From a virus: 34,341 nucleotides of DNA. Of the stretch, positions 1-34,341 are shown piece after piece. Positions within the stretch are counted from its first letter, which is position 1. Each line of letters begins with the position of its first letter. The notes under the pieces were generated by a model that saw nothing but the letters and a program-made list of their open reading frames with translations, did no database searches and was not told the DNA's origin. The DNA is taken from positions 1 to 34,341 of the IMG/VR virus record IMGVR_UViG_3300020172_004404; one strand, given 5' to 3'. The translations under genes were made by a program, and so were the position numbers.

Positions 1-1752
1 AAATTTAACCAAACTTCCTTGAGTAATGTATTTGGCATTGTTGTCGGTAAAATTACCAATTGGCAACGGTCTTGAACTGGTGCCTTGATAGAAATATCCA
101 GTTGTTTCGTTTACTAAATTTGTAGATTGACTCCATCCCGCCGATAGCACTGTTAGTGGAGGACGAGGATAATTTTGATAGTAGAATTGCAACATACTTC
201 TGCTGCCAAGCAACGGTTCTGCAGAATTTGTAATAGTGTCCACAATGTTGTTGCGAGTTAACCACTCAAATTCAAAACTTTGTGGGGCATTTTCACGATA
301 TAGCATGCCGTCAGATGCCCAAATGTTTGTACTGCTGTATTTTCCTGTGACATCAGTTAAATCAAGATATCTTGATGCACCAATTGTACTACGTGCTACG
401 GCTTTGCTTTTGATAATGCCATTGAACTTGGTAAACGGGAAATTGTTATAATCTTCGCCGTTGACCATTCGATTTTGCGTGTAGTATCTTGCAGGGGCAC
501 GTTGTTTGATATCAGCAATGTTTTCGCGTGCCTTGGCATTGGACACTGGTTGTGTGATGCCACAAGTGAATGTCATTGTTTCCAATCGGCCTTTGCGGCT
601 GATATAACTGATTGGAATTGTGATTGACTGCATTTCTTCAGGATTGATAATATATTCAAGCCCGTTACTTGCACGAACGTAAGCGCGGAACAATCCAACC
701 GGAACACTGCTAAACACACCATCACCAAATATTAATGTGATTTGATCATTGGATCTGCTGGTTATACTATAAAGTGTGCGTTGATCAGGTTGCAATTGTT
801 CTACTGCACCAGCAAAAATGTTTTCAACAAATGTCCACTCACCAGAAATGCTACCAACGTTGTCTAATTTGTAAAGCCAATGATCATTTTCGTTACACCC
901 TTCGATGTTGATGTTTACTGTGCGGTTAGGAATAGCTTCTGACAGGTTGAAGTCTTGATTTTGTAACACACCCTGTTTAAACAAAAAGAAGAAACCAGTG
1001 TTGGCACTGCCAAACCCAAGCCCGTCATTGCGATAAAGCACATTAAACTCACCTGATGGTTGTGGTGGGGGCTCGTAAACATACTCACGTCCAAGAGTTG
1101 TGGCACTCACCACTTCAAATGGCATGCTGACACCGTCAACTGTGCTATTGTAAGGTACAACTGGCAAAAAGCCAGGAGTAAGATTAATGGTGTATTCGTC
1201 CGTTGCTACACCCAAAATTGTATTTTTATTTCCTGGGCGACCAAATTTTTGACTGTCTACCAACGCCGAGTTAACAATTAATACAAATTGTTCAAACCAG
1301 TTGCTGTTGGCAGCATCGTTCCAATCAATGGTTACATTGGCAAGGTTAATACCATTATAGTCAACAACTGATTCAGTGGTACTAACTGAAAGAACTTTTA
1401 AATAACCTTCAGCTTCGATGTTTCGCTTGGGAGAATAGCTGATCAGATTTGCAAGGCGCACGACTGAATCTCTGCGTTCGGCTGTGTCCATGAAGTTTTC
1501 GCGAGTGTTTAAGTCATTACGGAACGCAAGAGCTTGACCCATAAATGCCATGACATCAAGCAACGCAACAAACTCACTTGACTCGATATAATCATTGAAG
1601 GTTTCTGGATAATAGAGTCGCAGATAGTCTACAAAACTTTTTCGTAGAGTTTCAAAATCGTAGCTTTGAAAGTCAGCCTCACGATAAGTTTGGTAAAGTC
1701 TTTTCCAATCCTCTACACCAAAAATTGCGGTTTGTCTCGTTGTTTTAGCCAT
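1..1752 (-). CDS. 6: Baseplate wedge protein gp6-like (3' end outside window)
   Basis: An open frame runs from ATG at 1752 to the window edge with no stop, giving the first 584 residues of a protein whose T4 relative is about 660 residues long. The N-terminal part (EDWKRLYQTYREADFQSYDF, then a segment around SSEFVALLDVMAFMGQ and a run starting RNDLNTRENF) is characteristic of gp6, the wedge subunit that dimerises and links neighbouring wedges into the baseplate ring. Later stretches (IFGDGVFSSVPVG, MVNGEDYNNFPF) fit gp6/P2 gpJ-like baseplate proteins. It is the last gene seen in the leftward baseplate block, directly downstream of gp25 as in related phages. A GGTAAATA late-promoter-like octamer lies 18 nt before the start. 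The family call is from recognition of the sequence, not from a search. Confidence 0.85.
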   Translation of the reverse strand, partial: MAKTTRQTAIFGVEDWKRLYQTYREADFQSYDFETLRKSFVDYLRLYYPETFNDYIESSEFVALLDVMAFMGQALAFRNDLNTRENFMDTAERRDSVVRLANLISYSPKRNIEAEGYLKVLSVSTTESVVDYNGINLANVTIDWNDAANSNWFEQFVLIVNSALVDSQKFGRPGNKNTILGVATDEYTINLTPGFLPVVPYNSTVDGVSMPFEVVSATTLGREYVYEPPPQPSGEFNVLYRNDGLGFGSANTGFFFLFKQGVLQNQDFNLSEAIPNRTVNINIEGCNENDHWLYKLDNVGSISGEWTFVENIFAGAVEQLQPDQRTLYSITSRSNDQITLIFGDGVFSSVPVGLFRAYVRASNGLEYIINPEEMQSITIPISYISRKGRLETMTFTCGITQPVSNAKARENIADIKQRAPARYYTQNRMVNGEDYNNFPFTKFNGIIKSKAVARSTIGASRYLDLTDVTGKYSSTNIWASDGMLYRENAPQSFEFEWLTRNNIVDTITNSAEPLLGSRSMLQFYYQNYPRPPLTVLSAGWSQSTNLVNETTGYFYQGTSSRPLPIGNFTDNNAKYITQGSLVKF

Positions 1753-1770
1753 GGTCACTCACTGTTTGAG

Positions 1771-1778
1771 TATTTACC
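1771..1778 (-). promoter_or_regulatory. Possible late promoter octamer (GGTAAATA) before gp6
   Basis: On the minus strand GGTAAATA reads from 1778 to 1771, 18 nt before the gp6 ATG, in the 46-nt gap after gp25. It keeps the TAAATA core of the T4 late element TATAAATA but not its first two bases, so it is a weak match. Confidence 0.3.
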
Positions 1779-1798
1779 ATTAAGATAATCTAGGTATA

Positions 1799-2173
1799 TT
1801 AAGCTATTGTGGCTGTACGAGTATCTTGATCAAAAAATATAGCCAGACGTTCTGCTGTGTTACTAGGAACTATTTGTATTTGCAATTCAATAAGAACCCC
1901 ATTGTCCTGTGGATACACATTGGCATCTGCAATATACATTCTAGGATCTCCGGCTGCAACACGTTGAATTTCCTGGAGCATTGCTGCCATTGTGGCTGGC
2001 GTTTGGCTTTCAAACATAAATCCCCAGATTTTTGTTCCGTACGCAGGTCTACCAGGAATTTCACCAGGTTGAATGTTTAATGCATTTAAAAAATTACGCT
2101 GAACCAGTGCCGCGTCAGTCAGAGTAAATTTTTTGGTCTGATCAATAGTGTTGAATCCAATAAAAGTAGCCAT
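1799..2173 (-). CDS. 25: Baseplate wedge protein gp25-like
   Basis: A 124-residue protein close to the T4 gp25 length (132). It carries the family signature near residues 36-52 (PGEIPGRPAYGTKIWGFMFE), matching the EPGRP/YGS region of the gp25/GpW baseplate family. In contractile tails this protein sits at the inner baseplate beneath the first sheath ring and nucleates sheath assembly. The start ATG at 2173 follows the gp5 stop by only 8 nt. The stop is TAA at 1799-1801, 46 nt before gp6. No lysozyme active site is visible, and members of this family are now regarded as structural despite the old 'lysozyme' label. Confidence 0.88.
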   Translation of the reverse strand: MATFIGFNTIDQTKKFTLTDAALVQRNFLNALNIQPGEIPGRPAYGTKIWGFMFESQTPATMAAMLQEIQRVAAGDPRMYIADANVYPQDNGVLIELQIQIVPSNTAERLAIFFDQDTRTATIA

Positions 2174-2178
2174 GTCAA

Positions 2179-2186
2179 TATTTATG
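2179..2186 (-). promoter_or_regulatory. Late promoter-like octamer CATAAATA overlapping gp5 stop
   Basis: The minus strand reads CATAAATA from 2186 to 2179, overlapping the gp5 stop codon (2184-2182). Exactly 5 nt separate it from the gp25 ATG at 2173. With T4 late-promoter geometry, transcription would begin at or next to the A of that ATG, giving a leaderless message. It could also be a chance match in AT-rich sequence. Confidence 0.35.
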
Positions 2187-5016
2187 TATTTGTATTAGCG
2201 TTGATTTTCCACTGCTCAATCTGTTGTTTTTGCGCAATTGATATACTAGATATTAAGTTGACCAATCTGCGCACTATTGCCAACGTTGATGTGATGTCTT
2301 CTCTTATTGAATCATACTTGGCATCGTCTAACGATTTTATCTGGGGAAGATAAACACTTTTCCAATTATTATTAAACAATGTTCTATAGGAATCCCGTTG
2401 ACTCTCAAACGCACTAATTTGTGATGCCGTTAGAGGTTGCTGGGAGTCAAGCGTCCTGGCTTTTTGTATGGCTTCATCTACCAACGTATTAACAGATTTC
2501 AAAAAAGTCACAGCGGCATCAACAATTTTTACTGCCTCATCAGTAAGTTTGCTAGCTTCAGTGGGAACATCGGGTTCACGCTCCACTGGGCTAAATTCAG
2601 GTGCAGGAATTTTAATATCGCCTAATGCATTTTTAACCCCGGCATCTACACCACTTCTGTTTACTGTATTTGTTGCACTTTCAGCCGCTTTGGCAAATCC
2701 GCTAAATTCTCCTATGTTGTCTTGTACAAACTTAGTTGAGAATTGTGCGCCCTTGATGTTAGCTTTGATTGCTGCCGCAACTCCCGGAGGTGCAATACCT
2801 TTAACAAACTTGTCCATTGATCCCACACCAATGATGGTACTGGCTTGAATCAACCCGCTAAGGTTCTTTGAAGACTCGTTACCAGTTGCCAATCCTAGGT
2901 TTTTAAGTCCAGTTAACGATGATGCCAGAAGTCCTTGTTGTGTTGCTGACTGTAGTTTTACACTACCGAGTAAATTCTTTAATCCGGTCACGCCAGACTT
3001 TCCAGTCCAAACTGTTGGGGATGCCAACATGTTATTAATTTTACGATTTTTTGCAACTTCTTCTGGGGTTAGGTTTCCACCGTTGTTTATAATACCTTGA
3101 GATTCTTTAATATCGGCGTCTGTAACTGCTGGTGCAGTGCTTGATGCTAGTGTAGCCAATGTTCCAGGTTTTAAGAATCCTGCAGATTCTAGTTGTGTGG
3201 GTTTGAGTCCAAACTGACCAATACCTTTATCGACTGATATAGCATTAGATGCTTGCCCAACAGCTGATTTGGCTTGAGCTAGCAGTCCAGTAATTTCGTT
3301 TTTGCTTAATGACCCAACTTTGACATCAGCAACATCAGTGGTCAACACATCTGACGCATTTACTGATGCCGCAGTACCACTTGGTACGCCAGCTGATAGT
3401 GATGCTGTGTCTGTACCAGCCGAAGTTGCCACAGTTGATGCAGAGTTAGTTTCAGCGGGGGTTGACGCAAGCGAGCTAGCGTTATCTGACACTGGCGGAG
3501 ATTCAAGTGGCGCGGCAGCAGAAGAATCAATTGCAGATTGCACAGCAGGTGATGGCGAGTCTGCTGTGCTTGCGTCTAACTCAATCTCAACTGGAACACC
3601 TTTGTTATGATACGGGTAAGGTTCATGTGTGGGTGCCCTGGGAACAATAGTTTCTATTTTCTTTGGTTGCACAACCCACCCTGTGCCAGGTACCAACGAA
3701 GTGTCGTCAAGAGTGTAAATTGTTATTGGTTTTGGTGTGGTTACTGATTCTGGTGCAGGACCGCCATTGAGATCAATCCTAGATCCTTTGAATGTAAGAT
3801 CGCCATTGGATTTCCAACCGCCCTTTTCACTTTGTAAAGAGATTGAGCCATCGCTGAGTACACCTAATTTGGTTTTACTATACATTGTAAAGTCTGATAC
3901 ACTAGAAATTGTAGTGGTATTTTGACTTTCAATTGCAACATTGCCCGCGCGAATATTGAGATTTTGTCCTGCATTAATATTGATATCTTTGTCGCTGTGT
4001 AAATTAATTTCACCCTGTGATCTCACATTGACTGAGTTTGTACTAAACACATCAACTGTGCCTTCACTACCAAGCTCAATCCATGTTTGTCCATTGGCTG
4101 CAATAAAATAAAAACAATCTGATTCATCACTCATTGTGATTTGATGACCTTTAGCAGTGCGAATTCTTATAAGGTTGTCACGCCCCTGTAAATCACCATC
4201 GTCAAGCACGATGCTGTGCCCACCGCGACGTCCTTCAACTTTGACATCAGCCAAACTTACCTGTCCACTGTTAACACGTTGTTTAATGTCTTTTTCACTA
4301 AGCCCACCTTGATATATTGGTCGCCCGGGTGTGCTAAATCCAAACACTGCACTGGGACTTTCACGCTGTGAACTTGAACTAATTGGTCCACGAATATAGT
4401 CCCCCAACAATCCTTGATTATAAAGTATTGCATAAACATAATCATGTATGGGCTTGGGTTGATCAAAGAATCTAGGATTTTGACTAATAGCATCGTTTTC
4501 AGAGTTAATTTCAACCACTGGCAATTGTTGTGCGCCAGCGGCTGAAATTTCTGTTTGTTGTTGTGCATTTTTAGTCGTGAACCGACGACTAGCACCCACA
4601 GCTGGAATCATGTGTGTCACACCAGCCTCAGGCACACATCCAATGTAGTATCCTTGGTTGGGGTCGCCTGATACAAAGAAACAAATAACTTGAACACCAA
4701 TGTCTGGTGGAGTAAACCACATACCGTAACTTTGTTGGTTTCCTTTATAGGAACCATCACCTGTGGATTTTGTAGCGTTGTTTCTAGGAGTAACTCCGTA
4801 GAATGGTGGTACGTACATCACTGTACGCCATAAGCTAGTGTCCTCTGGGTTATCTCCACCAAATTGTTCAATGTAAACCTGCAAGCGACCGGATCTAGTT
4901 GGATCTAAGTTATTTTTGACTATGCCAATAAATGGACCAAATTCAGCCGGGGTACCTCCACGGTCAAATTTATATCCTTGCGGTCTACCCCGAGCTCTTT
5001 GTATATTATCTGACAT
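2182..5016 (-). CDS. 5: Baseplate hub / spike protein gp5-like, without a visible lysozyme domain
   Basis: 944 residues. Residues about 25-150 look like the gp5/VgrG OB-fold (FGPFIGIVKNNLDPTRSGRL, then tryptophan- and proline-rich strands to DPNQGYYIGCV). Residues about 270-400 are repeating short beta strands (INLHSDKDININAGQNLNIR and onward) typical of the gp5 C-terminal triple-stranded beta-helix needle. Residues about 480-570 are low-complexity Ser/Ala/Thr. Residues about 585-760 hold another domain (GIGQFGLKPTQLESAGFLKP, SPTVWTGKSGV), followed by a helical C-terminus. In T4 a lysozyme domain lies between the OB-fold and the needle. Here I see no lysozyme-like Glu motif at that place, so cell-wall cutting may be done elsewhere (see the tape measure). 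The start overlaps the upstream stop by one base (TAATG). Confidence 0.82.
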   Translation of the reverse strand: MSDNIQRARGRPQGYKFDRGGTPAEFGPFIGIVKNNLDPTRSGRLQVYIEQFGGDNPEDTSLWRTVMYVPPFYGVTPRNNATKSTGDGSYKGNQQSYGMWFTPPDIGVQVICFFVSGDPNQGYYIGCVPEAGVTHMIPAVGASRRFTTKNAQQQTEISAAGAQQLPVVEINSENDAISQNPRFFDQPKPIHDYVYAILYNQGLLGDYIRGPISSSSQRESPSAVFGFSTPGRPIYQGGLSEKDIKQRVNSGQVSLADVKVEGRRGGHSIVLDDGDLQGRDNLIRIRTAKGHQITMSDESDCFYFIAANGQTWIELGSEGTVDVFSTNSVNVRSQGEINLHSDKDININAGQNLNIRAGNVAIESQNTTTISSVSDFTMYSKTKLGVLSDGSISLQSEKGGWKSNGDLTFKGSRIDLNGGPAPESVTTPKPITIYTLDDTSLVPGTGWVVQPKKIETIVPRAPTHEPYPYHNKGVPVEIELDASTADSPSPAVQSAIDSSAAAPLESPPVSDNASSLASTPAETNSASTVATSAGTDTASLSAGVPSGTAASVNASDVLTTDVADVKVGSLSKNEITGLLAQAKSAVGQASNAISVDKGIGQFGLKPTQLESAGFLKPGTLATLASSTAPAVTDADIKESQGIINNGGNLTPEEVAKNRKINNMLASPTVWTGKSGVTGLKNLLGSVKLQSATQQGLLASSLTGLKNLGLATGNESSKNLSGLIQASTIIGVGSMDKFVKGIAPPGVAAAIKANIKGAQFSTKFVQDNIGEFSGFAKAAESATNTVNRSGVDAGVKNALGDIKIPAPEFSPVEREPDVPTEASKLTDEAVKIVDAAVTFLKSVNTLVDEAIQKARTLDSQQPLTASQISAFESQRDSYRTLFNNNWKSVYLPQIKSLDDAKYDSIREDITSTLAIVRRLVNLISSISIAQKQQIEQWKINANTNT

Positions 5017-6152
5017 TAGTCATCCCTTGCTATCAATTGATTTGTTCCGGTGGCAATATTGTCACTTTGTTGCAGTTCTAAATTATTTTGAGACACTTCC
5101 ACAACTTGCCCATCACTGGTGGCAGCGGCATTATTTTCTGCTGGGCCAACCGCAGCCAGGTCAACACTGACATTAACCGAAGCTTCGCCCGACGTTGCAG
5201 GTCCATCATATTCACTGTAGGCCCCGCCGGCAACTGCGGTATCAATACCACCGGGATTGCCATCAGCACCTGTTGTTGCCCGACCCGAGTCTTCTTCACC
5301 AGTATTTCTATTTGTTTCTGATGGTGGCAGATCAGCAGTAGTGTCATTGTTGGTTGCTCTAGCCTGAGCCAATACCTCATCAAAGGTAACAATGACTCCA
5401 CGCAGGTCTTGTGTGAATTGTCCACGGCTAAATTTACTTACAATAGAAGTCATTTTGTATATAAAACTTTGTTCAACTGTTTTATCGGCAGTGTCAGGTT
5501 CAAGACCAAACGTGCCCGGAGATGCAGAGGCGCCGCCAAATACTGTGGATAGCTCGCCTTCAACTAGTCCGTTGATGGTTGTTAGAGCTTGTGCTCCTGG
5601 TATTTTGGGAGTTACTGGTAATCCAAATGGAATGGTCAACGCTGTTGATATTGCGTTGGTTACAGAATTTGGAACTGACAAAATTGAACTTGCTGGGGTA
5701 GGTGGATTTTGTGTTAAAAATGTTTTTGCCAATGATGCAGCCGCAACAACAATACCAGCACTGTCCAAGTTTGGTCCTTGATCTCTTTGTGCCCTTGACT
5801 TTGTGATTTCGTCTGTTTGTATCTGTGTTGTTGTTGCATTGTTAGTTGCATCTGTTGCAATTGCTTTTAATATTGCAAGGACATTTAGACGCTCAACATT
5901 GTATGCAGTTTCTAGGCTTGACAAAATATCTGGCACGGGGGTGTTTTGTTTTGCAAGCTCAATAAGTTCTCGAATTTGTGTGTAAAGATTATCAACCAGT
6001 GATTGAATTCTGGTAAGTTCGTCTCTTATTTGTTCAATGGTGGCACCATTGTCAACCATTATACGTAGCTGATTGATTGCCGGCAATACCAAGGTACGCA
6101 GACTTTCTTGCAATGCCCGAAAAGATTGCTCAATCTGACTGTTGGTGGCCAT
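5016..6152 (-). CDS. Unrecognised virion-associated protein with N-terminal helical region
   Basis: 378 residues that I do not recognise. The first ~110 residues are strongly helical and coiled-coil-like (IEQSFRALQESLRTLV, then ELTRIQSLVDNLYTQIRELI). Residues about 125-215 contain small-residue and proline-rich segments around IPFGLPVTPKIPGAQALT. The last ~120 residues are low-complexity Thr/Ala/Gly/Asp/Asn with no cysteines. It lies between two large baseplate proteins and is coupled to gp5 by a TAATG overlap, so a structural or assembly role in the baseplate hub is likely by context only. The 1-nt gap from the upstream gene points to the same transcript. Confidence 0.6.
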   Translation of the reverse strand: MATNSQIEQSFRALQESLRTLVLPAINQLRIMVDNGATIEQIRDELTRIQSLVDNLYTQIRELIELAKQNTPVPDILSSLETAYNVERLNVLAILKAIATDATNNATTTQIQTDEITKSRAQRDQGPNLDSAGIVVAAASLAKTFLTQNPPTPASSILSVPNSVTNAISTALTIPFGLPVTPKIPGAQALTTINGLVEGELSTVFGGASASPGTFGLEPDTADKTVEQSFIYKMTSIVSKFSRGQFTQDLRGVIVTFDEVLAQARATNNDTTADLPPSETNRNTGEEDSGRATTGADGNPGGIDTAVAGGAYSEYDGPATSGEASVNVSVDLAAVGPAENNAAATSDGQVVEVSQNNLELQQSDNIATGTNQLIARDD

Positions 6153-6153
6153 G

Positions 6154-8655
6154 TTATGTCAACCCTTTAAGGGTACCGGTGTTAAGATTATAATCAGTTG
6201 GTTTCTTGAATACTATTTCAAACAGTGCTTCTCTTGCATCAAAGTTGATGGTACCGTCGTTTAAAAATGCATCAAAGTAAACATCGTTCTCTGTTAAGTC
6301 AGTTTTATTTGTACTGCGTACACCTTTCGAGACTGTGCCTTGGGCTATCCATGCAGGATCTCCTATGATGGACATACTCACCTGTCCTTGATCTCCAGGG
6401 CTGTACAGATAATCGGCCGCATTGGCGCCAGCTTCGTAAGTGTTACCTTTTTGTCCTTGATTACTCTGTGGACTATTTGGGGCAAATGATTTTTTAGTTG
6501 GGCCCATTATGGATTCAGCCGCTGCCACATTATAGGTGGCAGCGTTTTGTCTACTGTTCACTGTTAGATAATAAAGATAATTAAAATCTTGCTCAAAATT
6601 CAAGACTGAAGTATTTTCACCTGTGAACCAATACGCATATCTTTTTTGTACACCACGGAATCTACCTTTAGGAAAGTATTCACTTTTCATTTGACTAATA
6701 GCATAGGGTGCAATTTCATATGTTATCTCATATGCATAGTCATTGCGCTTGGGATCATAGTAACCATTACCACGTGGCTTGGCTTCAACATTGATTGTAA
6801 ACCACGCAGTGGTTCGAGCACCATTGCTTTGTGGTATTTCTTTGTCTTTGCCATTATTATCTTTGACAATGATTTTGGTTTGTTGTTTTAAAATAAAATC
6901 ACTTCGTTGAACTGCTTGTTGGATAAACTGTATAATACTTTGTCCTGCAGTGGCACTGACGGTTTGGGCATTGTTATTAACACTTTGTTTTTCGCCGTCC
7001 TTGGCCTGGGCACCAGTTGTGGCTTTGGTCATTGGTTTGGCCAGTCGGTTTACTTCTCCTGGTGGCACAATACTGGAATTTGCTATTTCAGGATGACTGA
7101 TTACTATTTTATAGATATCAGCATGAGTGTAAGTTCCGTCATTCACATGCTCTTGCTGATACTTATTTAGAGCTTGTGCTAACCCAGTTGCAAAATCAGG
7201 TCCTGGCGCTGCCGAGGCTTTGTCCGGCGACGTATTACTTTGTGAACTATCGTTTTCGCGGCCTTCAAGATTTCCATTTTGTGTTTGCGCAAATTTTTGA
7301 TTGCCGTTAAACAAGTTTTGCAGTGTAGTAGCTGATAGTTCAATATTAAACGGAATGACACCACGGCTTTGCGCAGTACCAATTACGTTTTGCACAGCAG
7401 TGGCTTCACATTGATACTCAACTAATTTGTTGGCAATGCGAAATTTAATTGCGCTGAATTGGAATGGTATAAACTTTTCCACAATGGCTCGTGAGTCAGA
7501 TCTTTCACCAGACAGGGCCAGGCCCGGAATGCTGATGTCATTACCGTTTATCTGATTACCGTTTTGATCATATCCATAGAAACGTATTACCATGAGATAG
7601 TTTTGTGCCGAGTATTGTCCATTTTTTGTGGCTGCTGATTCTCCGCCGGCCTGTGTAATATATTGTTCCACTGCCTTGTTGAGGTTGCTAATAAATGTAA
7701 TCCCGTTGGGTTCAGTTATTTTAAACTTTAATTGAGATACATTGTGTGGACCATTAGTGCCTTTGCCAGGGTTAAAACTTTCAATTTCAAGATCGTCAAT
7801 ATAGTAATCCAAAGGAAAGAATTGATTACGTCCCTGACTTAAACTGACGCCGCCAGCAAGAATTGTATCAATCGCATCCTGTGTCACTGGTACTTCCCCT
7901 GACTGCTGTGGGGCACCGGCACTTTGAGCCATTAGCAAATAACCCGGTATGTATCGACGGTTGCTTTCCATGAGTCTTCGAAAATCATTTGGGGACATCA
8001 AATATAAACTAATGCTGTAAGTGTAACTGGCACATATATCCAAAACATTGGGCTCTGGATTTACGGCTCTGGCAGTGTTGTTTGCCAACTTAACCACATC
8101 ACTAGTTTGTGTTACATTGGGGTTTTCGGCATCATCACTGTCAGCGCCAGCACCACCACTTATTGTAGGAGTGTCGCCGTTGCTGTTTGGAGATATACTT
8201 GCATCGTCACCAGATCCTTGAGATATTGGAGTTTCGGATGTTGGTGGAGGATTGGACTGTGTTTCATTAATTGATCGAATTCGGCCGTCTGTGCCAATAT
8301 CAAACGATTCACCGCTGTTGTCGTCGTTGGTTAAACTAACTGCATTTGAAACATCAGAGTCGCTATTGGTAGCCGTAACTGGTAAGTCAGGCGTTTGCAC
8401 AGTTGCATTATCATCTCGAGCAGTTTGTGCATTAGAGGCTATTGCTCCACTGCTAACTGGACTACCACTTTCAAGTGCTTTTTGATCTATTACAATTTGT
8501 TCTTCTATGTCAGCAGCCTGACGTTTGAGCCGGGTAATTGTAATCTCTATCTTTCGTCTGGCAATAGTATCTGTGGTAGCTTGCAGAGACGCAGTTAACG
8601 CAGTAATTTCGTCTCGAATTACCCGGAGTTCTGCTTGTAAACTTGCAATTGACAT
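6154..8655 (-). CDS. Large baseplate structural protein with N-terminal coiled coil
   Basis: 833 residues. Residues 1-60 form a coiled coil beginning MSIASLQAELRVIRDEI, closely matching the start of the gp48-like protein upstream. Residues about 65-190 are low-complexity Ser/Asp/Asn/Thr, a flexible linker. From about residue 205 there is a globular part rich in beta strands and aromatics (LDICASYTYSISLYLMSPND, then RNQFFPLDYYIDDLEIESF). A middle linker is followed by a C-terminal segment with FQQAV-like helices and AYEITYEIAPYAISQM. It sits between gp53 and gp5, where a hub protein would be expected, so it could play the role of T4 gp27. I cannot show homology, and 833 residues is roughly twice the gp27 length. 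The stop is TAA. Confidence 0.6.
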   Translation of the reverse strand: MSIASLQAELRVIRDEITALTASLQATTDTIARRKIEITITRLKRQAADIEEQIVIDQKALESGSPVSSGAIASNAQTARDDNATVQTPDLPVTATNSDSDVSNAVSLTNDDNSGESFDIGTDGRIRSINETQSNPPPTSETPISQGSGDDASISPNSNGDTPTISGGAGADSDDAENPNVTQTSDVVKLANNTARAVNPEPNVLDICASYTYSISLYLMSPNDFRRLMESNRRYIPGYLLMAQSAGAPQQSGEVPVTQDAIDTILAGGVSLSQGRNQFFPLDYYIDDLEIESFNPGKGTNGPHNVSQLKFKITEPNGITFISNLNKAVEQYITQAGGESAATKNGQYSAQNYLMVIRFYGYDQNGNQINGNDISIPGLALSGERSDSRAIVEKFIPFQFSAIKFRIANKLVEYQCEATAVQNVIGTAQSRGVIPFNIELSATTLQNLFNGNQKFAQTQNGNLEGRENDSSQSNTSPDKASAAPGPDFATGLAQALNKYQQEHVNDGTYTHADIYKIVISHPEIANSSIVPPGEVNRLAKPMTKATTGAQAKDGEKQSVNNNAQTVSATAGQSIIQFIQQAVQRSDFILKQQTKIIVKDNNGKDKEIPQSNGARTTAWFTINVEAKPRGNGYYDPKRNDYAYEITYEIAPYAISQMKSEYFPKGRFRGVQKRYAYWFTGENTSVLNFEQDFNYLYYLTVNSRQNAATYNVAAAESIMGPTKKSFAPNSPQSNQGQKGNTYEAGANAADYLYSPGDQGQVSMSIIGDPAWIAQGTVSKGVRSTNKTDLTENDVYFDAFLNDGTINFDAREALFEIVFKKPTDYNLNTGTLKGLT

Positions 8656-8658
8656 GTA

Positions 8659-8958
8659 TTAAAATCCCAAGGTACTACGCAATGTGCTTATTTTTGGCAA
8701 GTATATACTTTTTCCTGCTTCAAAATCCCAAGGTGGCGCAGTCAATGCGTTGGGGTTGCGTTGATAAAATACCCACCACAGTCCTGGCTGTTGATACAAA
8801 TCGTATGCCAATAAGTCTGGCCTATATTGATATGTTTGGTTGAGTTTAAAGTATACATCGTCCCCTAGTCGTGGAATGGGCCTGTTGGTCATTGTGTCCA
8901 AGAAGAACTGTGTGTACTTGGTATTAAAATACGGGCTAGTGCTAGTGTATTGAGCCAT
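8659..8958 (-). CDS. 53: Baseplate wedge protein gp53-like
   Basis: 99 residues, all visible as one small domain. The segment YQYRPDLLAYDLYQQPGLWW followed by VFYQRNPNAL and FEAGKSIYLPK matches the compact, LysM-like core of gp53-type wedge proteins. These bridge gp6 dimers with the baseplate hub and are needed to join six wedges. T4 gp53 is about twice as long, so this is a minimal version like those of other aquatic T4-like phages. Its ATG overlaps the upstream stop (TAATG), and its own TAA lies 3 nt before the next gene. The call rests on recalled family sequence. Confidence 0.72.
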   Translation of the reverse strand: MAQYTSTSPYFNTKYTQFFLDTMTNRPIPRLGDDVYFKLNQTYQYRPDLLAYDLYQQPGLWWVFYQRNPNALTAPPWDFEAGKSIYLPKISTLRSTLGF

Positions 8959-10301
8959 TACCAGAATCCTGACTTGATTAAATCGCCATTGGCAAATTGT
9001 TTTAGTGAGAACTGCTTGCTGACTTGGCTACGACTTTGCACTGGCAACAACTGTAGTTGCATGGTCATTTTTGTTGGCACATACGTTGGGCTGTTTGTGC
9101 CCAGTGTCTGCGGAGCGGGTCTAGTTACTTCTGCTCCTGTAGACAAGTTTGCCGCAGTCAATCTTAGATTACTAAAACTAAATCCTGATGTTGGCAGTGT
9201 TGCTCGGTCACGACGACTCAAAAGATCAGTGCCGTTAATGTTTACGCTTCGAGCTCGGATATAGTCAACGTCGTTGGGCAGGTTGTAACTAAATGAGCGC
9301 ACAACACAAGGATGGAGGTTGTACTGATATTCACCAAGCCCTTGTAAAAATACCAAAGGTGGCGGTTGGCCACGATTGGTGTCTTGGCCGTAAAACATCT
9401 TTGTCACACTTCTAAAAAAGTGAATCACTGCCAACATATAGTTGGCTTCAAATGTATCTTGTGCTGTAAACACTGCTTCTATAGTAACTTCGTCAATATA
9501 GCTGTTTTGATAAAATAATCCACGATAGTTGCTGTGCGTTAAATCATAAGTGTTGTAGTTGGCCGAGTACGTGCTACTGATAGTAGGAGTATATGGAAAA
9601 ACAACACCATCTGTAATTGCCAACGGATACAAGATACCCGATTGAGGATTTGTTAACGCAGGGTCTCTGTACAAATAATCTGCGCTGTTGGCCAATCGCA
9701 ATCTAACTCGCCAATCACCCTGATTTGCCTGTTTGCGTTGAATTTCAATTTGTTGCTGAGCTCTGGCTTTGGCCAATGTGGCTTGCTCATTGCTGCCATC
9801 AATGTTTTCACCCCCAAACTCGTTAATTTGCGCATTTTGATCAGCACTAGCATCTTCCGCTATAATAATAGCTTCTTGTTCAGTTTCGATGTCGCTTGCA
9901 TAAATCAAACCAGTGCTGACGTCAACCACATCCCATTTATCAGTTTCGGGGTTGTACACCGCGGTATAGTCACCAGAAATTGCAGATTGAGGGGCTGGCT
10001 CAAAATTTTCAATTCGATCTGCGCCAGGCTCAGGTTCATTCTGGGGTGGTACGTCAACTGGTGGTGGTTCGTTTGGGGTGGCAGCTATTTGTGCTTCAAC
10101 GTCGGTTGCACGTTGCTCTAATATGTCAATGCTGGCCTGGGTTCTTTGTATAGTTCGTTCTTGCGATGGGATTAAATCTGCCAAGGCAGAATTGGCACGA
10201 CTATTTGCCAGGTCTGTTTCAAGTTGGCCAAGTTCGCGTTGCAACTTGGTAATTTCTGCCCGTATCCGAGTAAGTTCTAATTGTAAACTTGCAATAGACA
10301 T
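8958..10301 (-). CDS. Baseplate tail-tube junction protein, gp48/gp54-like
   Basis: 447 residues. Residues 1-85 are a predicted coiled coil opening MSIASLQLELTRIRAEITKL, nearly the same leader as the 833-residue protein. A Pro/Glu-rich linker follows (about 80-110). Residues about 200-447 are the conserved part: PLAITDGVVFPYTPTISSTY, then YMLAVIHFFRSVTKMFYG, then DVDYIRARSVNINGTDLL, and the C-terminus MTMQLQLLPVQSRSQV to FANGDLIKSGFW. This pattern recalls gp48/gp54, the tube-like proteins that cap the baseplate and prime tail-tube growth. I cannot decide between gp48 and gp54. It is the first gene of the leftward baseplate transcript, preceded by GAGGG as SD, 7 nt before the ATG, and by a late-promoter octamer. 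Confidence 0.55.
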   Translation of the reverse strand: MSIASLQLELTRIRAEITKLQRELGQLETDLANSRANSALADLIPSQERTIQRTQASIDILEQRATDVEAQIAATPNEPPPVDVPPQNEPEPGADRIENFEPAPQSAISGDYTAVYNPETDKWDVVDVSTGLIYASDIETEQEAIIIAEDASADQNAQINEFGGENIDGSNEQATLAKARAQQQIEIQRKQANQGDWRVRLRLANSADYLYRDPALTNPQSGILYPLAITDGVVFPYTPTISSTYSANYNTYDLTHSNYRGLFYQNSYIDEVTIEAVFTAQDTFEANYMLAVIHFFRSVTKMFYGQDTNRGQPPPLVFLQGLGEYQYNLHPCVVRSFSYNLPNDVDYIRARSVNINGTDLLSRRDRATLPTSGFSFSNLRLTAANLSTGAEVTRPAPQTLGTNSPTYVPTKMTMQLQLLPVQSRSQVSKQFSLKQFANGDLIKSGFW

Positions 10302-10321
10302 TTTTTTTCCCTCAATTGCAT

Positions 10322-10329
10322 TATTTATC
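10322..10329 (-). promoter_or_regulatory. T4-type late promoter octamer GATAAATA for the baseplate operon
   Basis: The minus strand reads GATAAATA from 10329 to 10322, one mismatch from the T4 late consensus TATAAATA, and the identical octamer precedes the tape measure gene. It is 20 nt upstream of the ATG at 10301, with an SD in between. It is the natural start of the baseplate transcript and would be read by the gp55 sigma factor encoded divergently next door. Confidence 0.65.
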
Positions 10330-10366
10330 GATCTAAAAAACGGCTAAGTTTATTGGTCAGTGGCCA

Positions 10367-10394
10367 TTGACATTTAGCATAGATCTGTTATAAT
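10367..10394 (+). promoter_or_regulatory. Consensus sigma70 promoter for gp55
   Basis: TTGACA (10367-10372) is separated by 16 nt from TATAAT (10389-10394), and TG at 10386-10387 supplies an extended -10. Both hexamers match the bacterial sigma70 consensus perfectly. It points at the gp55 gene, so the late sigma factor appears to be expressed early by the unmodified host polymerase. An SD (GGAGG, 10407-10411) follows. Confidence 0.85.
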
Positions 10395-10418
10395 AAGTAT
10401 GTTTACGGAGGAAAAACG

Positions 10419-11321
10419 TTGTCTACACCACCAAAAGTCAATTATCTAAACAATAGAGACATACTAAAAGAAATACATCTAAGCAAAAATACCTATTGTA
10501 GTTTTGCCGATCGCAAGACTGATCACCAGTATGATATTATCTTGCCACATGTGAGTAAAATAAATCTTCGCACAGTGGCCGAGGCTCGACGAAATCGAGC
10601 TGATAGACTCAAACGGGAAACTGGGGAAGTGGTCAATGAAAAAACTATTCTCAAGACTGATTTGGTGTTTAGGATCATGACAGCGGAGCACATTCCGTTG
10701 GCTCCTCCCAAGAAAAAGAAAATTGTTGGTAAAAAACGAAGTCTTGAGGATATCATGGGCTGGACCGAAATCGAAACAGAAGATCCCATCACAATTGACG
10801 AGCCCCTTGAAGATGCCGACCCTATTCTAGATCCTGTTCATGTAAGGGTTAACTTTCCCCCGTTTTTTCATTATCGCATTGATGAGAGCCGCAAACCATA
10901 CCTTGTGGGCAAAAGTCACTGGGAGGGCAACCTTGATACCGGACACTACAATCGAGACCACGGTGAAATGACTCGAAAATTAGCACTGATGTTTATGAAG
11001 TTGTGTGAACGGTATGCCACGCGAAGCAACTGGCGCGGATACACCTACAACGAAGAGATGCGTGGTCAGGCCCTGTTGCAGTTGAGTCAAATTGGACTAC
11101 AGTTTGACGAGTCTAAATCACAAAATCCATTTGCCTATTACACCGCAGCCATCACAAACTCGTTTACTCGGGTACTAAACATTGAAAAGAAAAATCAAAA
11201 CATACGGGATGACATTCTAGAAATGAATGGCATGAGTCCCAGCTGGTCTAGACAGCATGCTGGATCAGAGCGCAAATATGCTGAACCACTTACAGTCACA
11301 ACCACAACCAGTGAAGATTAA
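10419..11321 (+). CDS. 55: Late-transcription sigma factor gp55-like, with a large internal insertion
   Basis: 300 residues. The start is TTG at 10419, 7 nt after a GGAGG SD. The ATG at 10399 is out of frame. Residues 7-22 (VNYLNNRDILKEIHLS) resemble the N-terminus of T4 gp55. Residues about 184-270 hold the sigma region 2-like core (NWRGYTYNEEMRGQALLQ, IGLQFDESKSQNPFAYYT, NIRDDILEMNG), which binds core polymerase and the late -10 element. Between these lies about 150 residues absent from T4 gp55 (185 residues in total, from memory), including a basic patch PPKKKKIVGKK and an acidic stretch. The C-terminus (LTVTTTTSED) lacks the hydrophobic clamp-binding tail I recall for T4 gp55. Its stop overlaps the gp47 start (TAATG). 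It should read the late octamers found elsewhere in this window. Confidence 0.85.
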   Translation: MSTPPKVNYLNNRDILKEIHLSKNTYCSFADRKTDHQYDIILPHVSKINLRTVAEARRNRADRLKRETGEVVNEKTILKTDLVFRIMTAEHIPLAPPKKKKIVGKKRSLEDIMGWTEIETEDPITIDEPLEDADPILDPVHVRVNFPPFFHYRIDESRKPYLVGKSHWEGNLDTGHYNRDHGEMTRKLALMFMKLCERYATRSNWRGYTYNEEMRGQALLQLSQIGLQFDESKSQNPFAYYTAAITNSFTRVLNIEKKNQNIRDDILEMNGMSPSWSRQHAGSERKYAEPLTVTTTTSED

Positions 11322-12337
11322 TGAGCAATCTCTTTAAAAAAGCCGCAGTGTTTACCGACATACACTGGGGACTAAAATCCAACAGTCATCAACACAATTT
11401 AGATTGTGAAAACTTTGTTGATTGGTTTATCAAAACTGCCAAAGAGCAAGGATGCGACACTGGTATGTTCTTAGGTGATTGGCACAATCACCGAGCTGCC
11501 ATTAACCTGCAAACTTTACAGTTTTCGTTGAGAGCTATTGAAAAATTGTCAGCGGCGTTTGATCGCTTTTTGTTTATCCCCGGTAACCATGATCTCTATT
11601 ACAGAGACCGCCGAGACATTCACGGAGTAGAGTGGGCAAAACACATTCCCAACATTGTGATTGTTAACGATTGGTTCCGTGAAGGAGATGTAATTATTGC
11701 TCCTTGGCTAGTGGGCGACGATCACCGACAAATACCCAAAATGTCAGCTCGCTATATGTTTGGGCATTTTGAATTGCCTGGGTACCTGATGAATGCCATG
11801 GTTGAGATGCCAGATCACGGCACTGTACGGCGAGAAAATTTTGAAAACATTGGGCATGTTTTCTCCGGACACTTCCATAAACGTCAAACCAAGAAAAATA
11901 TCACTTATATTGGCAATGCTTTCCCACATAACTTTGCTGATGCCAGCGATGATGACCGTGGAATGACCGTGTTAGAGTGGGGTGAAGAGCCTCAGTACAT
12001 TGCATGGCCAGACCAACCCAGGTATCGAGTGTACGATTTGTCAACAGTAATCGACAATGGTAACAAAATTCTTGGCAAGAACATGCACGTTCGTGTACAG
12101 CTTGATATTGAAATCAGCTACGAAGAAGCCAACTTTATTCGAGAGACGTTTATTCAACAACACAACTTGAGAGAAATGGCCTTGATGCCAAACAAACGTT
12201 CTGCGCTTGAAGACATTTCAGTAACTGATGATGTACGATTTGAAAGTGTTGATCAAATTGTGGTTGATCAGATCACTAAAATAGAAAGCGAATTTTACGA
12301 TCCAAAGCTATTACTGAAAATTTATCAAACACTTTGA
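11321..12337 (+). CDS. 47: Recombination endonuclease subunit gp47-like (Mre11/SbcD family)
   Basis: 338 residues, matching the T4 gp47 length (339). All metallophosphoesterase motifs are visible in order: DIHWG (13-17), GDWHNH (52-57), GNHD (88-91), GHFE (148-151) and SGHFHKR (182-188). These residues bind two metal ions, usually manganese, for nuclease activity. With gp46 it forms the Mre11-Rad50-like complex that resects DNA ends for recombination-dependent replication, and in T4 also helps degrade host DNA. The ATG overlaps the gp55 stop by one base. The gene ends in TGA, which overlaps the next gene's ATG (TGATG). Unusually, another gene of nearly 1.2 kb separates it from gp46. Confidence 0.93.
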   Translation: MSNLFKKAAVFTDIHWGLKSNSHQHNLDCENFVDWFIKTAKEQGCDTGMFLGDWHNHRAAINLQTLQFSLRAIEKLSAAFDRFLFIPGNHDLYYRDRRDIHGVEWAKHIPNIVIVNDWFREGDVIIAPWLVGDDHRQIPKMSARYMFGHFELPGYLMNAMVEMPDHGTVRRENFENIGHVFSGHFHKRQTKKNITYIGNAFPHNFADASDDDRGMTVLEWGEEPQYIAWPDQPRYRVYDLSTVIDNGNKILGKNMHVRVQLDIEISYEEANFIRETFIQQHNLREMALMPNKRSALEDISVTDDVRFESVDQIVVDQITKIESEFYDPKLLLKIYQTL

Positions 12338-13491
12338 TGCACCCAAGCATTGCTTCTGTACTCAACGAGTACTTTGATTATGATCAAATTTTTGATCTTG
12401 CTCGCTATGATGCAAACATGGCCAAACTCTACCATGAATTAAAAAAACTACAGAAGCCAGCATACGATCACAAGTATAGATTTGTTTTTTCCTACTACGA
12501 CACAGACTACTTTATCAGTCACGATCAGCCTGGTCTAACATTGCGTAACTTACAACGATTGACCAAATCGTTAGATATTTCCAACTATTTTTGTTTGATA
12601 ATCACGCAACAAGATATCAGCAGTCAACTTGAAACATTGCAATTGCAAGAAACCAATGATGCGTGTGCCATAGCCAGTATCACACACGGACTGCAACCTT
12701 TGGTACATTTTGATACTGCCAATGTCGAACTAAATCAAAAGTTAATCGATCAACATTACATTTGTCTTAATGGTGTTCGCCGATTCCACAGAACTGTGTT
12801 GTATGCGCATTTGCAACATAGAAAAATACTAGATCGAGGGTTGGTAAGTTACATGGATTTTGCCAACAGCAAGATCAAAATACACAAACACGATCAAGTA
12901 TTAGCCAAACGTGGAACTTTGAGTGTGCCCACCGATCTTACTTTTGTTTATACTGACCAGTTTACTCGCATCAATGATGGTTGGGTCATCAAGGATGCAG
13001 ATACCTTGCAAATGTTGCAACAAACAGACCACAGCAATTATAAAAATTTTAACGACACACATGATCGCCACGGACTTGGATTAGATTTGGCACAACAGGC
13101 ATTCTTGTATGTGATTTCTGAAACAGTGTTTGATCATCCCACCTTTGTGTTTGCTGAAAAAAGCATGAAACCCATTGCATCTAAACGTCCATTTGTGTTG
13201 GCTTCGACACCTGGCGGATTAAAACACTTGCAGAAGCTGGGGTTCAAAACATTCAACGACTTCTGGGATGAGGGATACGACAACATACTTGATCCTACTC
13301 AACGCATCAAGGCGTTAGCTGATATAATTCAGGATATCAGCAATCAATCGCTATCCGAGTTACAAGCAATGTGTATCAAAATGTCTAACATATTGGAATA
13401 CAATTTTGATTACTACCGTAACCACTTTTACAACAACGAAGTAAACAAATTTAAATTGGCCTGTTGTGTTAACCAAGGACCAAGAACATAA
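12337..13491 (+). CDS. Unrecognised protein with a glycosyltransferase-like C-terminal motif
   Basis: 384 residues from ATG at 12337, which overlaps the gp47 stop (TGATG). A TTG three bases earlier is a less likely start. The N-terminal 250 residues are not recognised. Residues about 257-318 contain FLYVISETVFDHPTFVFAEK, then MKPIASKRPFVL, LKHLQKLGFKTFNDFWDEGYD. The E-x(n)-EK-x-x-KP-I pattern and the GFKTF..FWDE.YD ending recur in uncharacterised proteins of aquatic phages and bacteria. They recall the nucleotide-sugar-binding half of some GT-B glycosyltransferases, which is inference only. It sits inside the gp47-gp46 pair, and a fresh sigma70-like promoter for gp46 follows it, as if it had been inserted there. 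Confidence 0.5.
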   Translation: MHPSIASVLNEYFDYDQIFDLARYDANMAKLYHELKKLQKPAYDHKYRFVFSYYDTDYFISHDQPGLTLRNLQRLTKSLDISNYFCLIITQQDISSQLETLQLQETNDACAIASITHGLQPLVHFDTANVELNQKLIDQHYICLNGVRRFHRTVLYAHLQHRKILDRGLVSYMDFANSKIKIHKHDQVLAKRGTLSVPTDLTFVYTDQFTRINDGWVIKDADTLQMLQQTDHSNYKNFNDTHDRHGLGLDLAQQAFLYVISETVFDHPTFVFAEKSMKPIASKRPFVLASTPGGLKHLQKLGFKTFNDFWDEGYDNILDPTQRIKALADIIQDISNQSLSELQAMCIKMSNILEYNFDYYRNHFYNNEVNKFKLACCVNQGPRT

Positions 13492-13506
13492 ACCCCAGTT
13501 TGGGTA

Positions 13507-13526
13507 ACCTTGACTTGACGCAAGGT
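13507..13526 (+). promoter_or_regulatory. Inverted repeat around the -35 of the gp46 promoter
   Basis: ACCTTG (13507-13512) and CAAGGT (13521-13526) are perfect inverted arms around an 8-nt spacer that contains the -35 hexamer TTGACG. The placement would suit an operator, but six-base arms can arise by chance. Confidence 0.35.
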
Positions 13527-13544
13527 AGACTTATATTGTATAAT
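13515..13544 (+). promoter_or_regulatory. Sigma70-like promoter for gp46
   Basis: TTGACG (13515-13520) and TATAAT (13539-13544) are separated by 18 nt, just upstream of the gp46 ATG (13564). An alternative -35, TTGACT, begins at 13510 but has a 23-nt spacer. No good SD lies between the -10 and the ATG, so the leader would be very short. Confidence 0.65.
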
Positions 13545-13563
13545 ATTTTGTTAGAAAAAATTA

Positions 13564-15333
13564 ATGATATCAATCAACACAATCACAGCCAAGAACTTTC
13601 TCAGTATCGGTAATGTCACGCAGGCAGTAAATCTAGCTCGCCAGGACCTTACTCTGGTACTGGGAGAAAATCTTGACCTAGGCGGCGATGGTAGTCGCAA
13701 TGGCGTGGGCAAAACAGCTATTTTAAATGCCATCAGCTATGCATTGTATGGTGCTGCCATAAGCAATATTAAAAAAGACAATTTGATCAATCGTACCAAC
13801 GGCAAAAACATGTTAGTGTGTTTGGACTTTTCAGTCAACAACATTGATTATAGAGTTGAGCGTGGGCGCAAACCCAACTTGTTAAAATTCTATGTGAACA
13901 ACCAAGAACAAGATTCTGAAGACAACGCACAAGGCGACAGCAGAGAAACACAAACGTTAATCGAAGCCGTACTTGGAATGAGTCATGACATGTTCAGGCA
14001 CATTGTCACTCTGAACACTTACACTGATCCGTTTTTAAGTCTCAAGGCCAACGACCAACGATTAATCATTGAACAATTGCTAGGTATCACACAGTTAAGC
14101 GACCGTGCTGATAAAATCAAAGAACTCAATCGCATTACCAAGGAAGAAATTTCACAAGAAGAAATGCGTATCCGAGCTGTGCAAGAAGCAAACAAACGAA
14201 TTGGTGAACAAATTACCAGTCTTGAAAAGCGCAGAGATTTGTGGAACAAGAAAAAAACCGAAGACTGTGGTCAGCTGTCATCGGCTATAGCTGGGCTGGA
14301 ACATATTGATATTGACGCTGAAGTACAGGCACACCGAGACTTTGATGAGTATCACAAAAAGAAACAAAATATTGACGAGGTCACTCGTTACATTAGACAA
14401 ATTAATTCTGATGATGCCAAGCTGACCAAAAAACTAGCACAACTCAAAAAAGATCTAGAAGAAATCAAAGAACATCGTTGTTTTGCTTGCGGAACCGAAA
14501 TTCATGACAACAGCCTGGACACAGTACAAGCTGAACGTGAGCGTGAGAAACAAGAAACTGCACTACAACTGTTAGCCAACGACACTCAACGCACCGAGCA
14601 TCAAGACGTACTAACAGCACTAGGTGAGCTGGGAGTAGCACCAAAAATATTCTACGACAATCTTGAACAAGCATTGAATCATAGAAACAGTTTAGAAAGT
14701 TTGCGTAAAGATCTTGCCAATCGTGGGGCCGAACATGATCCTTATACTGAGCAAATTGATGACATGAAAAAACAGGCGTTGCAGGAAGTAACATACGATA
14801 GCCTCAACGAGCTGACAAAATTACAGGAGCACCAAGACTTCTTGCTGAAACTATTGACCAGCAAAGACAGTTTTGTACGCAAAAAGATTATTGAGCAGAA
14901 TTTAAGATATCTCAATCAGCGCCTTACTTACTACTTGGATCAGATTGGGTTACCACATCAAGTGGTGTTTCAAAACGATCTTAATGTAGAAATTACTGAG
15001 TTGGGGAGAGACTTGGACTTTGACAACCTGAGTCGGGGTGAACGCAATAGATTAATTTTGAGCATGAGTTGGGCATTCCGAGATGTTTGGGAAAGTCTTT
15101 ACTGCCCAATCAATGTGTTGTTTATCGACGAACTAATTGATTCTGGTCTTGACACTGCCGGCATGGAGGGTGCATTGGCTATCCTTAAACACATGACCCG
15201 TAAACGCAAAAAGAGCGTGTGGTTAGTTAGCCACAGAGACGAGCTTGTGGGACGAGTAGAAAACGTACTGCGTGTGGTCAAAGAAAATGGTTTTACAAAC
15301 TATAGTACCGACGTTGAAGTCAATGTCGCTTGA
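13564..15333 (+). CDS. 46: Recombination endonuclease subunit gp46-like (Rad50/SbcC family)
   Basis: 589 residues, near the T4 gp46 length (560). The split ABC ATPase is complete: Walker A GSRNGVGKT (43-51), a zinc hook CFAC (306-309) flanked by coiled coil (about 185-300 and 315-450), signature LSRGERN (489-495), Walker B NVLFIDE (517-523), D-loop SGLD (527-530) and the H-loop SHRD (556-559). It is the ATPase partner of gp47, opening DNA ends for resection in recombination-dependent replication. The ATG at 13564 lacks a clear SD but has its own sigma70-like promoter 20 nt upstream. The TGA stop lies within the first codons of the next gene (11-bp overlap), tying the accessory island to the gp46 transcript. 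Confidence 0.93.
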   Translation: MISINTITAKNFLSIGNVTQAVNLARQDLTLVLGENLDLGGDGSRNGVGKTAILNAISYALYGAAISNIKKDNLINRTNGKNMLVCLDFSVNNIDYRVERGRKPNLLKFYVNNQEQDSEDNAQGDSRETQTLIEAVLGMSHDMFRHIVTLNTYTDPFLSLKANDQRLIIEQLLGITQLSDRADKIKELNRITKEEISQEEMRIRAVQEANKRIGEQITSLEKRRDLWNKKKTEDCGQLSSAIAGLEHIDIDAEVQAHRDFDEYHKKKQNIDEVTRYIRQINSDDAKLTKKLAQLKKDLEEIKEHRCFACGTEIHDNSLDTVQAEREREKQETALQLLANDTQRTEHQDVLTALGELGVAPKIFYDNLEQALNHRNSLESLRKDLANRGAEHDPYTEQIDDMKKQALQEVTYDSLNELTKLQEHQDFLLKLLTSKDSFVRKKIIEQNLRYLNQRLTYYLDQIGLPHQVVFQNDLNVEITELGRDLDFDNLSRGERNRLILSMSWAFRDVWESLYCPINVLFIDELIDSGLDTAGMEGALAILKHMTRKRKKSVWLVSHRDELVGRVENVLRVVKENGFTNYSTDVEVNVA

Positions 15334-16348
15334 TATTGCTCGTCAGCTTAGTTGGGGCATAGCAGCCAAAGAATGCAATAATTTCTTTGACACTAGAGCG
15401 CACTCTCAACTGGTATTGCAAGGATCACGTGCAGTACAAGATAAGCAAGTAGTTGAGTTTGTTAACACTGTGTTGGATCGTAAGCCATTGCATCAATTGC
15501 TTAACCAACCGCAACATCTAACTGAGTTTGTAAACAATGTTGGCAATTGGTTGCAAGCACACAAACACAATCAACTGCTGGGACTAGAACAGTTTGAAGC
15601 TGACTTTAGTGCCGGAACCACACAGAGTTTTGATAGCTTTTATTGGCGTTATCGCAATCGACGCATGCGATGTGTACTAGGCGAATACTTTTATCATGTC
15701 AAGTCTTGGACTGCCACCAATACCAATTGGGCATTTATTAACAATCAAAATCCGTTAATGCCCGGAGATGCACTGGTACTAAGTTTTCCATTTTGTGACA
15801 CTGGATCAGCCCCGTTAAACTACAATCAACTGATGACACAGTGTGATGAGCTTGGCATACCTGTGTTGATTGATGCTTGTTACTATACAATTAGTCATGG
15901 TGTTTGCATTGACTTACAACATCAATGTATTGATACTGTGGCGTTTAGTCTCAGCAAGGCGTTTCCAGTTTCTCATTTGAGGATTGGTGTCAGATACACT
16001 CAACCAAACTCATTTGATGGGCAAAAGTTGCACAACAGTATTAATTACAACAATGTTGTCAGTGGTTATATAGGCAAAAAACTTATTGATCATTTTTCTA
16101 GCGATTATATATACAACGTATACCAACAGCGGCAACAACAAGTATGCAAGGTTCTGGGATTGACTCCTAGCAATAGTGTATTGTTTGGTGTGGGTGATCA
16201 CACCTGGAATCAGTATAACCGAGCCAACTTACTCAAGTCCTACAAACTTGATTTAGATCCAACGTTGTTTGTTAATCGCATATCACTAACAGGTGTGTTC
16301 GACAACTGGGCCATATTTGAAGCATTGACTAATGAACATAAAACTTAA
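15323..16348 (+). CDS. PLP-dependent aminotransferase-like protein 1
   Basis: 341 residues from ATG at 15323. The frame is open further upstream, but that would mean deep overlap with gp46. Fold-type I PLP features are visible: SAGTTQS (96-102), where phosphate of the cofactor would bind; PGDALVLSFPF (147-157); LIDACYY (182-188) with Asp184 positioned to contact the pyridine nitrogen; and FSLSKAFP (208-215) with Lys212 as the Schiff-base lysine. This is the aspartate-aminotransferase superfamily pattern, but the substrate is unknown and the protein is shorter than usual (about 400), mainly at the C-terminus. It is clearly paralogous to the protein at 16778-17893. It overlaps gp46 by 11 bp and the next gene by 17 bp, so translation is coupled. 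Confidence 0.72.
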   Translation: MSLDIARQLSWGIAAKECNNFFDTRAHSQLVLQGSRAVQDKQVVEFVNTVLDRKPLHQLLNQPQHLTEFVNNVGNWLQAHKHNQLLGLEQFEADFSAGTTQSFDSFYWRYRNRRMRCVLGEYFYHVKSWTATNTNWAFINNQNPLMPGDALVLSFPFCDTGSAPLNYNQLMTQCDELGIPVLIDACYYTISHGVCIDLQHQCIDTVAFSLSKAFPVSHLRIGVRYTQPNSFDGQKLHNSINYNNVVSGYIGKKLIDHFSSDYIYNVYQQRQQQVCKVLGLTPSNSVLFGVGDHTWNQYNRANLLKSYKLDLDPTLFVNRISLTGVFDNWAIFEALTNEHKT

Positions 16349-16811
16349 TTTTTCGGATATAGTTGATAACCCCCAGTGTCAAATACTGATCAACAATCAC
16401 GAATTGTATTCAGGTTCTGCGCAGCCAGAATTTTATTTTGATGTACCAGTAGATTCTGGTGCAACACAATTACGGATTGTTCACCGTGATAAACAACCAA
16501 CAGATACTGTGGTAGTTGATGGAAAAATTGTGCGTGATCGCAGTTTTACCTTGGACCGGGTTGTGATTGACAATTACGACATTGGAGAACTGATATGGCA
16601 AAGTAGGTTTGAAGCCGCACATGGAGATGTATATCAAAGTTGTTTGTTCTTTGGACCCAATGGTGATTTTATACTAGATTTTGAAGCACCAGTGTTGCGT
16701 TGGATTTTGTCAACACGGCATACTCGCAACAATAACGACCCCACATGGGAGCGTGATTATCAATATTATACACAAGCATGTCAACTACTGGCACCGATAT
16801 CAACCAAATAA
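16332..16811 (+). CDS. Small beta-sandwich protein 1, carbohydrate-binding-module-like
   Basis: 159 residues. The N-terminal ~90 residues read as alternating beta strands (CQILINNHELYSG, EFYFDVPVDSGATQLRIVH, FTLDRVVIDNYDIGEL). The later part carries FFGPNGDFILDF and a Trp-Ile motif (PVLRWIL). The order resembles the protein at 21283-21801: an IDG/INN hairpin, an inner strand ending in LRI or FDI, a (R/Q)D(R/Q)(S/T)-TL strand, GPNG and P..W(I). The strand pattern of the first domain recalls small calcium-dependent carbohydrate-binding modules, which is inference only. It sits between two aminotransferase-like paralogues, overlapping the first by 17 bp and the second by 34 bp, so the three are made together. 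There are no cysteine motifs and no signal peptide. Confidence 0.5.
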   Translation: MNIKLNFSDIVDNPQCQILINNHELYSGSAQPEFYFDVPVDSGATQLRIVHRDKQPTDTVVVDGKIVRDRSFTLDRVVIDNYDIGELIWQSRFEAAHGDVYQSCLFFGPNGDFILDFEAPVLRWILSTRHTRNNNDPTWERDYQYYTQACQLLAPISTK

Positions 16812-17893
16812 CCCAGCTGGCTTGGACGTTGTCACTGGCCAGCGCACGTGATCAGCTCAACGTCAACGGAGAATACATCTGGGCGTTTCCACCGAATGAG
16901 TTGTTTGATGCTGTTCGCAGCCGAAGTCAGAGTATTTTCAGCAGTGGCAACAGTATCAAAGATCCTGATGTTATTGATTTTGTACAGGGTTGTAACATTG
17001 CGCAACATTTGCTAGATCCCTGGATTGTCAACAAGTTTGAAGAAGCTTTTCTAGACTGGATCAAGGCTGGCACCAGATATCAACTGCAACACTTGGATTT
17101 ATTTAAGTATGTAGGGTTCAGCGCAGGTACACAAGAGAGTTTTATTAACTATTATTTGTTCAATAAAGACCGTAGATTCAGAGTGTTCAGCGGAGACTAC
17201 TGGTGGCACATGGACATATGGACCAAAACAAACATCCGGTGGGATTACATTGAAAATGATGATATCCGTCCTGGGGATGCTTGTATAATCAGTTATCCAT
17301 TTGCGCTGACTGGAGATAAACATCCAAAATTTGAGTGGCTTGTGGATCAATGTAATCAACAAAAAGTACCGCTGTTGGTTGATTTTATCTACTTGCCCAA
17401 CAGTGACGGTGCTGTAAACGTAGACTTATCTGCTGACTGTATTGAACAAATAACTTTTAGTTTTAGCAAGACTTTCCCAGTACAATGTGCTAAAATTGCT
17501 GTAAGAATGTGTAAACAAAAACCCAGCGATCCCATGCAGATGAGCAATGATGAAAACATCTGCAACCGCCTTAGTGCTGGGCTGGCCTTGGATATCATAC
17601 AAAAATTCCCTGTAGACTACAATGTTGTTAAATATCATAGTCGACAACAGTATTGGTGTCAACGCCTGGGGCTTGCTCCCACAAAGGTAGTACATTTTGG
17701 TCTAGGCGATGATTACACTGCTTACGGTCGCAACAAGCAGTCTGCTTGGTGTTCACCGTTTAACGAACAACAGAATCGTTACAATCTAGGTATGCTGTTT
17801 GAAAACGAACAGCTACTTAAAAATTTAGGGATATGTGACTTTGACAACAACATGGTTTTACAACAATCAACCAGTGGAAACTCTTCCCGATGA
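16778..17893 (+). CDS. PLP-dependent aminotransferase-like protein 2
   Basis: 371 residues. It repeats every landmark of the first aminotransferase-like protein: SAGTQES (115-121), RPGDACIISYPFALTGD (164-180), LLVDFIYLP (199-207) with Asp202, and FSFSKTFPV (228-235) with Lys231 as the predicted Schiff-base lysine. Between SAGT and PGD both copies share an R(R/M)(F/M)R..(S/L)G(D/E)Y pattern. The two have diverged well beyond recent duplication, so they may form a heterodimer or act on different substrates. The N-terminus has about 20 extra residues. The start at 16778 overlaps the beta-sandwich gene by 34 bp. Its C-terminal codons overlap the following endonuclease gene by 59 bp, in a different frame. 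Confidence 0.72.
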   Translation: MSTTGTDINQITQLAWTLSLASARDQLNVNGEYIWAFPPNELFDAVRSRSQSIFSSGNSIKDPDVIDFVQGCNIAQHLLDPWIVNKFEEAFLDWIKAGTRYQLQHLDLFKYVGFSAGTQESFINYYLFNKDRRFRVFSGDYWWHMDIWTKTNIRWDYIENDDIRPGDACIISYPFALTGDKHPKFEWLVDQCNQQKVPLLVDFIYLPNSDGAVNVDLSADCIEQITFSFSKTFPVQCAKIAVRMCKQKPSDPMQMSNDENICNRLSAGLALDIIQKFPVDYNVVKYHSRQQYWCQRLGLAPTKVVHFGLGDDYTAYGRNKQSAWCSPFNEQQNRYNLGMLFENEQLLKNLGICDFDNNMVLQQSTSGNSSR

Positions 17894-18278
17894 TTGTGTA
17901 GGCTTTGTTTATATGATTACCAATATTACATCTCAACGCAAATACATAGGCAAAAAACTTGCAAAATTCTCCAAGACAACTTATAAAACTGTAAAACTCA
18001 AAAACGGCACCAAGAAAAAAAAGAAAATTCGCAACAAAGTTGACAGCGACTGGCAAGACTATTACGGTAGTAGCCCTGAGCTTACCAAAGATGTGGAATT
18101 GTTAGGCAAAGACAACTTCTCTCGAGAGATACTGTATTACTGCAAATCTAAATCAGAATGCAGTTATATTGAGGCTCGCGAACAATTTTCAAGACAAGTA
18201 CTGGAAAGCAAAGATTACTATAACGGACATATACAAGTGCGAGTGCATGGAAATCACATACGCGGTAAAATTCAATGA
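17835..18278 (+). CDS. SegE-like GIY-YIG endonuclease
   Basis: 147 residues from GTG at 17835, with a weak AGGG SD four bases upstream; a TTG at 17841 is an alternative. The GIY-YIG pair is visible as GFVY (23-26) and KYIGKK (36-41). It is followed by the family's lysine-rich segment, SDWQDYYGSS, and the helix SYIEAREQF holding a likely catalytic Glu. This matches the SegE-like GIY-YIG proteins common in T4-like phages, which include homing endonucleases that cut relatives lacking the gene. Homing activity here is inference. The whole start region lies inside the end of the aminotransferase-like gene, and the ATGA stop/start overlap couples it to the hydrolase that follows. Its presence fits a mobile accessory island. 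Confidence 0.75.
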   Translation: MTLTTTWFYNNQPVETLPDDCVGFVYMITNITSQRKYIGKKLAKFSKTTYKTVKLKNGTKKKKKIRNKVDSDWQDYYGSSPELTKDVELLGKDNFSREILYYCKSKSECSYIEAREQFSRQVLESKDYYNGHIQVRVHGNHIRGKIQ

Positions 18279-19297
18279 ACAATAAATTTTTGCTAACTGT
18301 GTTCATAGGCGATGTTGACATTTCACTTGCCAATGCTGCCAAAACACACGATCCAGATGCATTCTTAATAGATACAAAAAATTACAAAAGTATTATAGCA
18401 AATGATTTAACCAGGCACACCACAATTTATACAAGTTTAGGCGATTTACCAAAACACCCCCAAGTATTGGTTGATATCTGTTTATTGGCTGACAATGTTG
18501 TTTATTGCCCACCGCTCCGTTGGAGTGATAACAAAACAGCAGACGATTTTAACCCAACAGATAGCGTTCAAGGTTTAACAGAAAACTTGTTATTAGTATT
18601 AGCTCAGCACAAAAAAATTAAAAGTATTGACCTGGCTCCAATAGTGCAACCAATGCCGTTGGTTGATCAGAGAAAAACTGATCAAACGCAATTATGGTTT
18701 GCTGGTTGTAGCATGAGTCATGGCGTTGGTGTAGATCCATCACAACGTTACGGTCAACTTGTTGCCAATGAATTAAATATGGAAGCAAGTTTTTTAACAA
18801 GAGGTGGTTCATCTATTAGTTGGGCCAGTGATCAAATTGTGAGATCTGACATCAGAGAGGGAGATATTGTAATTTTTGGATTGACTAATATTGCTAGATT
18901 GCCCTATGTTAAAGATAAAACTTTGCTTCCGGGTGTGACAATATTAACATACAATACTGTTAAAGATTTAGAATCATTATTACCCAAACACAACCTTTGG
19001 TCAGAGAATACATTTTATCAACACCTACTGTCAATTGACCGAGCAATAAACTTCTGCAACAAAGTCAAGGCAAAATTAATTTTGTTTGGACTACTTGTTA
19101 ACAATTCACCAAATCTTCTTAGAGCTGTGTCTCAAAAATCAAATTTTGTAGGCTATCCTTATAAAATATCTCAAGAAAACGTATCAGGCAAACTAGCATT
19201 TTTGCCAATTTACACAGACTTGGGCACCGACAACAATCACCCAGGCCCGCTACAACATCAGCAATTTGCAAAATTTCTCTTGACTCAGCTCAAATAA
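18275..19297 (+). CDS. SGNH/GDSL-type hydrolase-like protein
   Basis: 340 residues. The first ~135 residues are not recognised. Residues about 139-340 carry the SGNH blocks: AGCSMSHGVGV (143-153) with Ser146 as nucleophile, RGGSS (176-180) giving the oxyanion Gly, GLTN (202-205) giving Asn, and TDNNHPG (318-324) giving the Asp319-x-x-His322 pair. Such enzymes remove acyl groups from sugars or lipids. In a phage this could mean editing an O-acetylated surface glycan or glycan-like product, but the substrate is not visible. It is the last plus-strand gene of the island, coupled to the endonuclease gene by ATGA. A possible promoter for the structured RNA (TTGACT at 19280) lies in its last codons. 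Confidence 0.65.
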   Translation: MNNKFLLTVFIGDVDISLANAAKTHDPDAFLIDTKNYKSIIANDLTRHTTIYTSLGDLPKHPQVLVDICLLADNVVYCPPLRWSDNKTADDFNPTDSVQGLTENLLLVLAQHKKIKSIDLAPIVQPMPLVDQRKTDQTQLWFAGCSMSHGVGVDPSQRYGQLVANELNMEASFLTRGGSSISWASDQIVRSDIREGDIVIFGLTNIARLPYVKDKTLLPGVTILTYNTVKDLESLLPKHNLWSENTFYQHLLSIDRAINFCNKVKAKLILFGLLVNNSPNLLRAVSQKSNFVGYPYKISQENVSGKLAFLPIYTDLGTDNNHPGPLQHQQFAKFLLTQLK

Positions 19298-19307
19298 TCA
19301 GTAATAA
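19280..19307 (+). promoter_or_regulatory. Possible promoter for the structured RNA
   Basis: TTGACT (19280-19285) and TAATAA (19302-19307) with a 16-nt spacer would start transcription close to 19314, near the first base of the 5' arm of the long-range helix. The -10 is a weak match, and read-through from the upstream operon is an alternative. Confidence 0.35.
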
Positions 19308-19309
19308 AA

Positions 19310-19735
19310 GGCGTTAGATAACTCGCACAGGTTTATTTCTTGTGCCCTAGACCTGGATCTCGGATCACAGGGATGGAAGTCTTGCCGCGCCAGCAAGCAC
19401 TCAATCACTATCCTTGACAGGACGAAGATCGCAAATTGCCGCGGTTTGATTGTTTGAAACCAATATAAAAGGCTAAAAAGACGCTACAGTGATGTAGCAA
19501 GTTTGTGTAATGTGTTAGCGTATGTTATACAGATTGCCGTTGTGATAAAGACGGAGCTCGAGGTACAGGACAACCGCCTCTGCAATTGCTCTAACGCTAT
19601 GTGACTGGTTCAACTCAGATGATGCCAGATATTCTTTGCCCTGTGCGGGCAAAGTGTGACCGATTAATCTAGATGATACTGAAAGTCAAGTGTAGAGCAA
19701 AGCGAATACACAGACTTCGTGCAACGAAGTCTTTA
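19310..19735 (+). ncRNA. Putative large structured non-coding RNA, unknown family
   Basis: The 439 nt between two convergent genes hold no credible gene but many perfect helices. Long range: GCGTTAGA (19311-19318) with TCTAACGC (19590-19597), extendable by one G-T pair. Local: GCACA/TGTGC (19325/19341); CCTGGATC with GATCaCAGG (19352/19363); CTTGC/GCAAG (19381/19393); GGTTT/AAACC (19443/19457); GCTACA/TGTAGC closing a GTGA (GNRA) tetraloop (19483/19493); GATTGC/GCAATT (19532/19582); GAGG/CCTC (19560/19577); CTTTGCCC/GGGCAAAG (19634/19647). A terminator closes the 3' end. A T-loop-like GGTTCAAC occurs at 19607. The plus strand is preferred because the terminator's T run lies on that side. It could be a phage 'ornate large RNA' of the GOLLD/ROOL type or a new class; I recognise no family. 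Confidence 0.62.
19712..19735 (+). terminator. Rho-independent terminator at end of the structured RNA
   Basis: AGACTTCGT (19712-19720), loop GCA, ACGAAGTCT (19724-19732), then TT. The 9-bp perfect stem has a T-rich tail only in the plus direction. The tail is short, so termination may be partial. It lies 2 nt before the stop of the convergent radical SAM gene. Confidence 0.65.
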
Positions 19736-19736
19736 A

Positions 19737-21296
19737 TCAACTCAATATGGCAGCTGGTGCTGACTGTATTGGAATTACTAAATGATTTTTTGAAGTCACG
19801 AAATCAAATCCTTGCATGGATAATATGCGTTGATGATTGGCAGCAACGTCATCAAGTGCTTCTTCGCCAAGACTGTAACCCAATTTGGTTGCGTGTTCAA
19901 TTAATGTAACCCATCGTTGATATCTAGCATTGACTGTGAGTGAGGGATTTTGATCTGAACGCCACTCTATTGAGTTGTTGTGCCCGTGTACCCATTCAAT
20001 ACCAAGATCTGACTGCATGGCTTCTATAGGTGTGCCTGGTAAGATAGTCATGGTGTATTTTAGACTTATACCAAGGATAGTTCGATTGATAATATAACGT
20101 TGGTATTGTGTGAACATGTTCAACGTATCTTGAAAGTCCTGTTCAGTTTCTGTTGGATACCCCACTAGAGTCAACATGAAATTTGTAATACTGTACTTCT
20201 CACACATTTGCAAGTGATAGTCAATGTCTGCGTTTGAAAACTTTTTGCCCATGTGAGTTCTCACTCTCTCGCTGCCACTTTCTACTCCCACCGCCAAATG
20301 GTTACATCCTGTGCTGGCCATGAGTTTGTACATACGGTCTGAATGACTACTTCGTGGACGTATAATAAATTGTCCACTGAAGGTTAATTTTTTTAGTTCT
20401 GGGTATTGCGTTTGATATTGATCCACGGCTTCTAGCAATTCCATAAACTGTTTTATACTACCATTGATCAAGCTGTCGTTGAACCAAAAATCAGTTACTC
20501 CAGTTTGTTGCCAATGTTGGACCATTTCGTCGGCCAAACTGCGCCCACTCCGATACTTGAATTTTTTCCAAATAGCACCCACATCGCAAAAGGTACAACG
20601 CCGCACACACCCTCGACTGCCGTTGAGTGTTATTACTTGTCGATTACGCGGCCCACAATAGTTGCTGAGCTTGATTTTTCTATAACTGTTGTTGCTGACT
20701 GAGTCAAGATCTTCGATTGCTGTTGGCCATGTGTTGATGACTTGCTGATTGTTGATACCAACTGCATAAAAGTTTCCTGCTAAAAAATCTGTAAATACTT
20801 GATCACCTTCTCCCAGTACATAATAGTCAACAATGCTGTGTTTGGCCAGCCAACTACCAAATGTCATTGTGGTGCCACGCACTTGATAGGGTGAGCTTAC
20901 TCCTGGACCACCAATAATGGTTGTTAAGTTTGGTGCATATTGTTGGCATGCACGTAAAAATCTTTCAGCCCATTGATTTTGCATGTAACTGAACACAGTT
21001 ATAGCCATAGCATCGCATCCACTTTGCACAATTTTATGCACAACATCATTGATCAAATTGTCAACAGCAATGTCTAACTCTTTGGGTAAGGTATCTAAAT
21101 TATTTTGACTGTACGGGATGGTTTTAGACCAAATGTCTGCACCATGTTGCTGATGGAATTCACTGTTGAGATCGTAAACCACATAGTCTACCTGTTGTGA
21201 TTCGCACACCCCGGCTAAAAATGCCAGTGCCGCAGGCGCACGTAACAAAGACAACTGTGCGCTGGCAACCAATGCTACTTTTTTAAACACCGACAT
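19737..21296 (-). CDS. B12-binding-domain radical SAM-like enzyme
   Basis: 519 residues from ATG at 21296 (TTG at 21302 is an alternative). Residues about 5-185 look like the Rossmann-like cobalamin-binding domain of this family: a first beta strand VALVASAQLSL, CDAMAITVFSY, TTIIGGPGVSS and VDYYVLGEGD. No DxHxxG motif is visible, so any cobalamin would lack a protein histidine ligand there. The radical SAM domain begins near residue 220, with the iron-sulfur cysteines in GCVRRCTFC (Cys230, 234, 237; CX3CX2C). It continues through FWFNDSLI, an AVGVESGSERV strand and a LTLVGYPTE strand. Relatives perform methylations, rearrangements or carbon-carbon bond formation; the substrate is unknown. It is last in the minus-strand operon, overlapping the beta-sandwich gene by 14 bp and ending in TGA beside the RNA terminator. 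Confidence 0.8.
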   Translation of the reverse strand: MSVFKKVALVASAQLSLLRAPAALAFLAGVCESQQVDYVVYDLNSEFHQQHGADIWSKTIPYSQNNLDTLPKELDIAVDNLINDVVHKIVQSGCDAMAITVFSYMQNQWAERFLRACQQYAPNLTTIIGGPGVSSPYQVRGTTMTFGSWLAKHSIVDYYVLGEGDQVFTDFLAGNFYAVGINNQQVINTWPTAIEDLDSVSNNSYRKIKLSNYCGPRNRQVITLNGSRGCVRRCTFCDVGAIWKKFKYRSGRSLADEMVQHWQQTGVTDFWFNDSLINGSIKQFMELLEAVDQYQTQYPELKKLTFSGQFIIRPRSSHSDRMYKLMASTGCNHLAVGVESGSERVRTHMGKKFSNADIDYHLQMCEKYSITNFMLTLVGYPTETEQDFQDTLNMFTQYQRYIINRTILGISLKYTMTILPGTPIEAMQSDLGIEWVHGHNNSIEWRSDQNPSLTVNARYQRWVTLIEHATKLGYSLGEEALDDVAANHQRILSMQGFDFVTSKNHLVIPIQSAPAAILS

Positions 21297-21801
21297 TGCC
21301 AAGATCCTGTTTGAATTTGCCCAACGCTTGTGTTAGTGCTTGTTGGTTTTCTTCAGTTGGCACAAACAATCCAATCATTGAGCCATTGCGTTGAATGTTT
21401 TGTTTTACAATCCAGTTTACCAAGGGTGTCTGTACTGGTATTGAGTACACACCATTTGGTCCCCATGTCAACCCAGCAAGTAGTGTGACATCGTCAAATC
21501 TAAATGTGCCCTGTGACTTGACCCACTCGGGTAAACAAACATCTTGTACCCAGATGTTTTTTAATGTAACTGTTTGATCTTGTAAAATAATGCCCTGGTC
21601 ATGAACTATATTAAAATTTTGTTTGCCCCAGCGTTCAATGTCAAATGTGTGCGCACCATCAACAACATCATAGTTGACTTTGACATATTCGTATGAGCTG
21701 GTAAAGTCGTGGTCAACTAACACATCGCCGTCAATGCCAATGCGTATTTTTGGCCAGCCGTTGCACTCTGTGGCTTCAAATTCAAACAGTACAGTTTGCA
21801 T
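21283..21801 (-). CDS. Small beta-sandwich protein 2, carbohydrate-binding-module-like
   Basis: 172 residues, a likely distant paralogue of the protein at 16332-16811. The strands run TVLFEFEATE, PKIRIGIDGDVLVDHDF, YVKVNYDVVDGAHTFDIERW and LQDQTVTLKNIWVQDV. The C-terminal part repeats GPNGVYSIP and PLVNWIV. The first ~90 residues look like a calcium-dependent carbohydrate-binding module of the xylan-binding type (IDG turn, DGAHTFDI strand), by pattern only. In this half of the island it directly precedes the radical SAM gene, whereas its relative sits between the aminotransferase-like genes, so each enzyme group has one. The ATG at 21801 overlaps the upstream stop by one base (TAATG). It has no signal peptide. 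Confidence 0.5.
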   Translation of the reverse strand: MQTVLFEFEATECNGWPKIRIGIDGDVLVDHDFTSSYEYVKVNYDVVDGAHTFDIERWGKQNFNIVHDQGIILQDQTVTLKNIWVQDVCLPEWVKSQGTFRFDDVTLLAGLTWGPNGVYSIPVQTPLVNWIVKQNIQRNGSMIGLFVPTEENQQALTQALGKFKQDLGNVGV

Positions 21802-22133
21802 TAGAATTGATCAGGCCAGTCCCTAAACAACGCATGTTGAATATTACCAGACACATACTGATTAAAGCTCTGATGTTTTTCTTCAAGCTCGCCTTCCTGT
21901 GGTACCACTCGTTTGAACGCTGATTCCAGTTGCGCCATGTCGTTGAACTCCATGAGTATCATCCACTCTGGCATGTCTGCAATACTGCGAAATCCCATTT
22001 TACAACGTGTGATGCGATAGCTTTGCATTTTGCCTTCACCAACAAGATGATCAAAAAAACCTTTCATGTTGTTGACCCAATCAAGATCTGATATGTCACC
22101 TTCTTTGTCTGCCCATATAGTATAAATGTCCAT
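21801..22133 (-). CDS. DUF6614-like small protein
   Basis: 110 residues. The pattern MDIYTIWADKEG, FFDHLVGEGKMQSYRITRCK, MGFRS, EWMILMEFNDMAQLESAF, then HALFRDWPDQF matches what I recall of the DUF6614 family. That family has a ferredoxin-like (dimeric alpha-beta barrel) fold and is widespread in proteobacteria, with no assigned function. A clean SD, AAGGAG, lies 8 nt upstream of the ATG at 22133, the best ribosome site of this operon. The stop overlaps the next start (TAATG). Such barrels often bind small molecules or serve as monooxygenase-like folds. Its position beside a radical SAM enzyme suggests an accessory or product-binding role, which is speculation. Confidence 0.6.
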   Translation of the reverse strand: MDIYTIWADKEGDISDLDWVNNMKGFFDHLVGEGKMQSYRITRCKMGFRSIADMPEWMILMEFNDMAQLESAFKRVVPQEGELEEKHQSFNQYVSGNIQHALFRDWPDQF

Positions 22134-22142
22134 GTATTCTCC

Positions 22143-22586
22143 TTAAGTCATTGGTCCTAGTATTTCAAATCCATCTATTTCGCTTTTGTATAGATGTGCT
22201 TGTTCCAAGTACAAGTATTGGAACCCCCGTTGTTTGTAAATTGCGCATTCAGTTTTTAGTGTTTCAATTCCCAATCTAAGTTTGGGATTATTGTAGTTCC
22301 AGGCAAACTGATCACACAATGCATTGTGCTGATCAAATCTACGTATCAAACTCCAGGCCACTAATTTTTCTCTGTCAAAATAACCAATAACATCAGACAT
22401 GGGATCATGATATCGACTGCGGAACACTGGCATTACACTAGCAAAGCGTTTGTGGATACAGTATGTACGATAAATGTCATCAAGTTGTGCTAAATCATCA
22501 TCATTTTGTTTGTTGATGTACTGCCAGCCGACTGTTGGCGTATAATTGGTCTTGCTTAAATCAACACGAGCAAATTGGTAAGTCAT
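22143..22586 (-). CDS. GNAT-like acyltransferase-fold protein (tentative)
   Basis: 147 residues. The order of elements suggests the GNAT fold: an N-terminal helix (DDLAQLDDIYRTYCIH), a central strand with VIGYFDREKLVAWSLI, then QFAWNYNNPKLRLGIETLK and the helix-strand pair CAIYKQRGFQYLYLEQ. The segment 'NP.LRLG...L..E...Y...GF.YLYL' recalls the C-terminal half of aminoacyl-tRNA-protein transferases and similar GNATs. The usual acetyl-CoA loop (Q/RxxGxG/A) is not clearly present, so activity is uncertain. The start overlaps the preceding stop by four bases (ATGA). The TAA at 22143 is followed after 9 nt by the DUF6614-like gene. Confidence 0.42.
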   Translation of the reverse strand: MTYQFARVDLSKTNYTPTVGWQYINKQNDDDLAQLDDIYRTYCIHKRFASVMPVFRSRYHDPMSDVIGYFDREKLVAWSLIRRFDQHNALCDQFAWNYNNPKLRLGIETLKTECAIYKQRGFQYLYLEQAHLYKSEIDGFEILGPMT

Positions 22587-23437
22587 TGTAGACCATCTTC
22601 CTTTAGTAAGTGTTGTATGTCACTGCTGTGCTTGAACCATTTATCGTTATCCACCGGCAGTTGACGTCCAGTTTGTTGCTCAATTTTATAGTCAATGTAG
22701 GCTTCTTGCATTACATTTAATTGTGGTAATCTAAATTGTTGTCCAGAAAGTATATCTTCTACTGTGTTGTCGCACCTGGTGCAAATGTTATAAAACGGTT
22801 GTCTTGACAGAAACTCGTTATGTAACCAACTTAGTTTATCAAAATCTATTTTTGTTGTGCCATCCCACCACGAGGTCAACTTTTTAACTGATCTGCAAAA
22901 TTTTTCAAAGTTATAAAAGTCACCGTAGTTGAATACAAACATGTTAGCATCCGCAGGTACATGGTTGACAATGTTGGGCATGCTATTGGTGTTGTGGAAT
23001 GACAACTTAAAATGTTCTCTTAGAATACCACGTGGACAATCAGGATGTTCTTGATCAAACTGTTGACCGTCTTTAAAAAAATGTTTTTTAATATGCTCGC
23101 GAACTGGAATGTAATCACGATTGTTCATTTTGTTCCAGGTGTTGATCTCAAGCATGTCAGGATCAACACCAAAGTCACCTGTGCGCAAATAACTTATGCA
23201 TAACCAAGGTAGTAAATCTTCATGCTGTGCTTGTATTACCACAATTGATCCTTGGAAATCTGATTTAACACCCTCGACTGCTTTGAACACTGGTGTTTCC
23301 AGATAGTGTTTGCTGTGTGCGGCACCATTACTATTGAATGGCAATGGCGTGTCAATTGGAATTTTGGCCACAACAGTGTTTAACACAAACTCCAAATAAT
23401 GTCCATGGGTACCTCCAACAAAGTAAATTGGTATCAT
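22583..23437 (-). CDS. Unrecognised protein, possibly sulfotransferase-like
   Basis: 284 residues. The N-terminus MIPIYFVGGTHGHYLEFVLN is a hydrophobic strand followed by a Gly-rich turn and a helix, similar in layout to the 5'-phosphosulfate loop of sulfotransferases or a loose P-loop. The remainder has IVVIQAQHEDLLPWLCISY, a strand ANMFVFNYGDFYNFEKFC, and a C-terminal Cys pair in YNICTRCDN (CTRC). The function is not recognised, and the sulfotransferase idea rests only on the N-terminal pattern. It overlaps both neighbours by four bases (ATGA), so it is translated as part of the gp26-led operon. It ends in TGA. Confidence 0.45.
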   Translation of the reverse strand: MIPIYFVGGTHGHYLEFVLNTVVAKIPIDTPLPFNSNGAAHSKHYLETPVFKAVEGVKSDFQGSIVVIQAQHEDLLPWLCISYLRTGDFGVDPDMLEINTWNKMNNRDYIPVREHIKKHFFKDGQQFDQEHPDCPRGILREHFKLSFHNTNSMPNIVNHVPADANMFVFNYGDFYNFEKFCRSVKKLTSWWDGTTKIDFDKLSWLHNEFLSRQPFYNICTRCDNTVEDILSGQQFRLPQLNVMQEAYIDYKIEQQTGRQLPVDNDKWFKHSSDIQHLLKEDGLQ

Positions 23438-23940
23438 GGCGTACGAGGATCTTCTCTATGTTGAAACAATGCCTGCAGATATTCTTCTGGCCAGGTACTG
23501 TAGAATCCTTTTCGGGCCACTAACTTGGCCTTGGTATTTAAATCGCTCAAACTCTGCACAAGGATCATTGCATATTTTCCTTGATTCATGATGACACCGT
23601 TGACGTTTTCTACATCGTCGGGGTGATCTTCCAGAGCCAAGATGTCAGCTGGCAATAAAAATTCAGTATTGGCTGTTGCAATACTTGACGAAAACAAGTC
23701 ATGATTCCATTCTTGGGGATTGTATGCGTAGATGACAACTTCTTTGTTGCCCATGCCATACCGAGCTCTATTTTTAAGGTCATAATAAGGGTCTGATCCA
23801 AGATATATTTCGTAACTTTTTTTAAGTCTAGCTGATCTAGCATATGGGCATGGTGGAAACCCGCCCAGAGCTGTGTGCGGGACTTCTACAAAATTAACAA
23901 TCCAATTCTCGATATCTTGGCGTACTTGATCTATGTCCAT
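23434..23940 (-). CDS. Conserved-looking protein with a PPCPYAR motif
   Basis: 168 residues that I cannot assign. The N-terminal part reads DIENWIVNFVEVPHTALGGF and then PPCPYARSARL (residues about 29-39), a striking block with one cysteine and a Tyr/Arg pair that looks like an active or binding site. Downstream are strands such as EVVIYAYNPQEW and ILVQSLSDLNTKAKLVARKG, suggesting a small alpha/beta domain. The start ATG at 23940 is 2 nt after the stop of the gp26 -1 frame extension, and the stop overlaps the next start (ATGA). It is the first accessory gene after gp26. There is no signal peptide or membrane segment. Confidence 0.5.
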   Translation of the reverse strand: MDIDQVRQDIENWIVNFVEVPHTALGGFPPCPYARSARLKKSYEIYLGSDPYYDLKNRARYGMGNKEVVIYAYNPQEWNHDLFSSSIATANTEFLLPADILALEDHPDDVENVNGVIMNQGKYAMILVQSLSDLNTKAKLVARKGFYSTWPEEYLQALFQHREDPRTP

Positions 23941-23942
23941 GA

Positions 23943-24173
23943 TTAAAAATATGGTAATCCTGATTTTTTAGTCACATCCATGTGCTCCTTGATTATTAAA
24001 CCAATAGCTTCACGTTCGGTAAAACTAAGACCCATAGCTTCACTGTAGGTAAGACCACCGCGCATGTGCCAGCAAATTTTAAGAGTCTCAAGGCGTATAT
24101 TTTTCGCCTCCTTTTCCATCTTATCGATTGTGTTGCTGATTTGCTCTACGGATTGGATTAGGAGGCTGCTTCG
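23943..24173 (-). CDS. -1 frame extension of gp26 (76 residues), reached by predicted frameshifting
   Basis: In the -1 frame relative to gp26 an open frame runs from the slippery site to TAA at 23945-23943. It encodes 76 residues with a helical, protein-like sequence: SVEQISNTIDKMEKEAKN, RLETLKICWHMRGGLTYSEA, FTEREAIGLIIKEHMDVTKK and the end SGLPYF. The only ATG that could start it alone is at 24119, and no SD precedes it, so independent translation looks poor. A -1 slip at 24173-24179 would make a 350-residue gp26 fusion. The layout recalls tail assembly chaperones (lambda G/GT) encoded beside the tape measure. The product also resembles a small protein found next to gp26 in other aquatic T4-like phages, as I recall. 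If there is no frameshift, it would be a 58-residue protein from 24119. Confidence 0.72.
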   Translation of the reverse strand, partial: RSSLLIQSVEQISNTIDKMEKEAKNIRLETLKICWHMRGGLTYSEAMGLSFTEREAIGLIIKEHMDVTKKSGLPYF

Positions 24174-24179
24174 AAAAAA
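24106..24179 (-). promoter_or_regulatory. Programmed -1 frameshift signal (slippery site plus stem)
   Basis: Reading the minus strand, the zero frame is AAT TTT TTC, giving the canonical heptamer T_TTT_TTC (24179-24173). After a 6-nt spacer (24172-24167), GCCTCCT (24166-24160) pairs perfectly with AGGAGGC (24112-24106), a 7-bp GC-rich stem with a 47-nt loop that could form a pseudoknot. The -1 frame has TAA at 24182-24180, and the zero frame ends at TAA 24160-24158. Both frames are therefore open only for 24179-24161, exactly where the heptamer lies. Confidence 0.75.
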
Positions 24180-24994
24180 TTAGACATATCTAGTGTGTAA
24201 TTTTGTTGATACTCGTTACTGCAATTTCTACATGTGATGTCAAGTGGCTTGAGTTCAGCTTGTTGTTTGATTTCAATAATATGGTCGCGCACTTTCATGT
24301 AAACTGCTCGATCGCAATTCAACAACCAGTCAGTAATGTGTTGCTGATCTGTAACACGAGATTGTGGTGTTATAACCATTGCTATGTTTTGTGCAAGAGC
24401 TTCGCTGGTAAACTGTGTAATTTTCTTTAATACTGCACCTAGCTTGGTCATTTTTTCTTCATCGGCAATTTCACTATCTTGCACAACTTGCATGATTTTT
24501 TGATCTTCAAACTGTCGCATGTTGTTGTCGTTAATCTGTTGATAGGTCATGGGACAAAAGTGCAGTTCAAGATCACCAAGTCTCAAAGTTTTTTGGTAGT
24601 CAGGTGATTTGATATTTTCCATAACCACACGTAGATCAAGATCGTAGTTGTCTTCGTGCTCACACTTGGGGCAACGTGTGCTAATTTCCATTGTGTGTCC
24701 GTAAGTGGCAATTCTAATGGCCACAAGCACAGTATCAATGTCGCTAACTGGCATTGACCAAGCATTTTTGATGTTTGGCACACAGCTCTGGATAACAGTA
24801 GGCACAGCCGACCCGTTAAACAATGAGTCTGGTGTGCGATACGTAATTTCGTCCATGGTGGTCATGGGCATGACCGGATATTCACTATTGGCTGTGCGTT
24901 CTAACGACTGTCCTTCGTAAAAATTGCCGCCGCTGGGTAATTTTATGTAAATTGCAGGTTGTCTAAAATATTGCTTTAGTGGGTTGTGTTCCAT
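24158..24994 (-). CDS. 26: Baseplate hub protein gp26-like (T4_baseplate family)
   Basis: 278 residues. The N-terminal half carries the family pattern: AIYIKLPSGGNFY (15-27), YPVMPMTTMDEITYRTPDSL (39-58), VIQSCVPNIK and VLVAIRIATYG. Two Cys pairs, CPKC (about 108-111) and CRNC (about 256-259), look like a zinc ribbon. In T4 this protein takes part in hub assembly with gp51 and the tape measure gp29. The zero frame ends FFEAAS-TAA, and the FF codons form the slippery heptamer of the predicted frameshift. The start ATG at 24994 has AGAGGA as SD, and a TATAAGTA octamer lies further upstream. It leads a leftward operon whose remaining genes are accessory enzymes. Confidence 0.82.
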   Translation of the reverse strand: MEHNPLKQYFRQPAIYIKLPSGGNFYEGQSLERTANSEYPVMPMTTMDEITYRTPDSLFNGSAVPTVIQSCVPNIKNAWSMPVSDIDTVLVAIRIATYGHTMEISTRCPKCEHEDNYDLDLRVVMENIKSPDYQKTLRLGDLELHFCPMTYQQINDNNMRQFEDQKIMQVVQDSEIADEEKMTKLGAVLKKITQFTSEALAQNIAMVITPQSRVTDQQHITDWLLNCDRAVYMKVRDHIIEIKQQAELKPLDITCRNCSNEYQQNYTLDMSNFFEAAS

Positions 24995-25007
24995 TGGGTT
25001 CCTCTAC

Positions 25008-25015
25008 GATAAATA
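25008..25015 (+). promoter_or_regulatory. Late promoter octamer GATAAATA for the tape measure gene
   Basis: GATAAATA reads on the plus strand 34 nt before the ATG at 25050. It is identical to the octamer heading the baseplate operon (10322-10329, minus strand). Expected transcription start is near 25021. It faces the minus-strand TATAAGTA at 25028-25035. Confidence 0.65.
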
Positions 25016-25027
25016 CACTTAGTCACT

Positions 25028-25035
25028 TACTTATA
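25028..25035 (-). promoter_or_regulatory. Late promoter octamer TATAAGTA for gp26 operon
   Basis: The minus strand reads TATAAGTA from 25035 to 25028. The expected start is near 25022, giving a 28-nt leader that holds the gp26 SD. The same variant occurs before the portal gene at 28945. It is separated by 12 nt from the opposing GATAAATA, so the two predicted starts abut. Confidence 0.55.
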
Positions 25036-25049
25036 GGCGCACATTATCC

Positions 25050-28000
25050 ATGGTAACAGAAGATCAACTCAACAATTTATTTTATGAGATTCGCGATCTC
25101 ATAAAAACACTGAACGCAACCACGGGCACCCGTGGTACTCGCGCTGATCCAGGCCTTGATAGAAATACTGCTAGTTTGGACAAATCTACTCAGGGCACAT
25201 CAAAATTAATTCTGGGACTTGCTAAATTGGCTGCCAGTTTGGATGGAACCAAACGAACTCGTGCCGAAGAACAACAATCAATGAAACGATTTGCGGCCGA
25301 CGTTGACCGAGCTAGCAAAGCACAAGAAAAACAACAAGCACAAATAGAAAAAACTTTGGCAGCTCAAGCCAAGGCCAAGGTAACGGCTGAAGAGTTGGCC
25401 GAAGCTGAAAAGAAAGCCAGAATAGAAGTTGCAGCCAAATCTGAACAAGATCGCAAAGATCGTCTTTCGTCCCAGCAATCTCGCATACGCGAGTCAGCAC
25501 AAGCAAAAAGTTCTAGCCAACAACTTTATGATACCTATACCAATCTTGGGTCAGGCACTGATTTATTAAAAACTAGATTTTTTGATCTAGCTGGGGATAG
25601 CATGAAAGGGCAAGTGGCCCTGCAGGTATTTTCAGCTGGCGTAGAAGGTGCAGCCAAGGCCATTGGCACATATTCAACAGCACTGTACAAGGGTGAACGT
25701 GGAGCAATAGTCAGCGCCAAGGCCCTGACTGATATGGTATCTCCAGTGTTGAAAGTGATTGATACATTGGGTGTAATAGTACAAGTTGGTAGTTTCTTTG
25801 TGCCAGGCGGTCTTTTCATAAAAGGTGCAACGGCCGCTATTGGTGCATTATTGAGTCTGGGTGCCAAGGCAGGTGAAGTTGCACTGAAGTTCAACGAATT
25901 GGCTGCCGAGCAAGCTGACAAACTTTTCAAGAGCTTTCAACTGTTGAGTCGTAGTGGTGCAGCTGGTGCTCGGGGCATGGACGATGTATTTGATAACATG
26001 CAAGCCCTGGGCATGACTGTGGCTGAGCTTGACGAATTTAACGAACTACTGAGCAAGAACAGTCAAAAGTTATCATTAATGGGCACTACTGCGGCGCAAG
26101 GCGCTCGCGCATTTGCTGACGTTGCCGGCGGACTTTACAAGAGCAAACTAGGCGAACAACTTGAAATGTTGGGCATGAATGCAGGGGAACAACGCGACGC
26201 TGCCTTGGCCTACATGGATATACAAGCTAGAACAGGCCGCCTTGAACTAAGAAACACAGATTTACTGATTAAAAAATCTTCAGACTTTGCAAGAGAACTT
26301 GATTTAGCGGCCACGTTAACTGGACAAACACGCAAAGAACAAGCGGCAGCTAGAGAAGCCGCACTGGCTGAAACTAGATTCCGTGCTGCCATGGTTGCAG
26401 CTCAGCAATCCGGTGATACTGAAAGAATGGCTAGATTGGATGCGGCACAACAGGCTGCCGCATTGGCCAAGGCCATGGGCGATGAACGCGGATTTAAGGG
26501 CATATTACAATATGCTGCCGGTGGTATGACCACACCAGAAGCTGTGGCTGCTGAACAAACATATCGTATTAGTGAAATACTAGCAAGGCCAAGTCAGAGC
26601 CAATTAGAGATGGCTCAACACATGGGCGCCAGTGTTAAGTTACAACAGGAAGCATTGGCAAATTCCACAGCCCTTGTTGGCAACATTGATGCGTTGCAAA
26701 CTGACTTTGTTAAAACAGCAGACTTCCAGCAACGAATTGCCAACCTCATGGAAGAGGCCAACAAGCAAGGGTTTACTGGCTCAGATGCATTGCAAAAAGT
26801 TTTAGAAACTGAACAAGGCAAACGCATTGCTGCCGGCGGCGACACTAAATTAATGGTTGAAGCTGGTCGCGCACAACAAAGTGCAGCCATGACCATGGAC
26901 AGTGTTGTTAGCACATTTAACGGTGCTGCCAAGATACACGACATAGCTGCCAAAACTTTTGATAGTGCTGTCAAACTGTTTGCCACCACAGTTGGTGCCA
27001 AGGCAGTTGTGGGCGGTACACCCACAACAGGTGAAACAGGTACTGCTGTACCCAGACTGCCCACAGTTGAAGTGGCCGAATCGGCAGCTAAAGTTGCCAA
27101 GGCAACAGCTGATGTTGCCCTTGAACAAGCCGCAGTGGCCAACGATCAACTTAAGGAAGCAGAGATTGAACTAGCAAGGATGAAAACAGCTAGGGCATCA
27201 AAAGAAGAACAACAAAAGGCACAAGACAAAATTACTCAAGCCCTTAAAGAAAAAGAAAAACTTGAGCAAGAAGAAATCAATGCTGCCCGTGAAGCACGAC
27301 AAAAACATCTTGAGGCCAAGAATGCAAGACAACGTGCTCGTCGAGGAGAAGCTCCCACAACTGGTAACGTTCCCCCAGCTACTGCAACTCCGGGTGCTCC
27401 TGCACTTCCAAGTGCACCTGTACCGGCACCCGTACCAATCACTGCAAAAGAAGCTAGTGAAGCTAGAAAAACTACTCAAACTAAACTCGAAACGTCAACT
27501 GCCACCCGAGAGAAAGCTGAAAAAACGTCAGGCAGAGATTCACAAGAAGCAAAAGACGCTAGAATTGCAGAAGATAAAGCAAGAGTAGAAGCTGAAAAAG
27601 CAAGAAGACTAGAAGAAACTGCTACACGTAATGCCGCTAAGGGACTACCAACTTTTAAAGAATCAACGGCTGTACCCACAACAAGTACCCCACCACCTCC
27701 ATTGAAAAATGGCCGAGAAGAAACCCCTGAGGGTATAATAGAAGCAATGAAAGCGGGTGCTCTTACCATGGGTAACGTTCCCCCGGTTACTGCGCCTCCT
27801 GCGCCCCCAGGTGCTCCCATAACTGGTAAAGTTCCCCCGGTTACTGCGCCTCCTGCAGGCGCCTCTCGTATGCAAGAACCACCTCGTCCGGCTGACCCGG
27901 CAATGGTAGCTCAACAACGAGCAGGTGCTCCCACAACTGGTAAAGTTCCCCCAGGTACTGCGTCCCCTGCGCCCTTAAGTATTGGAGGCTCTTCAACAGC

Positions 28001-28943
28001 ACCAACGGTAGCAGGCGCCAATGCCGAGTTAACAAAATATGCAAAAATCTCTGGTGCAAATAATAAAAGTTTAGGTTTTAGTGCATTAGCAGAAAATATT
28101 ACTAAGTTTGAAAGTGGCCAACAAGGATATGCCGGCACCGGATACAACGCTTATAATAGAGGAACTGTCGGTAATAAAATGATAGGGGCAGATAAACCTA
28201 TAGATTTTAGTAAAATGACAGTTGCTGAATATCTTCAACACGGTCGGTTAAAATCAGGAGATCCAGACAAAATTTTTGCTGTAGGAAAATATCAAATTAT
28301 TCCTGCCACTATGGAAGGACTAGTGAAGAAATTAGAATTAGATCCTGGAAAAACAATTTTAGATAAGGATACACAAGATTTATTATTCAATGAAGGTTTA
28401 ATTAAACAAGCTAGACCAAATGTAGCCTCTTATCTTGAAGGAAAAAGCAATAACAGAGATCTTGCTATATTGGACCTGGCTAAAGAATTTGCTAGTGTCG
28501 GAGTACCTTACCCTGCAGGAAAAGCAACAGCACGTGGGGAATCATATTATGCAGGAATTGGTGGTAACAAGGCACATAATCCTCCTGAAGCAGTAGGTGC
28601 AGCATTAGATGCGGATAGAAAAACAAAAATTTCAGCAGCCGAAGGAGGTATTTTGAGTGGTCCAACTTCGGGTTATAGAGCTATTTTACACGGGGCAGAA
28701 GCAGTGGTTCCTTTGCCCGACGGCAAAAACATACCAGTTAATCTTGGGTCCGGTGGTGGTGGTGAAGGGATGGACAACCTTGGAACCGCAATTGAAAATT
28801 TAAGAACAGATCTGCGTGAGTTTGTGTCAATGCAACGTGGGCAAACGTCAGGTGAAATGTCCAGATTACTGTCTGATCTTGTGGACCTACAGCGCAGAAA
28901 TAACAGCACACTTGGATCGTTATTGCAAGTGTCGGCTAATTAA
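25050..28943 (+). CDS. Tail tape measure protein with C-terminal lysozyme-like domain
   Basis: 1297 residues. Residues about 70-160 are Lys/Glu/Ala/Gln coiled coil. Residues about 180-290 contain hydrophobic helices (VGSFFVPGGLFIKGATAAIG, residues about 249-268), as in other tape measures. Residues 300-690 are alanine-rich helix. Residues about 690-960 alternate charged helix with Pro/Thr-rich repeats. Residues about 1010-1190 resemble a muramidase/transglycosylase domain: ITKFESGQQGY with candidate catalytic Glu1021, later IFAVGKYQIIPATM. The end, AAEGGILSGPTSGYRAILHG then AEAVVPLPDG, is typical of phage tape measures. It sets tail length and probably opens peptidoglycan during DNA entry. 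Codon use in the lysozyme-like part is more AT-rich than in the rest. It would be the counterpart of T4 gp29 but is more than twice as long. The start is ATG at 25050, with a weak SD. Confidence 0.78.
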   Translation: MVTEDQLNNLFYEIRDLIKTLNATTGTRGTRADPGLDRNTASLDKSTQGTSKLILGLAKLAASLDGTKRTRAEEQQSMKRFAADVDRASKAQEKQQAQIEKTLAAQAKAKVTAEELAEAEKKARIEVAAKSEQDRKDRLSSQQSRIRESAQAKSSSQQLYDTYTNLGSGTDLLKTRFFDLAGDSMKGQVALQVFSAGVEGAAKAIGTYSTALYKGERGAIVSAKALTDMVSPVLKVIDTLGVIVQVGSFFVPGGLFIKGATAAIGALLSLGAKAGEVALKFNELAAEQADKLFKSFQLLSRSGAAGARGMDDVFDNMQALGMTVAELDEFNELLSKNSQKLSLMGTTAAQGARAFADVAGGLYKSKLGEQLEMLGMNAGEQRDAALAYMDIQARTGRLELRNTDLLIKKSSDFARELDLAATLTGQTRKEQAAAREAALAETRFRAAMVAAQQSGDTERMARLDAAQQAAALAKAMGDERGFKGILQYAAGGMTTPEAVAAEQTYRISEILARPSQSQLEMAQHMGASVKLQQEALANSTALVGNIDALQTDFVKTADFQQRIANLMEEANKQGFTGSDALQKVLETEQGKRIAAGGDTKLMVEAGRAQQSAAMTMDSVVSTFNGAAKIHDIAAKTFDSAVKLFATTVGAKAVVGGTPTTGETGTAVPRLPTVEVAESAAKVAKATADVALEQAAVANDQLKEAEIELARMKTARASKEEQQKAQDKITQALKEKEKLEQEEINAAREARQKHLEAKNARQRARRGEAPTTGNVPPATATPGAPALPSAPVPAPVPITAKEASEARKTTQTKLETSTATREKAEKTSGRDSQEAKDARIAEDKARVEAEKARRLEETATRNAAKGLPTFKESTAVPTTSTPPPPLKNGREETPEGIIEAMKAGALTMGNVPPVTAPPAPPGAPITGKVPPVTAPPAGASRMQEPPRPADPAMVAQQRAGAPTTGKVPPGTASPAPLSIGGSSTAPTVAGANAELTKYAKISGANNKSLGFSALAENITKFESGQQGYAGTGYNAYNRGTVGNKMIGADKPIDFSKMTVAEYLQHGRLKSGDPDKIFAVGKYQIIPATMEGLVKKLELDPGKTILDKDTQDLLFNEGLIKQARPNVASYLEGKSNNRDLAILDLAKEFASVGVPYPAGKATARGESYYAGIGGNKAHNPPEAVGAALDADRKTKISAAEGGILSGPTSGYRAILHGAEAVVPLPDGKNIPVNLGSGGGGEGMDNLGTAIENLRTDLREFVSMQRGQTSGEMSRLLSDLVDLQRRNNSTLGSLLQVSAN
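27350..27970 (+). repeat. Dispersed proline-rich repeats in the tape measure gene
   Basis: Four imperfect copies of a unit of about 45 nt, starting near 27351, 27756, 27810 and 27924. They share GGTGCTC or a variant, then GGTAA(C/A)GTTCCCCC and (A)CTGC. The encoded unit is (A/G)APTTGKVPPVTAPPA-like. They surround charged helices and precede the lysozyme-like domain, so they probably act as extended linkers. Such repeats can also promote recombination. Confidence 0.7.
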
Positions 28944-28944
28944 C

Positions 28945-28952
28945 TATAAGTA
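28945..28952 (+). promoter_or_regulatory. Late promoter-like octamer TATAAGTA before the portal gene
   Basis: TATAAGTA lies 1 nt after the tape measure stop and 7 nt before the portal ATG (28960). The same variant heads the gp26 operon. Transcription starting from it would give an almost leaderless portal message. Confidence 0.45.
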
Positions 28953-28959
28953 ATAGACT

Positions 28960-30735
28960 ATGTCGTGGAAAAAATATTTTAAGGTAGCAAATTCAAGTGG
29001 TGAACTAAGCCCACTCAGTGGCCGCGGCGAATCAGGATTGCCAGGCTATGGCAGAAACGATGGCCGGCAACCCATGCAAGGGCATGCCGACATCACCTAT
29101 CGTAACTATGCCAGCCGCTTGCCAGAAGTGTATACAGGCCATCCAAATCGTATTGAACGGTACAACCAGTACGAAGCCATGGACATGGATTCTGAAATCA
29201 ATGCATGTCTTGATATTTTATCAGAATTTTCTACTCAGACTGACCCACAAGATAACTTGCCATTCCAAGTAAAATATTTTGACACACCCACTGACAACGA
29301 AATACGTTTAATCAAACAACAACTACAGCAGTGGACCAAGCTCAACAAGCTGGACCAACGAATTTTTAGAATTTTCCGTAACTGTATCAAGTACGGAGAC
29401 CAAGTATTTTTACGAGACCCTGAAACGTTTGAATTGTTCTGGGTGGACATGACCAAGGTTGCCAGGGTTATTGTTAACGAAAGTGAAGGCAAACGTCCCG
29501 AACAGTATGTGATTCGTGATATCAATCCTAACTTTCAAAACATGACTGTGGCTGCAAAAACCACAACTGACTATCAAAGTAATCCTGCTAGTTCAGGGTA
29601 CACAGCACCTTCGAACTACACAGTGCCCGGCGGCGCTGGTGGCGGTATGGCTGGGTCGGGCGGTAGTCGTTTTTCAGCAGCCATGAACGAAGCTGTGTTA
29701 GACGCCAAGCATATTGTGCATTTGAGTCTAACTGAGGGACTGGATTTTTATTGGCCTTTTGGTATGAGTGTGTTGGAAACTATTTTCAAAGTTTTCAAAC
29801 AAAAAGAACTTTTAGAAGATTCTGTACTGATTTATCGTGTTGCTCGTGCTCCTGAACGTAGGGTATTTAAAATTGACGTGGGCAACATGCCAAGTCACTT
29901 GGCCATGAGTTTTGTTGAACGTGTCAAAAACGAAATACATCAACGTAGAATTCCCAGCCGCACTGGCGGCGATGGCGGCAATCAAAACATCATGGATTCT
30001 AGTTATAATCCGTTGAGTATCAATGAAGATTACTTTTTTCCGCAAACAGCAGACGGTCGAGGATCCAGCGTTGAGGTTTTACCCGGAGGTAGTAACCTGG
30101 GCGAAATTGACGATTTAAAATATTTTAACAACAAAATGGTACGTGCTTTGCGTGTGCCAAGTAGCTATTTGCCAACTGGTCCTGACGACAGTGATCGTCC
30201 AATGAGCGATGGCCGCGTGGGCACAGCATTAATTCAAGAATACCGCTTTAATCAGTACTGTGAGCGTTTGCAAAGATTGGTCATACAAAAACTTGATGAC
30301 GAATTTAAAATGTTCATGCGCTGGCGAGGATTCAACATTGATTCAGGGTTGTTTTCGATTACATTTAACCCGCCACAGAACTTTGCCAGTTATCGTGAAG
30401 CTGAATTAGACAACACACGAGTTAGTGTTTATTCAACATTGGATCAGGTACCTTATCTAAGCAAGAGATTTTTGCTCAAACGCTATTTAGGATTAACTGA
30501 AGAAGAAATTAGTGAAAACGAAAAGCTCTGGAATGAAGAGCGATCTGAGCCAGAATCTCCGGCAGCATCTGGTTCTGATCTGCGTTCAGTGGGTATTACT
30601 CCAGCTGATTTAGAGTCTGACATTACCACAGCTGGTGAACTTGGGCAAATGGAACAACCAGCAGGAACGTCACCGGAACAGGCAGCCGCCGCCCCGGGAC
30701 AACAACCAGCCGCTGGTGCCGCCCCCACAGTATAA
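28960..30735 (+). CDS. 20: Portal protein gp20-like
   Basis: 591 residues (T4 gp20 has 524). Conserved gp20 stretches are visible: ASRLPEVYTGHPNRIERYNQ, YEAMDMDSEINACLDILSEF, IFRNCIKYGDQVFLRDPET, DDLKYFNNKMVRALRVPSSY and RFNQYCERLQRLVIQKLDDE. The portal is the dodecameric ring at one capsid vertex, which nucleates prohead assembly, passes DNA during packaging and later joins the tail. Residues about 205-235 hold a Gly/Ser/Thr-rich insertion (PGGAGGGMAGSGGSR), probably a loop. The last ~50 residues are Pro/Ala/Gly/Gln-rich and disordered. It is the first gene of the capsid block, followed in T4 order by core, protease, scaffold and capsid genes. The stop TAA lies within a late-promoter octamer for the next gene. 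Confidence 0.93.
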   Translation: MSWKKYFKVANSSGELSPLSGRGESGLPGYGRNDGRQPMQGHADITYRNYASRLPEVYTGHPNRIERYNQYEAMDMDSEINACLDILSEFSTQTDPQDNLPFQVKYFDTPTDNEIRLIKQQLQQWTKLNKLDQRIFRIFRNCIKYGDQVFLRDPETFELFWVDMTKVARVIVNESEGKRPEQYVIRDINPNFQNMTVAAKTTTDYQSNPASSGYTAPSNYTVPGGAGGGMAGSGGSRFSAAMNEAVLDAKHIVHLSLTEGLDFYWPFGMSVLETIFKVFKQKELLEDSVLIYRVARAPERRVFKIDVGNMPSHLAMSFVERVKNEIHQRRIPSRTGGDGGNQNIMDSSYNPLSINEDYFFPQTADGRGSSVEVLPGGSNLGEIDDLKYFNNKMVRALRVPSSYLPTGPDDSDRPMSDGRVGTALIQEYRFNQYCERLQRLVIQKLDDEFKMFMRWRGFNIDSGLFSITFNPPQNFASYREAELDNTRVSVYSTLDQVPYLSKRFLLKRYLGLTEEEISENEKLWNEERSEPESPAASGSDLRSVGITPADLESDITTAGELGQMEQPAGTSPEQAAAAPGQQPAAGAAPTV

Positions 30736-30738
30736 ATA
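30731..30738 (+). promoter_or_regulatory. Perfect T4 late promoter octamer TATAAATA
   Basis: TATAAATA matches the T4 late consensus exactly and contains the portal stop codon (30733-30735). Five nt separate it from the ATG at 30744, so the predicted start of transcription is the A of that ATG. The same 5-nt spacing is seen for CATAAATA before gp25. Confidence 0.6.
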
Positions 30739-30743
30739 CTAAC

Positions 30744-30965
30744 ATGATACTACTTGAACTTTATAAACCGGCGCCATCAGGGTATCAAGATGTTGCCCAG
30801 GATAACTCGCAACCAGCTCTGGGCAATTTAAGAAAAACCAAATTGACTCTAAGACAGATTAATAAATTACGTCAACTCAATGATCTAAGACAATATGAGT
30901 TTAAAGAAAAATTAAAGAGGGTCAAGACACAATATTCACCACCTGCGCAAGAACCAACGCTTTGA
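30744..30965 (+). CDS. Small protein downstream of portal (gp67 position)
   Basis: 73 residues. The second half is basic and helical: KLTLRQINKLRQLNDLRQYE, FKEKLKRVKTQY. In T4 the genes after gp20 are the small prohead core proteins gp67 and gp68. This gene occupies that place, and similar small proteins with a KLTLRQINKLR-type motif follow gp20 in other aquatic T4-like phages, as I recall. I cannot show homology to gp67, which is acidic. It has no SD and its ATG coincides with the start expected from the TATAAATA octamer, so it may be translated from a leaderless message or be coupled to the portal gene. A strong terminator follows, ending this unit. Confidence 0.6.
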   Translation: MILLELYKPAPSGYQDVAQDNSQPALGNLRKTKLTLRQINKLRQLNDLRQYEFKEKLKRVKTQYSPPAQEPTL

Positions 30966-31001
30966 CACACAAATTTAAAAAAAAAATAACATTTTGTACT
31001 A

Positions 31002-31031
31002 AAAATCCACCTTAAAGGTGGGTTTTCTTTA
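31002..31031 (+). terminator. Rho-independent terminator after the portal unit
   Basis: CCACC (31007-31011), loop TTAAA, GGTGG (31017-31021), extended by AAAAT/GTTTT pairing and followed by TTTTCTTT. This textbook terminator separates the portal unit from the core/scaffold/capsid unit. Confidence 0.88.
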
Positions 31032-31037
31032 TCTACG

Positions 31038-31045
31038 TGTAAATA
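31038..31045 (+). promoter_or_regulatory. Possible late promoter octamer TGTAAATA for the core/scaffold unit
   Basis: TGTAAATA lies 7 nt after the terminator's T tract and 31 nt before the ATG at 31077, with an excellent SD (AGGAGGA) between. It keeps the TAAATA core but not the leading TA, so it is a moderate match placed where a promoter is needed. Confidence 0.45.
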
Positions 31046-31076
31046 TACTATAGAGACATTTAACCCAGGAGGAATT

Positions 31077-31880
31077 ATGACAACAAAATTTGAACAATTG
31101 ATCGAATTCGTGATCAATGATGAGCAACAACAAGCCCGCGAACTTTTTCATGATATCGTTGTGGAAAAGAGTCGTCAGATCTACGAAGAAATGATGCAGG
31201 ATGAAGAATCCCAAGAAGACAAAGAGATTGACGAAGCTGCCGATGAAGACATTGACGAGTCTCTTGGTGGTGATCAAGCCGACGATTTAATCGACGATGT
31301 TGAAACTGAAGAAGAAGGTATCAGCATGGAAGGCGATGACGCCGAGGAAGAATTTGGCGCCGAAGAAGAATCTGGTGGTGGAAATATTGAAGATCGCGTA
31401 GTTGATCTTGAAGACAAACTAGATGAACTAATGGCTGAATTTGAAGCTCTCATGGGCGACGAAGAAATTGACGGCCAGGGCATGGACGGTGAAATGGACA
31501 TGGACATGGATGCAGTTGACAATGACGGCATGACTGACATTGAAGTTGCTGACGACGAACTTGAAACAGAAGGTATGTTCAACGAAAACGTTAGTTTAAA
31601 GTCTGCTCCGGCACCAGTTAAAAGCGAAGAATCGGGCATTAACAAAAAAGCAGTTGTTGCCGCTAATAGTGGCGCCCGTGGCGCTGTTGCAAAACCAGTA
31701 GGTGCTGGCACCAATGAAGGTGGCAAGCACGATGCTACAGGTGCTTACAGCAACTCAACCAAGGAATTAATTGGTAAAGTTGGTAACACTCCGGCACAAG
31801 GTACACAAAATCCAACCCCGGCTACAAAACCACACTTGGCACAAGCCAGCGGTGTTAACACTAAATCTGTAGTTCGATAA
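31077..31880 (+). CDS. Acidic prohead core-like protein
   Basis: 267 residues. The N-terminus (FEQLIEFVINDEQQQARELF, then HDIVVEKSRQIYEEMM) is an amphipathic helical segment. Residues about 40-170 are extremely acidic, with Asp/Glu/Met/Gly repeats such as GEMDMDMDAVDND. The C-terminal ~90 residues are Ala/Gly/Thr/Lys-rich and disordered. Acidic, low-complexity proteins between portal and protease genes act as internal core or scaffold components of T4-like proheads (gp67 and gp68 in T4). The same place and composition suggest that role here, which is inference rather than homology. An AGGAGGA SD precedes the ATG by 3 nt. It is the first gene of the transcript that continues to gp21, gp22 and gp23. 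Confidence 0.6.
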   Translation: MTTKFEQLIEFVINDEQQQARELFHDIVVEKSRQIYEEMMQDEESQEDKEIDEAADEDIDESLGGDQADDLIDDVETEEEGISMEGDDAEEEFGAEEESGGGNIEDRVVDLEDKLDELMAEFEALMGDEEIDGQGMDGEMDMDMDAVDNDGMTDIEVADDELETEGMFNENVSLKSAPAPVKSEESGINKKAVVAANSGARGAVAKPVGAGTNEGGKHDATGAYSNSTKELIGKVGNTPAQGTQNPTPATKPHLAQASGVNTKSVVR

Positions 31881-31893
31881 GGAATTGAAGTAA

Positions 31894-32514
31894 ATGGCTC
31901 TTTTAAAAGAACACCTTACTTTCGACGCTGCTCGCATTATTGTTGAGGGTATCGATGGCAAGGATCTTTACATGAAAGGCATTTGCATTCAGGGCGGTGT
32001 CAAGAACGCCAACGAGCGTGTTTATCCAGTTAATGAGATTGAACGAGCAGTTGGCACTCTCAACGAACAACTTAGCAGTGGCTATAGTGTTCTTGGTGAA
32101 GTTGACCACCCCGACGATTTAAAAATCAACCTTGATCGTGTTAGTCACATGATCACAGAAATGTGGATGGACGGTCCAAACGGATTTGGAAAATTAAAAA
32201 TACTCCCAACACCAATGGGTAATTTGGTGCGCACCATGCTTGAAAGCGGTGTGAAACTTGGCGTTTCTTCTAGAGGTTCGGGAAATGTCAGTGAAAATAA
32301 CGGACATGTCAGTGACTTTGAAATAGTCACTGTTGATGTTGTTGCTCAACCTAGTGCCCCAAATGCTTATCCTAAAGCAATTTATGAAGGACTTCAGAAC
32401 ATGAAGTATGGTCATAAAGTTTTAGAAATTGCACGGGAATCTAGCAAAGACAACAAAGTGCAGAGATACTTGAAACAGGAAGTAACACGCCTTATCAAGG
32501 ATCTCAAGATCTAA
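31894..32514 (+). CDS. 21: Prohead core protease gp21-like
   Basis: 206 residues, like T4 gp21 (212). It belongs to the serine peptidase family that matures T4 proheads. KGICIQGGVKNANERVYPVN (residues 28-47) is the first conserved block, followed by GEVDHPDD (68-75) with a candidate catalytic His72, and LGVSSRGSGNV (122-132) with the nucleophile at Ser125 or Ser126. DFEIVTVDVVAQPSAPNA follows in the last third. The enzyme is packed inside the prohead, activates by self-cleavage and trims scaffold and capsid proteins before DNA packaging. The start has AAGGA as SD, upstream at 31879. It is 13 nt after the acidic core gene and 14 nt before gp22. Confidence 0.9.
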   Translation: MALLKEHLTFDAARIIVEGIDGKDLYMKGICIQGGVKNANERVYPVNEIERAVGTLNEQLSSGYSVLGEVDHPDDLKINLDRVSHMITEMWMDGPNGFGKLKILPTPMGNLVRTMLESGVKLGVSSRGSGNVSENNGHVSDFEIVTVDVVAQPSAPNAYPKAIYEGLQNMKYGHKVLEIARESSKDNKVQRYLKQEVTRLIKDLKI

Positions 32515-32528
32515 TCTAGGAGAAACGC

Positions 32529-33617
32529 ATGTTAGATGCAATTAAACCACTGCTAGATAGCGGCTTGATTAACGAAGATATTAGCCAAGAGCTCAATGAA
32601 GCTTGGGAAGCAAAATTATCTGAGGCCAAAGATCAAGTACGTAGCGAGCTCCGCGAGGAATTCGCACAACGCTACGAGCATGACAAACAAGTAATGGTTG
32701 TAGCCCTAGATCGGATGGTAACAGAGAGTCTGCAAGGCGAAATTTTACAATTAGCTGAAGAAAAGCGAAAGCTAGCAGAAGATCGTGTAAATGCCAAGAA
32801 AAAAATGCAAGAATCTGCAAGTAAATTTGACAACTTTATGGTTGCAAAACTTGCAGAGGAACTGGGTGAGTTGCGTAAAGACCGCAAATCACATAATGAA
32901 TCTATCGAGAAACTCGAGAAGTTTGTTGTCAGAGCCCTTGCTGAAGAAATTATGGAATTTGCACAGGACAAACGTGAATTGGTTGAAACCAAAGTTCGTT
33001 TGGTCAGTGAAGCTCGAAATAAACTTGAGTCACTCAAGGCACGTTTTGTAAAAGAAAGTGCTCACAAGATGACCCAGGCAGTTACCACCCATCTCAAACA
33101 AGAGCTTAAACAACTCAAGGAAGACATTGAAGTTGCTCGCGAGAACAACTTTGGTCGACGTATCTTTGAAGCATATGCGTCTGAGTTCAGTAACACACAC
33201 CTTCGTGAAAACAAGCGTGTGCGTGAATAGAACCAAACAATTGCGGACAGAGAACGTCAATTGAGTGAAGCAATTCGTGTGGCACAAGACGCAAAAAGTC
33301 TCGTGACTGCGAAAGAAAAAGAGATCAAAAATATTCATGAATCCAATGAGCGTAACAGCACAATGGAAGAATTGCTTGCTCCTTTAAACGAGGACAAGCA
33401 AAGAGTAATGAAAGATCTCTTGGAAAGCGTACAGACGTCTCGTCTCAAGAACGCATACGAGAAGTATCTACCAGCAGTACTTGCCGAATCAACACCGAAA
33501 GCCAAAAAAGTGATCAGTGAAAGTGTTCGAACAGTAACTGGTGATAAAACCGCGCCAGCCGTGCAAGAAAACAATCACAGCAATGTGATTGATATCAAGC
33601 GCCTGGCTGGTCTATAA
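32529..33617 (+). pseudogene. 22: Prohead scaffold protein gp22-like, interrupted by an in-frame TAG
   Basis: The frame from ATG 32529 gives 233 residues of Lys/Glu-rich coiled coil (MLDAIKPLLDSGLINEDI, later FGRRIFEAYASEFSNTHLRE) and stops at TAG 33228-33230. The same frame then stays open to TAA at 33615-33617. That part encodes the expected C-terminal portion (NQTIADRERQLSEAIRVAQD, LESVQTSRLKNAYEKYLPAV, ending IDIKRLAGL). Together it would be a 362-residue gp22 with one codon replaced. The main scaffold of the prohead needs both parts, because the C-terminus contacts the capsid protein in relatives. No SD precedes the only nearby restart (TTG 33261). Possible explanations are amber suppression or readthrough, a real truncation, or a sequence error. 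The SD TAGGAG lies just before the start. Confidence 0.8.
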
Positions 33618-33618
33618 T
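33589..33618 (+). promoter_or_regulatory. Possible sigma70-like promoter before gp23
   Basis: TTGATA (33589-33594) and TATAAT (33613-33618) with an 18-nt spacer lie at the 3' end of the scaffold gene. They are followed by an SD (AGGAG) and the gp23 ATG. The match may be coincidental, but it would allow extra transcription of the most abundant protein. Confidence 0.35.
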
Positions 33619-33640
33619 ATAGTAAATTTAGGAGACTTTA

Positions 33641-34341
33641 ATGTCACAAGAACTATTAGAAAGCCGTTGGGACGAGACTAAAGAAGCCCTCATGGAAGGC
33701 CTAAAAGGCTCACGACGCGGTACAATGGGTGTTATTTTAGAAAACACTCGTAAGTACTTGAAAGAAAATGCCAGTGCAGGTTCCACTGTATCTGGTAACA
33801 TTGCAACTCTTAACCGTGTAATTTTACCGGTTATTCGACGTGTTATGCCGACTGTTATTGCCAACGAAATTGTTGGCGTACAGCCGATGACTGGTCCTGT
33901 TGGCCAAATTCACACATTACGTGTGCGTTATGCCAACAACATGACTGACAACAGTGCAGCCGCAACTAGCGTTGTTGCTGGTGAAGAAGCATTGAGCCCG
34001 TTCAAAATTGCACAGGCTTACTCTTCTGCTACCACTGTTACAGCCGGTGCAGTACAGCCTACACAGTCCACTTATACTGGTGCAAACACTTCTACTCTTG
34101 AAGGTTCTGGTGGTCGTCAGATCTCCGTGCAAATCTTGAAGCAAGCAGTTGAAGCTAAAACACGTAAGTTACAAGCACGTTGGACATTTGAAGCTGCTCA
34201 AGACGCACAAGCCATGCATGGCATTGACGTTGAAGCAGAAATCATGGCAGCTTTGGCTCAAGAAATTACAGCTGAAATTGACCAAGAGATTCTTTTGAGC
34301 TTGCGCTCATTGGCTTCTACTGAGTTCACATACAACCAAGC
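33641..34341 (+). CDS. 23: Major capsid protein gp23-like (3' end outside window)
   Basis: The first 233 residues are present and the frame is open to the window end; T4 gp23 has 521 residues. Conserved blocks are LKENASAGSTVSGNIATLNR, VILPVIRRVMPTVIANEIVG and VQPMTGPVGQIHTLRVRYAN, the standard gp23 entry into the HK97-like fold, then WTFEAAQDAQAMHGIDVEAE. The hexamer-forming capsid subunit is made as a precursor whose N-terminal part is removed by gp21. The start ATG at 33641 follows an AGGAG SD. It is the last gene of the unit and follows the order portal, core, protease, scaffold, capsid, as in T4. The sequence is well conserved, so this is one of the safest calls in the window. Confidence 0.95.
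   Translation, partial: MSQELLESRWDETKEALMEGLKGSRRGTMGVILENTRKYLKENASAGSTVSGNIATLNRVILPVIRRVMPTVIANEIVGVQPMTGPVGQIHTLRVRYANNMTDNSAAATSVVAGEEALSPFKIAQAYSSATTVTAGAVQPTQSTYTGANTSTLEGSGGRQISVQILKQAVEAKTRKLQARWTFEAAQDAQAMHGIDVEAEIMAALAQEITAEIDQEILLSLRSLASTEFTYNQ

Follow-up and report, generated by a model that had tools for sequence, protein, structure and literature searches.

A conserved -1 frameshift signal at the end of the gp26-like gene of a T4-like phage, predicted to give short and long forms of a tail assembly chaperone

The gp26-like gene studied here very probably serves a T4-like phage as its only gene for a tail assembly chaperone, and -1 slippage at a T_TTT_TTC heptamer followed by a stem would yield two products from it, of 278 and 350 amino acids. 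The window, which is the whole stretch of DNA analysed, is a virus record of 34,341 bases. Programmed -1 frameshifting to a 350-residue form had been proposed in a preliminary description of this DNA, whose coordinates all proved right, and it is strongly supported by comparison of sequences with respect to the heptamer, the open -1 frame, the constraint on synonymous codons and the stem. The features of the locus are as follows.

24158..24994, minus strand: zero-frame gene, short form, 278 aa (PF12322, phrog_150, AlphaFold2/BFVD)
24173..24179, minus strand: slippery heptamer T_TTT_TTC, zero frame AAT TTT TTC (direct reading; conservation)
24167..24172, minus strand: spacer GAAGCA, 6 nt (helix start 5-7 nt past the heptamer in 65/80 representatives)
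24160..24166, minus strand: 5' arm of the stem, GCCTCCT (fold z -3.69; p 0.026 against synonymous shuffles)
24106..24112, minus strand: 3' arm of the stem, AGGAGGC (evidence as for the 5' arm; partner elsewhere in other clades)
23943..24173, minus strand: -1 frame extension, 76 codons and stop; C-terminal domain of the predicted 350-aa form (conservation; AlphaFold2)
25028..25035, minus strand: T4-late-promoter-like box TATAAGTA, suggestive only (2 copies in the window; equalled in 23/100 shuffles)

The source of the window is a T4-like phage. The record encodes a gp20-like portal protein (PF07230, E 1.1e-99), and its other products include a head maturation protease, a late sigma factor, SbcC/SbcD-like subunits, and baseplate wedge and hub proteins. 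Because relatives of its gp26 were found on contigs reaching 354 kb, the window is probably a piece of a jumbo phage genome. The gene at 24994-24158 encodes a protein of the T4 gp26/gp51 family (PF12322, E 2.9e-15), with a score of 57 bits versus the family cut-off of 24.5, and it matched phrog_150 (baseplate hub) with an E of 1.4e-16. The AlphaFold2 model of this protein has a pLDDT of 87.8, and its top BFVD match is a T4-like baseplate hub assembly protein (E 3.3e-25). Sequence and fold searches of the PDB with the same protein returned coiled-coil-like chance matches only, with no solved tail chaperone among them. The gene had been described as lying next to the tape measure gene. A long neighbouring gene is indeed present at 25050-28943, but it is divergent and weakly recognisable as a tape measure gene (phrog_15478, E 0.035).

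Two copies of TATAAGTA, which resembles the T4 late promoter TATAAATA, occur in the window, one directly upstream of gp26 (minus strand) and the other directly upstream of the portal gene (28945-28952, plus strand). At least as many copies were found in 23 of 100 shuffles of the window, and for the copy some 34 nt before gp26 begins the likeness to a T4 late promoter is suggestive only. Elsewhere, between structural and hypothetical genes, the minus strand at 19737-21302 encodes a 521-aa radical SAM protein (PF04055, E 4.9e-16) with a weak B12-binding match (PF02310, E 2.7e-4).

The 3' end of the window gp26 is AAT TTT TTC GAA GCA GCC TCC TAA, and the heptamer can be read directly in the zero frame of the minus strand, at the position first reported. 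As also reported, it lies inside the 19 nt in which both frames are open, bounded by a TAA of the -1 frame at 24182-24180 and the zero-frame TAA at 24160-24158. No other in-frame TTTTTTC was found when all window ORFs of 150 aa or longer, with 9,760 codon positions in total, were scanned. Relatives were gathered with gp26 from viral contigs and phage genomes, one scan being queried with the extension, and removal of identical sequences left 105 distinct loci with a readable gp26 end. The heptamer counts are not circular because these relatives were collected by protein similarity and not by the slippery site. T_TTT_TTC was found in register at the end of the zero frame in 102 of the 105. The Xanthomonas phage XacN1 has T_TTT_TTT instead. 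At locus L098 (2310-2328) the heptamer position reads TTTTTCC, and A_AAT_TTT three bases upstream is the sole canonical -1 site; this is possibly a natural change of slippery site. Neither a slippery site nor a -1 extension was found in the distant huge phage L027 (LR756508, about 2001-2775), the sole such locus of the 105.

We then considered codon choice in 80 representatives of less than 80% nucleotide identity, from which L027 was left out for want of a site. NNT TTT TTC is present in 78 of them, compared with 7.55 expected from each gene's own codon usage. The codon preceding the FF pair ends in T in all 80, whereas the residue that it encodes varies (S, N, D, H, R, T, Y, A). FF pairs elsewhere in the same genes are written with mixed codons. 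The base 3' of the heptamer is G in 78/80, with the zero-frame residue varying among E, G, A, D and V; the G makes the -1 codon CGN (Arg).

From 24173 the -1 frame continues for 76 codons to the stop at 23945-23943, with the next ATG 2 nt on, and the predicted fusion of 274 and 76 residues has the 350 aa originally calculated. In each of the 104 distinct relatives with a site this frame passes the gp26 stop and stays open for 70-79 codons; conservation of both the T-rich heptamer and the -1 frame across homologues had been named as support for frameshifting. All members of the window's clade have an extension of 76 aa, with conserved R..LL, MRGG and ETTKK..LPFF, and extensions of the RaK2 type proved homologous to it (HHalign E 5.9e-9). 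AlphaFold2 modelled the extension with a pLDDT of 87.7 and predicted helices at residues 9-38 and 51-71. Public annotations of relatives split the extension off or omit it. It is unannotated in the records of RaK2 (L024) and PA5oct (L017), and only its 3' part is annotated in Atu_ph07 (L013).

The downstream frame might instead be an independent small gene of 58 aa, translated from the ATG at 24119 through reinitiation or coupling after the gp26 stop. Most relatives do have an in-frame ATG, and database records, for example those of Atu_ph07, 121Q and CBB, show a hypothetical gene of its own here. This explanation appears improbable, since the 18 codons preceding the window ATG are conserved as protein, and in the relatives too conservation of the -1 protein extends to the part that precedes any start codon. 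The preliminary description counted a single ATG in the extension, whereas there are several (residues 19, 37, 47 and 65); it was right that the first of them has no Shine-Dalgarno sequence. That ATG, at residue 19, falls within the predicted helix 9-38. Fifty of the 80 representatives lack both a start bearing a Shine-Dalgarno sequence and any in-frame start further upstream. Of the 80, 13 have no ATG at all or reach their first one only from codon 30 onwards, and the 73-codon extension of PA5oct contains no ATG, GTG or TTG. An independent gene would also leave the synonymous constraint on FF and the stem unexplained. We rejected it on the start codon, Shine-Dalgarno and conservation data and on the position of the ATG within the helix. 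Homologues lying in other relative frames, or with a Shine-Dalgarno sequence of their own for the small gene, had been named as evidence that would count against frameshifting; this comparison did not refute it, the -1 relation and the heptamer being near-universal in the clade.

The stem was likewise found as described. After the spacer, GCCTCCT pairs with AGGAGGC in a perfect 7-bp stem, which was recovered by folding. The fold of this locus has a minimum free energy of -17.5 kcal/mol (z -3.69), and none of 200 shuffles was as good. When this locus was compared with synonymous shuffles, which preserve the -1 protein and its codons, p was 0.026. The same comparison gave p<0.05 in 59 of 80 loci. 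Combining the 80 loci gave a p of 4e-59, to be taken only as a rough guide since it counts related loci as independent. A strong helix with its 5' arm starting 5-7 nt past the heptamer was present in 65 of the 80 representatives, as against 1-14 of 80 when the test was repeated at 23 control offsets, the value of 14 belonging to the overlapping offset +5. Single-strand folds agree with the stem. The position of the 5' arm is fixed, and its 3' partner lies about 36, 42, 66, 74 or 87 nt past the heptamer depending on the clade. Thirty-five different helix sequences occur in several registers, such as GCCTCCT/AGGAGGC, GGCTTTTATCTCT/AGAGATAAAAGCC and AAGCTTCTCTAT/ATAGAGAAGCTT. A fixed 5' arm with a shifting 3' partner is not predicted by coding constraint. 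These loci have the structure looked for in a -1 site, 5-9 nt past the heptamer and conserved by covariation, with a minority in which it is weak or absent. The stem was weak or missing in L041, L050, L084, L117, L151 and L023, and such relatives indicate that it is not indispensable.

No Shine-Dalgarno-like stimulator of the dnaX type was found upstream of the heptamer in the window. GGAGG or AGGAG precedes the heptamer in 19 of 59 cyanophage-type loci. In many cyanophage gp26 genes, among L033, L034 and the cyanophage-type loci L155-L234, GGAGGG or GAGGG was seen in conserved LEG codons about 10-20 nt upstream of TTTTTTC. In cyanophage gp26 this motif could, judging from its sequence, be an internal Shine-Dalgarno stimulator as in dnaX.

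The heptamer and the stem also bear on transcriptional slippage, in which an extra U on the T6 run would make the long form with no ribosomal frameshifting. Slippage of this kind is known in bacteria, and the run is lengthened to seven T in XacN1 and HTVC008M. Six T, however, is short for RNA polymerase slippage. Polymerase slippage needs neither a heptamer fixed in codon register with a 3' C nor a stem 5-8 nt downstream, a spacing typical of ribosomal -1 sites. We give this explanation the same slight chance as the independent gene. A sequencing error, a decaying frame or a coincidence of heptamer and stem is less probable still and, as far as sequence allows, is already refuted: single features of this kind do arise by chance and the window stem alone reaches p 0.026, but the same arrangement recurs in more than 100 jumbo-type and 59 cyanophage-type distinct loci, and an in-frame TTTTTTC occurs only once in the larger ORFs of the window.

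The signal at the end of gp26, its conservation, the constraint on synonymous codons and the base-paired element are shown by the sequences. From this comparison we infer that slippage occurs, with some efficiency, that its product exists and that the proteins serve as chaperones. In the reading that we prefer, programmed ribosomal frameshifting, most ribosomes would terminate at 24158 and release the 278-aa short form. A minority, stalled by the stem 6 nt downstream, would shift at T_TTT_TTC into the -1 frame and produce the 350-aa form with a two-helix C-terminal domain. By analogy with lambda G/GT, the products most likely act as a tail assembly chaperone in a short and a long version. As suggested by lambda G/GT and T4 gp26/gp51, the short version would cover the tape measure protein in many copies, and a few copies of the long one would recruit tube or hub subunits.

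The number of genes of this family differs between T4 and the other phages. In T4, PF12322 matches gp26 as well as gp51, whose genes are adjacent and divergently oriented, and there is no slippery site at the end of T4 gp26. Compared with these two genes in T4, PF12322 was found once in 22 of 23 jumbo relatives, and a T4-style second gene in jumbo genomes was rejected on this count. In the remaining jumbo phage, SCTP-2, the gp26 gene was missed by the profile and found by tblastn. S-PM2, P-SSM2, HTVC008M and KVP40 have one PF12322 gene each. Of the 59 distinct cyanophage-type loci, which include KVP40, 58 have T_TTT_TTC, and HTVC008M has T_TTT_TTT. The gene upstream of cyanophage gp26 encodes the tail tube protein (phrog_45, E 1.9e-40), and a long ORF lies downstream, as in lambda. 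Since the cyanophage extension is similar to residues 209-244 at the C-terminus of T4 gp51 (E 6.3e-5), gp51 looks from its sequence like a fused long form. No sequence similarity was detectable between the window's extension and either gp51 or the cyanophage extension. On balance we favour, with some reserve, the view that making the chaperone pair by frameshifting is the ancestral state of the T4 superfamily as a whole, with jumbo phages, cyanophages and KVP40 among its members. The two genes of T4 would then be derived, with a duplication fixing the long form as gp51, and the 5' arm of the stem would have been kept by the slippery site while its 3' partner was re-created at several positions.

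T4 has long been listed as an exception to the tail chaperone frameshift of nearly all long-tailed phages, and a review describes the frameshift as widely conserved 'except T4' (PMC5009743). Because near and far kin of T4 carry the conserved signal in the homologous gene, this exception looks like a replacement by duplication in the T4 lineage. The annotation of many jumbo phages can be corrected, since the extension now stands as a separate hypothetical gene or is omitted. With more than 30 stems that differ naturally while the slippery heptamer is the same, these loci also offer material for learning how structure drives frameshifting.

The conserved -1 frameshift of long-tailed phages was reportedly described by Xu, Hendrix and Duda in 2004, and T4-like tail assembly chaperones are said to have been identified by Vladimirov, Gautam and Davidson in 2022 (Virology 566:9, PMID 34826709). 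Of the papers citing the latter, PRFect refers to it for T4-like phages in which the short and the long form each have a gene (PMC10885494), and the phage Adele paper refers to it for poly-T sites of -1 slippage in T4-like TAC-N genes (PMC12846349). These reports indicate that the kind of system is already known, and the remark in the preliminary description that no such account of gp26 in T4-like phages had come to notice is probably out of date. Part of the group may already be covered by Vladimirov et al. 2022, to judge from these citations. None of the papers searched joined this frameshift with jumbo phages or RaK2, and in them we found no description of the site in jumbo or uncultured clades, of the contrast between single-gene and two-gene phages, or of a stem with a shifting partner.

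The likeness to lambda G/GT that was first pointed out fits at the level of sequence. In both, the heptamer lies just before the zero-frame stop, the C-terminal extension is small, and one gene would give a short form and a -1 extended form. The lambda order of tail tube, chaperone, extension and long tape-measure-like gene is found in the cyanophage relatives. Unlike lambda, the window has a downstream stem at fixed spacing, and the long neighbour is divergent in its clade. A -1 frameshift of a myovirus tail chaperone gene is likewise known from Vandenendeviridae and Andersonviridae (phage Adele, PMC12846349), where the site is also poly-T and the extension is open in all genomes; the motif there is GTTTTT and that of the window is T_TTT_TTC. 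The hub assembly chaperones listed for T4 include gp26 and gp51, the latter being required yet absent from the particle (PMC3004832). These two share with the window protein the family PF12322 and a shorter and a longer form, whereas in T4 these forms come from two separate divergent genes with no site at the gp26 end and in the window they would come from one locus.
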